The notes beneath the pieces are model-generated. The model was not told the origin of the DNA, did no database searches, and saw nothing but the letters and a program-made list of their open reading frames with translations. From contig CANKOY010000013.1 of assembly GCA_947484275.1 (NCBI GenBank), positions 1 through 64,000 of the forward strand: a stretch of DNA of 64,000 nucleotides. Direction: 5' to 3'. Position numbers and translations under genes: made by a program. Below are positions 1 through 64,000 of the stretch, one piece after another; position 1 is the stretch's first letter; every line of letters begins with the position of its first letter. The DNA comes from Planctomycetota bacterium (lineage in GTDB: Bacteria > Planctomycetota > UBA1135 > GCA-002686595).

Positions 1-151
1 AAGGCGTGCGAAGGCGGAGCAAGGAGCGCGACAGAAAGTTGGGCAGGGGTCCCCGCGTTAGAGCGCGAAGCGCTCGTAGTGAAGGCTCCTGCGGAGCCTT
101 CTCAGTGGGGTGCGGCCTTCCTGGCCGCTGAGCACGACTTTCCGAGCGCAA

Positions 152-207
152 CGACGCGGCGCCGAAGCAAGTCTTGCCGTAGTAGGGACCTTTTCAACGG
201 GCTGCTA
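152..207 (-). repeat. Degenerate copy of the dispersed inverted-repeat element
   Basis: This stretch ends in CAACGGGCTGCTAG and contains CGGCGCCGAA followed by a T-rich CCTTTTCAACG. The same order of motifs occurs in the reverse complement of the left arm plus loop of the 34174-34256 element. The outer arm that would complete the palindrome is not recognisable here, so this is a decayed or half element. Its CTAG end supplies the TAG stop codon of the adjacent M28 peptidase gene, as the other copy does for a different gene. Confidence 0.6.
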
Positions 208-1626
208 GCGCGACAACGCCAATTCCTCCAAGCTGCGCCGCGCGCTGAGCCAGCCGATGCGCGCGCACCAGCCCATGTTCCACGGCTCCTTGTCGGTCGT
301 GTTCTCGGGCGTGTCGCCGGCGGAGTGGTAGTAGTTGTCGTAATCGACGCGCACGAGGTCGCGCTCGCGCCAGGACTCCCCGGGCATGCCCTCGGTGCGC
401 TTGTGTTCGTCGGGTTTGTCCCAGGCGCTCGTGAACAAGGTCAGGGACGGACGCGAGTTCTCCTTGAAGAGCTTGCTGCCGCTGAATACGTAGCTGTCGG
501 TGCCGCCCAAGCTCTTGTTGGTCGCCCATTGCTTTGGAAATCCCTCGCGCCCGCCGTGATCAGCGAGCACAGCAAGCACCGTGCGCACCATGGGCACGTT
601 GGCCGCCAAATCGTCCGGCTCGATGTTGAACTGATCGGCGCCCGATCCGAAGCCCGCCTGGTCGTAGTTGATCACGGCGAGCACGGCGCCTTCCTTGTCG
701 CCGTTCGCCAGCAGGTGGCGCGTCGAGTGGATTTCCGAGCCCCAAATGGCAAAGCGCACCTCGCGCGCGGGCGCTTCGATGAGCTTTGCGTCGATCGCCT
801 TCTTCCACGCACCGGCGATGCCGAGCAGCGTCGCCTCGCCGCTGGCGTTGTCGTCCGCGCCCGGGCCGCCGGCGTCGCTGTCGCCGTGGGCACAGAACAG
901 CAGGTGATCTGCGGTCCACGGCGCAGCGCTCGCGCCGCGCCCAGGCAGTCGCGCGATCACCGTCAGCGGCGATTTCTCCGCGATCTCTGCCTCCAGTGAG
1001 TATTCGATTTCCAGCGCTTCGCCCTTCGCCAGCGCGGCCTCGAGCCACTGGGCGTCGGGGCGCGACAACCCGAACACGGCGCAGGGGTTGTCGGGTCCCT
1101 CGCGCAGGTGCGAAATGCGCGGATAGGCGCCGTCCAAGGTCGTGTTGGCGCTCACCAGCACCAGTGCAGGCGCGCTGCTCTTCTCAAGTTTGCGCGGCGC
1201 GCTCTCGCTAAGCAGCACCACGCCGGTCGCTGATTCCTTGGTCAGGCGCGCGCGGCCCTTCGAGCTGGGCGAAAATCCGTAGGGCCAAGCGGAGGTCAAC
1301 GGACGGCGCTCCTCACCGCGCACGGCGACCACGCTCCACGCAGTCTCAGCGTGACACCAGCGCGGAGGATCCTCGACCACGCGAACCTCAAGGCCCAGCT
1401 TCTCGAAGCGCTCGCGCAAGTACGCCGCCGCGCGCGCGCCCGATTCGGTGCCTCCCATGCGCGGCCCCAGGCGGCACAGTTCGCGCACCTCGCGTTGCAT
1501 CGCTGCCTCGTCCACCAGCGCGGCAAGCCGGGTCTCCAGCTCGACAGGGCTAGGATCGCTTGGGGCGGGCGTCGGAGTTGGGGCCTGGAGCAGGAAACAC
1601 AATCCAAACATGGCAAATTTCTGCAT
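205..1626 (-). CDS. Exported M28-family zinc peptidase, one metal ligand atypical
   Basis: Predicted 473-residue secreted metallopeptidase related to M28 aminopeptidases. The start chosen (MQKFAMFGLCFLLQAP) gives an N-terminal hydrophobic signal; an upstream in-frame start at 1710 would add a non-hydrophobic extension. Metal-site motifs are visible in order: HGDSDAGG (His about 247), GADDNASG (bridging Asp about 258), the WGSEIHS segment (Glu about 298), NYDQAGFG (Asp about 322) and YYHSAGDT (His about 434). In typical M28 enzymes the third motif is EE, giving general base and zinc ligand; here the second Glu is Ile, so one zinc ligand appears missing or moved. An inserted region between signal and catalytic core (about residues 100-230) resembles the PA-like insert common in the family. 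The stop codon lies inside the 152-207 repeat. Family assignment is firm; activity is uncertain. Confidence 0.88.
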   Translation of the reverse strand: MQKFAMFGLCFLLQAPTPTPAPSDPSPVELETRLAALVDEAAMQREVRELCRLGPRMGGTESGARAAAYLRERFEKLGLEVRVVEDPPRWCHAETAWSVVAVRGEERRPLTSAWPYGFSPSSKGRARLTKESATGVVLLSESAPRKLEKSSAPALVLVSANTTLDGAYPRISHLREGPDNPCAVFGLSRPDAQWLEAALAKGEALEIEYSLEAEIAEKSPLTVIARLPGRGASAAPWTADHLLFCAHGDSDAGGPGADDNASGEATLLGIAGAWKKAIDAKLIEAPAREVRFAIWGSEIHSTRHLLANGDKEGAVLAVINYDQAGFGSGADQFNIEPDDLAANVPMVRTVLAVLADHGGREGFPKQWATNKSLGGTDSYVFSGSKLFKENSRPSLTLFTSAWDKPDEHKRTEGMPGESWRERDLVRVDYDNYYHSAGDTPENTTDKEPWNMGWCARIGWLSARRSLEELALSR

Positions 1627-1937
1627 GGGGGCCCCCTCGGGCCCGTGCAGTATGCCCTCGACTAAGCCCTCTCCGTACCGCAGTTCAGCGTTTGCCGCCG
1701 CCGTGGCCACCCGGGCCCGTGCCCATTCCCTGTGCGGCGCGGGCCCCTCCCAGGATCACTGTCTTGGCTCCGCGGCGAACTTCGGTTGAGGCTTCGGATG
1801 GGGGCAGGCCGCGACCGATAGGCCCAGTGCACGTGGGGCTCCGTGGACACTGCGCGCGACCCAGCCTGGACGGCGCTAGGCGCTGAATCCGTCTCGCTGC
1901 GGCGCGCGCGACCGACGTGGGTCATGCGTGCAGCAAC
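1627..1937. other. Divergent intergenic region
   Basis: A 311-bp gap between the divergently transcribed M28 peptidase and the membrane protein that starts at 1938. I see no tRNA, no convincing ORF and no clear hairpin terminator. It should hold both promoters. On the minus strand a GCATACTGC segment about 30 bases before the peptidase start is the only -10-like candidate noticed, and it is weak. Confidence 0.4.
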
Positions 1938-3836
1938 ATGGCGAACAAACCCAACGACTTCGAACGGCCCCAAGGCAATCGCCCTGCTGACAACGCGCGG
2001 CAGATGACTCCCTCGATCCTCGCGGCACAACCGGCCTGGAAGGGCAGCGAGAGGGCCGGTGATTTTCTCGGATTGAACTCGGAGCCGACCCCGGCGCCCG
2101 TCGTCACTGCGCCCGCAAATGTGCCTGGGCCCCGTGCCGCCACCGATGCAAGTTGGCTGATGGATGTGGATGAGCCGACAGCGCCGTCCGCTGCGCGCCA
2201 GGGATGGGATCGCGACGAGGTTGCGGTGCCCGCGCGCATGGAATCGGCAGAGGATCAGCAGGAGGATGCCGAAGAATCGAATTTGCCGCTTCAAACTCCG
2301 GCGGTCCTTGATGCGTCTTGGACGGAGCCCACTCCAATGCGCCGCAGTCGCAAGGCTCCGATGCTCGTGGGATTTGGCGTCAGCGCCGCGTTGGCCGCGG
2401 CCGTATTTCACTACTGGCCGCTACTCGTACCGGATCGATCGCGGGCGGACTCGAACACCCAAGTCGCGCAGGGGCCGCGAGCGATCGATGCTCCCGCAAT
2501 TGCCGCGCTTGCGAACAGCGACACCGAGAGCAACCCAATCGAATTGAGCGAGCCCGCGCCGATCGGAACCAATGACCAGGAGTTCGGCCGCTCGGCCCTT
2601 GATCGCCAGGGTCGCGCGGTGCCGGTCGCCGTGACAGAGCCCGCTGTGGCGGAAGTGCCGCAGTCCTCGGAAGAGACCCAGTACCTCTATGTCGATCCGC
2701 AACTGGCCGTAACTCCGGCCTTTGACTCCACGGAATTCAGCACTGTGGCAGGCCTGGTCTCCACAACGCACGACGAGCAGTCGTCCGCGGGCCCTGTGCA
2801 GCCCCTCGAGCCTGCGGCGCCCGCCCAGCACGTCGATCAAGTGGCTCAGGCTGCGGCCACTGAAGTGATCGAGACTCAAATGCAACCGACGAAGTCAACC
2901 GAGGCGATCACGGGCTTCAATCGTGCTGCTGTCTCCGTGTCGACCGCCGCAACGCAAATCGACGCCGGTTCTGTGGCGTCCCAGGCCGCCGATCAGAACT
3001 GCGACCAGGCCGCGATGCCGGGTGGCCTCGCCGCAACGACGGATTCCATCGCTGCTTCGGCCGCCACTGGGAACCACCCGTTTCCGCGCGTGCGCGTGCT
3101 TTCCGTGCGCACTCAGTCCCTCGTGGACGCCGCCAACCGACGTCCGGATGTCGATGAGCACCGCACGCACGTTCCCAGGGAGGTGCCTGCGAATGTGGCC
3201 ACGGCAAGCGCTGCGCTGCCTGAAACAGCGGCCGTTGACGCGGTCACCGGTGATTCCGAGCCCGCGTCCACGGCCGCCACCGCGAACCGCGCGGGATCCA
3301 TCGACGCTGACAGCGTTCTGCTCCCGCCGCTGCCGATGCAAGGCGTGCGCGCAATTCAGGATCGCGACATGCAGTCGCTCTGGTCAGGTCAGGATCTGCC
3401 GTTCGATCGGATCGCCGCTACCCAGAAAGTGCTGACACCGAACGTGGGCAATGTGCGCGCGACACTGAAGAGCAAGGCTGTCTTCGAAGGCCGGCTGTAC
3501 GCGGTCGGCGAAAACTCGATCTGGCTCGAAGGCCCCTTCGGTCGCATGGGCATTCCCAGCGATCGCCTCGACACCGTGGAAGCCATCGCGGCGGACCCGG
3601 AACCCAAACCCAGCGAGCCCGAGCCTGACCCGGCAGCGGCGGGCGTGGGGAGCGAGCACGTACAGGTGCGCACCGGAGCTGGCGTCGTTGTCGGCCGCTT
3701 GGTGGCGAACAACGGAACCAAGTCCCTGGTCGTCACGGATTCCGGACTGCGTCTCACGGTCAATTCCGAGGATGTGGAGCCGGTTCAGCAGGCGCTGCGC
3801 GTCGTGTTCAAGAAGAGCCCGCCGAAGCGCGATTGA
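1938..3836 (+). CDS. Single-pass membrane protein with long low-complexity region and C-terminal beta-barrel-like modules
   Basis: Not recognised as a named family. Starting at MANKPNDF it is 632 residues. An acidic, Pro/Ala-rich N-terminal part of about 135 residues is followed by a basic patch (MRRSRK) and a hydrophobic segment at about residues 141-163, which predicts a cytoplasmic N-terminus and a large external part. Residues about 165-500 are Ala/Thr/Glu-rich low complexity, probably disordered. The last about 130 residues hold two similar modules of the form G-x-L-x(n)-N-x-x-(W/L)-x(n)-G followed by a hydrophobic strand; they look like small SH3- or Sm-like barrels, which is an inference from spacing only. 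Four upstream codons from 1917 are open but add nothing conserved. The next gene follows after about 150 bp on the same strand. Confidence 0.72.
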   Translation: MANKPNDFERPQGNRPADNARQMTPSILAAQPAWKGSERAGDFLGLNSEPTPAPVVTAPANVPGPRAATDASWLMDVDEPTAPSAARQGWDRDEVAVPARMESAEDQQEDAEESNLPLQTPAVLDASWTEPTPMRRSRKAPMLVGFGVSAALAAAVFHYWPLLVPDRSRADSNTQVAQGPRAIDAPAIAALANSDTESNPIELSEPAPIGTNDQEFGRSALDRQGRAVPVAVTEPAVAEVPQSSEETQYLYVDPQLAVTPAFDSTEFSTVAGLVSTTHDEQSSAGPVQPLEPAAPAQHVDQVAQAAATEVIETQMQPTKSTEAITGFNRAAVSVSTAATQIDAGSVASQAADQNCDQAAMPGGLAATTDSIAASAATGNHPFPRVRVLSVRTQSLVDAANRRPDVDEHRTHVPREVPANVATASAALPETAAVDAVTGDSEPASTAATANRAGSIDADSVLLPPLPMQGVRAIQDRDMQSLWSGQDLPFDRIAATQKVLTPNVGNVRATLKSKAVFEGRLYAVGENSIWLEGPFGRMGIPSDRLDTVEAIAADPEPKPSEPEPDPAAAGVGSEHVQVRTGAGVVVGRLVANNGTKSLVVTDSGLRLTVNSEDVEPVQQALRVVFKKSPPKRD

Positions 3837-3991
3837 GCGCCGCGTCCTGGGTACAGTCCCGGGATGCAGTCCGATTCGAGTGCGGAGGAGCGGCGCCCGG
3901 TCCTGCGCTCTCGTGAGCGCCGAACGGGGGCCGGCATTCCGCCACCTCACGCGACTGCCGGACGCCTGCGGAAGGCAGGCGGGGCTTGGCG

Positions 3992-6040
3992 ATGATGCAT
4001 CCGAAACTTGCGCTCGTACTTGGATTCGGGGCGTTGCTCGCCCTGGGAAATCTCGGACTTCGGCAGCGCGAGGGCCGCGTGCTTGACGACGGCTACCATC
4101 ATCTTGGCAACGACACGCAGGCGGACTGGAAAGAAGCCAGCCCCAAGCCCGAGGGCAAGCGCCTGGACGTGACGTTCGAGTCAGCTGCGAACCCGGGTGA
4201 GTGGACCCTGTTCCTCGAGCAGCGCAGCATCGACAACCTCTGGCGCGTGAAGCTCAACGAAGTCGAGTTCGCGCAACTGAAGCCGTTCCCAGGTCTGACC
4301 AAGCGCAACTACACCATTCCAGCCGGGATGGTGAAGTCAGGGACGAACGTGCTCTCGTTTGTCCCCGACGTTCCCAACGACGACGTCGTGATCGGCAAGC
4401 TGCGGCTGGTGGAGCAATCGCTGCGCGAGATGTACGACACGCAGGTCGTGAGCCTGTCGGTGGAACAGCATGGTGACGGCGCTCCGCTGCCTGCACGCGT
4501 CACCTTCGTTGACGCCGCGGGGAAACTGGCGCCGATCTTCTACGCGGAGACCCTGCACACTGCCGTGCGCGACGGCGTGATCTACATCTCGAACCAAGCC
4601 GTCAGGCTGGAGCTGCCGCGCGGCAAGTACACGAGCTATGCGACGCGCGGCAGTGAATGGAGCCTGTCCCAAGTCGAGATCGACGTCGGATCGACCGCCG
4701 CCAATGTCGTTGCGCATCGCCTGCGCCGCGAGGTCGACACCGGCGGTTACATCGCCGCGGACACGCACTTGCACACGCTCGAATTCTCTGGCCACGGCGA
4801 CGCGAGCGCAGCCGAGCGCCAAGTCACCCTGGCTGGCGAGGGGGTCGAATTCGCCGTGGCGACCGACCACAACCACAACATTGACTACCGGCCGTTTCAG
4901 ACGCGCGCGGGACTGTCGAGCTACTTCACGGCAGTCGTCGGCAACGAAGTCACAACGGAGGTCGGCCACTTCAACGGATTTCCCCTGGATCCCAAGGACG
5001 CGATTCCCGCGCACAAGTTGACCGACTTCGTCGCGATCGTCGACGGCATCCGCGGGAAGGGCGCCAAGGTCGTGATCCTCAACCATCCACGCTGGCCCAA
5101 ACACGAAGACAGTCCCTTCGCGAACAACCAGCTGGACCGCGACACGGGACGCTTCGGCAGCGGACTCCTGCTGACCGTGGACGCCACGGAGTTGATCAAC
5201 TCCACCACGGACGAAGCTGATCCCCTGTTCCTGTTCACTGATTGGTTCGCGCTGCTCAACGACGGTCGGAGGATTTTCGCCGTGGGCACTTCCGACACGC
5301 ACACGGTGGGGGAGCCCGCGGGTCAAGGTCGCACCTACGCCGTGAGCAAAACCGACGACCCGGCGAAAATAGAAGTCAACGCCGTGTGCGAGGCGATCAA
5401 GAACGGAAACTCTTCGATCGGAATGGGTATCTTCGCCACGGTGCTCGTCAACGGAACAGCCCGCATGGGCGATACGTTGAACGTGTCCCAGAGCCGCTTC
5501 GACGATGGAGTGAGTCTGCACGTGGAGGTCCGCGTGCAGGCGCCGTCGTGGATTGTTCCGCGCAAACTCACCTGCTACGTCAACGGACACGCGATGGCAG
5601 CCAGGTCGATCACAACTGTGCCCGGCGCGCCCACCGATCAGCGCATCGCCCTCGAGATTCCCCGTGAATGCCCACACGATCTTTGGCTGGTCTGTGTCGT
5701 CACGGGCGATCCGGCGTCCGCTCCCTATTGGCCCAACCCGAATCCCTACACCCTGGCCGCCACCAACCCGGTGTTCGTTACCTTCCAGGACGGTCCGTGG
5801 CAGAGTCCGCGGGAGATCGCCGCGCGGACGCTCGAATCCTCGGGCGGGAACGTGGTGCTCCTGGGCTCGATGATCAAGTCCATGGACGAGGCCATCGCAG
5901 TGCAGTTGCTCGACCTCTACGCAGTGAACCTGCGCGGCACGGGCACCGCGCAGGAGGAGATCAGGCGTTTGGTCCTCGAGGTCGCAGCTGGCGCCAATCC
6001 GAACTTCGAGGGCGTGCGGCGCTTGGTAGCAAGGCTTTGA
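3992..6040 (+). CDS. Exported CehA/McbA-family PHP-type metallohydrolase
   Basis: 682 residues. The N-terminus (MMHPKLALVLGFGALLALG) is a signal peptide or anchor. Residues about 30-140 form a beta-rich carbohydrate-binding-like domain. The PHP domain runs from about residue 250 to 480: ADTHLHT and DHNHN supply metal-binding His and Asp residues, NHPRW (about 364) and GTSDTH (about 431) complete the site. PHP proteins of the CehA/McbA group hydrolyse phosphoester or carbamate-type substrates; the substrate here cannot be told. A beta-sandwich C-terminal region follows. Start: ATG at 3992 sits after GGCAGGCGGGG, a possible ribosome-binding site; a TTG two codons upstream is also open. It lies between a membrane protein and the HEAT-VWA gene, all on the plus strand, with gaps of 73-155 bp, so possibly separate transcripts. 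Confidence 0.85.
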   Translation: MMHPKLALVLGFGALLALGNLGLRQREGRVLDDGYHHLGNDTQADWKEASPKPEGKRLDVTFESAANPGEWTLFLEQRSIDNLWRVKLNEVEFAQLKPFPGLTKRNYTIPAGMVKSGTNVLSFVPDVPNDDVVIGKLRLVEQSLREMYDTQVVSLSVEQHGDGAPLPARVTFVDAAGKLAPIFYAETLHTAVRDGVIYISNQAVRLELPRGKYTSYATRGSEWSLSQVEIDVGSTAANVVAHRLRREVDTGGYIAADTHLHTLEFSGHGDASAAERQVTLAGEGVEFAVATDHNHNIDYRPFQTRAGLSSYFTAVVGNEVTTEVGHFNGFPLDPKDAIPAHKLTDFVAIVDGIRGKGAKVVILNHPRWPKHEDSPFANNQLDRDTGRFGSGLLLTVDATELINSTTDEADPLFLFTDWFALLNDGRRIFAVGTSDTHTVGEPAGQGRTYAVSKTDDPAKIEVNAVCEAIKNGNSSIGMGIFATVLVNGTARMGDTLNVSQSRFDDGVSLHVEVRVQAPSWIVPRKLTCYVNGHAMAARSITTVPGAPTDQRIALEIPRECPHDLWLVCVVTGDPASAPYWPNPNPYTLAATNPVFVTFQDGPWQSPREIAARTLESSGGNVVLLGSMIKSMDEAIAVQLLDLYAVNLRGTGTAQEEIRRLVLEVAAGANPNFEGVRRLVARL

Positions 6041-6128
6041 ATTCGTCACAGGATCGGGGCGGGACCTGTCACCTGGACTGCGTTAGGCTGTAGTGAATTC
6101 CTGGGCCTGAGCCATGAGAGACCACGCC

Positions 6129-7676
6129 ATGACGAATCCGATCCTTCGCGCCTGCGCATTTCTGTTGTTCGTCGTCCTCGCGCTGGCGAGCTTCGCGCCG
6201 TGCGCCCATGCCCAGGGCGACGAGACGGTGCGCGATTTCCGCAAGTACTTCCGCGAGGCCAAGTCAGCTGCTGAACGCGTCGAATTCGTACTCAGCCTGG
6301 AGAAGATTGAATCGCCCGCGGTGGTTGACGCGCTCGTGCCCGTGCTCAAGTCCGAGGAGCCTGATGTTGTGCGCGCCGCGGTGCGCGTGCTCGCGGGCTT
6401 CAAGACGGTCGAGCCGATCGCGGCCCTGATTGCCACCGCCGAGAGCGACAAGACCGAATCCGTTCGACTGGGGATTCTGCAGGCCATTTTCCAGGGGCGC
6501 TACACCAGCGCGGCGCCGGCCCTGCTGGTGTTCCTGTCCGACAAGTCCTGGGATGTGCGACGACGGGCGATCGAAGGACTGGGTGTCATGAAGGACCCGG
6601 CCCACGCGGAACCCATCTCGGCCCTGTGCGGCGACAGCGAGGTTGCGGTGCGCTGCGCGGCCCTCGATGCCTTGGGCCTGATGAAATCCGAGCTGGTGCT
6701 CGCGCCGGCCACTCTGGCCCTGAGCGATCCGATTTGGCAAGTGCGCGCCAGCGCGATCAATGGACTGGCCAAGGTCCGGCGCCTGGAGTCCATCGAGCCA
6801 TTGATCAATCGACTCGTGGTGGAAGAAGGCCGCCTGCGCGCCGACATCGGGGCCGCGCTCGATGAAATCACTGGCAAGACCCTGGGAGATCGCCTTGAGC
6901 AATGGCAGTCGTTCTGGACCAACTACAAAGGCAAGTTCCAGATCCCCACAGACGTCGAGTTGGCGAAGCTGCGCGCAAAGCAGAAGGAAAACCGCGAGAA
7001 ATACAAACCCGCGGGCCCACAGACCACGTACCACGGCATCGACACGCCCTCGCGCTCGATCCTGTTCGTGATCGACGTCTCCGGTTCCATGGAGAACCTG
7101 GTGGTCGAGAAGGAACGCTTCCAGGATGGCGGCTACCCCTCGATGATGCGCATCGACATCGTCAAGACCGAGTTGGCGCGCACGGTCGAACGCCTCGAGT
7201 CCTACGTGAAGTTCAACATCTTGTCCTTCGGTACGGACGTGAAGCCGTGGAAGAAGGAACTCGTGCCGGCCAACGCCCTGAATCGCACCGCGGGCAAGGA
7301 CTGGTCGATGAAACTCGAGCCCCTGGGCGGGAATTCGAAAGCCGACCTTGCCAGCGTCGGCCTGACCAGTTCCGCGAACCTCGAAGCCGGCAAGACCAAC
7401 ACATGGGGTGCGCTCACCTGGGCCCTCGGCATCGCGGGTCGCGGGGCGAAGGACAAGAACTACGCCGTCGCAATCGACACCGTGTTCTTCCTCTCCGACG
7501 GGCGTCCGTCCCACGGTGACTACGTCGATCCCGAGGACATCCTGCGCGAGGTTCGCACCGCCAATCAGCTGCGGAAAGTCGTGATCCACACGATTGCGAT
7601 CGGTGAATTCCAGAAGGATTTCATGCAGCGCTTGGCCGAGGAAAACGGCGGGGTGTTCGTCGATCTCGGCCGCTGA
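6129..7676 (+). CDS. Exported HEAT-repeat protein with C-terminal von Willebrand A domain
   Basis: 515 residues from MTNPILRACAFLLFVV, which gives a clean signal peptide ending near CAHAQ. Residues about 45-270 are HEAT-like repeats (repeating pairs such as VVRAAVRVLAGF and VRRRAIEGLGVM). A basic linker (about 280-300) leads into a VWA domain with an intact MIDAS: DVSGSM (about 315), a Thr in KTNTWGA (about 421) and SDGRPSHG (about 456). This predicts a divalent-metal-dependent adhesion or scaffolding role outside the cytoplasm; no enzyme motif is visible. The alternative ATG at 6114 would add five residues; the GAGAG before 6129 favours the downstream start. A TTAGGCT about 40 bases upstream may be a -10 box. 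A good terminator follows at 7725. Confidence 0.85.
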   Translation: MTNPILRACAFLLFVVLALASFAPCAHAQGDETVRDFRKYFREAKSAAERVEFVLSLEKIESPAVVDALVPVLKSEEPDVVRAAVRVLAGFKTVEPIAALIATAESDKTESVRLGILQAIFQGRYTSAAPALLVFLSDKSWDVRRRAIEGLGVMKDPAHAEPISALCGDSEVAVRCAALDALGLMKSELVLAPATLALSDPIWQVRASAINGLAKVRRLESIEPLINRLVVEEGRLRADIGAALDEITGKTLGDRLEQWQSFWTNYKGKFQIPTDVELAKLRAKQKENREKYKPAGPQTTYHGIDTPSRSILFVIDVSGSMENLVVEKERFQDGGYPSMMRIDIVKTELARTVERLESYVKFNILSFGTDVKPWKKELVPANALNRTAGKDWSMKLEPLGGNSKADLASVGLTSSANLEAGKTNTWGALTWALGIAGRGAKDKNYAVAIDTVFFLSDGRPSHGDYVDPEDILREVRTANQLRKVVIHTIAIGEFQKDFMQRLAEENGGVFVDLGR

Positions 7677-7724
7677 GCACAGGGCCGCACGCCGCGCCGG
7701 TTCCGGGCGCCGCCGAGCCTGGGG

Positions 7725-7747
7725 CCGGTCCGCCGCGGACGGTTTTT
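7725..7747 (+). terminator. Rho-independent terminator after the HEAT-VWA gene
   Basis: A GC-rich stem (CCG then TCCG pairing with CGGA then CGG, one bulged G, CCG loop) is followed directly by five T residues. It lies 48 bp after the HEAT-VWA stop and before the tRNA-Pro promoter. Confidence 0.7.
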
Positions 7748-7762
7748 GGTCGCGCGAGCTGA

Positions 7763-7791
7763 TTGACAGGGCCGGGGGCCGCAAGTAGCTT
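7763..7791 (+). promoter_or_regulatory. Sigma-70-type promoter for tRNA-Pro
   Basis: A perfect TTGACA, a 17-bp spacer and TAGCTT (TAnnnT). The expected start site is about 7798, some 17 bases before the mature tRNA 5' end. Together with the promoters of the other two tRNAs it defines what the housekeeping promoter looks like in this genome. Confidence 0.7.
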
Positions 7792-7814
7792 CTCCGGGCC
7801 AAATTGTTGGGAAT

Positions 7815-7891
<77 letters not shown>

Positions 7892-7972
7892 GCACAATTC
7901 GCGGGAGCCCCTTGGACCCGAATCCCTGCCTCGCCCGGGCTTTTGAAGACTGCCAGAGCGCTGGCCTTCGCC

Positions 7973-10165
7973 TCAGGGGCCGTCCAAGAGCTTCTCGAAT
8001 GCCGCAACGGTGTTGACCGGCGCCAGGCAAGCGAAATCGCGGCAGAGGTAGGCGGTGGCCGCGCCATCCAGTTGCGTTTGCCCCGCCGTGTAGGGCGCTA
8101 GCTTCACGATCGGATCAGTCGCTGTCGGAGCCCGCAGCAGCACCACAGTGTTCGGTAGGAAACGCCCGCCCAGGGCGCGCACCAGGGCACTCGTGTCCGC
8201 TGCGCCGCGTTCGCCGACGATCACGATTTCGCTCGCCTTGCCTAGGGCGAAATCCGCTGCGATCAGGGCCTGGGTGTGACCCGACGGCGTGCGAGCCAGA
8301 TCCCCGGCGAAGGCCCTGAGGGTTTTTTCGGCCCGCGCGGCATGGGACATATCGCCGGTCAAGTGCGCCAGTCGCAGCAGGTTCAGGGCGGCCACTGAAT
8401 TCCCCGCGGGAGTTGCACCGTCGTAGAACTCCTTGGCCCGCAGGAACAGGCGTTCGCCGTCTGAGGCCGAGAGGAAAAAGCCGCCGGCCGAATCGTCGCC
8501 GAAGCGCGCGAGCATTTCTTCGTTGAGGCGCAGGGCCTCGCGCAGCCAGCGGACGTTGAAGTCGCTTTGGTACAGCTCGATCAGGCCGAAGACCAAGAAG
8601 GCGTAGTCGTCGAGCACCGCCGGCATGGCGGCTTCACCGTCGCGATAGCGCTTGAGCAAGCGGCCCTTGTCGTCGCGCAGAGTCTTCAGCACGAAATCCG
8701 CCGCGTGGCTTGCGCGTTCAACGTATTCAATGCGATCGAATGCGCGCCCAGCGCTGGCGAAGGCCGCGATCGCCAGCCCGTTCCAATCCGTGAGCAGTTT
8801 GTCGTCGCGCAGCGGGCGCACGCGCTTCTCCCGCGCCGCAAAGAGTTTTGCGCGCGCCGCGGCCATGCGACTCTGCAGTTGCTTCAGGTCTTCGCCGCGC
8901 ACGCGCGCGATCTCGGGCCAGGGCGCGGACAGGTGCAGGACGTTCTGTCCGTTTGAGCGACCTGTGTGGTCGCGCATATTGCCCGCGGTGGTGACGCCGT
9001 AGACGGAGGCAAAGCGCTCGCCGTCCTCCCGGCCAAGCACTTCATACAACTGCTCGTGCGTCCACAGATAGAACAGCCCTTCCTCGCCTTCGCTGTCCGC
9101 GTCCTCGGCGCACAGGAAACCGCCTAGGGGAGAGGACAAATCCCGCCGCACGTAGTCGAGCGTCGACTCCGCAATCTCGCGATACTCTGCCTTGCCCGTG
9201 AGCGTGAACGCTTCGATGTAGGCGAGCGCGACCAGCGCCTGGTCGTAGAGCATTTTCTCGAAGTGCGGTATCAGCCACTGGCGATCCGTGGCGTAGCGAT
9301 GGAACCCGCCGCCGAGATGATCTCGAATCCCTCCGCGCGCCATTTTTCCCAGGGTCAGCTCGACCATGGGCAATGCCGTGGTCTTGCCGCGCGCGTGTTG
9401 GCGCATCAGGAAGCGCAACTCGTGGGGGATCGGGAATTTCAAGGACGTAGCAAAGCCGCCTTCCTGGGCGTCGAAGCGCTGGGCCAAGTCGTCGAACGCG
9501 CGCGTCATTGCAGCTTCGCCGGGCAGGTCGCCCATGGCTCGCGCCGCGGACGCGCGCAGACTGGTCGAGAGCTGCGTGGAATGATCTTCGATGGCCTGGC
9601 GCTCGTCCTTCCAGGCGCTGGCGATCGCTGGCAGCAGTTCCAACATCCCCGGTCGGCCCGAGGCGCCCGTCTTCGGAAAGTAGGTGCCGGCGAAGAATGG
9701 CAATTTCTCCGGCGTCATCACCACGGTCATGGGCCAGCCGCCGGATCCAGTCAATGTCTGCGTCACCGTCATGTAGACCTGATCGACGTCTGGGCGCTCC
9801 TCGCGGTCCAGCTTGATGCAGATGAAACTCGCGTTGAGCAGCGCCGCGACTTCAGCGTCCTCGAACGACTCGCGTTCCATGACGTGGCACCAGTGGCAGG
9901 TCGAATAACCGATCGAGAGGAAGATGGGCTTGTCCTGTTCGCGGGCCAGCTCGAAGGCTGCGTTGCCCCAGGGGAACCACTCCACGCTGTTGCGGGCGTG
10001 CTGGAGCAGGTAGGGGCTTTTCTCAAAGATCAACCGATTGAACTCAGGCCCGCCATCGGCCGGCAGCTTGGCGATTTCCGCTGCGCCAGGCAGTGCTGCG
10101 CGATGTGGATCCTGGGGCGAGCACAGGGCGCTGGACACAGCAAGGGTGAGCGCGATGGCGTTCAT
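7973..10165 (-). CDS. YyaL-type thioredoxin-domain protein (DUF255)
   Basis: 730 residues. After a short N-terminal signal-like segment ([16 protein letters not shown]) comes the family hallmark block: [18 protein letters not shown], then a thioredoxin-like fold with CHWCHVM (Cys 90 and 93) and [12 protein letters not shown]. The remaining about 500 residues are the (alpha/alpha)6-barrel part typical of the family. Length is slightly above the usual 650-700 because of the N-terminal export segment. Function of the family is not established; the redox motif and glycoside-hydrolase-like barrel are what is known. An extended -10 box ends 7 bases before the ATG, suggesting a leaderless transcript. 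It is divergent from another thioredoxin-like gene at 10492. Confidence 0.92.
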
Positions 10166-10172
10166 GGACGCG

Positions 10173-10181
10173 AGTCTAGCA
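10173..10181 (-). promoter_or_regulatory. Extended -10 box (TGC-TAGACT) 7 bases before the yyaL-like ATG
   Basis: Reading the minus strand, TGCTAGACT is followed by 7 bases and the ATG. A start site at normal distance would fall on or next to the start codon. No matching -35 element is visible, consistent with an extended -10 promoter. One of a set of similarly placed boxes in this window. Confidence 0.5.
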
Positions 10182-10491
10182 GTCTCGTGAGAGACGCCCT
10201 GCTGCGACCGGGCGCGCTTCGGTGCACCTTTGTCGCGCTCGAAAATTGGTGGCCAGCGGCCGGAGAGGCCGCCCGCGCGCCACTCTCTTTCGCGCTGCTT
10301 GTTTCGCCTTCCAGCGCCACGGCCTCGCGCCGGGACTTCACCGACGGGCCTGCTAGGCTGCTCGGTCGCGATCCGTAGCGAGCTTCGGAATTCTCGCCGG
10401 CAACCTGCGCCTGTAGCTCTCCAGTGCGCGGGGCGCTAGGTTTCGTCGCCCGAGACCGTCGAGCTCACTCTTCAACCGACTGAGAATTGCC
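10182..10491. other. Divergent intergenic region with a second TGCTAGGCT box
   Basis: Together with the box above this is a 326-bp gap between two divergent genes. No ORF or RNA gene is convincing. On the plus strand TGCTAGGCT at 10351-10359 matches the extended -10 pattern and could drive the gene at 10492 with a leader of about 125 bases. A further GCTAGGTTT lies at 10436-10444. Confidence 0.4.
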
Positions 10492-13146
10492 ATGTGGATC
10501 CTGCTGTTGCTCGCCTTGCAAGTCGCGCCGGCCCCAGAGCCGTCGAGCGCGCCGTTGTGTGCGCCGGTGCCAGAGCAGCAGCAGATTCACTGGCAGCGCT
10601 CCTTGGAAGATGCACAGGCCCTCTCGCGCGCCCAGGGCCGGCCGATATTGATCGCCATCAACATGGACGGGGAATCGGCTTCGGAGAACATCGTGCGCGA
10701 GCGCTACCGCGATCCGAAATTCGTGGCCCTGACGCGCCGCTTCGTTTGCCTGGGGGCCAGCGCCTTTCGTCACGGCGAGCGCGATCACACCTATGATGGT
10801 CGTCGGCTGTTGTCGCCGCGCCTTGGTGCGATCACCAGCGGCGAGGCGATGGCCCTGGAGCCAATCCTCTACGACGCGTACTTGGGCGGCGAGCGCATCG
10901 CCCCGCGGCACGCGCTGATCTTGCCGGATGGCACGAAAATCTTCGATGTATTCCAGCTGTTCGACCTGCGCGAGCTCGATCGTCTCTTGGAGGACGCACA
11001 GAAACTCGCTCCGCCCGCGACCGAACCAGACCATGGCCCGGTCGACGCCTCGCGCCTGACCCGCGACGGCTGGTTGAAGCTCGCCAGCGCCGTGGACAAT
11101 CGCGAACGAGCGCGTTTCGAAGCGCTGCTGGCCGCGCCCGCGCCCCTCGAACATTTGGAGGCGGGCCTGGATGCGCTTGCGCAGGTGGCGAACGTCGGTT
11201 CGATCGAAGCCCTGCGCATCGCCTTCGGTCGCGCCGCCGAGGCACCGGAGCGCATCGTGCCCCTGGCGACGAAAGTGGCTCTCACTCGAAAGTTGGAGAT
11301 TCCCGCCGCTGCGCTCTTGCGCGAACTGTTGTCGGACGTGCCCGAGCACTGTGCCGCCGCGAGTCCCACAGCCCGCGGGGAATTGATCGAGGCCTTCGCC
11401 AGGCTCGGAGGAGCGCAGGGCGCGAACCGTTCCTTGCTGCTCTCCTACCTCGCGGCCAGTGAACTTGCCCCGGAGCAATTGGTGCGGCTGTGCCCATCGG
11501 ATTCCTGGTCTGCCGTGGGGGACGTAATTCGCGAAAGCAATGGTCGGATGCGTCCTGCGGCCGCCCTCGCAGTGGCGCGCTCGGTGGTCCGCGAAGCTCC
11601 GTGGCGAGCGCCGGACGAAAGGGGTTCCGAGGAGGTCACGGAGGCTGAACTGCAGGCGGCGGATGAACATCTCGCCGCCCACAGGGACGACGTCCAAGCG
11701 CAGCGACGCTTCGGCAAAGCGGCGCTCTTGGCGGCTCGGTTGCGCATCGAAATCCAGGGGCCCAGCGTTGGCCTGTTGCTAGAGGACTCAGCACGGGCGC
11801 TGGAGCAGGCGATCCTTGCGAACCCGTCGGATATCGAGTCTTGGCTCTTGCTCGCTCGCGCTGCGTATCTGCGCTCGGATTTCGAAGCACAGGAGCGCGC
11901 TGGCCTCGGTGCCCTCGCGGCCATGCCCAAACTGGATTCCGGGAGCGTCAGTTGTCTCCTGGGTCGCGTCGCCAGGACGCCTGGAGAGATCGCCGCCGCT
12001 GCTCGCGCTGTTGCGCAGCCGCTCGAACGCCTCGAGGCCATGCGCTGGCTGGCGGACGGCTGCGCGCGGCTGCTTGGCGTTCGGTCTGGGGGAAATGTGG
12101 TCGTCGAACTCACGGGGATGTTGCGCGGCTACGGCGCGGCGACGCTCGCGGTGCAATCGCCCCTGGCCACCGCAACGGATTGGTTGACGCTCTCCGCATT
12201 CCATGCAGCCCTCGGTCGGCGCGCCGAGGAGATCGCTGTTGCGCGAGCGGGCCTTGATGTCTTCCCCGACGCGCAGGAATTGCGCAACGCGTATTACCTC
12301 GCCGTTTGGGAGCGCGGCTATTCCGCCGAAGCTCGCCGCCAGAGCGAGGCGCTCGCCGATCTGCATCCAGAGTCCGGCGCCGCACGCTGGTACATCGGCT
12401 ACGCAGCCATGCACGAGGGGAACACGCTGCGGCGGGCCGAGGATCCGCGTGCGGCCATCGATGCCTATGAGCTCGCCGAGCGGTCGTTTCAGGAGAGCGT
12501 CGAGCTTGCGCCCGACTTCAAGGACAGCGCCGACTACTATCGCGCCCTCGCGGCCCTGGGCTCGGGCTTCGCGCACTTACTGGTCAACGAGCGCGCCGAG
12601 GCGGCGGAGCGACTGGTCGCCGGCATCGCGATCCGTCCGTCGATCGCCGACGTGCGCGATCCCCTCGATCGCGAGGCCGTCGATCTGCTCGATGGAGCGC
12701 TCGAGTGGCGCCGCGGCGGGCCGAGTCCCGTGGATGCCCTGGAATTGACCCGCGAGTTCCTTCGCGTGGATCCTGGAAACACCCAGTGGGCCCGTCGCAT
12801 TTCGGACAGCGAACTGCGCGAGGGCCTGCGCTCCGACGGTCGCGCAAATCCCGAACTTGGCGATCGGCAACTGGAGCGCTCGATCGCCGTGGCGCGCTTG
12901 GCCCAGGGTGAGGTGGCTGCAGATGAGGATCGCCGCGCCCTGGCCCAGGCCCTGTCCGTGCATGCAGAGCGCATGTTGGCGCGCGCCCGCCTCGATCTCG
13001 CCCGGCCTCTGCTCTCGGAGGCCGCGCAGCTCATTTCCCTGGCGGGAGTTGCCTCTGGCGCCCCCGAAGGCGAGTGGTTCGAACTGGCCGCGCGCCTGCG
13101 GCTGCGCCTTGGGGAAGCTCGGCCGATATTCCGCCCCGGCCGCTGA
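10492..13146 (+). CDS. Exported thioredoxin-like protein lacking CxxC, with TPR/HEAT-like repeats
   Basis: 884 residues. A short signal (MWILLLLALQVAPAPEP) is followed at about residues 35-170 by a thioredoxin-like fold inferred from the RPILIAINMDGESASEN segment, which sits where family members have the WCxxC active site; no Cys pair is present, so this domain cannot do dithiol chemistry. From about residue 190 the protein is all helical, with HEAT-like then TPR-like repeats (for example PSDIESWLLLARAAY and ESGAARWYIGYAAM). It probably acts as a binding scaffold in the periplasm. It is divergent from the YyaL-type gene, which has an intact CHWC; the pairing suggests, but does not prove, a shared process. 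Function unknown. Confidence 0.78.
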   Translation: MWILLLLALQVAPAPEPSSAPLCAPVPEQQQIHWQRSLEDAQALSRAQGRPILIAINMDGESASENIVRERYRDPKFVALTRRFVCLGASAFRHGERDHTYDGRRLLSPRLGAITSGEAMALEPILYDAYLGGERIAPRHALILPDGTKIFDVFQLFDLRELDRLLEDAQKLAPPATEPDHGPVDASRLTRDGWLKLASAVDNRERARFEALLAAPAPLEHLEAGLDALAQVANVGSIEALRIAFGRAAEAPERIVPLATKVALTRKLEIPAAALLRELLSDVPEHCAAASPTARGELIEAFARLGGAQGANRSLLLSYLAASELAPEQLVRLCPSDSWSAVGDVIRESNGRMRPAAALAVARSVVREAPWRAPDERGSEEVTEAELQAADEHLAAHRDDVQAQRRFGKAALLAARLRIEIQGPSVGLLLEDSARALEQAILANPSDIESWLLLARAAYLRSDFEAQERAGLGALAAMPKLDSGSVSCLLGRVARTPGEIAAAARAVAQPLERLEAMRWLADGCARLLGVRSGGNVVVELTGMLRGYGAATLAVQSPLATATDWLTLSAFHAALGRRAEEIAVARAGLDVFPDAQELRNAYYLAVWERGYSAEARRQSEALADLHPESGAARWYIGYAAMHEGNTLRRAEDPRAAIDAYELAERSFQESVELAPDFKDSADYYRALAALGSGFAHLLVNERAEAAERLVAGIAIRPSIADVRDPLDREAVDLLDGALEWRRGGPSPVDALELTREFLRVDPGNTQWARRISDSELREGLRSDGRANPELGDRQLERSIAVARLAQGEVAADEDRRALAQALSVHAERMLARARLDLARPLLSEAAQLISLAGVASGAPEGEWFELAARLRLRLGEARPIFRPGR

Positions 13147-13587
13147 TTTCACGCGGCGGGGAGGGCCAGCTCGCGGGTGGTGCCTCGAGAAACTGTTTTT
13201 CCTGTTCCCCGGGCGCCGGGCATCGGGCAAGCTTGAACATGTCGGCAGCTGGTTGGCTGCCTGGAAGCGGGGGACGCTCCCGCACTGCGCCAGGGCCTTG
13301 GATCGTTCGCGATCCCACTGGCGCGTGCCCTTCGACTGCGAGACAGTCGGCCCTCCCGCCCGCGCCCGATCGCCCCGTGGGGGCTTCGCTGTGCGCGCCT
13401 CGCCCCCCGCAGGTGGCGCCGAGGTAGCCAGGTGGAACAGCCCTGTCCGGCCCGCTCGCGGGCGTTCTTGAAGCCCGTGGCGGATGCACTCCCCGTGGCG
13501 CACCGGGCGCCGACCTTGCCCCCTGTGCCCGCTGGCAGAGGCAAGGCCGCGCCAGTTCCAACTCCCCCTCATTCAAGAGGACCAGGT
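13147..13587 (+). other. 441-bp region upstream of rho
   Basis: No convincing ORF, RNA gene or strong hairpin. The rho reading frame remains open back to about 13432 with a GTG, but the well-placed ribosome-binding site at 13575 argues that translation starts at 13588. The region is long enough for a rho leader of the autoregulatory kind known in other bacteria; nothing in the sequence proves that. Confidence 0.35.
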
Positions 13588-15441
13588 TTGTCCCGCGACA
13601 ACCAGAAACCATCGTTCGACCCCGATTCCGTGCCCTTTGGGGCCATGGACATCCCTCCCGAGGCCCTGCGTGCGCGGCCCAGGACAGCCGCGCCGTCGCC
13701 GCGGCCAGCCCCAGAGCCCGCTCCAGCGGCTCCGCCTGCAGCCCCGGCCGCGCGTGCTCCGCGCCCTGAGGACTCAGCGGATGGTGGCGGGCAGCAGGAT
13801 TGGCGCCGGCCCGAGAATCGCCGCGGCCACGCCCGCCGAGGCGGTCGCAGGCGCAACAGAAACCGAGACGGAGGTGAGCCCGAGAATCGCCCTCCCGGCG
13901 AGGGATCCGCTCCCGATGGAGAAGATCCGCGCCGAGACCATCCTGATCAGGGAGAGCTATTTCGCGGCGCCCCGCGGGATGGCGCGCGCGTTCCTCCACA
14001 CGCCGAATATCCCCACCGGCCTGACTCTGGCGGAGACGGGCGCGGGCGCGAGCGCCCGGAGTTCGAAAACAATGACGGGGATCGCAACCACCAGGCGGTC
14101 GATCCGAGTGCGGAGTTCGGCGATCGCCAAGGTCGCTTTGGCCGACGCCGCAGGCGCCGCCGCGGAGGAAATCCGAATCATCCTGGCGGGCCCAACGCAC
14201 AGGGAACCCAGGCGCCGGCCCACCCGCAGCAGCACGGTGGACACCGCCAGCATGAGGGCCGCCCGCACCCGGGCCAATTCGCGTCGCACGAGCCGGTCCA
14301 CGTCGCTGTGCCAGAGCAGCGCACGGAAGTCAGCGGGATGTTCATCGCCGACAAGGGCCACGGGGGCACCTTGCGCGATCCTGAGCGCCAGTACCTTCCG
14401 ACGCGCGACGATGTGTTCGTCTCGCCGAATCTCGTAGCGCGCTTCAAGCTGCGCGACGGTGCAATCATCCGCGGCCCGACCCAGCGCGGCGGTGGGCCGC
14501 ACGGCCTGCAATTGGCGGATGTGATCGAGGTCGACGGCAAATCGCCGCGCGAGGTGATGAACCTCGTGCCGTACAAGAAGCTCGTCAGCATCGATCCGGA
14601 CTTCCACTACGAGCTCGGCAACCAGACTGGCGACGTCTCGATGAAGATCCTGGATCTTCTGTGTCCGATCGGACGCGGAACGCGCGGTCTATTGGTCGCG
14701 CCGCCGCGCTCAGGCAAGACGATCCTGATGCAGAAATTTGCCTGCGGAATCCAGGAGCACTACCCCGATGTGCAGTTGTTCGTGCTGCTCGTGGATGAGC
14801 GGCCGGAGGAGGCAACGGAGTGGACGCGCATCATCAAGGCGCCTGGGATGGTGTTCGTCTCGACCAATGACGAGCGCGCCGACAATCACGTAGCACTGGC
14901 CGAGGTGGTCTGGGCGCGTGCCGCGCGGCTCGTCGAACTGGGGCAGGACGTCGTGCTCGTTCTCGACTCGATCACCCGTCTGGGTCGCGCGTACAACAAC
15001 GTCCTTGGCAACAGCGGCAAGACCATGTCGGGCGGACTGGACACGCGCGCCATGGAACGTCCCAAGCAGTTTTTCGGTGCCGCGCGCAACACCGAGACCG
15101 CAGGCAGTCTGACGATCCTGGGCACGACCTTGGTGGAAACCGGCAGCCGCATGGATCAGGTGATCTTCGAGGAGTTCAAGGGCACGGGGAACATGGAACT
15201 TGTGCTTTCGCGCAAGCTTTCCGACCGGCGCATTTTCCCGTCGATCGACGTCGAGAAATCCGGCACGCGCAAGGAAGAGAAGCTGATCAAGTCGCGGCGG
15301 TTGAAGCAGATTCAGATCTTGCGCCGCGTGCTGCTGAAGATGAATTTTGTTGAAGCCATGGAGCTCTTGATCAACAAGCTCGAGGACATCGATGACGTCG
15401 ATGTGTTCCTCAAGCGCTTCGAAGTCGATCCCGAGAAGTGA
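13588..15441 (+). CDS. rho: Transcription termination factor Rho with long disordered N-terminus
   Basis: 617 residues if translation starts at TTG 13588, which is preceded by AAGAGG with a 7-base spacer; ATG 13645 and GTG 13432 are alternatives. The hexameric RNA helicase core is complete: RNA-binding cold-shock-like domain from about residue 247 ([12 protein letters not shown]), Walker A APPRSGKT at about 371, then [22 protein letters not shown], the [10 protein letters not shown] loop and [14 protein letters not shown]. coli Rho is 419 residues; here the usual helical Rho-N domain is not recognisable and about 240 residues rich in Pro, Arg, Gly, Asp and His take its place, including [14 protein letters not shown]. 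Such a charged tail could bind RNA or drive condensate formation, as described for Rho with disordered inserts in other phyla. The downstream membrane protein overlaps the stop codon. Confidence 0.95.
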
Positions 15442-17201
15442 GCACGCAAGCGGCGCGCTGGCGGGGATTCCTTTCGGTGGCGGCGCTGCTCGTCCTGGCC
15501 TGCGTATTGCGTTTTCTGCCCCTCGAGCATGGGCTCCCGCGCAACTATTTGCCCGACACCCACAGCGTGCGCGCGGCACTCGGCATGGCCAAGGACAAGG
15601 ACCTCGCGCCGGAGGTCGGCAAGTACTCGTCCTATCCGAACTTGATGCCGTACCTGCTCTTGCCGGTGTATGGCGCGCAATTCGTATGGGGCAAATGGCG
15701 TGGCGAATGGGAGAACGCCGAAGACTTTGGAAACCTGCTGAGCGAGGAACCTGAGCGCGCCGCCCTGCCCGCCCGTGCGCTAGTGGCTTCTTTGGGTGCC
15801 CTGACGGCCCTCGCGGTCTACTTCGCGGCGCGCGCCGCAGGACTTGGGGCCGGAGCGTTGGTGGCCATGTTCCTGACCGCCACGGGACTCTTGCACCTAC
15901 AGATGTCGGTCCACGAACGCCCATGGGTGCAGGTGGTGTTCTTCGGCGCACTGTGCTTGTGGGGCAGCATCAGCTACACGAAGACGCGCCGCCTGCGCGC
16001 GCTGATCCTCTCCGGCAGTTGCGCGGGGCTGGCCTTTGCTTCGCACCAGGCCGGCGGCTTCTTCGCCTTCCTCACGGCCGCCAGCTGGTTTTGTGCCGCG
16101 TGCACGGGCGAGCAATGGCGCGGCGGCGCGCTTCTACGGCGCTGTTCTCATGCCGCCTTGGCGGGAGTTGCTTTCATCGTCGTCGGCGTGCTGTGCGGAC
16201 ATGCCTACTACCTGACCCACGGCGCCGTGGAAGAGGGGCAGGTCATTGGCGCCGCGCGCGCAGCGGAGCATTTCACGATCGGTGGGCAGGCTTTGCGCGT
16301 CGGACTCTCCTGGCAGTCCTTCACGCACTTGGGGCGGACACTCTTCGGCTACGACCCGGTGCTCTTGGGCCTTGGCGTCGGCGGACTGCTGCTGTCATGG
16401 CGACTGGTGGCCCTGCGCGGACCGATGTTGTTCACGCTCTTCTACTCGCTGTTCTTCCTCTTCAATCCTTCGGACCACGTGCGCTACTTGCTGCCGCTGA
16501 CGGTGCTCTTGGCGCTGCCCGCAGGTTACCTGTGCGAGTTCGTCCTGCAGCGCAAGCTCGGCGTCGCGGCATTGGCGGCATTGTGCTGTCTGCCGCTGGT
16601 GCAGGCTTCGCGCATGGTGTGGATCTTGCGCCAGGAAGACACTCGCGCCGAGGCTGAGCGCCGACTTGAGTCCGAGTTCGCCTCGCCATCGAGCCCGCGC
16701 TCCTACATCGCCATCGATCACTATGGGCCCCAGGTCGATCTCTCTCTCGCGTCCCTGGACGAGCTCAGCGGCCTGCGCGAGCTGCGTCGCCGAGAGCTGC
16801 GCCGCCAGCAGGAACTCGCCGCCGGTCGCGCGCCCGGAGGCAAGCTCGGCATCCACGCCATGTACGTCGAAGAGTTGTTCGGCTTTGACGACGAGGCCCA
16901 GCGCTATGGCGTCGCCGCGGAACGCCGAGGGCTGGCGGAGACTCCGGCAGAGATGTTCGAGGTGCTGGGCGTCTCGCACTTCGTCATGGTCAATCGCCGT
17001 CCAGGCGATCACTCCGCGCCGTTCCTCGCCGAACTGGCGCAGCTATGGATCCCGACCTGGATTATCGACCCCTCGCGCAGCGGCGCCGGGGAGTCGCCCG
17101 AGGCGCTGCTGCCCACCGAGATGGATTTCCCGCTCACCGGACTGTGGCGCGTAGATCGACCGGGGCCGCAGATCACGCTGTTCTTGCTGCCGAAATCCTA
17201 G
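15438..17201 (+). CDS. Polytopic membrane protein, GT39/ArnT-like glycosyltransferase fold
   Basis: 587 residues starting at GTG 15438, whose TG overlaps the TGA stop of rho (GTGA), a sign of translational coupling. Nine or more hydrophobic segments span residues about 10-400, followed by a soluble C-terminal part of about 190 residues. The first external loop carries LPDTHSVRAAL, where GT-C glycosyltransferases of the PMT/ArnT type have their catalytic acidic residue. This supports a lipid-linked sugar transferase, but no substrate can be named. The gene converges on the S9 peptidase with a 25-bp gap and no obvious terminator. Confidence 0.72.
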   Translation: MSTQAARWRGFLSVAALLVLACVLRFLPLEHGLPRNYLPDTHSVRAALGMAKDKDLAPEVGKYSSYPNLMPYLLLPVYGAQFVWGKWRGEWENAEDFGNLLSEEPERAALPARALVASLGALTALAVYFAARAAGLGAGALVAMFLTATGLLHLQMSVHERPWVQVVFFGALCLWGSISYTKTRRLRALILSGSCAGLAFASHQAGGFFAFLTAASWFCAACTGEQWRGGALLRRCSHAALAGVAFIVVGVLCGHAYYLTHGAVEEGQVIGAARAAEHFTIGGQALRVGLSWQSFTHLGRTLFGYDPVLLGLGVGGLLLSWRLVALRGPMLFTLFYSLFFLFNPSDHVRYLLPLTVLLALPAGYLCEFVLQRKLGVAALAALCCLPLVQASRMVWILRQEDTRAEAERRLESEFASPSSPRSYIAIDHYGPQVDLSLASLDELSGLRELRRRELRRQQELAAGRAPGGKLGIHAMYVEELFGFDDEAQRYGVAAERRGLAETPAEMFEVLGVSHFVMVNRRPGDHSAPFLAELAQLWIPTWIIDPSRSGAGESPEALLPTEMDFPLTGLWRVDRPGPQITLFLLPKS

Positions 17202-17226
17202 AGCGCCGCACTTCCGCCACGGGCGA

Positions 17227-19734
17227 TCACGGTTCACCCAGATGCTGGCGAAGGAAGCGCTCGATGCGTTTGTACTCGTCAAGCCAGTGGGCCCCGTCGC
17301 TGAACGCGTGGTTTTGACTGGGGTAGAGCATGGCGTCGAAGTCCTTGCCCAAGTCGATCAACTTCTCAATCAAACGAATCGTGTCCTGCGCGAACACGTT
17401 CGAGTCCAGCATGCCGTGCAGCAACAGGAGCGGCTTGGACAGTCCCTCAGCGTGATCGATCGGCGACGAGAACACGTAGGCCTCAGCGTGGGTCGACGGC
17501 CGCCCAAGTCGCGGTTGGGTGTAGCCAGGGTGATACGTGCGCCAGTCTGTGACCGAGCGCAGTGCAGCGCCGGCACTCCAGCGTTCGCCTTCCTTGAACA
17601 GCGCCATCAGCGTTAAGAATCCGCCGTAGGACCCGCCGTAGCAGGCGACTTTCGCGCGGTCGATCACGCCGCGGGCGGCGAGCTGGTCCAGCGTGTCGTT
17701 GATGTCCTTCAATTCGAGTTCGCCGAGCCGGTACTGAGCCGCCGTGCGGAAATCCTGGCCGTAACCTGAGCTGCCGCGATAGTCCACGTCGACGACGACG
17801 TAGCCCATTTCCGCCAGCCGCGAATGGAACATCAGGTTGGGTTCGTACTCGGTCATCGAGTCGGTCACGTTCTGCAGATAGCCCGCGCCGTGGATGAAAA
17901 CCACACAGGGCCGCTCGCGATCCGGGCGCTCGAGCGAGCTGCACTGCGGCAGGAACACGTGGCTGCGGACGCGCGCATCGCGTTCGCCGCGAACTTCGAA
18001 AAGGTGCGGCCAGATCCAGGGTCGGGCAGTGAATTCGACCGGCGCCGTGTGCGTCAGGGCCCGGGGCTTCGCGCTGGGAATTGTCTCCGAGCTCCAAATC
18101 TCCGCGGGCTGGAACATGCGGCCGTGCATGAACACCACGCGCGTGCCCTCGAGCGCCAACTGAGGATCTGTGTTGAAGCCAACGGGTGCGGGGATCTCGA
18201 GCACGGCGCCTGTGGGTGAGATGTAGCCCAGCTTTCGTTGCTCCCACGCGCCGTCGTCGCTGTGGCTGAAGACGATGCCACCATCGCGTGCGATATCGAA
18301 CGAACTGACTTCGCCGCTGACCTGCGTCAACTGACGTAGATCGCCCGTAGCGACGTCGTAGGCAAACAACTGCGCCCTTCCCGGAAGCGTCGAGCTCTCC
18401 AAGGACTCAGAGCCGAAAATCAGGCGCGCGCCGTCGCTGCTCCAGCGCGCGCGATCCGCCGGACCGCCGATCCAGCGCTCGTCGCGGTCCACCATGGCGC
18501 GCACGAGGCCCGTGGATTCGCTCCACAGAAACGTCTCCAGGGTGCGGAAATCCGCCGACTCGCGCGCGAGGGCCAAGCGCGGCGGGGAGTCTGCTGCAGG
18601 TTGTGGAGCCCAACCGATCGTTCTCAGCCAAAACGCCGGTTCCTCGCCTGTTGAGAGCAGCGTGCGCGCCCCCGAGCGCGTGTCCCACAGATACAACTGG
18701 CGCGGGGCCGGCGGGTTCTCCGCGAGATCACGACGGCCGTCGCGCACGCTGACGCGGGTCGAGAGGTAGTCCGGAATCAGGGTCGGCGCAGATTCAAGGG
18801 AGCGATCGGTCCAGACGCCAAACAGGAAGCGCCCGTCCGGAGAAATTTGCGCGTTTTCGAGGGCCTTCATTTCCGCCATGCCCTCGAGTTCCACGGCGAG
18901 GCCCGAGTCCAGCCAAAGGACCTGGGCGGGCGTTTTCGAGGCCGGCTTGTCTTCTGCGGCGGGCACCGCGATCGATGCCACGGCGGGTTCGCGCGAGAAG
19001 GCGACCGCAAGATTGCGCGAAAGACTGAGCTTGCCAACGTCCACATCGATCGCCGCGGTCAGGTTGACGCCATCAGCCGCCGAGAGCGGCCACACAGGAG
19101 TCGGATCGCCGACCAGTGCGAAGCGCCAGAGGTCCTTGCCGACGTTGACGAGCAGCGCGCGGTCGTCCTCCGAGAAGCGCGCGGAGGACAGACTCTTGAG
19201 CTCGCCCTCAGGTTCAGCGCGCAGGAGCAGCTTCACCGCCCAACTAGCGTCCGCCGCGATCGGTGGATCGAGAAGGAACAACTCCCTATCGCGCAGTGCC
19301 AGTGCTCGCGCGCCGCGATTGGACCAGGCGAGCCGAACTTCCTCGGTCCGCTTCGGGGTTTCGCCCTCGACTTGCGGCGCGCGCTCCTGCAATAGGTCCT
19401 CCACGATCTGTCCGCACTGTCCCGGCACGGCGGGGTTGGCCGTGGATTGAATTCGCAGTCCGCGCGTTTTCCCGAGGGACCTGGAACCGTCGGCGGCAGT
19501 TTCGAGCGCGTTGAATTGGAATGCGATCCAGCGACCGTCGGCGCTGAGGGCCTGGATCTGGGGTGCGCGGCCCTGGATGCCCGGCAAGAGGAAGATCTCC
19601 TCAAGCGTGGGCGATGACCGGTCTTCCGTGGTCGCTAGGCGCTCCCGAGTCGCCGTTGAGGTGCAGGCCAGGGTCCAGAGGATCAGCGCCGAGGCGAAGG
19701 GCAATGGCCGCTGGAATAGGGTCGCTCGCTTCAT
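17227..19734 (-). CDS. Lipoprotein S9-family prolyl oligopeptidase-like serine peptidase
   Basis: 835 residues. The N-terminus ends in a lipobox (LWTLAC, then Thr-Ser), so the protein is predicted to be anchored in a membrane after lipidation. Residues about 40-560 form a beta-propeller-like region with repeating WD-like strands. The C-terminal alpha/beta-hydrolase domain has the full triad: GGSYGGF (Ser about 702), HGMLDSN (Asp about 777) and QNHAFSD (His about 809). Domain order and length fit dipeptidyl-peptidase IV or acylaminoacyl-peptidase relatives. An extended -10 box ends 6 bases before the ATG. The gene is divergent from signal peptidase I, 151 bp away. Confidence 0.92.
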   Translation of the reverse strand: MKRATLFQRPLPFASALILWTLACTSTATRERLATTEDRSSPTLEEIFLLPGIQGRAPQIQALSADGRWIAFQFNALETAADGSRSLGKTRGLRIQSTANPAVPGQCGQIVEDLLQERAPQVEGETPKRTEEVRLAWSNRGARALALRDRELFLLDPPIAADASWAVKLLLRAEPEGELKSLSSARFSEDDRALLVNVGKDLWRFALVGDPTPVWPLSAADGVNLTAAIDVDVGKLSLSRNLAVAFSREPAVASIAVPAAEDKPASKTPAQVLWLDSGLAVELEGMAEMKALENAQISPDGRFLFGVWTDRSLESAPTLIPDYLSTRVSVRDGRRDLAENPPAPRQLYLWDTRSGARTLLSTGEEPAFWLRTIGWAPQPAADSPPRLALARESADFRTLETFLWSESTGLVRAMVDRDERWIGGPADRARWSSDGARLIFGSESLESSTLPGRAQLFAYDVATGDLRQLTQVSGEVSSFDIARDGGIVFSHSDDGAWEQRKLGYISPTGAVLEIPAPVGFNTDPQLALEGTRVVFMHGRMFQPAEIWSSETIPSAKPRALTHTAPVEFTARPWIWPHLFEVRGERDARVRSHVFLPQCSSLERPDRERPCVVFIHGAGYLQNVTDSMTEYEPNLMFHSRLAEMGYVVVDVDYRGSSGYGQDFRTAAQYRLGELELKDINDTLDQLAARGVIDRAKVACYGGSYGGFLTLMALFKEGERWSAGAALRSVTDWRTYHPGYTQPRLGRPSTHAEAYVFSSPIDHAEGLSKPLLLLHGMLDSNVFAQDTIRLIEKLIDLGKDFDAMLYPSQNHAFSDGAHWLDEYKRIERFLRQHLGEP

Positions 19735-19740
19735 CCCCGG

Positions 19741-19749
19741 AGCCTAGCA
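19741..19749 (-). promoter_or_regulatory. Extended -10 box (TGC-TAGGCT) 6 bases before the S9 peptidase ATG
   Basis: On the minus strand TGCTAGGCT is followed by CCGGGG and the ATG. There is no clear -35 box. At this distance the transcript would begin at or within the start codon. Confidence 0.5.
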
Positions 19750-19885
19750 ACGGGGCCGGGCGGCGGGCACTGCACAGCCTCGCCAAACTGGGCCAAGCCC
19801 CTCCTGCGGCCGCAATGAACCGGCTCCGCGCAGAGTCCTGGCGCGGACTCAAGACCGACGTCACGGCGGGACGAAGATCCGCAGT

Positions 19886-20638
19886 GTGAGCGCCGATTTC
19901 ACCGACCCGCGGCCAGCAAGCGACCCCTCGGTCGGCACCGCCCGGTCTGATTTCGAGGCGCCGGCCAAGGTCGCTGTTCAAGGGGATCCCCATGAGGTCG
20001 CCCCTGCCCTGCCCGCTCGCCACTGGGCATTCGACGGCCAATCCGGAATGTCCGCAGGCAACCTGCTGCGATCTGAGCCTTGGCCCGAGCCGAGTGTCCC
20101 CACTGCGCAGGCATCCGGGCGGGCAGCGCGACGCCATCCGACGCGTTGGCGCAAGCGTCTCGCCTGGGCCCAGGTGAGCGGACTGTGCCTCATCGCCTAC
20201 GTGGCCGTGTTCAACATCTCCGTGGTCCGCGGCAGTTCCATGTCGCCAGGGATCCACGATGGCGATCGCATCGTGGTCGATCACTTCGCGTACATGCTCG
20301 GCGACGTCCAGCGCGGCGATGTGGTCGTGTTGAAGTACCCGCTCGATCCTTCGCTCAACTACGTCAAGCGCATCATCGGCCTGCCGGGCGACGAAATCGA
20401 AATCGACCGCGGTCGCGTTTTGGTCAACGGAAAGGAGCTGGCGGAGCCCTACGTCGAAAGCCCGGACCCACTGCCGCGCACCCGCGTGCGAGTCCAGCCG
20501 GCGCACTACTTTGTGCTCGGCGACAATCGGCCGCGCTCGTCGGACAGCCGCGAATTTGGGCAGGTGCCCATGGACTACGTGCGCGGACGCGTGGAAGCTC
20601 GACTCTGGCCGCTATCGCGCATCGGCGCGATCCACTGA
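19886..20638 (+). CDS. lepB: Signal peptidase I
   Basis: 250 residues from GTG 19886. A non-conserved, Pro/Ala-rich cytoplasmic N-terminus of about 85 residues precedes a single membrane segment at about 93-112. The catalytic Ser is in RGSSMSPG (Ser 118) and the Lys general base in YVKRIIGLPGD (Lys 161); box E is GDNRPRSSDSREFG. These are the diagnostic motifs of bacterial leader peptidase, which removes signal peptides at the outer face of the inner membrane. One membrane segment rather than two is common outside enterobacteria. The start is uncertain: ATG 20048 would remove the first 54 residues and still keep the membrane segment. The SDR gene follows after 42 bp but has its own promoter-like box. 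Confidence 0.93.
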   Translation: MSADFTDPRPASDPSVGTARSDFEAPAKVAVQGDPHEVAPALPARHWAFDGQSGMSAGNLLRSEPWPEPSVPTAQASGRAARRHPTRWRKRLAWAQVSGLCLIAYVAVFNISVVRGSSMSPGIHDGDRIVVDHFAYMLGDVQRGDVVVLKYPLDPSLNYVKRIIGLPGDEIEIDRGRVLVNGKELAEPYVESPDPLPRTRVRVQPAHYFVLGDNRPRSSDSREFGQVPMDYVRGRVEARLWPLSRIGAIH

Positions 20639-20665
20639 GCGGTCGGGCGCTGGCAACCCGGCGCT

Positions 20666-20674
20666 TGCTACAGT
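20666..20674 (+). promoter_or_regulatory. Extended -10 box (TGC-TACAGT) 6 bases before the SDR ATG
   Basis: TGCTACAGT is followed by TCGTCC and ATG. It implies separate, leaderless transcription of the SDR gene despite the short gap after lepB. Confidence 0.5.
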
Positions 20675-20680
20675 TCGTCC

Positions 20681-21403
20681 ATGGCTCCCCATGTGGCATT
20701 GATCACCGGCAGCGCTCGCGGACTTGGACTTGCCTGTGCGCGAAGATTCGCATTGCGCGGCGACCTCGTACACGTGGTCTACCGCACAAGGAACGCTGAA
20801 ACCCCGGCACTCGAGCGTGAATTCGGACAGCGCGTCCATCAGGGAGATGCCACATCCGAGGTCGATCTCGCGCGCATCGTCGCCGACGTGCTGAGCCGAG
20901 ACGGTCGCGTGGATCACGCCGTCCACGCCGTGGGGGAGTTCAGTCCCGGTCCCCTTGCAGAATTTCTCCCCGCTGATTTTCGGCGCATGCTCAGCTCCAA
21001 TCTTGAGTCCGCGTTCCTGTTTGCCCGCGCGGTGTTGCCCGCCTTGCGCGAGCAACGCGGTCAACTGGTCTTCTTCGGCGCCGCTGGACTGGCGGGGCTG
21101 CGCGCGCGACGGGAGGCTGCGGTGTACATGGCGGCGAAATCTGGCTTGGTCGTGCTCGCCCGCAGTCTCGCGCTGGAGGAAGCGCCGTCCTGCGTGCGCG
21201 TCAACGTGGTCTCGCCTGGGATCGTCGGCCACCCGCACGCCCACGCGGACACTCACGAAAAGCTCGCCCAGGGAATGGTGCCTCTGGGTGGCGCCGCGAT
21301 CGTGCCAGAGGACGTTGCCGCGGCCGTCGCCTGGCTGTGCTCCGACGACGCGAAGCACATCACCGGCATCGATCTCGAAGTCGCCGGCGGCTTCGGCCTT
21401 TAG
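20681..21403 (+). CDS. SDR-family oxidoreductase, FabG-like, catalytic Ser not conserved
   Basis: 240 residues, the usual size of classical short-chain dehydrogenases. The nucleotide-binding motif TGSARGLG is at about residues 10-17, an NAG-equivalent region follows, and the YMAAK pair of the active site is at about residues 148-152. The catalytic Ser expected about 13 residues before the Tyr is missing: the segment reads FFGAAGLAG. The C-terminal substrate loop (VSPGIVGHPHAHAD) and ITGIDLEVAGGFGL are typical. A reductase related to FabG is the best general call; a role in fatty-acid elongation is not implied because no fab genes are nearby. It converges on the FAH-like gene with a 13-bp gap. 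Confidence 0.87.
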   Translation: MAPHVALITGSARGLGLACARRFALRGDLVHVVYRTRNAETPALEREFGQRVHQGDATSEVDLARIVADVLSRDGRVDHAVHAVGEFSPGPLAEFLPADFRRMLSSNLESAFLFARAVLPALREQRGQLVFFGAAGLAGLRARREAAVYMAAKSGLVVLARSLALEEAPSCVRVNVVSPGIVGHPHAHADTHEKLAQGMVPLGGAAIVPEDVAAAVAWLCSDDAKHITGIDLEVAGGFGL

Positions 21404-21416
21404 CGCGCGCCGAGCG

Positions 21417-22337
21417 TCAGGCTTGTCGCCGCAGTCTCGACCGGCCAGGTATCAAAGTCGACAGTTCGCCGATTCCGTCGATGGAGCAGTGAACTTCATC
21501 GCCCGCGGCGAGCACGCCGAGTGCAACGGCAGTCGGCACCAGGACTAGGTCGCCGGGATGCAAGATTGCCGCGCGCGACAGCGCAGTCACGGCCAGGGCG
21601 ACCTCCTCCCCAAATCGCGCACAGCACCGTGTCAGCGTGGGTTCGGAGTGATCCTCGCGGCGGCGCTGGGCGCGCACCACGAGGTCCCCAAGATCAAGGG
21701 CCGCGCGCGGCGTGAATGCTGGTCCGATCGTCAGCGTGCCCTCGGGTGAGTCGCCGAACCATGGCGAGCGCGGCCGCCCGTCCAAGGAGCGGCGCGTAAT
21801 GTCGCTGGCGGCCATGAATCCTGCTACGCAATCGAGTGCTTCCGCGAGTTCCAGTCCCCTTGCCCGCCGCGCAATCACTGCCGCGAGAAAAATCTCATGG
21901 AGCATCACGGATCCATCGGGATGTTCGCCATCTTCCGCATTTGGTCCGCGCAGCGTTGACCCGCTGGCCACCAACGATGCCGGCGATCTGTTGGTGAACC
22001 ACGGTCGGGAGTCGGTGGGGGCGTTTGCGACGAACAAATCGCGCGGCGAACGCGAAATGGCGAGGATTTTGCCGACCTGCCGCGGCTCCAGGGGCGTGAG
22101 GACCCGCTCAGGCTCCGGGACCTGCCGCCTGCGACTGAAGGTACTGGGATCCAGCACCCGCCCCAGGCCGCCGCCAGTGATCAGTTCGAGCAGATCCCCG
22201 CGGTGGGCTCGATCGAGGCCGTGCGAGAGGTCGTAGTGTCGGCCTTCCTGCTCCAGGATCAGGCAGGTGCCCGCGGAACTTGGGATTCGAAATACGCGCA
22301 CCGCGCGGCCTGCGCGGTTGGAGTCATCTGGAAGCAT
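21417..22337 (-). CDS. Divergent fumarylacetoacetate-hydrolase-fold protein
   Basis: 306 residues. The C-terminal two thirds match the FAH fold: LHEIFLAAVIARRARGL, then AEALDCVAGFMAASDITRR, then LTIGPAF and GDLVLVPTAVALGVL. In active family members the first of these segments carries an E-x-E metal site and a conserved Lys lies before the GP; here the second Glu is Phe and the Lys region reads DSPEGTL, so metal binding and catalysis may be altered. Family members cleave C-C bonds in acylpyruvates or decarboxylate related compounds; I would not assign a substrate. It overlaps nothing and starts 37 bp from the end of the squalene-cyclase-fold gene upstream on the same strand, so co-transcription is possible. 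Confidence 0.68.
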   Translation of the reverse strand: MLPDDSNRAGRAVRVFRIPSSAGTCLILEQEGRHYDLSHGLDRAHRGDLLELITGGGLGRVLDPSTFSRRRQVPEPERVLTPLEPRQVGKILAISRSPRDLFVANAPTDSRPWFTNRSPASLVASGSTLRGPNAEDGEHPDGSVMLHEIFLAAVIARRARGLELAEALDCVAGFMAASDITRRSLDGRPRSPWFGDSPEGTLTIGPAFTPRAALDLGDLVVRAQRRREDHSEPTLTRCCARFGEEVALAVTALSRAAILHPGDLVLVPTAVALGVLAAGDEVHCSIDGIGELSTLIPGRSRLRRQA

Positions 22338-22374
22338 ACGTGAGAGCAGAGTGCCTTGGGAACGCTCGCCTCGA

Positions 22375-24135
22375 TCAGCGCGGTCGCGCCGCGTCGAGCG
22401 TCAGGAGTGCATAGGCGGTGGCGACGATCGGGTTACCTTCGTACCAGCGCGGGCTGTTTCGATTGGTCCACGATCCGTCGGTTTTGTCCTGCATGGCCAG
22501 GAGTCTGCCGCAAAGCTCATTGCGCCAGGCGTGGGATTTGCCCGCGCCGTCGAGGATCACATCCTCGCCGAATACTTCGAGGGCGCGTGCCATGGTGTGG
22601 AAGTAGTAGAAAAGGCCCTGATAGGCGGCGGATGGATCTTCGCTCGCCATGAACCCGGGATTGATGTCGAGCGTGTAGTTCTCGCGGCACCACTTCCACG
22701 CGGACTGCACGCGAGGGTCCTGCTTGTCGAGTCCGGCGAACACGAAGCTCTTCAGCAGCGCGTAGGTCATCGACCCGTAAGAGCGTGGAATTTTCGTTCC
22801 GTCGGCCAGTTCGAAACCCGCCTTGGAATCCCCGGGCGCGTAGCCCGCGCCGCCGTCGTTGCCGCTGAGGATCACCACCTTGCCGTCGCGACCCTCGACG
22901 AGTTTCACGTCATTGGATTCCGAGCGATTCTGACAGCGCTGCAGGAAATTCAGGGCCTTGGCGTAGCTCGCGTCGCTTTGCTTCAGGCCCGAGGCGGAAA
23001 GTGCCTCGAGGGCCATTTGCAGGTTGGACAGGTCCGGTCGCTCGGTGCTGCCGTAGCCGATGCCACCGTAGTAGATGTCGCCTTCGCTATAGCCCTCGCC
23101 CTCGTCGGCCTGCAGCAATTGCAGATAAGCGCGCGCCTTCTCGATCACCGGGGCGTACTCGGCCTTGTTCGCGCGCACCAGAGCCATGATCGAGGCCGAA
23201 GTGCCGTAGTTGGCGAGCTTCCCGTCGTGAATCGAGCCGTCGGGACGTTGCAGGCTCACCAGCCAAGTGAGCCCGGAATCGATCGCGTGTTGCACTTCGG
23301 GCGGGCGAGGCTTGGGCACACATTGCAGGGCGCCGAGAGCGATTGCGCTGATGCCAGCGTCCGGCTTCTCCGGTTGTCCGAAGCGTCCGTCCGGTGCGAC
23401 ACTCGCCAGGAAGCGGCCACCTTCAACCAACGCCTTGTCCACGCGTCCGGAGTCCGCTGCCGTGAACTCCGGCAACTGCGCGATCTGCGCCGGAGTCGCC
23501 TGCTTCGCCGCCATTCGAATTGTTCGCTCGCAGCGCGAGAGTTCGACCAGCGCGCGTGCCGTCTCCACAGCGCTGCCCTCCTTCCCGTTCCACATTCCGT
23601 CCCGGTCACGTAGGGCCAGCAGTTCCAGCGCGCGCTTCGCTGCCGCTTCGGCTCCGTCGAGTGCCGCGGGCGGATCCCAACCTGGTCCCTCCAGTCCCGC
23701 GCCAGCCAGATTCTTCAAGGCTGACTTGAGTGCGCCGGAGGTGCTCGCATCCGCGAAGAGGGTCAGCGAAGCCGCCGCGAGCCGCGTCTGGGCCAGGCGC
23801 GCATCGCCCGCGGCTCCTTCGTCAGCAATGGAACCGTCCGCCGCTTGGCGTGACACGAGGAAGTCGAGGGCCTTGCGCACGAACGGTCCGTCGGCCGCGC
23901 GGTATTGATCGGGACACTGGGCCAGGGCGCGCAGGGCCCAGGCGGTGGCGCTGACGCCGCCGTAGGAGCCGGTGGTGAGATCCTGGCGCGAGCGCAGCCA
24001 GCGCACCCCGGCGCGGATGTCTTCGCCCAATTGGGGCGCTGCGGGTGCCTGGGGCGCTGCCGCGACCGTTTGGACGAGGCACAGCAGGATCAGGAATGAC
24101 AGAACGATGCCGCGGGCAAGCAAATGTCGGATCAT
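22375..24135 (-). CDS. Exported protein with prenyltransferase/squalene-cyclase-type repeats
   Basis: 586 residues from MIRHLLARGIVLSFLILL, giving a signal peptide that ends near VAAAPQ. The rest consists of alpha/alpha-barrel repeats with QW-like motifs such as SLQRPDGSIHD, SRQAADGSIAD and MQDKTDGSWTN. The catalytic DxDD of squalene-hopene cyclases is not seen, so this is the widespread exported, non-cyclase branch of the fold, of unknown function. The start is chosen for the signal peptide; an AGGA about 11 bases upstream may be a ribosome-binding site, and an overlapping TAGGAT could instead be a -10 box. The reading frame stays open upstream but runs into the divergent flavoprotein gene. 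Confidence 0.85.
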   Translation of the reverse strand: MIRHLLARGIVLSFLILLCLVQTVAAAPQAPAAPQLGEDIRAGVRWLRSRQDLTTGSYGGVSATAWALRALAQCPDQYRAADGPFVRKALDFLVSRQAADGSIADEGAAGDARLAQTRLAAASLTLFADASTSGALKSALKNLAGAGLEGPGWDPPAALDGAEAAAKRALELLALRDRDGMWNGKEGSAVETARALVELSRCERTIRMAAKQATPAQIAQLPEFTAADSGRVDKALVEGGRFLASVAPDGRFGQPEKPDAGISAIALGALQCVPKPRPPEVQHAIDSGLTWLVSLQRPDGSIHDGKLANYGTSASIMALVRANKAEYAPVIEKARAYLQLLQADEGEGYSEGDIYYGGIGYGSTERPDLSNLQMALEALSASGLKQSDASYAKALNFLQRCQNRSESNDVKLVEGRDGKVVILSGNDGGAGYAPGDSKAGFELADGTKIPRSYGSMTYALLKSFVFAGLDKQDPRVQSAWKWCRENYTLDINPGFMASEDPSAAYQGLFYYFHTMARALEVFGEDVILDGAGKSHAWRNELCGRLLAMQDKTDGSWTNRNSPRWYEGNPIVATAYALLTLDAARPR

Positions 24136-24307
24136 GAAGTCAAATATCCTACGCAGCACGGGCTCTGCACTCCATTGAAGCGAGAGGGGGAGCCAAAGGA
24201 CGTACGCGAATGCGGTGCCTAACGTTGGCCCTGGACCGGGGTTCATTGGGGGCGGGTGCAGGCAGCGTGGGGTTGCGCGCCGCGCGCAGCGATTCGATGC
24301 TGGGGCC

Positions 24308-24982
24308 ATGACACAGCCTTTGTCCCCGGCGCCGAGCATCCCGCTTAGGTTCCAGCGCTTCCCTGGCGCACAGATGCTCGAGCGGGCCAAGGCCTTTCGC
24401 GTCGAAATCGCTCAGCGGCGCAGCGTGCGCGAATTCAGTCCCGATCCGCTACCAGAGGGCCTGCTCGACGAATGCCTGCTGGCGGCAGGTAGCGCGCCAT
24501 CTGGGGCCAATCAGCAGCCTTGGACTTTCGTGGTCATCGAGGACCGCGAGGTGAAGCGCAAGATCCGCGCGGCAGCAGAGGAGGAAGAGCGCGCGTTCTA
24601 CGCCTCGCGCGCCAGCGCAGAGTGGCTGGCGGTTCTCGCGCCGCTGGGCACGGACTGGAACAAGCCGTTCCTTGAAACGGCGCCGGCCTTGATCGCCGTC
24701 TTCCGCCAAGCCTACGGGCTCGAGGGCGGCGAGAAGCGCGATCACTACTACACGCAGGAGTCGGTCGGCATCGCAGTGGGCTTTCTGCTGGCGGCGTTGC
24801 ACCACGCGGGACTCGCCACGTTGACACACACACCAAGCCCCATGGGGTTCTTGAACCAGATCCTCGGCCGGCCGGTGAACGAGAAACCGTTCGTCCTGAT
24901 CCCGGTCGGACTGCCCGCACCAAGTTGTCGCGTGCCAGACATTTCGCGCAAGTCCATCGGTGACATCAGGCGCCGGGTGTGA
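24308..24982 (+). CDS. Iodotyrosine-deiodinase-like flavoprotein of the nitroreductase superfamily
   Basis: 224 residues, the length of bacterial homologues of mammalian iodotyrosine deiodinase. FMN-binding start [13 protein letters not shown], then the [14 protein letters not shown] block, [39 protein letters not shown] and [16 protein letters not shown] all follow the deiodinase order closely. Deiodinases clamp the halotyrosine with a Glu-Tyr-Lys trio from the lid. Here the EEEE and the Lys of [11 protein letters not shown] are present, but the Tyr position reads Phe with a Tyr one residue later (RAFYASR). Reductive dehalogenation of halotyrosines is therefore plausible, and other aromatic substrates possible. 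It is divergent from the cyclase-fold gene and followed after 13 bp by a lipoprotein gene. Confidence 0.85.
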
Positions 24983-24995
24983 CGGGGGAGTTGCG

Positions 24996-25781
24996 TTGAG
25001 GTTGAGCTTCGCCTTGGTGATTGGCGCGCTGCTGTGCGCCTGCACGGCTCCGGGCGCTGGTCCGGACTCGCGCGAGTTGACGGTGATGTCCTGGAACCTG
25101 CTGCACGGGGCGGACGAATTCGGAAACCTGAATCTCGAGGCCAAGGGCGCATACCTTGCGCGCCAATGCTCGGACCTGGTTTCGTTGCAGGAGATCGATC
25201 GCAAGTGCGCACGCAGCGGCGCGGTGGACCAGCTGTCCGTGCTCGCGGACTTGACGGGGATGGAGCCGCAGTTCGGCTCGTTTATGGCTTACGACGGCGG
25301 GCATTACGGCATGGGAAGCCTGAGCGCGCTGCCGAGCCTGGGTTCGCGCGCCCTGGAGCTACCGCCGGGAGACGAACCGCGCGTGGCGTTGATTCGCGAG
25401 GTGCGCGTGCTCGAACACTCCATGTTGTTCGTCAACGTCCATTTCAACTGGATCGAGGACGACCGCGCCCGCTTCGCCCAGGCGCAGGCGCTGCTTCTGG
25501 CGCTCGAATCGCAAGAACTCCCGTGCATCATTGCAGGTGATTTCAACGATCGCCCGGGGAGTCGAACACTGGAGGCGTTCTACGCGTCAGGGTTCGTCCA
25601 CGTGGAGCCCGCGGGGCCCACATGGAACGCGCGCGCGCCGAGCAAGGACATCGACCACGTGCTGATTCGCTCGGGGCCCGACTTGAAGGTCGAGGCGCTC
25701 GGGGGCCGAATTCTCGACGGAGATTTGCTCTCCGATCACTGCGCCCTGGTCGTGCGCGTTCGGGTCAGCGATCGAGAATGA
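24996..25781 (+). CDS. Lipoprotein of the endonuclease/exonuclease/phosphatase family
   Basis: 261 residues from TTG 24996, which lies 5 bases after GGGGGAG and yields a textbook lipoprotein signal (RLSFALVIGALLCAC). The EEP fold motifs follow in order: MSWNLLHG, SLQEIDRKC, FVNVHFNW, AGDFNDRPG and a C-terminal SDHCALVV. These are the metal- and phosphate-binding residues of DNase I-like phosphodiesterases; substrates in the family range from DNA to phosphoinositides and sphingomyelin. Its last 17 bases overlap the end of the convergent ybjQ-like gene. It may be co-transcribed with the deiodinase-like gene 13 bp upstream. Confidence 0.87.
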   Translation: MRLSFALVIGALLCACTAPGAGPDSRELTVMSWNLLHGADEFGNLNLEAKGAYLARQCSDLVSLQEIDRKCARSGAVDQLSVLADLTGMEPQFGSFMAYDGGHYGMGSLSALPSLGSRALELPPGDEPRVALIREVRVLEHSMLFVNVHFNWIEDDRARFAQAQALLLALESQELPCIIAGDFNDRPGSRTLEAFYASGFVHVEPAGPTWNARAPSKDIDHVLIRSGPDLKVEALGGRILDGDLLSDHCALVVRVRVSDRE

Positions 25782-26082
25782 CCGCGGTTCCGTAGGCGAC
25801 AAACTCCGCGGATCCGGCGGAGATCTCGCTGGTAGCGAAGCGCATCCCGACGATCGCGTCCGCACCGCGGGCACGGGCCTCGGCCACCATGCGGTCGATC
25901 GATTGCTCGCGGCTCTCCGCTAGCAACTTCGTGTACTCCTCGATCTCGCCGCCCACCAGGCGTTTGAAGCTGGCGGAGATGTCGCGGCCAAGGTGGCGCG
26001 AGCGCACGGTGTTGCCGCGCACCAATCCGATCGTTTCGCGAATTCTGCGACCGGGAACTTCGTCGGTAGTGCACAGGATCAT
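25765..26082 (-). CDS. ybjQ: YbjQ-family (UPF0145) protein
   Basis: 105 residues, the standard length. Recognisable family features are the N-terminal MILCTTDEVPGRRI, GLVRGNTVRSRHLGRDI in the middle, and ARARGADAIVGMRF with EFVAYGTAVIL at the end. Members form homopentamers; some annotations call them heavy-metal-binding, without firm biochemical proof. The ATG overlaps the TGA of the anti-sigma gene (ATGA), so it is the last gene of the lpxB-sigma-anti-sigma-ybjQ operon. The 3' end overlaps the convergent EEP lipoprotein gene by 17 bases. Confidence 0.92.
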   Translation of the reverse strand: MILCTTDEVPGRRIRETIGLVRGNTVRSRHLGRDISASFKRLVGGEIEEYTKLLAESREQSIDRMVAEARARGADAIVGMRFATSEISAGSAEFVAYGTAVILDR

Positions 26083-26525
26083 CTCTCGATCTCCGTGTAC
26101 GGATCGAAGGGCAAGGTTCGAAGGCGCCCGCGCAGCGTCACGAGCAACAAGAGCAGCGCGCCGCCGCACAGGGCCCCGAGCAGGGCCTTCACGGGAACGG
26201 GCTGCTGGCTGGCCCAGATCTCGTAGGCGCCCCATCCGGCAAGCCCCGTGGCACCGATCGCCATGGCCATGAAGGCTGCGACCGTGGCGGTTTGCTGCAG
26301 AGGATCGCGGGCCAACTTCTTCCACTCGTGATCGATGGGCTCGGGCGCTGCCATGGAGCGCGCCAGGAGTCCCAGTCGCCGCAGGGAGACCACTTCCCGG
26401 CGCAGGTCCTCGCGCGCGGCCAGTTGTGCTTCGAATTCCGCGCGCGCGGTCGGGTCGAGCTCGCCGTCGACGTAGGCCATGGCCAACAATTCGTCGCGCG
26501 TGGGTTCTTGGACAGACGCGCTCAC
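26079..26525 (-). CDS. Membrane anti-sigma factor without zinc-finger cysteines
   Basis: 148 residues. The N-terminal about 60 residues have the LLAMAYVDGELDPTARAEFEAQL pattern of anti-sigma domains that clamp ECF sigma factors, but the HxxxCxxC zinc site is absent. Two hydrophobic segments follow at about residues 80-105 and 112-132, with a short cytoplasmic tail, so both termini are predicted to be inside and almost no external sensor domain exists. It overlaps the sigma gene upstream and the ybjQ-like gene downstream by ATGA junctions. The call rests on this position as much as on sequence. Confidence 0.82.
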   Translation of the reverse strand: MSASVQEPTRDELLAMAYVDGELDPTARAEFEAQLAAREDLRREVVSLRRLGLLARSMAAPEPIDHEWKKLARDPLQQTATVAAFMAMAIGATGLAGWGAYEIWASQQPVPVKALLGALCGGALLLLLVTLRGRLRTLPFDPYTEIER

Positions 26526-27223
26526 AGCTTGCCTCCAACCGGACCGCCGGTCGCGTCGGCGGCGAACTCCGGAAAGTCGTCGCCAAGGTAATTCGCCAGT
26601 TCATCGCGCAGCCGGCGGCGGGCGTGGAACAGGCGCGACATCACCGTGCCGATCGGGATGTCCAGGGCGGTGGCGATGGCCTGGTAGGAATGATCATTGA
26701 AATGCCGCAGCGAAAGAATTTCGCGGTCGCGGGCGGAGAGTTTCCGGAACGCGCGCCAGAAGGCCTGGGCGCGTTCATCGGATTCCATGCGCGCGGCCGG
26801 CGCCGCGGCGTCCTCGTCCGCCAACTCCCACTCGCCCGAGCCCTCGCGCGACTCGTCGTTGAATCCCGGCGTTAGGGAGCGCTTGGCAATCTTCCCGTGG
26901 CGTCGAAGCCAGGAGTAACAGGTGTTGCGCAGGATGCGGTGGAACCACGGCAGGAAGGGCTCCCCGTCGCGGAACGTTGCCCGCGCGCGATAGGTCTTGA
27001 GGAATGCCTCCTGGGACAACTCCATGGCGTCGTCCCGGGACCCCACCAGGCCGTGGGCCACATGGAAGGCGCGTGAACGCAGTGCCTCGACCAGGCGGTC
27101 GAATGCTTCTCGGTCTCCGTTCTTCACCAGGATCATCAAGCGGGTCGCCTCGGTTTGCATCGGGTCGGCGGCGTACTCCGTTTCAGCCCTCTTGTTCAAA
27201 GGGATTTCTGGCCGGGGATCCAT
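26522..27223 (-). CDS. ECF-type RNA polymerase sigma factor
   Basis: 233 residues from MDPRPEIPLN; ATG 27161 is an alternative that removes 21 residues. Region 2 is seen in DREAFDRLVEALRSRAF and DAMELSQEAFLKTYRA with the WFHRILRNTCYSWLRR helix; a linker of about 35 acidic residues precedes region 4, LSARDREILSLRHFNDHSYQ, then IPIGTVMSRLFHARRRLRDEL. There is no region 1 or 3, which defines the ECF group. Its stop overlaps the anti-sigma start. It begins 11 bp after lpxB, so lipid A synthesis and this sigma factor are probably on one transcript, which is unusual and suggests envelope-linked control. Confidence 0.94.
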   Translation of the reverse strand: MDPRPEIPLNKRAETEYAADPMQTEATRLMILVKNGDREAFDRLVEALRSRAFHVAHGLVGSRDDAMELSQEAFLKTYRARATFRDGEPFLPWFHRILRNTCYSWLRRHGKIAKRSLTPGFNDESREGSGEWELADEDAAAPAARMESDERAQAFWRAFRKLSARDREILSLRHFNDHSYQAIATALDIPIGTVMSRLFHARRRLRDELANYLGDDFPEFAADATGGPVGGKL

Positions 27224-27234
27224 GGGGATGGCGC

Positions 27235-28626
27235 CTAGGGGTGCGGTCCCTTGTAGCCAATCCGCTGGGCCGCGAGGCCTAGGACCTCGTCGGCGACCCG
27301 TGCGCAGGCTCCCGGGGGCCCCAGGCGCAGGGCGGCTTCCGCGAGGCCAGCTCTGCATTGCTCGCGCCAGGCCGAATCCCCGTACGCGCGCCCCAGGGCA
27401 GAGCGGACTTCGATCAGCGGGCCCTCGCCCGCGAAGCAATACTCGGGCACCACCTCGCGGCCCGCCAAGAGGTTGATCGATGCGAACCAGGGCGGTGTCA
27501 GGAGGTTCGCGTACATCCACGGTCCACCCGCACCCGAGACTCGGTAGACGACCACGGTCGGCAGCATTTGGTGCAGCAGGTCCAGTAGCACGGTGCCGGA
27601 GACGGAAAGTGCAGCGCGCGAGCCGTGCAGGCTTCCGTGAAAGTCGCCGGTCTCAACTACGGCCCACTGGCTCGCGCCCGCGGCTGCGATGTGCGCTTCG
27701 AGGTGCGCGCGCAGTTCCTCGCGGCCATGGGGCAACACGACCTCCAAATCGGGGTACTCCACCCGCAGTTCCGCCGCGCGCGCGAGCATCCACGGCAAGT
27801 TGATGTCGATCACCTTGCGCCGACTGCCAGGCAGCAATGCGAGGCGGCGCGAATTTTCATCCGTGGGGCCGGGGAGTGTCTGTGCCAGTGCATCCTGCAG
27901 TGGATGGCCCACGTGCACCGTGGGCACGCCGCGGCGTGCGAACCAAGCTTGCTCGAAGGGCAGGATCGTCAACACGCGATCCACAGCGCTCCGGTAGCTT
28001 CCCACGCGCCAGGGCGCCCAGCCCCAGTGCTGCGGGGCGACGAAATGCACCACCCCTACGCCGGCGCGGCGCGCGATGCGGCCCAGGGGCACGTGAAGTG
28101 CGGGGGAGTCGATCATCAGGCAAACGTCAGGCCGCTCGCGGCGCAAATGTCCGGCGACGCGCACCAGGAGGCGCAGGTAGAACGGCAGCGATCCGAGCAC
28201 GGCCGAGAAGCCCATGGCAGCCCTTCGCACCGGGTCGTCGACCGTCTGAACGCCGGCTCGGCGCAGTCGTTCGCCACCAAGGCCAGTGACCACCGGTTCC
28301 CCCAGCCCGAGTTCCACGCAGCGCGACCGCAGCGCTGCCAGGGCGTTCAATGCGTGCGTTTCCCCGGAGGGTTCGGCGCAGGAGATGAACACGCGCGGCG
28401 CTCGTCCAAGGCGCTGCATGGGACCCGGTGCGGGCGCCGCTGTGGGATCGCCGGGGGCGCTGATCAAGTCGCCGAGCAACTCCTTCCTCAACGCCTCGCG
28501 GCGGTACAGATATCCCGCGAGCCGAATGGGGAACAGCGCCACGCTTCCCAGGGCACGCAGGAACTCCAGGCCCACGGACAGCACCGCGGGCGGCCCCTTC
28601 GGGGCGCGGGCATTGGCCTCGGGCAT
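27235..28626 (-). CDS. lpxB: Lipid-A-disaccharide synthase
   Basis: 463 residues from MPEANARAPK. An N-terminal extension of about 75 residues includes one hydrophobic stretch (ALGSVALFPIRLAGYLY). The glycosyltransferase-B core is clear: ISCAEPSGETHA, VTGLGGERL, PDVCLMIDSPALHVPLGR, HFVAPQHWGWAPWR, HVGHPLQDAL, LLPGSRRKVID and SVSGTVLLDLL. The enzyme joins UDP-diacylglucosamine and lipid X to make the lipid A disaccharide at the inner face of the inner membrane, so the organism makes lipopolysaccharide. An extended -10 box ends 7 bases before the ATG; the gene heads an operon with the sigma, anti-sigma and ybjQ-like genes. Confidence 0.95.
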   Translation of the reverse strand: MPEANARAPKGPPAVLSVGLEFLRALGSVALFPIRLAGYLYRREALRKELLGDLISAPGDPTAAPAPGPMQRLGRAPRVFISCAEPSGETHALNALAALRSRCVELGLGEPVVTGLGGERLRRAGVQTVDDPVRRAAMGFSAVLGSLPFYLRLLVRVAGHLRRERPDVCLMIDSPALHVPLGRIARRAGVGVVHFVAPQHWGWAPWRVGSYRSAVDRVLTILPFEQAWFARRGVPTVHVGHPLQDALAQTLPGPTDENSRRLALLPGSRRKVIDINLPWMLARAAELRVEYPDLEVVLPHGREELRAHLEAHIAAAGASQWAVVETGDFHGSLHGSRAALSVSGTVLLDLLHQMLPTVVVYRVSGAGGPWMYANLLTPPWFASINLLAGREVVPEYCFAGEGPLIEVRSALGRAYGDSAWREQCRAGLAEAALRLGPPGACARVADEVLGLAAQRIGYKGPHP

Positions 28627-28633
28627 GCGCAGG

Positions 28634-28642
28634 AGACTAGCA
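28634..28642 (-). promoter_or_regulatory. Extended -10 box (TGC-TAGTCT) 7 bases before the lpxB ATG
   Basis: On the minus strand TGCTAGTCT, then CCTGCGC, then ATG. This predicts a leaderless lpxB-sigma operon transcript. It also supports the downstream start for lpxB over the longer open frame. Confidence 0.5.
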
Positions 28643-28721
28643 GCCCCAGTCCAGGGTTCTAGTACGACTTGCACTTGGCCGCTGGATCGCTTGGCGCGCG
28701 GGCCAGTTCGAGCGCACACTG

Positions 28722-29414
28722 ATGTCCTTGCAGTGGTTGGTCTTCATCGTCGGCGCGATCGTGCTCTCCAGCGTCCTGCGCCACGTTCCCGGTCTCGGCG
28801 GGCTGTTTCGCGGCCTGTGGGGCTTTTGGATCTCTGTGCTGCTGCTTTCGGCAGCGACTACCTGGCTCTCGAAGAAGTGGGTCGAGCACCTGCGCGTGCG
28901 GCGGAGCCGGCTGGAATTCGCGCGCGTGGACAATCCCCACAACCAGGGCAAGCTCGGCACGGTGCTCCTGCAGCAGGGACGCCCGCGCGAGGCCGTGCGC
29001 GCCCTAGAGCTCGCGGTTGCAGGGGACAGCGCCAGCGCGGAATGGCATTACAGGCTGGGCAGCGCCCTGCGCAGGACCGGCGAACCCGCGCGCGCCGTCC
29101 AGGAACTCGAGGCGGCGCTGCAGATCGCGCCGGCCCACGCCTGGGGCGACGTGGGGATCGAACTCGCCTTGGCGCGCCAGGCCATCGGCGATGACGCGGG
29201 TGCTCTCGAGGCGTTGCGCCTTCGCGAGCGAGAGCACGGCGAGAGTGTTCGCGGCGCTTATTTGCGGGGCACGTTCTTGCGCCGTATTGGCAAGCGCGAT
29301 GAGGCGCGCGCAGCCTTCAAGGAAGTCTCCGAAATCGCGCGCCTCAGTCCGCGGTTCTCCCGGCGCGGCACCTTGAAGTGGCGCGCTCTCTCGATGCTCG
29401 CGGGCCTGCGCTGA
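28722..29414 (+). CDS. Membrane-anchored TPR protein
   Basis: 230 residues. Two hydrophobic segments (about 3-22 and 29-50) anchor the protein; a basic stretch follows, then tetratricopeptide repeats at about residues 72-205 (NQGKLGTVLLQQGRPREAV, AEWHYRLGSALRRTGEPARAV, GAYLRGTFLRRIGKRDEARAAF). TPR proteins bind partner proteins; nothing more specific can be inferred. It is divergent from lpxB (95 bp between starts) and convergent with the NTF2-like gene (12 bp). Confidence 0.83.
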   Translation: MSLQWLVFIVGAIVLSSVLRHVPGLGGLFRGLWGFWISVLLLSAATTWLSKKWVEHLRVRRSRLEFARVDNPHNQGKLGTVLLQQGRPREAVRALELAVAGDSASAEWHYRLGSALRRTGEPARAVQELEAALQIAPAHAWGDVGIELALARQAIGDDAGALEALRLREREHGESVRGAYLRGTFLRRIGKRDEARAAFKEVSEIARLSPRFSRRGTLKWRALSMLAGLR

Positions 29415-29426
29415 GGCTTCTGCTTC

Positions 29427-29849
29427 TCAGGTCGGAAAGAACCGCCGCGCGATCGGCGACGCGTGGTGCAGCAGCAGTTTCCAGCCGTCGCTGCGGCGCA
29501 CGAATAGATTCGTTGCCACGGCCTCCGAGATGGGCTCGGCCTCCGCGTTGGGACGAATGCGTTCGATCGCACTCGCCCAGGCGAAGTCGCCGACAATCTC
29601 AATCGTCAGGTCCTCGAGTTCGAAGCGAATCGCCTGAGTGGCCTTGAAGATCGCGGCCCAGGATCCGTGCACGCGCTCGCGGCCCACCAGGCGTTCACTG
29701 GCGGGATGCACGCATTGGATCGAATCGTCGTCGAGCCAGACCGCGCGCATGGCCTCGTAGTCCAGACGCTCGAAGGCGCGGTAGAACTCACGATTGGCAC
29801 GGGCGGCGTCCTTGGCATCGTTGTAGCGCGCGTCCTCCATGGCCACCAT
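29427..29849 (-). CDS. SnoaL/NTF2-like small protein
   Basis: 140 residues from ATG 29849, which has GGAG 4 bases upstream; ATG 29840 is also possible. The sequence has the cone-shaped NTF2-like pattern: a long first helix with NREFYRAFERLDYEAMRAVW, then DDDSIQCVHPASERLVGRERV and beta strands ending in SDGWKLLLHHAS. The family includes isomerases, ketosteroid-type enzymes and non-enzymatic binding proteins; the Asp/His positions seen here are common but not diagnostic. It is divergent from the peroxidase gene. Confidence 0.85.
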   Translation of the reverse strand: MVAMEDARYNDAKDAARANREFYRAFERLDYEAMRAVWLDDDSIQCVHPASERLVGRERVHGSWAAIFKATQAIRFELEDLTIEIVGDFAWASAIERIRPNAEAEPISEAVATNLFVRRSDGWKLLLHHASPIARRFFPT

Positions 29850-29903
29850 CTCACTCCGGAGAGCCCCGAGGCGCGACCTCGGCGGGTCGGATTCCGTCTC
29901 AGA

Positions 29904-29912
29904 TGCTAGGCT
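29904..29912 (+). promoter_or_regulatory. Extended -10 box (TGC-TAGGCT) 8 bases before the peroxidase ATG
   Basis: TGCTAGGCT, then CGGCGCCC, then ATG at 29921. Identical in its nine bases to the S9 peptidase box. No -35 box is apparent. It favours the start at 29921 over the upstream open frame. Confidence 0.5.
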
Positions 29913-29920
29913 CGGCGCCC

Positions 29921-30922
29921 ATGAGTAGCAGATCACTCCTGTGGATGGCCCTGGGGGCGCTGGGTCTGGCGCAGATCCAGGAGCGCGCGCCGCTTCCGCG
30001 GGATTCGCTGCCGCCAACGCTCTCTGCAGAGTTGCCGAGGGGCCTCGAGGGCAGCGCCCCAAATGCGAGCGAGGCGGAGGTCGCCCTCGGTCGAAAACTG
30101 TTCTTCGATCCGGTGCTGTCGAAGGACGGAAGTGTCTCTTGCGCGTCTTGCCACGAGCCCGAGCGCGGTTTCGCGGGTCGCGAGCGCTTTTCTCTCGGCG
30201 TCGGCGGCCAGCGCACGCTGCGCAATTCGCCCACGTTGCTCAACCGCGGTGTGGGCGTGCGCCACATGTGGGACGGACGCGCGAGTTCACTCGATGAGCA
30301 GGCGTTGATTCCGATCAGCGATCCCCGCGAGATGGCCTCCAGTGTCGAGGCCGCGCTCGAACGCCTCAATGCCAACCCCGAGTACCGCGCGGCGTTCCAA
30401 TCCACCTTCGACGGCCCGCCCGACGCTCCGCGTTTGGGCCGTTCGATCGCGGCCTTCGTCGGACGTTTGTACCTGGCGGACAGTCCCGTGGATCGCTTCA
30501 GGATCGACAACGAGTTCGGGGCCCTGACGCCCGAGGAGCGCTCGGGCCTGTGGTTCTTCGAGAGTCGCGGACAGTGTTGGCGTTGCCACTCTGGCCCAAA
30601 TTTTTCCGACGAGTTGTTCCACAACACCGGCGTCGGCGCGGCCCAGGGTGTGCCGGAAGAAGGCCGGCGCGCGATCACCGGCGCGGACGGCGACCGGGGT
30701 CGTTTCAAAACGCCGACGCTGAGGGGGCTGTCGTTCACGGCGCCCTACATGCACGACGGCGGGCTCGCGACTCTCGATGACGTCGTGAAGTTCTATCGCG
30801 AAGGCGGGAGCAAGAACGCAGGCCTAGCGCCCGAATTGGCGCCCCTGGACATGAGCGACGACGACGCGCGCAATTTGGTGCGTTTCCTCGAAGCGCTCTC
30901 GCGCCGTGCAACTGCGCGCTGA
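29921..30922 (+). CDS. Di-haem cytochrome c peroxidase / MauG-like protein
   Basis: 333 residues with an N-terminal signal (MSSRSLLWMALGALGLAQ). Two c-type haem sites are present: CASCH at residues 74-78 and CWRCH at about 218-222. Flanking motifs LGRKLFFDPVLSKDGS, RNSPTLLNRG, MWDGRASSLDEQA and the C-terminal KTPTLRGLSFTAPYMHDGGLATL fit bacterial cytochrome c peroxidases. The enzyme would act in the periplasm, reducing hydrogen peroxide with electrons from a small cytochrome or, as in MauG, oxidising a protein. No partner gene is adjacent. It converges on the ABC permease gene. Confidence 0.95.
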   Translation: MSSRSLLWMALGALGLAQIQERAPLPRDSLPPTLSAELPRGLEGSAPNASEAEVALGRKLFFDPVLSKDGSVSCASCHEPERGFAGRERFSLGVGGQRTLRNSPTLLNRGVGVRHMWDGRASSLDEQALIPISDPREMASSVEAALERLNANPEYRAAFQSTFDGPPDAPRLGRSIAAFVGRLYLADSPVDRFRIDNEFGALTPEERSGLWFFESRGQCWRCHSGPNFSDELFHNTGVGAAQGVPEEGRRAITGADGDRGRFKTPTLRGLSFTAPYMHDGGLATLDDVVKFYREGGSKNAGLAPELAPLDMSDDDARNLVRFLEALSRRATAR

Positions 30923-30942
30923 GCCCGAAGCAGGTTGCCGTC

Positions 30943-31704
30943 CTACGGCACGCGACGTTCGAAAGCGAACAGCGAGGCACCCACAAAAACCACGCTGACC
31001 AAGAGCAGGGGCAGGACAACCGCGAGGTCGAGCCGTTCGCTCGTGCAGATCGCGATGAATCGCGGGATGTCGGCCAAGCGGAAGATCGAGAGGTGCGTCA
31101 ATTTCTCGATCAAGTAGGTTGCGAACTCGAAAATCGTGAACATCAGCATCCCAAAGCCGATGCCCAGGGGATTCGATCCGATCGTCGAGAAGAAAAAAGT
31201 CGCGCTGTAGAACGCGAGCAGCAGACTCGACTGGTGCGCCGCGCACAGCAGCATCGGCTTGAGCGCGATTTCCTCGTCAACGAAGGTGACCAACCACGGG
31301 ACCGTGGCCGAGGTCAAGAACACGGGCAACACCACGCACAGGGCGCCGCTAGCCCAGCGCTCCAAAAGTAAGCGCTTGCGCGAAACCGGGCGCGCAAGCC
31401 ACAGTTCCATGGTGCCGCGGTGGGCCTCCCCGGCCACGGCTCCGGCGGCGAATAGAACCGCAGCGGCCGTGCCCAACGTGTTGCACGCCTTGAAAAACTG
31501 CTGGCCGCAGACATATCCGGCTGCGCCCGCCTGCCCGAATTGATCGAGCATCTCGCGCGCGGCCTTGAACGGCATCAGGCCGCGCAGGGATTCGATGTTG
31601 TCGCGGAAGTTGGGCCAGAACAGCACGGCGGGTACGAGCAGCGCCTCGAGCACAATCGCGAATGCGAGCGTGCGCAGCAGCATTGAGCGCACGCCGTAGT
31701 TCAT
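30943..31704 (-). CDS. ABC-2-type transporter permease
   Basis: 253 residues from MNYGVRSMLLRTL. Six hydrophobic segments are visible (about 10-30, 65-90, 105-125, 140-160, 165-190 and 225-248), with the conserved GTMELWLARPVSRKRLLLERW coupling helix typical of ABC-2 permeases. The start codon overlaps the ATPase stop (ATGA), so the two form one transcript and one transporter; the direction is probably export. The substrate cannot be told. Confidence 0.88.
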   Translation of the reverse strand: MNYGVRSMLLRTLAFAIVLEALLVPAVLFWPNFRDNIESLRGLMPFKAAREMLDQFGQAGAAGYVCGQQFFKACNTLGTAAAVLFAAGAVAGEAHRGTMELWLARPVSRKRLLLERWASGALCVVLPVFLTSATVPWLVTFVDEEIALKPMLLCAAHQSSLLLAFYSATFFFSTIGSNPLGIGFGMLMFTIFEFATYLIEKLTHLSIFRLADIPRFIAICTSERLDLAVVLPLLLVSVVFVGASLFAFERRVP

Positions 31705-32657
31705 CAGACCGCCTCCACGCCATACACGTCGCGGTACAGCTCGCCCAAGGAGAGTTGGCCGTACTCGATTCCCTCCGGCCTTGGGAGGCGCGGGCATGCG
31801 CTGGCGGCGCCGAGCAGCGGGCGCGGATCGTCCGTCGCCAGCTCGATCACCACGCGACGTCCGCGAACTACCGCGCCTTTGGCTCCAAGGGCGAGCAATT
31901 CTGCACAGATCGCAGCGGCGCGAGCGGGCTCCCCGAGCGCCGAGCCGAAATCAAGACGCAGGATGCGCGCGGCGCGCGCGCGCACACTGGATGAGTCCTC
32001 GCTCTTCACGAGGCGTCCGTTGTGCATGAACAACATCCGCGATGAGCAGCGATCGATCTCACCCAAATGGTGCGACGACAACAGGATCGTCGAGCCCTGG
32101 GCGGCATCGCGCTCCACCAGATCGAGGATCATGCCGCGTTTGGAGGGGTCGAGACCTTCGCTGGGCTCGTCGAGGATTCGAATGGGCACGCGCGGGGCCA
32201 TGGCCGCGCAGAACAGCAGTTGGCGCTTCATCCCATGGCTGTAGGCGCGCACGCGGGCCCTGAGCGGCAGCGCCATGTCCTGGGCCATTTTCACTGCGCG
32301 AGCGATGGAATCGGGCTCGCGCCCGCGCAACAGCCACGCCAAGTGTTCCTCGCCGCGCATCTCCTTGTAGAGGTTGAGCTCGCCGGGGGCGAAGGTACAG
32401 CGCTTGCGCACTTGCGTCCCGTCGCCGATAAGTTCGACGCCGTCGAGCGTGGCGACTCCAGTGTCCGGTCGCACGAGTCCCACCAAGCTCCGCATCAGCG
32501 TGCTCTTGCCGCTTCCGTTGGGCCCCAGGAGCGCCGTCACGCCTCCGGGCCCGATCTCGAAGCTGGTGGGGTGCAGCGCCACCGTGCTGCCGAAGCGGCG
32601 ACTCAGGTCGCGCACGCGGATCGTGCCCGCGGCTGAATTCGAGACCCCTTGGCTCAT
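31704..32657 (-). CDS. ABC transporter ATP-binding protein
   Basis: 317 residues from MSQGVSNSAAG. Walker A is GPNGSGKST at about residues 45-53, the signature is a degenerate YSHGMKRQ, Walker B plus D-loop is RILDEPSEGLD, and the H-loop is SSHHLGE. About 90 residues follow the nucleotide-binding domain, as in drug- or polysaccharide-type exporters. It precedes and overlaps the permease gene. The first 12 codons of the longer open frame (to 32693) lack any initiation signal. Confidence 0.93.
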   Translation of the reverse strand: MSQGVSNSAAGTIRVRDLSRRFGSTVALHPTSFEIGPGGVTALLGPNGSGKSTLMRSLVGLVRPDTGVATLDGVELIGDGTQVRKRCTFAPGELNLYKEMRGEEHLAWLLRGREPDSIARAVKMAQDMALPLRARVRAYSHGMKRQLLFCAAMAPRVPIRILDEPSEGLDPSKRGMILDLVERDAAQGSTILLSSHHLGEIDRCSSRMLFMHNGRLVKSEDSSSVRARAARILRLDFGSALGEPARAAAICAELLALGAKGAVVRGRRVVIELATDDPRPLLGAASACPRLPRPEGIEYGQLSLGELYRDVYGVEAV

Positions 32658-32744
32658 TTGAGCCTGGGAGCATCCAGGGTCCGAGGGGAACAATCAAGCG
32701 CGACGCGCGCGAGAACGTGCCGTGGACCGCGACCCGGCGACAAT

Positions 32745-32753
32745 TGCTAAGCT
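32745..32753 (+). promoter_or_regulatory. Extended -10 box (TGC-TAAGCT) upstream of the ferritin-like gene
   Basis: TGCTAAGCT matches the recurring pattern but lies 48 bases before the ATG, so this transcript would carry a leader of about 40 bases. No -35 box was recognised. Confidence 0.35.
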
Positions 32754-32801
32754 GCGCTGCGAACGCCCCAAAGACACCTTCGAACTTCCAGAGACTTGAC
32801 C

Positions 32802-33344
32802 ATGGCCAAGGAATTCATCAGCGACATCAAGAAAATCCGGGCCCGCGCTCGCAAGCACATCGAAGATGGCGCCGTGACCGCAGGTTACCGCGCCGACGTC
32901 AAGACCGTCGTCAAGCTGCTCAACGAGGCCCTTGCGACGGAACTGGTGTGCGTTCTGCGCTACCGTCGTCACCATTTCATGGCCGCGGGGCTCAGCGCCC
33001 AGACGGTGGCCGAAGAGTTTCTGCTGCACGCGAACGAGGAACAAGCCCACGCCGATCTGCTGGCGGGTCGCATCGTGCAATTGGGCGGCGCGCCGAACTT
33101 CTCGCCGGAGGGCCTCAGCGCGCGGAGCCACGCCGAGTACGTCGAGGGCGAGAACTTGATCGAGATGATCCGCGAGGATCTCGTGGCCGAGCGCATCGCG
33201 ATCGACAGCTATGGCGAGATGATCCGCTACCTTGGCTCGGACGATCCCACCACGCGCCGAATGCTGGAGGGCATCCTCGCCATGGAGGAGGAACACGCCG
33301 ACGATTTGGTCTCCCTGCTGGAAAAACAGACCTCGGCGCGCTGA
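32802..33344 (+). CDS. Ferritin-like (bacterioferritin-type) di-iron protein
   Basis: 180 residues forming a four-helix bundle. The di-iron ligands can be placed: Glu in ATELVCVLRYRRHHF (first helix), E and H in EEFLLHANEEQAHADLL (second), Glu in EDLVAERIAIDSY (third) and E with H in MEEEHADDLVS (fourth). This is a complete ferroxidase-type site, so iron oxidation and storage or a di-iron redox role is expected in the cytoplasm. Length is slightly above bacterioferritin (about 158) because of an N-terminal basic helix. The next gene follows after 23 bp. Confidence 0.88.
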   Translation: MAKEFISDIKKIRARARKHIEDGAVTAGYRADVKTVVKLLNEALATELVCVLRYRRHHFMAAGLSAQTVAEEFLLHANEEQAHADLLAGRIVQLGGAPNFSPEGLSARSHAEYVEGENLIEMIREDLVAERIAIDSYGEMIRYLGSDDPTTRRMLEGILAMEEEHADDLVSLLEKQTSAR

Positions 33345-33367
33345 GCTTCGCGCGCGGCCCTCGCCCC

Positions 33368-34177
33368 GTGAACTTCACAGTCCTTCGGGAACTCAAGCGC
33401 GACGTATTCGGTCGCGTTGAATTGGTGCGGCTGGACCGCGAGGGTCCGGACACCTTGGCGCCTGCGCCGCTGGCGATTCGGCGCGTGGCCTGCGGCAGCC
33501 GGCTCCCTGGATCGAGTTTGTTGGCCCGCATCCTGCTCGGGCGAGAGGCGCGTGCCCTGGTGAGACTTCACGGGCTCGCGGGTGTGCCCCGCACGCTTCA
33601 GGGGACCAGATCCGAGCTCATCCGCAGCTACCAAGCAGGCGTGCCCCTGTCGGAGACCGACGAGCTTGCGCTCGATTTCTTCGAGCGCCTGGCAGAGTTG
33701 GTAGGGGAGGTGCACGCGCTCGGCGTTTGCCACAACGATCTGCACAAGGAGCAGAACGTGATTGTCGGCGTCGATGGACGTCCGTGCCTAGTGGACTTCC
33801 AGCTGGCCAGTGTGCACGACAGAGACTCCCGTGCCCGCCGCGTGCGGCGCCGCGAGGATTTGCGCCATGTCGAAAAGCACCGCCGCCGCTACCTGCGCGA
33901 TGGCCGAGGACCTGAAGGCGTCGCGTTCGATCGCCGGGCACTGCCCCCTATGGTGCGCTCGCCCGGCGCGCGCTTCTGGCGTCGAGTGATCAAGCCGATC
34001 TATGTCTTCGTCACACGCAGCTTGCTGCGCACGCGCGACGGTGAGATCCGGCGTCGATCCGATGGCGCTTGGCCACGCTGGACTGAGGCTCTGGGGCGCG
34101 CAGGTGGCGAGGAACGGCCGCGTCAAATGCCAACGTCGGCTGATCGAGGCAGGGTGAGCGACGGATCAGGGAGCTAG
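33368..34177 (+). CDS. Protein-kinase-fold protein related to RIO/Kdo kinases
   Basis: 269 residues from GTG 33368. The catalytic loop HNDLHKEQNVIV and the metal motif DFQLASV (replacing DFG) correspond to the eukaryotic-like kinase fold in the version used by RIO and by lipopolysaccharide Kdo/heptose kinases. The N-lobe is short and the glycine-rich loop not obvious. A basic region RRVRRREDLRHVEKHRRRY follows. Phosphorylation of a sugar in lipopolysaccharide or of a protein are both possible; lpxB elsewhere in the window shows lipid A exists. The start has no ribosome-binding site and is uncertain. The TAG stop is formed by the first bases of the inverted-repeat element. Confidence 0.72.
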   Translation: MNFTVLRELKRDVFGRVELVRLDREGPDTLAPAPLAIRRVACGSRLPGSSLLARILLGREARALVRLHGLAGVPRTLQGTRSELIRSYQAGVPLSETDELALDFFERLAELVGEVHALGVCHNDLHKEQNVIVGVDGRPCLVDFQLASVHDRDSRARRVRRREDLRHVEKHRRRYLRDGRGPEGVAFDRRALPPMVRSPGARFWRRVIKPIYVFVTRSLLRTRDGEIRRRSDGAWPRWTEALGRAGGEERPRQMPTSADRGRVSDGSGS

Positions 34178-34256
34178 CAGTCCGTTGAAAAAGGCCCGTA
34201 GCGAGACAGGGCGTGTTTCGGCGCCGCGCTACGGGCCTTTTTCAACGCGCTGCTAG
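34174..34256. repeat. Near-perfect inverted repeat, 30-bp arms, between convergent genes
   Basis: The left arm 34174-34203 begins CTAGCAG and includes CGTTGAAAAAGGCCCGTAGC; the right arm 34227-34256 is its reverse complement at 28 of 30 positions. The 23-base loop contains GTTTCGGCGCC. The T-run in the right arm and A-run in the left arm make it a plausible bidirectional terminator for the kinase-like gene and the convergent lipoprotein gene. A decayed relative lies at 152-207, so it is a dispersed element, possibly a small non-autonomous mobile element. Confidence 0.8.
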
Positions 34257-34288
34257 AAGGTCGCGGATTCGCGACGAGCGCACGCGCC

Positions 34289-34963
34289 TCAGAGGATGTC
34301 CTCGCGGTAGACCCATTTGCGCTTTTTCGTGTTGTCGCGCTTGGTCGTCACCAACCGCCACAGTTCCGTGGGGCCCACGACCGCCAGGTAGCTCTCGGAC
34401 TTGCCCGTCGCGGAGGTCAGCTCCAATCGCCCCGAAATCAGGCCCACCAGGCGCTTGAGGCGCGGGTTGTTTGCATCGACGACGAACACTCCGGCGCCCA
34501 CCAGCTCAGGGTGGCCGTCGAAGCGCGCGATCCACGGCAGTAGGAAACCCTCCACGCGCGGATCGGAGATAACGCGAACCGATTCCTCCCAGCTCTCACT
34601 GCCGTTGCGTCCGAGCACGCTCACTTCGCTACCCACCGCGGGAGTGTCGAAAGAGATCGGAACGCTCGGCAGGCGGATTTCAGTCTCGGCTGTGAAGACA
34701 CCACCGCCCAGGGGCTCCACAACGGCGACTTCTGTGCTCGCACCATCGCCGAACCATGCTGTGATCTCGACCTCGCCCGAACGCGCGGTGCGGCCGAGGA
34801 ACACGACTCCATCGTTGGTGGCGACGCCAAGTTCGCGGCCGGACTCCGAGCTCACCACGAGCATGGGGTCGGCCAGGAAGCGCGTGCCGAGGCACGAGGA
34901 GCACAGGAGGAGCAGCAGGCTGGCCGACAGGAACGGACTAATTCGTTTCAACGTACTTTGCAT
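34289..34963 (-). CDS. Small lipoprotein encoded in the DUF1570 peptidase operon
   Basis: 224 residues. The N-terminus MQSTLKRISPFLSASLLLLL leads to a lipobox-like CSSC, so lipidation is expected. The body is beta-rich with no recognised family; the middle part alternates short strands (GVVFLGRTARSGEVEITAWF). The ATG lies 26 bases inside the end of the upstream peptidase gene and has GGGAA 5 bases before it, which indicates translational coupling. It ends before the inverted-repeat element. Its job is probably tied to the two secreted peptidases upstream; that is inference from position. Confidence 0.75.
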   Translation of the reverse strand: MQSTLKRISPFLSASLLLLLCSSCLGTRFLADPMLVVSSESGRELGVATNDGVVFLGRTARSGEVEITAWFGDGASTEVAVVEPLGGGVFTAETEIRLPSVPISFDTPAVGSEVSVLGRNGSESWEESVRVISDPRVEGFLLPWIARFDGHPELVGAGVFVVDANNPRLKRLVGLISGRLELTSATGKSESYLAVVGPTELWRLVTTKRDNTKKRKWVYREDIL

Positions 34964-36641
34964 AGCGTTCCCGATAGGACTCATTCTCGGGCGCAAGTTC
35001 AACGGCCAAGCCCAACAAAGCGGCAGCTTCCGGGACGAGCGCAACCTTCGGGCCACCGGTCACAGTGATGCTGCCCGAGTCCTCGCCGAAACTGAAGAAG
35101 TGGTCCTTGGCGAGCAGGTTGCCCATCTCGAAGCGGTAGTTGGCGTTCAGCGGGTCCAGCTCGATGGCCATGGATAGGTCGGCCATATTGGCGTCCGCCC
35201 CGCCCCCCTGGACTCGTGCGCTCCCGAAGCCCGACATGTTGCGCGCCTTGAAGCGAGCGTAGTAGGCCCGCGGGTCCTGAATGCCGCCCTCTATCGCTGC
35301 ATTGAGGTCGGAGAGAGCCAACTCGATGTTCTTCTCGGTCTGTTCGCGGGCCACCTTAGGGTCCTTGGCGTCGCTGAACGCTCCGCCCTGGACCACCATG
35401 AAGTAGGCGCGCTTGAAGCGCGCGGTGGGGCCCTCGATCGGCACGGCGGCGATGTACGCCTTCCATTCTTTCTCGAGGGTCTCTGTGTCCTTGACGCCCA
35501 GAGACTTCAGGAGCACGCGGCGGATCTCCGCGGGGGCCACCTGCTTGCCGGTGCCGCCCGCGAAACTTGCGTAGTTGATCGTCTCGAATTCAATGCCCTT
35601 GGCCAGCGTGTACAGGTCTTTGAAAAAGCGATCGAAGCCCTTCTTGTACTTCGGCGTTTGATTGAGGAAGTAGACGAAGGACCAAGCGTGGGCGTATTGG
35701 AACGCGTGGAACTCATCGCGAGTGATCTTGAACAGATCCTCGAGCTTGATGTCGTTCTTTTCCGCGATCGCCTGCTGCACGGTCAGCACGCGATCGGTTT
35801 GCAGTCGGCCGGGCGTGATCGTGAGCTTTTCGCGCTTGGGATCCTTGACGATCTCTGCCGAGCCAAAGTAGTCAGCGACACCTTCGTTGACCCAAATCTG
35901 CGGGACGTACTGGGGGTCGATCAGGAAGGTCAACAGGTGCGTGCATTCGTGCAAGCTGACCCAGTTGGAAATGTCGGCCTCGGCGTAGTCGTGATAGAAG
36001 TTCAGGCTCTTGTCGTTCGGGCTGAAGAAGCCTGCGACACCGGCGGGGACCTCGCCGTAACGCTGAAACTCTCTGCGATTCTTGTAGATGTTTACCGCCA
36101 TCTTCATGCGCCGCAACGACGGGCTGGGACTGATCCCAAAACGGTCGTCCATCAGCGAGTAGTAGCCCTCCAGCAAGGTCGCGTAGTACTCGAGCAACTC
36201 CGGCGACGAGTTCGTGCGGATGGCGAAGTGCGCAGTTTCCTTCGTCCAGCCATTTTCAAATTCCGCGTGGGCGGCCATCTCTTCCGTGCGCTTCATGGTT
36301 TTCGCGTGTTCGTCGGCCAGCTTGTTCTCGTAGGCTGACTTGGACATCCACGCGCCGCCGTACTTGATGAAGCCCTTCTCCAGGTTGGCGCGCTCGGTCT
36401 CGTCCTGGGGGACGTAGTCCGACATGTCGCCCTCGACTTCGACCGCTTTCAACGCCTTCTTGTCGGTCAGGATGATCTCGCCGTGCTCGAAGGTCAGCCG
36501 GTAGCCCTCACCAAGCACGCGCGCCTTCTTGACATTGATGATTCGACCGTCCGTGGTCACCAAGCGGTCGGCGGATGCGACGCTGGCAACCGCTAGGAGC
36601 AGGGGGAGGCACGCCAGCGCGCGGCGAAGGGTCCAGTGCAT
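34938..36641 (-). CDS. Secreted gluzincin-type metallopeptidase with TPR tail (DUF1570-like)
   Basis: 567 residues. The ATG has AGGAG 6 bases upstream and gives a signal peptide ending near SVASA. The early part (residues 20-60) resembles a small beta module (GRIINVKKARVLGEGYRLTF). The zinc motif is HECTH at about residue 232, with the third ligand in WVNEGVADYFG about 20 residues later, the gluzincin arrangement used by DUF1570 proteins. After about residue 400 the sequence is helical and TPR-like. It sits 8 bp after a paralogous peptidase and overlaps the downstream lipoprotein gene. The substrate is unknown. Confidence 0.87.
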   Translation of the reverse strand: MHWTLRRALACLPLLLAVASVASADRLVTTDGRIINVKKARVLGEGYRLTFEHGEIILTDKKALKAVEVEGDMSDYVPQDETERANLEKGFIKYGGAWMSKSAYENKLADEHAKTMKRTEEMAAHAEFENGWTKETAHFAIRTNSSPELLEYYATLLEGYYSLMDDRFGISPSPSLRRMKMAVNIYKNRREFQRYGEVPAGVAGFFSPNDKSLNFYHDYAEADISNWVSLHECTHLLTFLIDPQYVPQIWVNEGVADYFGSAEIVKDPKREKLTITPGRLQTDRVLTVQQAIAEKNDIKLEDLFKITRDEFHAFQYAHAWSFVYFLNQTPKYKKGFDRFFKDLYTLAKGIEFETINYASFAGGTGKQVAPAEIRRVLLKSLGVKDTETLEKEWKAYIAAVPIEGPTARFKRAYFMVVQGGAFSDAKDPKVAREQTEKNIELALSDLNAAIEGGIQDPRAYYARFKARNMSGFGSARVQGGGADANMADLSMAIELDPLNANYRFEMGNLLAKDHFFSFGEDSGSITVTGGPKVALVPEAAALLGLAVELAPENESYRERYAKYVETN

Positions 36642-36649
36642 TTGTGCTC

Positions 36650-38368
36650 CTAAATGGCGAGTGTGTATTCGATCCATGCCGCTTCCAACTCGTCGAAATC
36701 AACGCCGGAAAAGGCCTGATCCACGGCCTTGTCGAGATCATCGGTGAGGACCAGCGTCTTCAGGTACTCATCGAGGATCGGCGTCCAGGCCTTGTTCCAA
36801 CCGCGCGCGTTCTTCGAGCCGGTGCGCAAGAACCAGATGAACGACCAACCCTGGGCGTAATTCTGTCCGCCGCTGAGGCCGTGCTTGTTGCCGCCGTAGT
36901 ACTCGCCCTGGGTGTAGCGCACCAGTTCCTTGAGCGGAATGAACGTCTGCTTCCCGCTGCTGCGTTGGCGCAGGGCCTCTTTGATGGTCTGGATGCGCCA
37001 GTCGAATGGCTTCAATTCGAAGCGGCTGTTTTTCAGCTGATATCCAGCATAGAAATCGCCCGTGCCTTCGTTGTACCAGGAGTGCGGCGCGAGGTTCCCG
37101 AAGAAGTAGTAGATGTACTGGTGGAACGCTTCGTGGTTCATCGTCGCCCAGGTGTTGCGTCGTCCACCCTGGGCCTTGTCGTCGTAGATCACCAGTTCCT
37201 GCTGACCGGAACTCCAGTAGCCAGCGGAGCCCGGGGGGCCGCCGTAGCTCGTGTACTGCGATTCGTTTTGCACCACGCGCACTACGCTGCAGCGCGATTG
37301 TTCCAGGGCCGTGGCGCCGCGCGCTGAAGTGCGACCGGGGACGCCATCTTCCTCGGGCTCTTCCTCTTCATCCTCTTCCCCATCCTCGGGTGACTTTGGA
37401 GTGCCACTTGCGGCTTCCTCGGCCTTGCGTTTGGCCCGCGCCTCATCGCGAAGTCGCTTCAGTTCGAGCACCGTTTCCGGCGGATAGGTCTCTTCGTAGC
37501 TCGATCGGATCGCCTCGAGCCGAATCATCATCTCGTCGAGGAACTCCTTGTCGGTGTTGTTGGAGATAATGAAGTAGTTCGGCGTCTCGTACAGGGCCCA
37601 GCCCGGCTGTTGGCGCATCAGGGCGTCGAGTTCCGCGCGCTTTCGAGAGCGCAGCGGGCTGTCCCCGGGCCGCGCATCAGCGGCGCTGATCGCCTTTAAT
37701 TCGATGGGCTTCAAGCTGCGCCCCATGGTGTTGAAGGCACCCTCGAATTTTTGCCACTTCTTGTGGTCGCCTGGACCGTTTGCGATCAGGGCCACTTCGA
37801 GGTTGTCGCTCAGCTTGTACTCGGCGACATACAACCGCAGCTCAACGCCGTCCTTCGTGAGTTCGTAGATGGAGGAATTCGCAGTGATCCCCTGGATGGA
37901 GATCGGGCCGCTCTCCTTCTCGTTGCGCTTCCAGTTGCCCGAAACTTCGATTTCGTTGCCCTTGATGAACGCCTGAACGTCCTTGTAGCCCGGAGACTCA
38001 AAGCGCCGCTCGTCGGGCTTGGGCGCGCCATCCGAGGGCTTCTTGCGCCTGTCAAACTTCACCAGCCAGACGTGGTAAGCAAAGTAGTAGCCGTTCTTGA
38101 GATCGATGCCCTTGTCGCCCTTCGGGTCGTACTTGCCGATCAGGTTCTTGTCCCCCGGCTGAGGCGGGATGAACTGCCAGTCCTTCGGAACCTTGATCTT
38201 GAAACCGAGGTCCTGCTCGTCGTTGTAGTACTCGAAGGCCTTGGGGGCCTGCGCCCAGACGGGGGCGGCGAGGAAAGCCGCACAGCCGGCCAAGAGGAGC
38301 AAGCCCATCGCCCGGGCGGCACTGCGGCGGGCGCCATGCAAGGGAAGCGCGAACGGGGATCGGATCAT
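36650..38368 (-). CDS. Secreted gluzincin-type metallopeptidase (DUF1570-like), first of a tandem pair
   Basis: 572 residues. The ATG has GGAG 6 bases upstream; the signal peptide includes MGLLLLAGCAAFLAAPVWAQ. Residues about 45-210 form a beta-rich domain of the kind used for membrane or surface proteins (DLGFKIKVPKDWQFIPPQ). An Asp/Glu-rich linker (about 320-345) separates it from the peptidase domain, with HEAFHQ at about residue 412 and WYNEGTGDFYAGY about 20 residues later. The next gene is a paralogue 8 bp downstream with a different N-terminal half, so the pair share a catalytic module but differ in their partner domain. Divergent from the large carboxypeptidase-regulatory protein. Confidence 0.87.
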   Translation of the reverse strand: MIRSPFALPLHGARRSAARAMGLLLLAGCAAFLAAPVWAQAPKAFEYYNDEQDLGFKIKVPKDWQFIPPQPGDKNLIGKYDPKGDKGIDLKNGYYFAYHVWLVKFDRRKKPSDGAPKPDERRFESPGYKDVQAFIKGNEIEVSGNWKRNEKESGPISIQGITANSSIYELTKDGVELRLYVAEYKLSDNLEVALIANGPGDHKKWQKFEGAFNTMGRSLKPIELKAISAADARPGDSPLRSRKRAELDALMRQQPGWALYETPNYFIISNNTDKEFLDEMMIRLEAIRSSYEETYPPETVLELKRLRDEARAKRKAEEAASGTPKSPEDGEEDEEEEPEEDGVPGRTSARGATALEQSRCSVVRVVQNESQYTSYGGPPGSAGYWSSGQQELVIYDDKAQGGRRNTWATMNHEAFHQYIYYFFGNLAPHSWYNEGTGDFYAGYQLKNSRFELKPFDWRIQTIKEALRQRSSGKQTFIPLKELVRYTQGEYYGGNKHGLSGGQNYAQGWSFIWFLRTGSKNARGWNKAWTPILDEYLKTLVLTDDLDKAVDQAFSGVDFDELEAAWIEYTLAI

Positions 38369-38707
38369 GGTTTTCTCCAGCGGTATCGCTCGGAAACCAG
38401 GGCGAACGACAGCAAGGGCGAGGCGGACCTGGGTCGCGGAGCGGCGAGCCGCAGGCGATCAGAGCATGGACCAACGGCGCCGCGCAAGCCGAGTTTGGCC
38501 CCAACACGTTCAGGGACTGTACTTTCTACGAATTCTTTCAGAGACCGCCAACGGTGTTCTCCCGGAAGGCGTAGGAACGGTTGCGTCGCGCGGATCCACG
38601 GGCGGCGTGCCACCTCGCGTTGCGAGTCAAGCACGGAAGGCGAGCTTGGGCTCGGTAACCTGCGACACTGCGCGCGAGAACCACAGAAAGCACAAGAGAG
38701 AGATTTC
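38369..38707. other. 339-bp divergent intergenic region
   Basis: No RNA gene or supported ORF. An AT-richer patch at about 38516-38538 includes TGTACTTT (plus strand TAnnnT) and, on the minus strand, TACAGT; either could be a -10 box for one of the divergent genes. The long frame that stays open upstream of 38708 is non-coding in character. Confidence 0.35.
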
Positions 38708-41700
38708 ATGCGCCCCACACTCGTCCTCGTTGCCCTCCTGCTTGCCTTGGCGTTGGGCACAACCCTGTACTTCTCCCTGGGCGGGACGACCCCGCCCCCG
38801 GTCATCGACGCCGCGCCGCCAGGTATGCCGGCCACCGACGCAGCACCCGTTGCGAAGGAGAGTGCGCTTCAGATACCGAGCGCGTCTGGCGACAGCGGGG
38901 AAGTGGCGCGGACCGAGCGCACGAACATCGCCGCGCCCGCACCTGTCGCGACGCCGACTGAAAAGTCCGCGGCGGGATGCACAGTGGTGGGGCGCCTCGT
39001 GGACAGCGCCGGTCTTCCCGTGGCCGCCGCCGAAGTGCGCGCGCGCCGCGGAGACTTTGGATTCGACGATTACGAGACCCTGGGATCTTCGGAACGCAAG
39101 GCTGATCCCCTGCGTGTTGTCACCGACGCCAGTGGCAATTTCGCGATCCCGGCCGTCAAGCCCGGCAGCGTGCGCGTCAGTGTTCGCGCCCCCGGCTTCG
39201 TGCCGCTCAACAAGTCGGGCATCGGCGTGCCCGCGGCAGCGCGCCTCGACCTTGGGGAACTTGTCCTGGAGGCGAGCGTGATCCTCGAGGGCCGCGTCGT
39301 CAATTCCCGCGGCATTGGCGTCGGCGGCGCTCGCCTGACGCGCTCGAGCCCGGATGGCCTGGTCACCTTCGATCTGTCCTCCGACAGCGAGACGGGGCCG
39401 CCGCCCCTGGCCATCACGAGCGCGGACGGGAGTTTCAGGATCGATCAACTCGCCAGCGGACCCTGGCGCCTGCGCGTCGCCAGTGAAGAGCACCCCGACA
39501 AGTTGGAAACCGGCCTGACCAAGCGCCCGGGAGAGCGGGTTCCCGGGTTGTCGTTCGTTCTCGAGGACGGCTTTCAAATCGCCGGCCGGGTCGGCGGAGT
39601 TCCGGCGGAAGAAATCGCCAGAGTTTCCGTCGCGGCCATGCCGGCCACGGCCTCCAACGACATGTTCTTCTTCGGCCACGGCGATGAATCTGGCTCCAGC
39701 GAAAATCGACGCCGGGCGACGCTGGCTTCGGACGGCACGTTCGTCGTGAAGGGGCTGCGCAGTGGGAGCTACCACGTGCAGGCGCGGGTCACGGACGATG
39801 GCGACGCCTTCTGGCCCCGCAGCGCATCGGAGCGCGTCGAAGCCAAGAGCGGCGACCGCGGCGTAGTGATCGATTGGCAGCCGGGTTCGTCGCTGACGTT
39901 CCGGGTCGTCGATGCCCAGTCGCAGGCGCCAATTGAGCGCCTCGATGTTTCGGCGCGCACGCGCGGATCCATGGCCTTCTTCGACGCGGGCGCGGGCGGC
40001 GCGCGCGACTACCCCGAGGGGCTCGTGCAACTGGACGACCTGCGTCCGCGCGACGCCAACGATCGCGCGACTTTGGAGATTTCCGCCACGGGCTATCGCA
40101 GCTTGAAGATGGAGCGCCTGGCGCTCAATCGCGGCGCCAAAACCGATCTTGGCGTGCTCGAACTCGAGCGCGCCACCACCGTGGATGTGCGCGTCGTCGA
40201 CGGCACGCACCGCGGCGCTATCGCAAAGGCGCGCGTGGCCTTGACTCTCGTCCAGGAGAACCCAGGGTCGGGGAACTTCCGCGCCGGGGGGCGAATGATC
40301 CGGGCCAGCAATGATGGCGGCGAGATCAGCTACGACGACGGCGACTCGAGCACGGCGCGAACCGATGTCGATGGGCTCGCCAGGCTCAACAGCACGCCGG
40401 GACGCAAAGGCAAGGTCACGGTCAGCGCCGACGGCTATGCGCCCTTCACCAGCGAAGTCTTCGACATGCCCGAAGATCGCAACGTCGAGCATTTGATCGC
40501 GCTCGATCAGGGCGGTTCCGTGGAAATCACGCTGCTCTCCGCCGAGGGGGAACCAGTTTCCGGCGCGCGCATCGAACATCGCGGCCCCGAAGCCGACAGC
40601 GGGCCCTTCGGAGATCCGTTCGCCCGCGGCAAAGGCGCCGCCACGGACGCGGCCGGTCAGGTGACAATCAACAACCTCGCCCCAGGCAGCCATCGCTTCC
40701 GCCCTGCCAAGTCCGGCGGCGGGCAGATGGGGGAGGGCATGGCGTTTTCGTTGATCGGCCAGGATTCGGAGGGCCACGACTGGAGCGAAGTGGAGGTGCT
40801 GCGCGGCGCCACCGCGTCCCTGGTCCTGCACCAACCGCAGACTACCGAGGTCAAGGGAGTCGTGCGCGAGGCGGGCAGTGCGCTTGCCGGAGCCAATTTG
40901 TCCCTGCGCAAGAGTGGCGGCGAAAGGATGTTCGAGGGCATGGAGGACATGCCATTCGGCGGCGGAGGAGCGCGCGCGAAATCCGACGGCGAGGGTCGCT
41001 ACAGCTTCGAGCGCGTCGAGCCGGGGAGCTACGAGTTGACCGTGCGCCACGCCAACCGCGCCATGCCCGCGCGCTTCTCAGTGGAGGTCGATGAGACTGG
41101 ACTCGAGTACGACGTGTCCTTGGCGATCTCGATCATCGAGGGCCGCGTGCTCGACTCGCAGAACCAACCCGTGGTCGGAGCCAAAGTCTGGGCCGAACGC
41201 AAGCGCGCCGAGGGCGCTGGACGTGAGATGCGTGCGATCAGCATCGTGGCCGAAGCGGGCGATGGGGAAGGGATGGTCTTCGACTCCAGCGCTGGCATGG
41301 GGCAATCGCGGGCCAAAACCGACGAAACCGGGCGCTACAGCCTGCGCGGCGTGGAGAGCGACGTCGATCTCGAGGTTCGCGTCGAGGCCAAGGGCTGTGA
41401 GCCCACCCGCTCCGAGCCGGTGAGCGTCGCCCTGGGGCAGACCCGCGGTGGTGTCGACGTGACGGTGAGTCCCGCGGGGGAAATCAAAGCCAAGCTCGTG
41501 TCCGCCTCGGGGAAACCAGCGGGCCCTTGCTTGGTCCACGCGGAATTCCTGGACCCCCTCCCGGCCGGCAAGACCGCTCCGCCCCAGACTGAATTTGCCC
41601 AGGGCGGATCCGTGACCTTGAAGGGCCTGCGGCCCGGCCGTTGGAAGTTGCGCGCCGACCCGGCGGAGTACTTCGGGCCCGGCGAGGGTGGCAGCACGAG

Positions 41701-41767
41701 CGGAGAATCGCGCGAGGTCTTGGTGGTTGCCGGGGAGACGGCGCAGGTTGAATTGCCGACCCCCTGA
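38708..41767 (+). CDS. Large membrane-anchored protein with repeated carboxypeptidase-regulatory-like domains
   Basis: 1019 residues from ATG 38708, which has GAGAG 6 bases upstream. One N-terminal membrane segment (VLVALLLALALGTTLYF) anchors it, a Pro/Ala linker follows to about residue 90, and then the protein is a chain of about eight or nine beta-sandwich modules recognised by G-R-(L/V)-x-D-x-x-G-x-P-V-x-(G/A)-A and, later, TDxxGxFxIxxLxPGxxRLRV patterns (for example at about residues 95, 195, 300 and 810). These CarboxypepD_reg modules bind or space out surface proteins; no enzyme domain is seen. A strong hairpin follows the stop. Confidence 0.85.
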   Translation: MRPTLVLVALLLALALGTTLYFSLGGTTPPPVIDAAPPGMPATDAAPVAKESALQIPSASGDSGEVARTERTNIAAPAPVATPTEKSAAGCTVVGRLVDSAGLPVAAAEVRARRGDFGFDDYETLGSSERKADPLRVVTDASGNFAIPAVKPGSVRVSVRAPGFVPLNKSGIGVPAAARLDLGELVLEASVILEGRVVNSRGIGVGGARLTRSSPDGLVTFDLSSDSETGPPPLAITSADGSFRIDQLASGPWRLRVASEEHPDKLETGLTKRPGERVPGLSFVLEDGFQIAGRVGGVPAEEIARVSVAAMPATASNDMFFFGHGDESGSSENRRRATLASDGTFVVKGLRSGSYHVQARVTDDGDAFWPRSASERVEAKSGDRGVVIDWQPGSSLTFRVVDAQSQAPIERLDVSARTRGSMAFFDAGAGGARDYPEGLVQLDDLRPRDANDRATLEISATGYRSLKMERLALNRGAKTDLGVLELERATTVDVRVVDGTHRGAIAKARVALTLVQENPGSGNFRAGGRMIRASNDGGEISYDDGDSSTARTDVDGLARLNSTPGRKGKVTVSADGYAPFTSEVFDMPEDRNVEHLIALDQGGSVEITLLSAEGEPVSGARIEHRGPEADSGPFGDPFARGKGAATDAAGQVTINNLAPGSHRFRPAKSGGGQMGEGMAFSLIGQDSEGHDWSEVEVLRGATASLVLHQPQTTEVKGVVREAGSALAGANLSLRKSGGERMFEGMEDMPFGGGGARAKSDGEGRYSFERVEPGSYELTVRHANRAMPARFSVEVDETGLEYDVSLAISIIEGRVLDSQNQPVVGAKVWAERKRAEGAGREMRAISIVAEAGDGEGMVFDSSAGMGQSRAKTDETGRYSLRGVESDVDLEVRVEAKGCEPTRSEPVSVALGQTRGGVDVTVSPAGEIKAKLVSASGKPAGPCLVHAEFLDPLPAGKTAPPQTEFAQGGSVTLKGLRPGRWKLRADPAEYFGPGEGGSTSGESREVLVVAGETAQVELPTP

Positions 41768-41788
41768 GAGATTGCCGAAGTGCATCGA

Positions 41789-41819
41789 GCGCGCGCCGCC
41801 GAAGGTCAGCGGCGCGCGC
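41789..41819 (+). terminator. Strong GC hairpin after the large repeat protein
   Basis: A perfect 11-bp stem (GCGCGCGCCGC pairing with GCGGCGCGCGC) with a 9-base loop, 21 bp after the stop. The bases that follow (CCATTCTC) are not a real T-tract, so it may work with Rho or as an mRNA 3' end protector. Confidence 0.5.
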
Positions 41820-41852
41820 CCATTCTCGCGAGGAATCGCGCGCAGTCGACGC

Positions 41853-41858
41853 TAGAAT
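41853..41858 (+). promoter_or_regulatory. Possible -10 box (TAGAAT) for the HAD gene
   Basis: GCTAGAAT is the best TAnnnT match in the gap. It lies 27 bases before the ATG, so a short leader of about 20 bases would result. No convincing -35 box. Confidence 0.35.
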
Positions 41859-41885
41859 TCGCGGCCCGCGATTGCGCGGAAGCCC

Positions 41886-42722
41886 ATGGTTCGCAACTAC
41901 GACGCGCTACTGCTTGACCTCGACGGCACGCTCGTGGCGGACGATGGCACGATCCATCCGCGCACGCTCGCTGCCCTCCGGGCCGCCTCCACCTCAGGCG
42001 TGCGTGTCATGGTCGCGACGGGCCGCAGCGAACTTGCCACCGATCCGGTGCTGCGCACACTGGACCTGGACTCACCCGCCGTGGTGTTCAATGGCGCGGC
42101 GCTGTGGTGCGGGCGGACGCAGCGTTTCCTCGAGGAGCGCGTGCTGTCGGAGCGCACCCTGGGCCGAGTCCTCGACTACGGCACGGCGCATGGACTTCTG
42201 ACGGTGGTCATGTGCGCCGGGCGCAAGTACGCCCTTGCGCCGCGCAATGAAGTCGAACGACTCGCGCTGCACGACATGACGGGCCTGGAATTCAGCGAGC
42301 CCCAGGCACTGCGGCGGCACCGCGCGATCCGCGTCACGCTGTTCTCCAGTCGCCAGCCGACTTCGGATGTGTTCGCGGAAGACGTTCGGCGCGCCATCGA
42401 TCAGCCGAATTACATGACGCACTTTCCGCTCAACCTCTTGGCGCATCATCGAGCCAGCGAACTGCTGGTGGTGGACCTGCATCCGCCCTGCTGCGGCAAG
42501 GGCGAGGCCTTGCGCGTGCTCGAGGAGCGCTTCGGGATTCCGCGCCAGCGCGTGGTCGCTATCGGCGATGCATCGAACGACGTCGACATGTTCACGCGCG
42601 CCGGACTGGCTGTGGCCATGGGCAATGCGATGCCAGAAGCCCTGGCCACGGCGTCGCGTGTGATCGGCCACAACGACACCGACACGATCGGGGCCCTAGT
42701 CGAAGAGTTGTTCCTCGACTGA
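41886..42722 (+). CDS. Cof-type HAD-superfamily hydrolase
   Basis: 278 residues, typical for the subfamily. Motif I is LDLDGTLV (Asp 10 and 12 region), motif II is VMVATGRSE, the Lys of motif III lies in CCGKGEALRVL, and motif IV is GDASNDVDM. A C2-type cap of about 110 residues lies between motifs II and III. Members are cytoplasmic Mg-dependent phosphatases for sugar or cofactor phosphates; the substrate cannot be read from sequence. It converges on fmdB with only 7 bp between the stops. Confidence 0.93.
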   Translation: MVRNYDALLLDLDGTLVADDGTIHPRTLAALRAASTSGVRVMVATGRSELATDPVLRTLDLDSPAVVFNGAALWCGRTQRFLEERVLSERTLGRVLDYGTAHGLLTVVMCAGRKYALAPRNEVERLALHDMTGLEFSEPQALRRHRAIRVTLFSSRQPTSDVFAEDVRRAIDQPNYMTHFPLNLLAHHRASELLVVDLHPPCCGKGEALRVLEERFGIPRQRVVAIGDASNDVDMFTRAGLAVAMGNAMPEALATASRVIGHNDTDTIGALVEELFLD

Positions 42723-42729
42723 GCGAGGG

Positions 42730-43047
42730 TCAGTCGGACTTCTTCGAGTCCGATTTGGGACTCTTCTCACTTGGGGCCGTTTTGGCCGAGTCCGACTTGC
42801 CACTCTCCGCGGGTTTGGTCGATTCGCCGCCGGAGTCCTTCTTCGCGCCCTCCGTGTATGAACTGGAGCGGTAGTCGGTTTGGTAGAAGCCCGAGCCCTT
42901 GAACAGAATTGCGGCGCCGCTGCCGATCTGCCTTTGCAGCTTCGACTTCTTGCACTTCGGACACTTCTTCTTTGGGGACTCGGTCATCGGTTGGAAAATT
43001 TCCAACCGGTGGGCGCAGGCTTGGCAAACGTAGTCGTAGGTGGGCAT
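42730..43047 (-). CDS. FmdB-family zinc-ribbon protein
   Basis: 105 residues. The N-terminal zinc ribbon has CxxC pairs in YVCQACAHRLE and KKKCPKCKKSKL, and the GSGAAILFKGSGFYQTDYR block is characteristic of FmdB-like proteins. The last 45 residues are Ser/Lys/Asp-rich and disordered. The family is regulatory or of unknown function. Its ATG overlaps the TAA of grpE by one base (TAATG), so it is the last gene of the dnaJ-grpE-fmdB unit. Confidence 0.92.
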   Translation of the reverse strand: MPTYDYVCQACAHRLEIFQPMTESPKKKCPKCKKSKLQRQIGSGAAILFKGSGFYQTDYRSSSYTEGAKKDSGGESTKPAESGKSDSAKTAPSEKSPKSDSKKSD

Positions 43048-43652
43048 TAGGAGGCCTCCTCGGACTGCGGGGCAGGCGGGACGTTCTGAGCAGCGCTGGC
43101 CACCAGCACATGGGCCGGGCGCAGCACGAACTCGCCCCAGGAATAGCCTTGGCGCACGACTTCGATGATCGTATCAGGCTCGCGACCCGGGGAAGGAACA
43201 CTTGCCACGGCCTGGTGCAGGGCGGGATCGAAGCGATCGCCGGGCTTCAGTTCGGACATGGGCTGGACGCCTGCATTGGCGAGGGTGCGCTTCAGCTCGG
43301 CGCGGGTCATTTCGACGCCGCGGGCCAGGGCCTGGGCTGCATCGCCGCTGCGCGGGGCCATGAGCGCAAGGTCCAGTTGATCGATGGCCAGGAGCATGCC
43401 CTCCAAGATGCTCTGCTGCGAGCGGCGCACCGCTGCGTCGATGTCCGACATTGTGCGGCGCCGGAGGTTCTGAAAATCCGCCTGGGCCCGCTGCCAGCGC
43501 GCTAGGTAGTCGTCGCGCTCGCGCGTCAATTCGGCGAGCGCAGCTTCCTTGGCATCGCGTTCCACGGCGTCAGCGGATCCCTCGGTCCCTTGGCCCTTGG
43601 CGTCCTCGCCGCGCTCCTCGTCTCGTTTCATGTTCTTGTGGAAGAAGCTCAT
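43047..43652 (-). CDS. grpE: Nucleotide exchange factor GrpE
   Basis: 201 residues. A charged N-terminus (about 35 residues) precedes a long coiled-coil helix (AALAELTRERDDYLARWQRA) and the C-terminal beta wing with GDRFDPALHQAVASVPS and VRQGYSWGEFVLRPAHVLVA, the family signature. GrpE dimers release ADP from DnaK. The ATG overlaps the dnaJ stop (ATGA). dnaK itself is not in the window. Confidence 0.95.
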   Translation of the reverse strand: MSFFHKNMKRDEERGEDAKGQGTEGSADAVERDAKEAALAELTRERDDYLARWQRAQADFQNLRRRTMSDIDAAVRRSQQSILEGMLLAIDQLDLALMAPRSGDAAQALARGVEMTRAELKRTLANAGVQPMSELKPGDRFDPALHQAVASVPSPGREPDTIIEVVRQGYSWGEFVLRPAHVLVASAAQNVPPAPQSEEAS

Positions 43653-44806
43653 TTGTTGAAGTAGCTCACGATCCTGTCGAAGAAAGTGCGCTCGCCCGCG
43701 CTCTTCTGGTCGATGTCGTTGAACTCGCGCAGCAGTTCCTTCTGGCGTTCCGTGAGTTTCTTGGGCACCTCGATGAAAACTCGCACCAGTTGATCGCCGC
43801 GACCGCTCCCGTCCATTGTCGGCAGGCCTTGTCCGCGCAGGCGAAAGACCTTGCCCGATTGCGTGCTGTGGGGAATGGTCATGCTCGCGCGACCGCGAAG
43901 CGTCGGAACTTCGACTTCGTCGCCGAGTGCCATTTGCGCGAAGGAGGCTGGAATTTCAGTGATCACGTCTGCGCCGCTGCGCTGGAAGATCTTGTGCTCG
44001 AGCTCGCGCACGACGCAGTACAAATCGCCGCGCGGCGCGCCGGGATCCCCAGAGTCGCCTTCGCCGCTGACGCGCAACTGGACGCCTTCTTCGATGCCGG
44101 CGGGCACGCGCAGTTGGATTTCCTTCTGCAGCGTTTCCTTGCCGCTGCCGCGACACTTCGTGCAGGGATGTTGCAGGGTCGTGCCTTGGCCTGAGCAGCG
44201 CGGACAGGGCGCAGCCATCGTGAAAAAGCCCTGGTTGCGATGCACTTGACCGCGTCCGCCGCAACCGCTGCAGGTCGTGCGCGTGGTGCCTTTTTTCGCC
44301 CCCGAACCCTCACAGGTGGTGCAGTGCTCCTGGCGCTTGAGCGAGACCGTGCGTTCAACGCCTTGATCCACCTCCTCGAGCGTGAGGTCGAGCACGAGTT
44401 TGAGCGAGCGGCCCACCCGTTCACCGGGTCGCGACTGGCGACCGCCAAACAGATCGCCGAAGACTCCACCGCCGGCACCGGCACCGCCGCCGCCAAAGAT
44501 GTCTCCGAAGGCGCGAAAAATGTCCTCGACGTTGTCAAAACGCTGGCCCGCGAAACCCTGGGGACCGCCGCGCCCGGCTTCGAATGCGGCGTGGCCGAAC
44601 TGGTCGTAGGTGCGTCGCTTGTCCTCTTCGCCAAGCACGCCGTAGGCCTCGGCGCACTCCTTGAACTTGCGCTCGGATTCCTTGTCCCCGCCGTTGCGGT
44701 CGGGGTGGAATTCCATGGCCTTCTTGCGAAAGGCGCGCTTGATGTCCTCTTCAGGGGCGTCGCGCTGGACGCCTAGCACCTCGTAGTAGTCGCGCTTCTC
44801 GCTCAT
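43649..44806 (-). CDS. dnaJ: Chaperone protein DnaJ
   Basis: 385 residues. The J-domain (residues 4-70) has the HPD motif (EFHPDRNGG). A Gly/Phe-rich linker follows (AFGDIFGGGGAGAGGG). The four CxxCxGxG zinc repeats are all present: CTTCEGSG, CSGCGGRG, CPRCSGQG and CTKCRGSG. Two C-terminal beta domains bind unfolded clients. It is a type I co-chaperone that stimulates the DnaK ATPase. A palindrome 22-39 bases upstream of the ATG shares an 11-base core with the groEL2 leader. The gene begins 131 bp after the end of groEL1. Confidence 0.97.
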   Translation of the reverse strand: MSEKRDYYEVLGVQRDAPEEDIKRAFRKKAMEFHPDRNGGDKESERKFKECAEAYGVLGEEDKRRTYDQFGHAAFEAGRGGPQGFAGQRFDNVEDIFRAFGDIFGGGGAGAGGGVFGDLFGGRQSRPGERVGRSLKLVLDLTLEEVDQGVERTVSLKRQEHCTTCEGSGAKKGTTRTTCSGCGGRGQVHRNQGFFTMAAPCPRCSGQGTTLQHPCTKCRGSGKETLQKEIQLRVPAGIEEGVQLRVSGEGDSGDPGAPRGDLYCVVRELEHKIFQRSGADVITEIPASFAQMALGDEVEVPTLRGRASMTIPHSTQSGKVFRLRGQGLPTMDGSGRGDQLVRVFIEVPKKLTERQKELLREFNDIDQKSAGERTFFDRIVSYFNK

Positions 44807-44827
44807 CGATTTTCCAGCGGCTCAGTT

Positions 44828-44845
44828 GCTGCGGAATGCCGCAGC
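44828..44845 (-). promoter_or_regulatory. Leader hairpin of dnaJ sharing a core with groEL2
   Basis: On the coding strand GCTGCGG-CATT-CCGCAGC forms a perfect 7-bp stem 22 bases before the dnaJ ATG. The core CGGCATTCCGC is also found in the groEL2 leader hairpin. It could be an operator, an RNA element or chance in GC-rich DNA. Confidence 0.45.
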
Positions 44846-44853
44846 GAATTTGA

Positions 44854-44891
44854 AGGCGGTTCCCGCGCCCGCACGGACACGGGAACCGCCT
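44854..44891 (-). terminator. Hairpin between groEL1 and dnaJ
   Basis: A perfect 12-bp inverted repeat (AGGCGGTTCCCG and CGGGAACCGCCT) with a 14-base loop starts 47 bp after the groEL1 stop. On the minus strand it is followed by TCAAATT, a weak tract. It probably ends or attenuates the groEL transcript before dnaJ. Confidence 0.55.
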
Positions 44892-44937
44892 GCGATCTTC
44901 ATGCCTCGCTCGGAAGAGCTAGCGCCATCCGGACGAA

Positions 44938-46542
44938 TCAGACGGTACTGCCTTCAACCTTCGAAGCATCATCCTTGAGGTCGGTGACCATCGAGTCCGT
45001 AGTGAGCAGCAAGCCCGCGATCGAAGCCGCGTTGACCAGGGCGGAACGCACGACCTTGGCCGGATCGATGATGCCAGCCTTGTACATGTCCACGTATTCC
45101 AGCGTCAGGGCATTGAAGCCGATCGAGCCGCCCTTCTCGCGCACCATCTCGACCACCACGGAGCCATCTTCGCCGGCGTTGTCGGCGATTTGCGCCAGAG
45201 GAGCTTCAAGCGCCTTCTCGACGATCAGGACGCCGAAGCGCTCGTCGCCCTTGACCTTCAGGCTCGACAGGGACTCCGCAGCGCGCAGCAATGCGACGCC
45301 GCCGCCGGGAACAATGCCCTCCTGAATCGCCGAACGCGTCGCATTGAGCGCGTCCTCGACCAGTTGCTTCTTGTTCTTCATCTCCGCCTCGGTGGAGCCG
45401 CCGACCTTGATCACCGCCACGCCGCCGGTCAGCTTGCCCAGGCGCTCCTGGAGCTTCTCTTTGTCGTAGTCGGATTTGGTCGCCTCGATCTGCGCGCGGA
45501 TCTGCGCGCAGCGAGCGTCGATTTCTTTCTTCTTGCCCGCGCCTCCGATGAGGATCGTGCGGTCCTTGGTGACCTGCACGCGCTTGGCCTGACCGAAGTG
45601 CTCGCTGGTGACCTTGTCCAACGGGATGCCGAGGTCCTCGGTGATCGCCACGCCGCCCGTCAGAGCGGCGATGTCGCCGAGGTAGGCCTTGCGTCGATCG
45701 CCGAAACCCGGTGCCTTGACGGCGCAGATGTTCAGCACGCCTTTCAGGCGGTTGATCACCAACGTAGCCAGGGCCTCGCCTTCGATGTCCTCCGCGATGA
45801 CCAGCAGCGGACGGCTCAGTTGCGCCGCCTGCTCGAGCACCGGAAGGAACTCGCGGATCGTGTTGATCTTCTTCTCGTAGATCAGCACGTAGGCGTCGCT
45901 CAGCTCGGCAGTCAGCTTGGTCAAATCGGTCGCGAAGTACGGCGAGAGGTAGCCCTTGTCGAACTCCAATCCCTCGACGACCTCGAGCGTCGTTTCGGTG
46001 CTGGTGTGCTCCTCGACAGTGATCACGCCTTCGTCACCGACTTTCTCGAACGCGTCGGCCAAGAGCACGCCGATCGTCGCGTCGTTGTTGCCGGAAATCG
46101 TGGCGATCGCGACCTTTTCCTCGCGCTTCTTCACCTTGCGGGACTGCTTGGAGATCGACTCCGTAGCAGCTTCGACGGCCTTCTCGATGCCGTTGCGCAG
46201 GGAGATCGTGTCCACTCCGGTGGCGACGTACTTGAGACCTTCCTTGAAGATCGCACTGGCCAGCACCGTGGCGCTGGTGGTGCCGTCGCCGGCAACGTCA
46301 TTGGTTTTCGAGGCCACTTCGCGCACGAGCTTGGCGCCCATGCTCTCGAAGGGATCCTCGAGCTCGATTTCCTTGGCGACCGTGACACCGTCCTTGGTGA
46401 CCACCGGTGAGCCGAAGGACTTTTGCAGGATCACGTTGCGGCCCGCAGGCCCGAGCGTGACGCGCACGGTCTTGGAGAGTTTCTCGATGCCATCGCGCAT
46501 CTTCTGACGCGCCGCGTTGTCGAACAGGATTTGTTTGGCCAT
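44938..46542 (-). CDS. groEL1: Chaperonin GroEL, paralogue without GGM tail
   Basis: 534 residues. Conserved ATP-site and hinge motifs: [64 protein letters not shown] and [12 protein letters not shown]. The C-terminus ends in [11 protein letters not shown], so the Gly-Gly-Met tail typical of canonical GroEL is absent. It lies 57 bp downstream of a second groEL, and the two differ throughout, meaning an old duplication. The bases before the ATG are A/C-rich (ACACAACACTCCC) with no Shine-Dalgarno sequence. No groES is near; the co-chaperonin must be encoded elsewhere. Confidence 0.96.
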
Positions 46543-46599
46543 GGGAGTGTTGTGTTTCTGGTGTTCTTTGTTGTGTGAGTGGGGGAATTGAGCGCCGGC

Positions 46600-48291
<1,692 letters not shown>

Positions 48292-48301
48292 GGACTGTCT
48301 T

Positions 48302-48349
48302 GGGTTGCGGCCCCCTCGCAGCCGCGACCCCTCGGCGGAATGCCGAGGG
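48302..48349 (-). promoter_or_regulatory. Two adjacent hairpins in the groEL2 leader
   Basis: Positions 48302-48311 pair with 48321-48330 (10 bp, one G-U) and 48329-48336 pairs with 48342-48349 (perfect 8 bp, loop of 5). They lie 10-58 bases before the ATG, where folding could control initiation. The second contains CGGCATTCCGC on the coding strand, as does the dnaJ leader hairpin. Confidence 0.45.
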
Positions 48350-48581
48350 CGCGCGGCGCGCAAGTGGCGCTGGAAATTTGGGGTAGGACGGAATCCGCGG
48401 TTGCGCGGGTGAGCTTGGGGGTGCCGTGCCTGCGCGAGACCGACCCAGCGGGCAGTCGGGTCCGCGAAAACGACGGACGCAGCGGTCAGAGGACCGTGCT
48501 TGGGTGGCGCTTTGCAAGAACGGTGCCGCTCGCATTCCTGGGCACTCTCAGCGTGTGCGGGGCTTGGGCCAGGGCCGGCCT

Positions 48582-48638
48582 GCTGCCACATTGGCAGAGG
48601 TCGTAGCCCGTCGAGTTGCCCTCTGCCAGTGTGGCAGC
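48582..48638. promoter_or_regulatory. Paired palindromes CTGCCA-N3-TGGCAG
   Basis: Two copies, CTGCCACATTGGCAG at 48583-48597 and CTGCCAGTGTGGCAG at 48623-48637, are 40 bp apart centre to centre, and the flanks (AGAGG and CCTCT) extend them into a larger inverted repeat of 19-bp arms with one mismatch. Each copy is a perfect 6-3-6 palindrome, the form bound by dimeric regulators. They lie between groEL2 and the divergent NPCBM gene. This is not the CIRCE element of HrcA. The rest of the 463-bp gap shows no ORF or RNA gene. Alternatively the large repeat could fold as a hairpin in a transcript from either side. Confidence 0.6.
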
Positions 48639-48739
48639 AGCGCCCGGTGTCTGCAGGGATCGGGAGGGTAGCTGTGGAACCCCGCGCGGCGAGTCCACGC
48701 CTTCGCTCAGAGGTGTCTGTGCTCGGGCCCCTCAGCGGC

Positions 48740-48745
48740 TATGTT
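48740..48745 (+). promoter_or_regulatory. -10-like box (TATGTT) 9 bases before the NPCBM gene
   Basis: GGCTATGTT, nine bases, then ATG. A start site at normal distance would give a leader of about 1-3 bases. Confidence 0.4.
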
Positions 48746-48754
48746 GCGCCTGCC

Positions 48755-50011
48755 ATGTCGACTCAGCCCATGACCCTCGTCGCCTCGTTCGTCCTGCTTG
48801 GATTGTCCCAGGTGCCCGCGCCAACACCGGACGGCTCCAGTCCCTCCGCGCGCGGCGCGGGACAACTTCTGATCGAGAAACTCGACGGTGCGCTGGAGAC
48901 CCGCGAGGTCGCCGATCCAGGAGAGATCCGGTTCGCACCCGACGCTGCCGTGTTCCTGCGCTACACGGGCGAGCGCCCCAAGCCGATCCACGGTTCCGAT
49001 CGGGCGCGCGGCCGCGTCGAGCTGAGCGATGGGCAACGCTGGACCGGGGCAGTCGCGGGCGGGAGCGGCGATACGCTGCGCTGGACCACGGAACTTGGGC
49101 CGGAACTCAAGCTCTCCGTCGATCACGTGGTGCGCATCGAGTTCCCGTGGCGCATCCAAGATCTGGATCGAGCTGCCTTGGAACCCGCGCGCGAGGGAGA
49201 TCGGCTTTATTGGGTCCATGGCGATGCCTTGGAGCGCGTGGACGGAACGTTCGAGGCCTTCGACGACGCCGGCGTCCAGCTCACTAGCGTGCTCGGTAAG
49301 CGCTCGTTCCCCTGGGCCGAAGTAGGCGCGCTGTTCGTCGCCCAGCTCACCGGTGACAGTGTGCTCGACGAGGTCTCCGGCGCGCCCTTGATCGTGGACC
49401 TCGCCGACGGATCGCGGCTGCGCGCGGGCTTCGCGGCTGCGGATGCTCGGGGACTGGTGATCGACTACCCGCGCGCGGGCAAGCTCGAGATTCCATTCGC
49501 CAGTTTGCTGGAGGCCGCGCTGGACGATGGGTCGATCGCGTTCCTATCGGAATTGGCTCCAAGCAAGACCCAGGAGGGATCGCTCTTCGGCGACGACCTT
49601 GGGCTGCGCTGGCCCCATCGAGTGGATCGCTCGGTCGTCGGCAGTCCGCTCTCGGTCGCGGGCCAGCGCTTCGCTCGCGGCATCGGAGTCCACGCTCCCA
49701 GCCGCATGGAGTGGGACTTGGGGGCCGCAGCCTCTGGCGCGCGCAAGCCGCGGACGTTGACCGGTATGTTCGGGATCGACGACTCCGTGCGCACGACATC
49801 CGCGCGCGGATCGGTCCGATTCCAAGTTCACGTCGATGGGGAAATGCGCTGGGAATCTGGCGTGGTCCGCGGCGGTGAGTCCGTCCGGGCCCTGCCGCCC
49901 ATCGACATCGGGGGGGCGACGCACCTAGCGCTGGTGGTGGATCCCAGCGAAGATTCCTTCGTTGCCGACCGCGCGAATTGGCTACGGCTGGTCTTGGTCC
50001 GCGCGCCCTGA
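48755..50011 (+). CDS. Exported NPCBM-domain protein
   Basis: 418 residues from MSTQPMTLVASFVLLGL, a signal peptide cut near VPAPTP. The middle (about 50-270) consists of small beta modules, for example GRVELSDGQRWTGAVAG and LADGSRLRAGFAAADARGLVI, with hydrophobic strands. The last about 150 residues match the NPCBM carbohydrate-binding module: SLFGDDLGLRWPHRVDRSV, GIGVHAPSRMEWDL, FGIDDSV, VRFQVHVDGEMRWESGVV and LALVVDPSEDSFVADRANW. It probably binds glycans outside the cell; no catalytic domain is present. The final 30 bases overlap the convergent diguanylate cyclase gene. Confidence 0.85.
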   Translation: MSTQPMTLVASFVLLGLSQVPAPTPDGSSPSARGAGQLLIEKLDGALETREVADPGEIRFAPDAAVFLRYTGERPKPIHGSDRARGRVELSDGQRWTGAVAGGSGDTLRWTTELGPELKLSVDHVVRIEFPWRIQDLDRAALEPAREGDRLYWVHGDALERVDGTFEAFDDAGVQLTSVLGKRSFPWAEVGALFVAQLTGDSVLDEVSGAPLIVDLADGSRLRAGFAAADARGLVIDYPRAGKLEIPFASLLEAALDDGSIAFLSELAPSKTQEGSLFGDDLGLRWPHRVDRSVVGSPLSVAGQRFARGIGVHAPSRMEWDLGAAASGARKPRTLTGMFGIDDSVRTTSARGSVRFQVHVDGEMRWESGVVRGGESVRALPPIDIGGATHLALVVDPSEDSFVADRANWLRLVLVRAP

Positions 50012-51118
50012 TCCGCGGGCGCCGTCAAGGCTGCGATAGTACACGCCTTGGTTTCCGCCGCGGGCCTTGGCCTGGCGCAGGGCCTCCTCTGCGTGCAGCC
50101 GCAAAGCCTGTGGGCTCTCGAGGTCCGTGCCATTGAAGGTCTCGAAACCCACGCTGGCGCTGACTTCGATTTCGCCCTTGGATCCCGGCACGCGGCCGGA
50201 GAGTTCCTTGATGCGTTCGAGCATTTTCTGCAGCACGTGGGCGGCGTCCACTTTCTTCGTGTAGGGCAACAGCACGGCGAACTCGTCGCCACCGAGGCGG
50301 CCGGCGACGTCTTCCTTGCGCAGGGTGCTGCGGATCACTTTGCCCACGCGCTCAATCACGATGTCTCCGACCGTGTGGTCGTGGAGCTTGTTGACCCGGC
50401 CAAACTTGTCGAGATCGATCAGCAAAAGGGCCAAGTCGAAGTGGTGGCGCTTGGCGGCAGACAAGTGCTCGCGAAGGCGTTCCTGGAACGCGTGGGGACG
50501 CAGCAAATCGGTGCGATCGTCGTGCGCGGCACGGTGTCGCAGCTGTTCGATCTCCGCCAGGCGGGCCGAGAGCTGCAGCAGGCGCTGCACGCGCATCAAG
50601 AATTCCTCAGGCGGTGCACTGCGATGAACCAGGTCCCAAACTCCGCGCTCCAGGGCTCGGCCGCACACACTGGACGTCGCCGGATCGCCGGCGTCCGCCA
50701 CAACGAGCACCGGGGTCGGATGGTCTGCGACACGCGAGCGCTCAATAGCAGACAACTCGACCTCGCCCCCCTTGGCGAGGGGGTCGATCACAATCACCGA
50801 AGGCTGGACCTTCCCGATCCGCTCGAGCGTCTGGCGCAACTGAGAACTGCGGACCACCTGGTAGCCTGCCGCCGCCAAGGTCGCGGCGGCGTCGAACACA
50901 CCCTCGCCGCGGTGGTCGCAGACCAATACCGAGGCAAGCTCCGTATGTGAAGCCGCCGCGGGCGGCGAATCCACGTCCGAGTCAAAGGGCTGGGGGGGCG
51001 GTTGATTCACAGAATCCGAGAGCGCTAATCCCCCCTCTTCGCCGGTTACGAGCGGGCGCGGCCCGGTCGGAACAGGGCGGACATGGCTGCGGGAAGCATA
51101 CTGGATGGGTCCAGGCAC
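49982..51118 (-). CDS. Diguanylate cyclase (GGDEF) with degenerate receiver domain
   Basis: 378 residues from GTG 51118. Residues about 60-190 have the receiver fold (VLVCDHRGEGV, VIVIDPLAKGG) but the acidic pair and the Lys of the fifth loop are lost, so it is probably a pseudo-receiver. The cyclase domain is intact: LALLLIDLDKFGRVND-like metal site, RLGGDEFAVLLPY active loop, and RKED five residues before GGDEF, which is the product-inhibition site. It should make cyclic di-GMP in the cytoplasm. An AT-rich CTAAATAT ends about 5 bases before the GTG and may be the promoter. Its 3' end overlaps the NPCBM gene by 30 bases. Confidence 0.93.
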   Translation of the reverse strand: MPGPIQYASRSHVRPVPTGPRPLVTGEEGGLALSDSVNQPPPQPFDSDVDSPPAAASHTELASVLVCDHRGEGVFDAAATLAAAGYQVVRSSQLRQTLERIGKVQPSVIVIDPLAKGGEVELSAIERSRVADHPTPVLVVADAGDPATSSVCGRALERGVWDLVHRSAPPEEFLMRVQRLLQLSARLAEIEQLRHRAAHDDRTDLLRPHAFQERLREHLSAAKRHHFDLALLLIDLDKFGRVNKLHDHTVGDIVIERVGKVIRSTLRKEDVAGRLGGDEFAVLLPYTKKVDAAHVLQKMLERIKELSGRVPGSKGEIEVSASVGFETFNGTDLESPQALRLHAEEALRQAKARGGNQGVYYRSLDGARGSGRADQDQP

Positions 51119-51224
51119 GGCGGATATTTAGGAAGTTGCTTTTTGCTGTGAGGGCCTGATCGGAGTCCCTGCGGGGCACGGAACAGGGGCCAGGACCCCC
51201 TCGGGGCGGGGGAAAATGGGGCGC

Positions 51225-51294
51225 GGGAGTTTAGCCGCACAGTGTTGCGGGCGCGCTCCAAAGTTGACTTCGAGTCGCCCGTGGCTAAACTCCT
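51225..51294. repeat. Inverted repeat spanning the rpsB promoter
   Basis: GGGAGTTTAGCCGC (51225-51238) and GTGGCTAAACTCCT (51281-51294) are complementary at 12 of 14 positions across 42 bases. The right arm contains the rpsB -10 box and the left arm a TAAACT on the other strand, so the symmetry may reflect divergent -10 boxes or an operator. Confidence 0.5.
51264..51291 (+). promoter_or_regulatory. Promoter of the rpsB-tsf-pyrH-frr cluster
   Basis: TTGACT, a 16-bp spacer and TAAACT. The predicted start near 51298 gives a leader of about 120 bases before rpsB, long enough for ribosomal-protein autoregulation. Confidence 0.65.
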
Positions 51295-51416
51295 CGGCCC
51301 TGCTTGCCTGGATTTCCCAGGCGAGAACCCCGTGTCGCGCGCTCCCACGGTGGGTCCTGGTCGAACCACGGCTCATCTTGTCGGGAACACGGACGCGTTC
51401 TTCTTCAACAAGTTTC

Positions 51417-52280
51417 ATGGACCCCCTGAACGCACAACAGCTGATTGACGCCGGAGTGCATTTCGGATGCCGCGTGTCGCGGTGGAATCCGAAGATGGCC
51501 CCGTATATCTACGGGCGGCGCAATCTGATTCATATCATTGACCTGCGCGAGACATTGCGCGGTCTACTTCGCGCGCAGAATTTCCTGCGCGGACTCGCCT
51601 CCGAGGGTGGGCAGATCCTCTGGGTCGGCACCAAGCGCCAAGTCAAGGGCGTGATCCAGGATGCCGGGCAGCAGACGGGCATGCCCGTGGTTACCGAGCG
51701 CTGGATCGGCGGCACACTGACCAACTTCTCTGTGATTCGCTCCCGCCTGCGTCGCCTCGAGGAACTCGAGACGATGGAAGAGTCCGGCGGCCTTGCGATC
51801 CACTCGAAGAAGATGATTTCGACCCTGCGCCGCGAGCGCAAGAAGATCGAGCGCAACCTGTCTGGCATCCGCGAAATGACCGCGATTCCGGGCGCGATGG
51901 TCGTGATCGATCCGGGCCGCGAATCCAACGCCGTCAAGGAAGCCCGACGTCTCGGCGTGCCTGTGATCGGCCTGCTTGACACAGATTGCGATCCGACCGT
52001 CTGCGACATCGTGATTCCGGGCAATGACGACGCTCTGCGCTCGGTGCGCCTCCTGCTCGAGCGCTTGGTTAAGTCCGTGGAAGAAGGTTGCGCGGCGCGC
52101 CGCGAGCATTCGGCTTCTATGGGCGAATCCGAGAAGGGCGAGATTGTTCCGGTCGGCGACGAACCGCGCCCGACGCGCGGAAACAAGCCGCCGCCGCCCC
52201 TGCGCCAACGGCGCGAGACGGCCACGGTCGTCCCGGGCCTCGGCCAGGTCCAGGGCACCGAGTCCGAAGAAAGCTCCTGA
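51417..52280 (+). CDS. rpsB: 30S ribosomal protein S2
   Basis: 287 residues from MDPLNAQQLIDAGVHFG; the longer open frame upstream is not conserved. Signature stretches are GVHFGCRVSRWNPKMAPYI, LWVGTKRQVKGVIQ, RWIGGTLTNFSVIRSR and DPGRESNAVKEARRLG, then VIGLLDTDCDP. The C-terminal about 55 residues are a Pro/Arg/Glu-rich extension beyond the E. coli length (241). S2 binds the 30S head-body junction. No Shine-Dalgarno sequence precedes the ATG (CTTCAACAAGTTTC). First gene of the standard rpsB-tsf-pyrH-frr cluster. Confidence 0.97.
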   Translation: MDPLNAQQLIDAGVHFGCRVSRWNPKMAPYIYGRRNLIHIIDLRETLRGLLRAQNFLRGLASEGGQILWVGTKRQVKGVIQDAGQQTGMPVVTERWIGGTLTNFSVIRSRLRRLEELETMEESGGLAIHSKKMISTLRRERKKIERNLSGIREMTAIPGAMVVIDPGRESNAVKEARRLGVPVIGLLDTDCDPTVCDIVIPGNDDALRSVRLLLERLVKSVEEGCAARREHSASMGESEKGEIVPVGDEPRPTRGNKPPPPLRQRRETATVVPGLGQVQGTESEESS

Positions 52281-52289
52281 ATCGTTTCG

Positions 52290-52339
52290 GCGCGCCGCCG
52301 GCCCGGACTCGCGAGCGAGTTTCCGGGCGGACGGCGCGC
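52290..52339 (+). promoter_or_regulatory. Compound hairpin between rpsB and tsf
   Basis: Three stacked stems pair in series: GCGCGCCG with CGGCGCGC, GCCCGG with CCGGGC, and ACTCG with CGAGT around a CGAG loop. It lies 9 bp after the rpsB stop. No T-tract follows, so it may attenuate transcription or shield the rpsB mRNA end, lowering tsf relative to rpsB. Confidence 0.55.
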
Positions 52340-52454
52340 TGACGCTTTCGGCCGTTCGCAGCGGGTTCGACCATCGAGCCTGCCGGAACAGCCAACATGG
52401 GAGGTTCCCCGCGGCGGGGCCCCCAAAGCACCGCACTCCCATCTGATCGAGATC

Positions 52455-53312
52455 ATGAACATGGAAATCACAGCGAAAATGGTGCAGGACCTTCGCGAGC
52501 GCTCTGGCGCTCCGCTGATGGACTGCAAGCGCGCCCTGAGCGCCACTGCCGGGAACGTGAACGATGCGTTCGACCACTTGCGCAAGGCGGGCCTGAAGAC
52601 GGCGGACAAGAAGGCCGGACGCTCCATGGCTGCCGGGAGAATCGGGACACAGATTGCGCGCGACGGCAAATCAGGCGCGCTGGTGGCGCTCTCCTGCGAG
52701 ACCGACTTTTCCGCCAACACCGATGATTTCGGCGCCATGGTGGCGAAAATGTGTGTGCACGCGTTGCGCCACCGTCCCGCCAGCGCGGAGGCGATGATCG
52801 CTCAGAAATTCGATGGTGAGGCGCTGACGATCGACGAGACGCTCAAGCAACTCGTCGGCAAGATCGGCGAAAATATGCAACTGGCCAACATGGCCCAGTA
52901 CGAGAACTCTGCCGGCCGCGTGGGCGCCTACGTGCACTTCAACAACCGCGCGGGGGCCCTGGTCTCGATCAGTTCCGACGCTGCGCCGGAAAAAATTGAC
53001 GGCTTCATCAAGGAAGTCGGCATGCACATCGTGTCCTCAAAGCCCAGCGCGCTCACACGCGCCGAGATTTCCGCCGACGCGATCGAGCGCGAGCGCGCTG
53101 TCTACCGCGAGAGCGACGACCTCAAGGGCAAGCCGGCCGACCGCGTCGAGAAAATTCTCGAAGGCAAGCTGGAGAAGTTCTTCCAGGGCCTCGTGCTCCT
53201 GGAGCAGCCCTGGGTGAAAGACCCCGCGATCACGGTGGAGAAGGCCTTGGCCGCCGCCTTGGGCAAGAACGCGAAAGTCGTTGCCTTCAGCCTGTTCCAA
53301 ACGGGCGCCTGA
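52455..53312 (+). CDS. tsf: Translation elongation factor Ts
   Basis: 285 residues. The N-terminal UBA-like domain reads MVQDLRERSGAPLMDCKRAL, and the EF-Tu-contacting TDFSANTDDF follows at about residues 78-87. Two coiled subdomains and the C-terminal VKDPAITVEKALAAALGKNAKVVAFSLF complete the family pattern. It exchanges GDP on EF-Tu. The GATCGAGATC before the ATG contains only a weak GAG ribosome-binding site. pyrH begins 19 bp downstream. Confidence 0.97.
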   Translation: MNMEITAKMVQDLRERSGAPLMDCKRALSATAGNVNDAFDHLRKAGLKTADKKAGRSMAAGRIGTQIARDGKSGALVALSCETDFSANTDDFGAMVAKMCVHALRHRPASAEAMIAQKFDGEALTIDETLKQLVGKIGENMQLANMAQYENSAGRVGAYVHFNNRAGALVSISSDAAPEKIDGFIKEVGMHIVSSKPSALTRAEISADAIERERAVYRESDDLKGKPADRVEKILEGKLEKFFQGLVLLEQPWVKDPAITVEKALAAALGKNAKVVAFSLFQTGA

Positions 53313-53318
53313 GCGCGG

Positions 53319-53324
53319 TACAAC
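53319..53324 (+). promoter_or_regulatory. Weak -10-like box (TACAAC) 7 bases before pyrH
   Basis: GGTACAAC, seven bases, ATG. The spacing fits the leaderless pattern but the hexamer ends in C and the gene is in an operon, so this may be chance. Confidence 0.2.
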
Positions 53325-53331
53325 CCTGCGC

Positions 53332-54042
53332 ATGGCCTACCAGCGCGTCCTGCTCAAACTTTCTGGCGAAGCTCTCGGCGCGTCCGACAACGGCCACGGT
53401 CTCGATCCTGACGCGATCCAACTGATCGCGCGCCAGGTGGCGCACGTGAGTTCCATCGGCGTCGAGGTCGCCATCGTCGTCGGCGGCGGGAACATCCTGC
53501 GCGGGGCCGAGTTCTCGCGTCTTGGTGGCCACCGTGCGAATGCTGACTACATGGGAATGCTCGCCACGGTCATCAACGCCCTGGCTCTCTCGGACGCGAT
53601 CGAGCAATGCGGCGTGGATACGCGCGTGCAGACTGCCCTGGAAATCCGCCAAGTGGCCGAACCCTTCGCCCGGCGGCGCGCGATCGCGCACCTGGAAAAG
53701 GGCCGGATCGTGATCCTCGCCGCAGGCACCGGCAATCCGTTCTTCACCACAGACACCGCCGCGGCCCTTCGCGCCCGGGAACTGGGCTGTGAAGTGCTGC
53801 TGAAGGCGACCAAGGTCGACGGCGTCTACACTGCGGATCCAAAGCGCGACAAGAACGCCGTGCGCATCCCGACGCTATCGCACCAGCAGGTTCTCGAGCA
53901 GCAACTGAAGGTCATGGACGCCGCCGCGATCAGTTTGTGCATGGAATCCAGCCTGCCGGTGGTGGTCTTCAATCTTTTCGAGGAAGGCAATATCGAGCGC
54001 GTGATCCGGGGCGAAAACCTCGGAACCATCATCAGGAGCTAG
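53332..54042 (+). CDS. pyrH: Uridylate kinase
   Basis: 236 residues, usual for bacterial UMP kinases. Motifs: RVLLKLSGEALG at the start, IVVGGGNILRG for phosphate binding, ADYMGMLATVINALAL, AAGTGNPFFTTDTAAALRA and KATKVDGVYTADPKRD. It phosphorylates UMP to UDP in pyrimidine synthesis and is a hexamer of the amino-acid-kinase fold. It sits between tsf (19 bp) and frr (4 bp). An upstream open extension to 53281 overlaps tsf and is not conserved. Confidence 0.97.
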   Translation: MAYQRVLLKLSGEALGASDNGHGLDPDAIQLIARQVAHVSSIGVEVAIVVGGGNILRGAEFSRLGGHRANADYMGMLATVINALALSDAIEQCGVDTRVQTALEIRQVAEPFARRRAIAHLEKGRIVILAAGTGNPFFTTDTAAALRARELGCEVLLKATKVDGVYTADPKRDKNAVRIPTLSHQQVLEQQLKVMDAAAISLCMESSLPVVVFNLFEEGNIERVIRGENLGTIIRS

Positions 54043-54046
54043 AGCG

Positions 54047-54610
54047 ATGACAATCGAACCGAAGATCCAAGCGGACACCCGGGAACTGCTGGAAAAGGCC
54101 CTGCACCACGTGCAGGAGGTTCTGCGCGGCGTGCGCACCGGTCGGGCCACGTCGGCCCTCGTGGATAACATCCGCGTGGATTACTACGGTTCGTTGACGC
54201 CGCTCAATCAGATGGCGGCGATTTCGATCCCCGAGCCACGGATGATCGTGATCAAGCCCTTCGACATGAGCTCCCTGACGGAGATCGTCAAGGCATTGCA
54301 GAAGTCGGACCTTGGGATCACGCCCCAGTCTGACGGCAAGCTGGTCCGCCTGACCATGCCGCCGTTGTCGGGCGAACAGCGCACCAAGTACGCCGCCAAG
54401 GTCAAGGAGATGGCCGAGGAGGGGCGCATCGCCATGCGCAACGGCCGCCGGGACATGAACAAGCACGCGGACGCCGACCAGAAAGGCGGCAAGCTCACCG
54501 AGGACGAGGGCCGCAAGCTGCACGAGAAGATTCAGGAGCTGCTCAAGGAGTACGAGAAGAAGCTCGACCAGGTGCTCGAAAAGAAAATCGCCGAGATCAT
54601 GGAGGTCTAG
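54047..54610 (+). CDS. frr: Ribosome recycling factor
   Basis: 187 residues, the standard length. The three-helix domain and the loop domain are recognised by LRGVRTGRATSALVDNIRVD, YYGSLTPLNQMA, IPEPRMIVIKPFD, GKLVRLTMPPLSGEQR and ARRDMNK-like NGRRDMNKHADADQK. With EF-G it splits the post-termination ribosome. The ATG has AGGAG in the end of pyrH upstream, 8 bases away. It is the last gene of the cluster; a possible terminator and tRNA-Lys follow. Confidence 0.98.
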   Translation: MTIEPKIQADTRELLEKALHHVQEVLRGVRTGRATSALVDNIRVDYYGSLTPLNQMAAISIPEPRMIVIKPFDMSSLTEIVKALQKSDLGITPQSDGKLVRLTMPPLSGEQRTKYAAKVKEMAEEGRIAMRNGRRDMNKHADADQKGGKLTEDEGRKLHEKIQELLKEYEKKLDQVLEKKIAEIMEV

Positions 54611-54624
54611 GCGCCCGTGCGGAT

Positions 54625-54692
54625 CCGTCGCCCACTCGACTGCGCGCGCTTCCGAGAGCCCTCGTGCGCGGTGCCTCGCGACGGTGACTTTT
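54625..54692 (+). terminator. Possible terminator after frr
   Basis: CCGTCGC (54625-54631) can pair with GCGACGG (54678-54684), and TGACTTTTT follows. The long loop (46 bases, with further GC pairing inside) makes this a weak call. Confidence 0.35.
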
Positions 54693-54724
54693 TCGACGGA
54701 CTCCTCGGGTCGTTGTGCTCGGGC

Positions 54725-54752
54725 TTGCACGCCGTGGGCGCGACGCTATGCT
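54725..54752 (+). promoter_or_regulatory. Promoter of tRNA-Lys
   Basis: TTGCAC, a 16-bp spacer and TATGCT. The predicted start near 54759 would give a tRNA precursor with about 37 extra 5' bases. Confidence 0.55.
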
Positions 54753-54795
54753 CTCCGGCCCCCGGCGCGGCCGGGAACTTTCGCAACGGGAATGC

Positions 54796-54868
<73 letters not shown>

Positions 54869-54915
54869 CCCGCCCCTTTCCGTCGCGAGTGAAACTCCGC
54901 GGCAGTGCTCGAGAT

Positions 54916-55770
54916 TCACAGCCCCGCGGGGGGCAATCCAGGGACGCCATCCTCGGGCGTCAATCCGCCCAGAGCGCGGTACACCCGGCCCCAATACAGG
55001 GCCCTCGCCACACCGGTGATCGCCGTCAAGCATGCGTGCGCGACCCACAGGAACGGCAGGAAGCAGAAGATGATCCGCGCGCCGAAGGCAATCAGCGCCC
55101 ACAGGGCCAGACTCAGCGCGCAGTCCACCAGCGCCGAACGCACCGTGGCCCATGGATCGTTTTGCGCCAGTCGCCATCCGTGCTGCAGGGCCGAGACCAC
55201 ACCGCGGCGGTTCTGTGCAAGCGAGTGCAGCGCCAGTTGGAACAGGACGGAGATCACGGCGGCGTAGGCGCACGAAAACAGAAGCAGTGGTCCGCCGATC
55301 AGATAGGCCACGGTCGTCGCACCCTGGTCGGCGACGCTGCTGAGCACCAGGTACGAGCCGCCCAAAACGATCAAGTCGAGCAGCAGGACGCAGATCCACA
55401 ACCCGTAGGTCGGCCAGAGAAGTCCCTTGCCGGCTGTCCAGGCGTCGCGAAGTCGCGCGCGTCCGTTGCGCTCGACCGCGGCGTCCCAACCACGCGGAGT
55501 GGACAGACGCGCCAGGCCCACAACGAACAGCATCAGGGGCGGCACCAGGAACGGCAAAAGCGTCCCGGCGGCCTCGGGCATCGCGTCGTGATCCCAGCTG
55601 TCCAGTGTCGCGCGCGCGCCGAAGGCGGGCAGGAGCATCACCGACGGATACATGAATCCAGCCAGCCAAATCCAGGAGGGGCGCGCCGCCAACCGAACTG
55701 AGTCCGCCAGCGCGCTCTGCGCCGCGCGCAAACTGAGCCTGTCGCCGGGGTTGCCGATCCAAGTAGACAC
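54916..55770 (-). CDS. Integral membrane protein of unknown function
   Basis: 284 residues from GTG 55770; GTG 55851 would overlap the upstream gene. Five or six hydrophobic segments lie at about residues 30-50, 70-95, 130-155, 165-200 and 235-270, with a conserved-looking VVSALQHGWRLAQNDPWATVRSA cytoplasmic helix. No family was recognised. The pattern of paired membrane helices and a short C-terminal tail resembles uncharacterised planctomycete membrane proteins. It starts 43 bp after aminopeptidase P on the same strand, so co-transcription is likely. Confidence 0.7.
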   Translation of the reverse strand: MSTWIGNPGDRLSLRAAQSALADSVRLAARPSWIWLAGFMYPSVMLLPAFGARATLDSWDHDAMPEAAGTLLPFLVPPLMLFVVGLARLSTPRGWDAAVERNGRARLRDAWTAGKGLLWPTYGLWICVLLLDLIVLGGSYLVLSSVADQGATTVAYLIGGPLLLFSCAYAAVISVLFQLALHSLAQNRRGVVSALQHGWRLAQNDPWATVRSALVDCALSLALWALIAFGARIIFCFLPFLWVAHACLTAITGVARALYWGRVYRALGGLTPEDGVPGLPPAGL

Positions 55771-55813
55771 TGGTGATGTGCTGCGCGCTGAGCTGCGTTG
55801 AATTTTTGGCGAC

Positions 55814-57163
55814 TCAGCGAGCGCGGACCGTGCCAGCGTAGGGCGTTCCACAGGCGCGCTCTACTTCCTCGACGCCCTTGGGAATTGCGGACGTCAACAC
55901 TTCGTGTCCACCCGCGGTCACGAGCACGTCGTCCTCGATGCGAATCCCGATTCCGCGCCAGCGCGGCTCGACGCTTTCGTCATCGGGAGCAATGTAGAGT
56001 CCAGGTTCGACGGTCAGGACCTGTCCCGGCGCCAGGGCGCGCGATTTTCCGGCGATCAAGTATGCGCCGCAGTCGTGCACATCCAAGCCCAGCCAGTGAC
56101 TTGTGCGATGCATGTAGAAGCGCTTGTAGGACTCGCGTTCCGCGATCTCCGCGGCGCTCCCCGGCAGGAGTGAAAGTCGCGCGAGGCCTTCGCAGAGTAC
56201 GCGCACCGCCACTTCGTGCACGGACTGGAACGTGCGGCCGGGTTGGACTTGAGCGATGGCCGCGAGCTCCGCTTCGAGGACGATCTCATACAGCGCACGT
56301 TGCTCAGGCGAGAACCGACCGTTGACCGGAAATGTGCGCGTCACGTCGCTGGCGTAGCAATCGAATTCGGCCCCTGCGTCGATCAGGAGCAATTCTCCGT
56401 CTCGCAGCTCCCGGTTGTTTTCGTGGTAATGGAGAATGCAGGCGTTGGCGCCGCCGGCCACGATATTGCCATAGGCTGCCCCGCTCGCACCGCGGCGCAG
56501 GAACGTGTAGGTCAGGCGCGCGTCGATTTCGTTTTCGCCCATGCCAGCGCAGGTCTCTGACATGGCGGCGAGGTGCGCCTCTGTGGTGATTGCCGCGGCG
56601 CGCCGCATCAATTCCAATTCGGCCGCCGTCTTGAACAGACGTTGTTCGTGCACCAGCGGGGCAGGATCGAGAAGTTCGCTGGGCAGAGCCGCTTCCGAGC
56701 GAACCTGGGATCGCAACTTGCCGAGGACGCCTTGTACGCCGCGATCGCGGGCCTCATCGAGACCGCTGCGGTACACGACGCGCTCGTAGCCCTTGAGCAG
56801 ATCGAACAGGCGAGTCCAAAGCTCTGCGATCGGGTAGGCCTCGTCGATGCCAAGCGCCTTTGGCGCCGCCTCGATTCCCAGGCGCAGTCCGGTCCAGACC
56901 TCCTCGTCGCGTTTTTTTTCGCGCAGGAACAGCACGGCCCGGCGCCGCGGAGCGAGCACATCTCCGGGCAGCAACACCAGCACACTTTCCGGTTCCCCAA
57001 ATCCAGTCAGGTACCAGAAGTCGCTGTCCGGCCGAAACCGATACTCGCTGTCGTGGTTGCGCGTCTTGGCGCTCGCGGTGGGGATGATCGCTGCCGCGCC
57101 ACGCTCAGCGAGTGCTGCCAGCAAGCGCGCGCGGTTGTCGGCGTAGGCGTTGGTCGCGTCCAT
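55814..57163 (-). CDS. pepP: Xaa-Pro aminopeptidase (aminopeptidase P)
   Basis: 449 residues from MDATNAYADNR. The N-terminal creatinase-like domain has YRFRPDSDFWYLTGF and VLFLREKKRDEEVW. The C-terminal pita-bread domain carries all five metal ligands: DAGAEFDCYASDVTRTF (two Asp), HRTSHWLGLDVHDCG (His), VEPGLYI (Glu) and GIRIEDDVLV (Glu). A cytoplasmic enzyme that removes N-terminal residues before proline. TAACCT ends 8 bases before the ATG, suggesting a leaderless transcript. Downstream lies a membrane protein gene. Confidence 0.96.
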   Translation of the reverse strand: MDATNAYADNRARLLAALAERGAAAIIPTASAKTRNHDSEYRFRPDSDFWYLTGFGEPESVLVLLPGDVLAPRRRAVLFLREKKRDEEVWTGLRLGIEAAPKALGIDEAYPIAELWTRLFDLLKGYERVVYRSGLDEARDRGVQGVLGKLRSQVRSEAALPSELLDPAPLVHEQRLFKTAAELELMRRAAAITTEAHLAAMSETCAGMGENEIDARLTYTFLRRGASGAAYGNIVAGGANACILHYHENNRELRDGELLLIDAGAEFDCYASDVTRTFPVNGRFSPEQRALYEIVLEAELAAIAQVQPGRTFQSVHEVAVRVLCEGLARLSLLPGSAAEIAERESYKRFYMHRTSHWLGLDVHDCGAYLIAGKSRALAPGQVLTVEPGLYIAPDDESVEPRWRGIGIRIEDDVLVTAGGHEVLTSAIPKGVEEVERACGTPYAGTVRAR

Positions 57164-57171
57164 GGCGCGCG

Positions 57172-57177
57172 AGGTTA
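57172..57177 (-). promoter_or_regulatory. -10-like box (TAACCT) 8 bases before pepP
   Basis: On the minus strand GCGCTAACCT, then CGCGCGCC, then ATG. The GC-rich setting makes the TAnnnT stand out. It lacks the TG extension. Confidence 0.42.
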
Positions 57178-57263
57178 GCGCAGTGCCCGCCACGGAGGAA
57201 AACCGATCCGGAATGTCAGGGAATGGACGCGCAGTCGCGGCGCGAAGCCCCCGGGAGTCCGGG

Positions 57264-58382
57264 CTACCTCGGCCGCAGTGCGAAGCGTTCCGCCAGGGTC
57301 ACCATGCCAAGGAATTTGCGACGCGCGACCGCGGGGTCGGACAGGTCGATCCGAACGCCGCTGAATTCTGGGCCCGCGCGGTTGCCACAATTCACTTCGA
57401 CGCCGAGCACGCGCGCGAACGCAGGACCGGCCGCGCGGAAGACCGACGCGTCCGGCATCTGCTCGGGGAATTCGAACCGCAGCCCCATGTCCGCGATGGC
57501 ACGCGGCGAATTTTGCGGGAGGTTGGTCGGCCAAGCGACACTGCGCGGTTTGAAGCGGCCGAACAGCGTGTGGGCGTCATCGCCCGGAGCAATGGCCACT
57601 TCCAAGACCTCGCCCACGTCGTCCTGGCGCATCCAATCGATGTACGCCACGCGCACCTCGAAGTCAGCGAGCTCCGGCAGAAGCACGCGCACGCGGGCCG
57701 AACCGCCCGCCCGGTGTACGAATTCGATCTGGATCCCGTCGCTCTCGAGGGCGACGCGCATTGAGACGGTCGCCGTTCCCACGTGCAGCTCTTCGAGGCG
57801 CATCTCCCGCCGATCGATCCACGTGCGACCCAGGGGCACCTGTGCCGCTGGCACCGACGGGGGCGGAATTGCAGGACGCAGCAGCACACCGTCGGGAAGG
57901 GCACGGACCTGGCCGCCGAGACCCATAGCGAACCGGCCCTCCGGCAGTGCCACTCCCGCTGCGGACGGCTGCGCTGTCTGAACCCCTGGCAAGAACTGCG
58001 GCAGGAGCGCGGCGCAGATGCCAGGCGATCCTCCGGTGGCAGCGAAGTGATCCCAGGCGTCGTCCCAGCGACCCTGGGACAGGGCAGCGCGCGCGAGACT
58101 TGCCCTGCGCTGCGCGTCGGGCTGGCTGGTGCCCGTTTCGGCCCGGACGGCGTCCGCCCAGGCTTGCCACGCCTCAGGCCTGTCCCAAGCCGCAAAGTCC
58201 ACGGCGCTCGCCTGCTCGGTGGGGAGGTCCATGGCCGCGGTTCCGGCGCCCACTCCTGCGAACGCGCGCGCTGCTGGGCCCGCGGGCAGGGTGACGCCGG
58301 TGCGATCGCCCTGCGGAGCCTGAGAGGCTTGCAGGAGCATGAGCACGCCGAGCGCGCAGTTGAAGTGCTTGGGGGAAGTCAC
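57264..58382 (-). CDS. Exported protein of unknown function
   Basis: 372 residues from GTG 58382, giving a signal-like MTSPKHFNCALGVLMLLQ cut near ASQAPQ; ATG 58340 would also keep part of it. Residues about 60-130 are Ala/Asp-rich and partly helical (RRASLARAALSQGRWDDAWDHF, TPR-like). The C-terminal about 200 residues are beta-rich: TATVSMRVALESDGIQIEF, RVRVLLPELADFEVRVAY and RFEFPEQMPD. No family recognised. It lies 100 bp upstream of aminopeptidase P on the same strand and is divergent from the Trm112-like gene. Confidence 0.6.
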   Translation of the reverse strand: MTSPKHFNCALGVLMLLQASQAPQGDRTGVTLPAGPAARAFAGVGAGTAAMDLPTEQASAVDFAAWDRPEAWQAWADAVRAETGTSQPDAQRRASLARAALSQGRWDDAWDHFAATGGSPGICAALLPQFLPGVQTAQPSAAGVALPEGRFAMGLGGQVRALPDGVLLRPAIPPPSVPAAQVPLGRTWIDRREMRLEELHVGTATVSMRVALESDGIQIEFVHRAGGSARVRVLLPELADFEVRVAYIDWMRQDDVGEVLEVAIAPGDDAHTLFGRFKPRSVAWPTNLPQNSPRAIADMGLRFEFPEQMPDASVFRAAGPAFARVLGVEVNCGNRAGPEFSGVRIDLSDPAVARRKFLGMVTLAERFALRPR

Positions 58383-58686
58383 GTTGAAGAGGGGACCGCG
58401 GCCGGAGTGTCCTGTCAACGCGCGATCGAGGTCGCGGTTCGGATTCACTCGACGACGCCAAGATCCGAGACTTCTCTGCCAGCAGGAGGCTGACCCAGAT
58501 CCAGTTCCACTAATCGCGGCTCGCGCGGGCATCGGAAACGGGACTGCCAGGCGTTTCAGCGGTGGCCCTGGGTCCAAAGGAGCGCCACACTTGCGTGGCT
58601 CTAGCCCCCAGGCCGAACGCTGTATTGCCAGCAGGCTTGTGCGGGGCCGCCCCCGGAGCGAGACTTCCTGACGAAATCAGCCGCCC
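58383..58686. other. 304-bp divergent intergenic region
   Basis: Nothing convincing is encoded. GCCAGCAGG occurs twice (about 58480 and 58624) and GAGACTTC twice (about 58466 and 58662), the two pairs about 145 and 195 bp apart, so a short imperfect duplication is possible. No -10-like box close to either start was found. Confidence 0.35.
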
Positions 58687-58959
58687 ATGACCAAGCCGAC
58701 CCAGCCCAAACAGCACATCGACGCCGAGTTGCTCTCGATCCTCGCCTGCCCCGAAACGCACCTTGGCTTGCGCATGGCGAGTGCAGCGGAACTGGCGAAG
58801 CTCAACGCAGCCATCGCTGCTGGCAAGACCTTGAATCAGGCTGGCAAGTCCGTGACTCAGGCCTTTGATGCCGGGCTGATGCGCGAGGACCAGAAGCGCA
58901 TCTACCCGATCCGCGATGGCATACCGGTGCTGTTCATCGACGAGGGCGTTTCGCTCTAG
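58687..58959 (+). CDS. Trm112-like (UPF0434-type) small protein
   Basis: 90 residues. The pattern LLSILACPETHLGLRMASAAELAKLNAAI with C-terminal RIYPIRDGIPVLFIDEGVSL is that of bacterial Trm112-family proteins. Only one Cys of the usual zinc-binding pairs is present, so the zinc site is probably lost, as in many bacterial members. In archaea and eukaryotes Trm112 activates methyltransferases; bacterial partners are less known. The EboE-like gene begins 6 bp after its stop, so the two are co-transcribed. Confidence 0.88.
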   Translation: MTKPTQPKQHIDAELLSILACPETHLGLRMASAAELAKLNAAIAAGKTLNQAGKSVTQAFDAGLMREDQKRIYPIRDGIPVLFIDEGVSL

Positions 58960-58965
58960 AAGCCC

Positions 58966-60240
58966 GTGCGTTTCACGCATGGAGCCCATCCGGGCAAGGC
59001 CCTGCGGCTGGGGTATTGCCTGAACGTACACCCCGCCGCGACGCTGCAAGCTGTGGTCTCGGGGATCGAGACGATCACCCTGCCGCTGCGCGAGCGTCTG
59101 GCTCCCGGGTCACCCTTCGGAGTCGGGATGTACCTGCCGGCGCGAGCGTTCGGGGTGCCGTCAGACTTTGCCGATGGTGGCCTCGATTCGCGCGCGGCCG
59201 CCCGGCAGGCCCTGACGGCCCTGGGACCTCTGTTCGAGCGACACGCCCTCGACGCGTTCACCTTCAACGCCTTTCCCTTCGGCGACTTTCACAGCCCGAC
59301 ACTGAAGGCGCGCGTTTTCGAGCCCACTTGGCTCGAGCCTTCGCGCGCCCGCTGGACCGGCGCAGTTGCGGCCCTGGCGGCGGGACTGCCGCGCCCCGCC
59401 GGGCGCAGTCACATTTCGATCAGCACGCACACCGGCATGCACTCCAGCTCGCCCCAAGTTCTGGGGGCGGGGCCAGCCCTTGCATCAGCCTTGACCTCGG
59501 TGGTCCGAGAGCTCGGTGGATTCGATTCCGAACGCATCGTGCTCGCCCTCGAGCCCGAGCCGCGGGCCAACTGCAACGATACCGGAGAGCTTCGAGCGCT
59601 CTTCGCCGAGAGTCTTGTCAAGGCGGGCCCCAAGGCTGACCTGCGCGCCCACCTGGGCACGTGCCTCGACGCTTGCCATGCGGCGGTGGAGTTCGAGGTT
59701 GCCGACGAAGCGCTGTCCAACGCGGCCGCGGGCGGGGCAGGGATCGCGAAGCTGCAGATCACAAACGCGGTGCGATTGCGAGATCCCGCCCGCAATCACC
59801 GCGGCCGGGCGGCACTGTTCGCCATGGCGGAACCGCGCTACCTGCATCAGGTCACCGGCCGTGGACCCGCAGGCCGCATTCGCGCCCACGACCTGCCCGA
59901 GGTTCAGCGCGCCTTCGCCGCGGGCGACCCGGCCTGGGCGGCCTGCGACGAATGGCGTTGCCACTTTCACGTCCCGGTGGACTTGGCCGTGCTAGGGGAC
60001 TCGGGCCTAGAGACGACCCGCGAGGAGACCGACCGGTTGCTCGACCTCGCCCTGACGCAGCCTGCGCTCTGGGGCCCGGATGAACTCCATCTGGAGATCG
60101 AGACCTACACCTGGGATGTGCTCCCGACGCCCGCGCGGGGCAGCGGCGAGCTGATCGACAGCCTGGAGCGCGAGTATCGCCACGTCTTGGCGCGTCTGGC
60201 GCGCGCCGGTTGGGCATTGGATTCGGCTTCAGCGCGTTGA
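58966..60240 (+). CDS. eboE: EboE-like TIM-barrel protein
   Basis: 424 residues from GTG 58966. Recognition rests on the N-terminal RLGYCLNVHPAATLQAVVSGI, FTFNAFPFGDFHSPTLKARVFEPTW, then SISTHTGMHSSSP, ALEPEPRANCNDTGELRALF, HLGTCLDACHAAVEFE and the C-terminal HLEIETYTWDVLP. EboE belongs to ebo clusters, which move secondary-metabolite precursors to the periplasm in cyanobacteria and other bacteria; it looks like a xylose-isomerase-type TIM barrel. No other ebo gene (eboA, eboB, eboC, eboD, eboF) is adjacent. The last codons contain the -35 box of the tRNA-Glu promoter. Confidence 0.78.
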   Translation: MRFTHGAHPGKALRLGYCLNVHPAATLQAVVSGIETITLPLRERLAPGSPFGVGMYLPARAFGVPSDFADGGLDSRAAARQALTALGPLFERHALDAFTFNAFPFGDFHSPTLKARVFEPTWLEPSRARWTGAVAALAAGLPRPAGRSHISISTHTGMHSSSPQVLGAGPALASALTSVVRELGGFDSERIVLALEPEPRANCNDTGELRALFAESLVKAGPKADLRAHLGTCLDACHAAVEFEVADEALSNAAAGGAGIAKLQITNAVRLRDPARNHRGRAALFAMAEPRYLHQVTGRGPAGRIRAHDLPEVQRAFAAGDPAWAACDEWRCHFHVPVDLAVLGDSGLETTREETDRLLDLALTQPALWGPDELHLEIETYTWDVLPTPARGSGELIDSLEREYRHVLARLARAGWALDSASAR

Positions 60241-60266
60241 CAGGCCCCACAGGCGGGCAGTATCGT
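60237..60266 (+). promoter_or_regulatory. Promoter of tRNA-Glu, overlapping the eboE stop
   Basis: TTGACA, an 18-bp spacer and TATCGT. The TGA inside TTGACA is the eboE stop codon. Predicted start near 60273. Confidence 0.65.
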
Positions 60267-60320
60267 CCCGCCCCACTTCATCGGGCCAAGCCGGACGGCC
60301 CAGTGGAGTCGAACTTGGGT

Positions 60321-60398
60321 GGCCCCATCGTCTAGCCCGGCCTAGGACACCAGGTTTTCATCCTGGCGACAGGGGTTCGAATCCCCTTGGGGTCACCA
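60321..60398 (+). tRNA. tRNA-Glu (TTC anticodon), CCA encoded
   Basis: Acceptor GGCCCCA pairs with TGGGGTC; anticodon stem CCAGG/CCTGG encloses TTTTCAT with anticodon TTC; T-arm AGGGGTTCGAATCCCCT is perfect. Discriminator A (GTCACCA) is followed by CCA. The D-loop region GCCCGGCCTAGGACA is typical of tRNA-Glu. Confidence 0.95.
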
Positions 60399-60403
60399 TT
60401 TCA

Positions 60404-60435
60404 CCACCCACCCCTGATAACTCGGGGGTGGGTGG
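60404..60435 (+). terminator. Terminator after tRNA-Glu
   Basis: Perfect 11-bp stem CCACCCACCCC / GGGGTGGGTGG with a 10-base loop, starting 5 bases after the tRNA and followed by CCTTGTTT. Confidence 0.75.
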
Positions 60436-60565
60436 CCTTGTTTCGGCCCCAACGTGGCCGGCGAGGCCGAACCTGCTGCGACCAGTGCGCAGTGGTCCGT
60501 CCGCTGTGCCGCCCCTGAGTTCGCGGCAGTCCTCGCCCAGAGTCGACGGCCGTGCCCAGGTACCG

Positions 60566-60991
60566 TCAGCCCTGGGACTTGGATGAACGTCTGCGCGCGG
60601 ACACCGGCTTGGCTGCCGCTGCGGTCTTTGGGATGCGCCCGTTGTCAACGGCCTCCTGCAACAGGCGGACTTCCTGGATGATCCCCATGAAGCGACGACC
60701 GAAGGGGGTGAGTACGTACTCGACTTCGACGGGCGGCTTCTCTCCGAACACTGTCCGTCGCGCGATGCCGAAGCGGATCATCTTTCGCAGCCGCTCGTTC
60801 ATTACTTTTGCGGACAAGCCCTCGGACGCACGGAGCAGGGCGCTCGGCCGACTGCATCCATCGCCAAGAAGTCGGAGCAGTCCGACGGACCACTTGCATC
60901 CGACGATGCTCTCGACCATCGAGGCCACAGGAATGGCCTTGGCATCGGTGGTCTCAAGTCTCGCCTGGGCCATCGAATTCTCGTGGAGCAT
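60566..60991 (-). CDS. HxlR-family transcriptional regulator
   Basis: 141 residues. The winged helix is typical: ESIVGCKWSVGLLRLLGDG, SRPSALLRASEGLSAKVMNERLRKMI and YVLTPFGRRFMGII. A Cys lies in the first helix (position about 32), where several HxlR proteins have a redox- or electrophile-sensing Cys. The C-terminal tail is Ala/Arg/Ser-rich. It is divergent from a CPVC thioredoxin-like gene 126 bp away, the usual layout of a regulator and its target. TGG-TAAGGT ends 9 bases before its ATG. Confidence 0.92.
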   Translation of the reverse strand: MLHENSMAQARLETTDAKAIPVASMVESIVGCKWSVGLLRLLGDGCSRPSALLRASEGLSAKVMNERLRKMIRFGIARRTVFGEKPPVEVEYVLTPFGRRFMGIIQEVRLLQEAVDNGRIPKTAAAAKPVSARRRSSKSQG

Positions 60992-61000
60992 CGTGCGCGT

Positions 61001-61009
61001 ACCTTACCA
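61001..61009 (-). promoter_or_regulatory. Extended -10 box (TGG-TAAGGT) 9 bases before the hxlR-like ATG
   Basis: On the minus strand TGGTAAGGT, nine bases, then ATG. It predicts a leader of about 1-3 bases for the regulator gene. Confidence 0.45.
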
Positions 61010-61117
61010 GAAGGTGCCTTCTTGGCTGGATCGCGGGGCATCGGCATCCTCCCGCGTCGGTGGTGCGAGAGGCGCACCGCGAATCGTTCGAACCCCACGA
61101 CCCCAGGAGACAGGATC

Positions 61118-61354
61118 ATGAAGAACAAGGCAGTTTTCTACCATGCAGGATGCCCCGTGTGCGTCAGCGCCGAACAGTCGGTGCTCGCGGCACTGGATAA
61201 AAACCGCTTCGATGTGGAAGTTGTTCACCTCGGCACGGCCAAGGGCCGCGTCTCGGAGGCCGAGAAGCTCGGCGTCAAGTCTGTGCCTGCGCTCGCCCTG
61301 AACGGCCAGGTCTTCCACATCAACTTCGGTGCGAGCTTGTCCGCCCTGAAGTGA
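61118..61354 (+). CDS. Small thioredoxin/glutaredoxin-like protein with CPVC motif
   Basis: 78 residues. The N-terminus AVFYHAGCPVCVSAEQ places CPVC at residues 12-15, and KSVPALALNG supplies the cis-proline loop, so a compact thioredoxin fold is expected. The ATG has AGGAG 9 bases upstream; a longer frame to 60983 is open but overlaps the divergent promoter region. Divergent HxlR regulator suggests redox- or quinone-responsive control. Comparable small proteins are annotated as thioredoxin-family or DUF953-type; the exact partner is unknown. Confidence 0.83.
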   Translation: MKNKAVFYHAGCPVCVSAEQSVLAALDKNRFDVEVVHLGTAKGRVSEAEKLGVKSVPALALNGQVFHINFGASLSALK

Positions 61355-61621
61355 CCGTTCGACGGCGTGCGCGCTCGGGAAGGGGAGGCGCCGACGGCTT
61401 CACTCGTTGTTGTCGTCGCTCGTGCTCCCTTCGCACGGCACGTCTCCCGTAGTCGCCGAGTGGTTCCACACACCGCGCTGGTTCCAACTCGGCATGAATG
61501 GAATCACCATCTCTCTGGACTCGCCCTGGCACCGGCCGGGCGGGTCCTTTCCATTTGCTGCCGTGCTCCCGCGGCGGGCTGGAATTTCCTAGAGCGCGCT
61601 GTGGCGAAATTCTGTCCGAGC
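61355..61621. other. 267-bp gap between the CPVC protein and the SUMF1 protein
   Basis: A 61-codon frame at 61407-61592 is open but has no initiation signal and no recognisable family, and its codon use does not stand out from non-coding frames. I see no hairpin terminator with a T-tract. I regard the gap as non-coding, perhaps remnant DNA. Confidence 0.3.
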
Positions 61622-62710
61622 TCAGCGGCTACCGGAGCGCTGGCGAGCCTGGATCTGGCGAATGGCTTCGACGTCCGCCGACCAAGCGCGCATTTTCTCG
61701 GCCTCCGGCGGTTCCACCAGGGGCCGGACGACTCTGAACCCGAGAAATTTGGCGTCGGTCAGATACCAGATGCTCTTCGGCAACTGCGGATCCTGCTGTT
61801 GCCATGAAGCCACGGATCCGCGCCGAGCTCCGCTGCGCAAGCGATCGGCGTCGTCGTCCCAGGATCCACCGCGAACGCAGCATGGATTGAGTTGAGACGG
61901 CCAGACCAGCGGCGCCAGGGCCGGACGCTCTCCGGCTGCCGGATAGGCATCCGCGTACTGGTCGAGGACCCACTCGGCCACATTGCCGTGCATGTCGAAC
62001 AGTCCCCAGGCATTGGGCAGTTTCTTCCCGACTGGGTGGTAGGTCTCGCCTGAGTTTTCGATGTACCAGGCGTGCGACTCGAGCGCATTGGGATCGTCGC
62101 CGAAGGAGTAGCTCCCTTGGCTTCCGGCGCGACATGCGTACTCCCATTCCGCTTCGGTCGGCAGGCGATAGAAACGGCCGGTTTTCATCGAGAGCCATTG
62201 CGTGTACTGGCGCGCGGCGAACTGTGTCATCGAGATCGCCGGGAAACCCTGCAGGCCCATTCCGAAGTCCATGGGCAAGTAGGGCGGCGTCGGACGGCTG
62301 ACCGCGTCGGCCCACGGATCCTGTGGATGGATGCGCGCGTCGGCCTTGGCGCGCTCCTGCTGGTCGAGCTTCATTTGGAACGGCAGGTACTCGTCCCAGG
62401 TAACTTCGCAGCGTCCGATCCAGAAGGCGGGCAACTCCACGTCTCGCTCAGGCCCCTCGGAGGCCTTGCGCTTCTTCTCGCCGGCCGGCGTTCCCATCCG
62501 GAAGGTGCCCGCGGGGATCGGGACCATGGCGAACTGAGCGGGAGTGCCGACGATGGACTCCGTGTACGTTTTCATCTCCGCGGCGCTGGAGGCCTGTGCA
62601 TTCGCCAGCTCCACGACCGGCGGGCGGCCCGCGGGCATGTCGGGATAGAGGGGCGATTTTGGAGCCGCGTCCTGGAGGAAAAGCGCGAGCGAGATCGAGA
62701 GATGCAACAT
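61622..62710 (-). CDS. Exported SUMF1/FGE-fold protein lacking the FGE cysteines
   Basis: 362 residues from MLHLSISLALFLQDAAP. The C-type-lectin-like SUMF1 fold is clear: FAMVPIPAGTFRMGTPAGE, AFWIGRCEVTWDEYLPF, FPAISMTQFAARQYTQWL, YRLPTEAEWEYACRAG, GLFDMHGNVAEWVLDQY and RGGSWDDDADRLRSGAR. Formylglycine-generating enzymes need a Cys pair shortly after the RGGSW motif; here it reads DDDADRLRS with no Cys. It is thus a structural SUMF1 protein, probably a binding or scaffold factor in the periplasm. It is divergent from a sulfatase-fold lipoprotein (114 bp between starts). Confidence 0.88.
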   Translation of the reverse strand: MLHLSISLALFLQDAAPKSPLYPDMPAGRPPVVELANAQASSAAEMKTYTESIVGTPAQFAMVPIPAGTFRMGTPAGEKKRKASEGPERDVELPAFWIGRCEVTWDEYLPFQMKLDQQERAKADARIHPQDPWADAVSRPTPPYLPMDFGMGLQGFPAISMTQFAARQYTQWLSMKTGRFYRLPTEAEWEYACRAGSQGSYSFGDDPNALESHAWYIENSGETYHPVGKKLPNAWGLFDMHGNVAEWVLDQYADAYPAAGERPALAPLVWPSQLNPCCVRGGSWDDDADRLRSGARRGSVASWQQQDPQLPKSIWYLTDAKFLGFRVVRPLVEPPEAEKMRAWSADVEAIRQIQARQRSGSR

Positions 62711-62805
62711 GGAATCCGTGGGCCGCCGACGTCGCGCAGCAGCGCTCAGAACATACCAGGGTTGAGACCCAGGCTGAATCCGACCCCGATCGCGGCGCGC
62801 GCCGG

Positions 62806-62814
62806 TGGTACGAT
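62806..62814 (+). promoter_or_regulatory. Extended -10 box (TGG-TACGAT) 10 bases before the sulfatase-like gene
   Basis: TGGTACGAT, ten bases, then ATG 62825. Predicted leader of about 2-4 bases. Confidence 0.42.
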
Positions 62815-62824
62815 TCATGTCAGC

Positions 62825-64000
62825 ATGACTGACCGTCGAAGCAAGCGGGCCAGGGGGGGGATTTGCAGCACATTGTTGCTGCTTGCGTTGTTCGCGGGTT
62901 GCTCGAAAGAGCCCGAGCGGCCGACCAACGTGCTCCTGCTGGTGGTCGACACCCTGCGGGCGGATCGGTTGGGCTGCTACGGCTATCCGCGGCCGACTTC
63001 ACCCAACATCGATGCGCTCGCTGCCCGCGGCACGTTGTACGAGAACAACTACAGTCAGGCCTCGTGGACCATCCCCTCGATGATCTCGATGTTGACCGGC
63101 GTCAGCGTCACCGACGAGGAGCACACCGTGCCTGCGAGCATCGGCACCCTGGCCGAGGCCCTGCGCGAGCGCGGCATGGAAACCGCTGCGTTCCCGGCCA
63201 ACGACGTGCTCGGCCACGGGCGCGGCTTCGAGCGCGGCTTCGATGTGTGGGATTTCTCTGCCTACACGATCAACGCCGAGGGCACCGACCTGGCGCACCG
63301 TTTCAGCCAATGGCACATGGGGCGGCAATCGGCGGGCGGCAAGCCGCGCCCGTGGTTCGCGTGGATGCAGTTCCTCGATCCGCACATGCCCTACAGCCCC
63401 AAACCTGAGTTCGACATTTTCAGCGGGCCGCGACCCGACCACGAACTCTTGGAACCGCGCTGGCGCGCAGCCCAGGCCGAGGCCACGGAGCGCTCGCCCA
63501 AAGTAGCTGGATTGTCGTTGGAGGATGCCATGGCGCGCATGACGCGCATGTCCAACCTCTACGACGGTGAGGTGCGCGCCGTCGATTCCGCCATTGGTGT
63601 GGTGCTCGAGACTTTGCGCGCCGCCGGAGATCTCGAGCGCACGCTGGTGATCGTCGTCTCCGACCACGGGGAGATGCTCTTCGAACACCACGTGGAGCCG
63701 TACTTCGTCAAGAGCCGCATCGACAAGACCGGCGGACTGCCCGAGGGCGTCAGCGAGTTGTTCGGCAACGGTCACCGCTCGTGGTTCTACGAGAATCTGT
63801 GGAACACGCCGATGGTGCTCGCCGGTCCCGGGATGCCCCAGGGAAAGCGCATCGACAGTCTGTGCGCCAACCTCGACCTGTTCCCGACGATTGTCGATGC
63901 GCTCGACATCAAGCGTCCGCCGTGGCTTGAGGGCGAGAGTCTATTCGGCGGACGGGAGACTCGCCGCGAGCGCCTCCTGGCCCACGCGTACTACACCGAT
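62825..64000 (+). CDS. Sulfatase-fold lipoprotein hydrolase, cut by the window end
   Basis: At least 392 residues; the frame is open at the window end. Lipoprotein signal: a basic start (MTDRRSKRARGG), then STLLLLALFAGC. The alkaline-phosphatase superfamily core follows: VLLLVVDTLRADRLGCYGY with the metal-binding Asp pair, then SWTIPSMISMLTG. In true sulfatases the latter is CxPxR with a Cys or Ser converted to formylglycine; here the position is Thr (TIPSM), as in metallohydrolases that use Thr as nucleophile. VSDHGEMLFEH supplies further ligands. It may be a phosphodiesterase or phosphotransferase rather than a sulfatase. The adjacent SUMF1 protein also lacks the modifying residues. Confidence 0.87.
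   Translation, partial: MTDRRSKRARGGICSTLLLLALFAGCSKEPERPTNVLLLVVDTLRADRLGCYGYPRPTSPNIDALAARGTLYENNYSQASWTIPSMISMLTGVSVTDEEHTVPASIGTLAEALRERGMETAAFPANDVLGHGRGFERGFDVWDFSAYTINAEGTDLAHRFSQWHMGRQSAGGKPRPWFAWMQFLDPHMPYSPKPEFDIFSGPRPDHELLEPRWRAAQAEATERSPKVAGLSLEDAMARMTRMSNLYDGEVRAVDSAIGVVLETLRAAGDLERTLVIVVSDHGEMLFEHHVEPYFVKSRIDKTGGLPEGVSELFGNGHRSWFYENLWNTPMVLAGPGMPQGKRIDSLCANLDLFPTIVDALDIKRPPWLEGESLFGGRETRRERLLAHAYYTD

Follow-up and report, generated by a model that had tools for sequence, protein, structure and literature searches.

Two palindromes in front of the groEL2-groEL3-dnaJ-grpE genes of this Planctomycetota bacterium very probably form an enhancer for a sigma-54 activator, and the same paired arrangement recurs upstream of dnaK and groES. 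A fuller model, in which the activator would be the bEBP encoded next to dnaK, acting through the paired enhancer and a sigma-54 promoter, is likely on the sequence comparisons presented here. New to this work are the motif of the enhancer, its phasing and how widely the arrangement occurs, together with the candidate activator. The features of the window, i.e. the whole 64,000-nucleotide stretch of DNA analysed, that bear on this proposal are as follows:

42730-43047, minus strand: FmdB-type zinc-ribbon protein gene, the last of the run
43047-43652, minus strand: grpE, 201 aa
43649-44806, minus strand: dnaJ, 385 aa
44938-46542, minus strand: groEL3, 534 aa
46600-48291, minus strand: groEL2, 563 aa with a Gly/Met-rich tail, an NCBIfam GroEL equivalog and first gene of the putatively controlled operon
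48512-48528, minus strand: predicted sigma-54 promoter CGGCAC-CGTTC-TTGCAA (-24/-12), on the groEL2 side, 54 nt from UAS site 1
48580-48640: inverted repeat enclosing UAS sites 1 and 2, with 21-nt arms (48580-48600 and 48620-48640) that are 95% complementary
48583-48597: UAS site 1, the promoter-proximal palindrome CTGCCACATTGGCAG, centred at about -88 from the predicted groEL2 start
48623-48637: UAS site 2, the promoter-distal palindrome CTGCCAGTGTGGCAG, centred at about -128 from the predicted groEL2 start
48755-50011, plus strand: divergent NPCBM-domain gene, conserved beside groEL2, with no sigma-54 promoter on its side

The pair lies between the groEL2-groEL3-dnaJ-grpE genes and the NPCBM-domain gene, and consists of two exact copies of CTGCCA-N3-TGGCAG with a start-to-start distance of 40 bp in the window sequence. 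A sequence-only reading of this DNA had described two perfect 6-3-6 palindromes 40 bp apart, with flanks that turn them into a larger inverted repeat. The description was accurate in both respects, and the larger repeat is largely automatic because each site is itself palindromic. The motif it gave was present but too narrow: positions 4 and 12 may also be T and A (CTGTCA-N3-TGACAG), and the fuller consensus of the sites is CTGYCA-N3-TGRCAG. A scan for sigma-70 promoters found none, and an Rfam search returned tRNAs only. With regard to gene order, the groEL2-groEL3 tandem (44938-48291) is located upstream of dnaJ-grpE and is also present in relatives, while groEL1 is separate and accompanied by groES. 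The NPCBM gene adjoins groEL2 in 22 of 27 relatives, with identities of 29-43% and no shared sigma-54 promoter found.

Throughout the 3.67-Mb genome, the core TGCCA-N3-TGGCA occurs only four times, in each case in front of a chaperone operon: two copies at groEL2-groEL3-dnaJ-grpE, one upstream of dnaK and one upstream of RR-groES-groEL1. The dnaK upstream region (contig C40) contains a second, imperfect copy 42 bp from the core site, and upstream of RR-groES-groEL1 (contig C60) the sequence CTGTCATCCTGACAG is located 40 bp from the core site. The remaining one-mismatch sites of the genome (contigs C23, C39, C45 and C50) are unpaired and fall inside long ORFs. The genome-wide motif count was not enriched, and because a reversed control pattern was equally frequent, the number of motifs alone is uninformative. 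The placement, pairing and conservation of the sites are non-random.

The sequences preceding dnaK, groEL2 and groES in 40 relatives (family and order) gave 85 usable regions, and site pairs were scored out of 24 against 1,700 dinucleotide shuffles of these regions. A score of at least 20 was reached by 71 of the 85 real regions versus none of the shuffles, the relatives not being statistically independent and kinship inflating the sample. The sequence-only reading had named loss of the motif in front of the groEL orthologues of close relatives as an observation that would speak against it; this was looked for, and the outcome did not speak against it. A pair scoring at least 21 was carried by 67 of the 85 regions; the other 18 were without a high-scoring pair. 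Within the pairs the spacing was 40 bp in 45 of 67, and otherwise 29-30, 33 (three cases, one family), 39 or 41-43 bp. The classes of 29-30 and 39-43 bp cover nearly all pairs and differ by approximately one helical turn. Exact-motif loci of relatives at which no chaperone gene was found (L035, L037, L040, L042, L047 and L050) were mostly inside coding DNA or unpaired. Two apparent orphans proved to be a pair near the bEBP gene at a contig end (genome G012) and a pair upstream of RR-groES-groEL (G005); for the G015 pair (L042), which falls within a predicted ORF, the search found no chaperone gene.

The -24/-12 element of sigma-54 promoters has the consensus YTGGCAC-N5-TTGCW, and candidate elements were scored out of 11. 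Downstream of the pair, an element of at least 9 was present in 62 of 67 regions versus 3% of shuffles, and one of at least 10 in 47 of the 67 versus 0.15%. The window element has the -24/-12 form of sigma-54/bEBP-controlled promoters, and by the -24/-12 convention groEL2 transcription would start near 48502. The distance from UAS to promoter in the own genome is 54 bp for groEL2, 64 bp for dnaK and 75 bp for groES; across the relatives the promoter is located 41-119 bp downstream of the pairs, with distances clustering near 42, 53, 64, 75, 87, 98, 108 and 118 bp. These values recur roughly every 11 bp, i.e. one helical turn (R 0.70, a strength that 2,000 random sets never reached), and the period is also seen in the dnaK, groEL2 and groES sets separately. 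To allow for inflation of the sample by related genomes, distinct distance values were tested too, and the period persisted. Such phasing is expected where a protein bound at the sites must face the polymerase at the promoter, and is otherwise hard to explain. Sigma-54/bEBP-controlled promoters typically have upstream dyads, frequently in pairs, some 80-150 bp ahead of the start and in helical phase, and the sites conform to this pattern. The earlier suggestion that their spacing would suit two regulator dimers on one face of the DNA is supported. RpoN is encoded in 40 of 41 genomes; most relatives have two rpoN paralogues, as does the own genome, where they are located on contigs C1 and C8.

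Since a sigma-54 promoter adjoins the sites, we regard them as the enhancer of an activator rather than as repressor operators. The sequence-only reading had tied the sites to the chaperone genes, which stands, but it missed the sigma-54 promoter and saw the sites against the background of heat-shock repressor operators. A palindromic pair upstream of chaperone genes is indeed also a form that repressor operators take, and the protein taken to bind the pair is a predicted one. Nevertheless, that the sites are operators of some chaperone repressor is very unlikely, given that they do not overlap the promoter elements but precede them by 41-119 bp, that helical phase with a sigma-54 promoter is an enhancer arrangement, and that HrcA is absent. 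HrcA was found in none of the 41 genomes, the own genome included (a control search was positive in 7 of 14 reference genomes), which extends to whole genomes and all relatives searched the earlier remark that no heat-shock repressor gene is nearby. The sites had also been said not to be CIRCE, and rightly so: sequence and spacing are different, and the best match to CIRCE (TTAGCACTC-N9-GAGTGCTAA) in 90 upstream regions had 6 of 18 mismatches. HrcA/CIRCE control was rejected on the absence of HrcA and the quality of this match. For HspR/HAIR (CTTGAGT-N7-ACTCAAG), the best matches, by raw mismatch count, had 3-4 of 14 mismatches. It is hardly conceivable that the inverted repeat acts as RNA, in the form of a hairpin, thermometer or terminator. 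Its folding is strong on either strand (z of -7.1 and -5.8), but this is trivial for palindromic sites; the repeat is upstream of the groEL2 promoter, and therefore outside the groEL2 transcript, its spacing varies from 29 to 43 bp among genomes, and it has no T-run. A hairpin or terminator was rejected on position and variable spacing.

The sequence-only reading had allowed for control of groEL2, of the divergent NPCBM gene or of both. The first is supported, as a promoter of at least 9/11 points towards groEL2 in most relatives, and the NPCBM gene is probably not a target of the pair. Its retention beside groEL2 in 22 of 27 relatives would suit control of this gene, alone or together with groEL2, but we consider such control highly improbable: a sigma-54 promoter (at least 9/11) towards NPCBM was found in 1 of 23 relatives, approximately the shuffle rate of 2%, and the same pairs are present at dnaK and groES in the own genome without an NPCBM neighbor.

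The own genome encodes a predicted bEBP with a receiver, an AAA+ domain with GAFTGA and a Fis HTH, which is our candidate for the activator at the enhancer:

5511-6899 of L010, contig C40: candidate bEBP (receiver, sigma-54 AAA+ and Fis HTH), directly upstream of dnaK and preceded by a histidine kinase gene

The identity of the activator rests on linkage to dnaK and on co-conservation. The best match to the candidate was found in 41 of 41 genomes, and in 25 of the 35 genomes in which both genes could be placed it preceded dnaK by 70-3,919 bp in the same orientation; the other 10 were fragmented assemblies or belonged to two other families. The receiver Asp, Walker A/B and GAFTGA-type loop are kept, and the HTH recognition helix GxGERTLYRK is retained phylum-wide and differs from that of other bEBPs. 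Its best NCBIfam scores against the respective cut-offs were 454/714 for AtoC, 423/559 for NtrC and 417/760 for ZraR; because these are far under every curated cut-off shown, the predicted protein is, by score, a member of no named bEBP family among those listed. We also weighed whether the enhancers are bound by another of the cell's bEBPs. Several bEBPs are encoded per genome (nine hits at E<1e-60 in the own genome), and the candidate is away from dnaK in 10 of the 35 genomes. This explanation is unlikely: the linkage to dnaK is conserved, with the bEBP gene invariably in front of dnaK and in the same orientation in the linked cases, every one of the 41 genomes has a best match, and the recognition helix, like the sites, is conserved phylum-wide.

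With the dnaK-linked protein as activator, the following mechanism can be envisaged. Two dimers of this NtrC-family bEBP (receiver-AAA+-Fis HTH) would occupy the two palindromes from the same side of the helix; the gene in front of dnaK most likely encodes this protein, its binding and activating role being those we infer for it. Phosphorylation of the receiver by its histidine kinase would lead the bEBP to assemble into an ATPase ring, which would contact RNA polymerase-sigma-54 through a DNA loop. The polymerase would be waiting at the -24/-12 promoter (48528-48512, minus strand), 54 bp downstream of the pair, and melting of this promoter by the ring would allow transcription of groEL2-groEL3-dnaJ-grpE. 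Both dnaK and RR-groES-groEL1 would be driven by the same bEBP through the same arrangement. Judging from the targets, we lean towards heat or misfolded protein as the inducing signal. The gene heading the groES-groEL operon, upstream of groES (2915-3337 of L014, contig C60), encodes a receiver-only response regulator. Such a gene adjoins groES in 27 of 30 relatives, and the same holds for 26 of 30 phylum-wide loci; the phospho-acceptor Asp is retained in 56 of 56 sequences, and a role as a feedback sink is possible.

The predicted system resembles the NtrC-type bEBP/sigma-54 systems (NtrC, ZraR, NorR and AtoC) in having palindromic sites in pairs upstream, a -24/-12 promoter, an activator of receiver-AAA+-Fis build and RpoN, but differs in that the targets are core chaperones and the bEBP falls by score outside the named families. 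The nearest functional precedent is HsfB-HsfA of Myxococcus xanthus, likewise a histidine kinase and an NtrC-like regulator that activate a heat-shock gene, lonD, as described in PMC9109919 (citing Ueki and Inouye 2002), a likeness at the level of the published description; the targets described there are lonD, secondary-metabolite and pilus genes rather than groEL, dnaK or groES. HrcA/CIRCE shares with our sites an inverted repeat upstream of groE and dnaK, but its sequence and spacing are different, hrcA is absent here, and HrcA is a repressor and not an activator. A 2025 survey of chaperone genes in Planctomycetota and Bacteroidota (PMC12316311) reported that predicted sigma-54 promoters are enriched at GroEL, GroES, DnaK, DnaJ and GrpE genes in Planctomycetota. 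These agree with the promoters found here; unlike the present analysis, the survey gives no enhancer motif (UAS is unmentioned in its text) and no cognate bEBP. In Rhodopirellula baltica, chaperones were heat-induced, no regulation of rpoH, rpoE or rpoN was seen, rpoH being present but not regulated on heat shock, and the authors suggested a significantly different response cascade (PMC2754498). Our literature search, the scope of which did not extend to Studholme and Dixon 2004 (Pirellula bEBPs), turned up no description of either the enhancer or its activator, and no paper combining anammox, heat shock, sigma54 and chaperone. The predicted enhancer, promoter and activator make heat-shock control directly testable in Planctomycetota, a phylum that includes the anammox bacteria. 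An ATP-driven, tightly switched activator for essential chaperones would be unusual beside the textbook repressor and sigma-32 schemes.

Named relatives of the candidate bEBP pointed to Planctomycetota as the phylum. To gauge breadth, 392 genomes drawn across Planctomycetota were scanned for two sites at 40 bp with at most 3 mismatches. The paired motif was present in 111 of the 392, versus 5 for the reversed pattern, and 29 of 30 phylum-wide pair loci that were fetched are at groES-groEL, groEL or dnaK. The carriers include Candidatus Brocadia sp. WS118, Candidatus Scalindua arabica and one Phycisphaerales genome. We tentatively suggest, somewhat short of an even judgment, that a dedicated two-component sigma-54 activator might be the ancestral chaperone master regulator in Planctomycetota, anammox bacteria included, replacing HrcA/CIRCE, with the receiver-only protein encoded first in RR-groES-groEL serving as a feedback sink for phosphoryl groups. 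In Pirellulaceae, the sigma-54 elements upstream of groES persist and the palindromes are single or degenerate. At the Blastopirellula, Aporhodopirellula and Rhodopirellula loci (L308, L316 and L322), the groES sigma-54 promoters score 11/11, and the nearby palindromes are one in number or degenerate.
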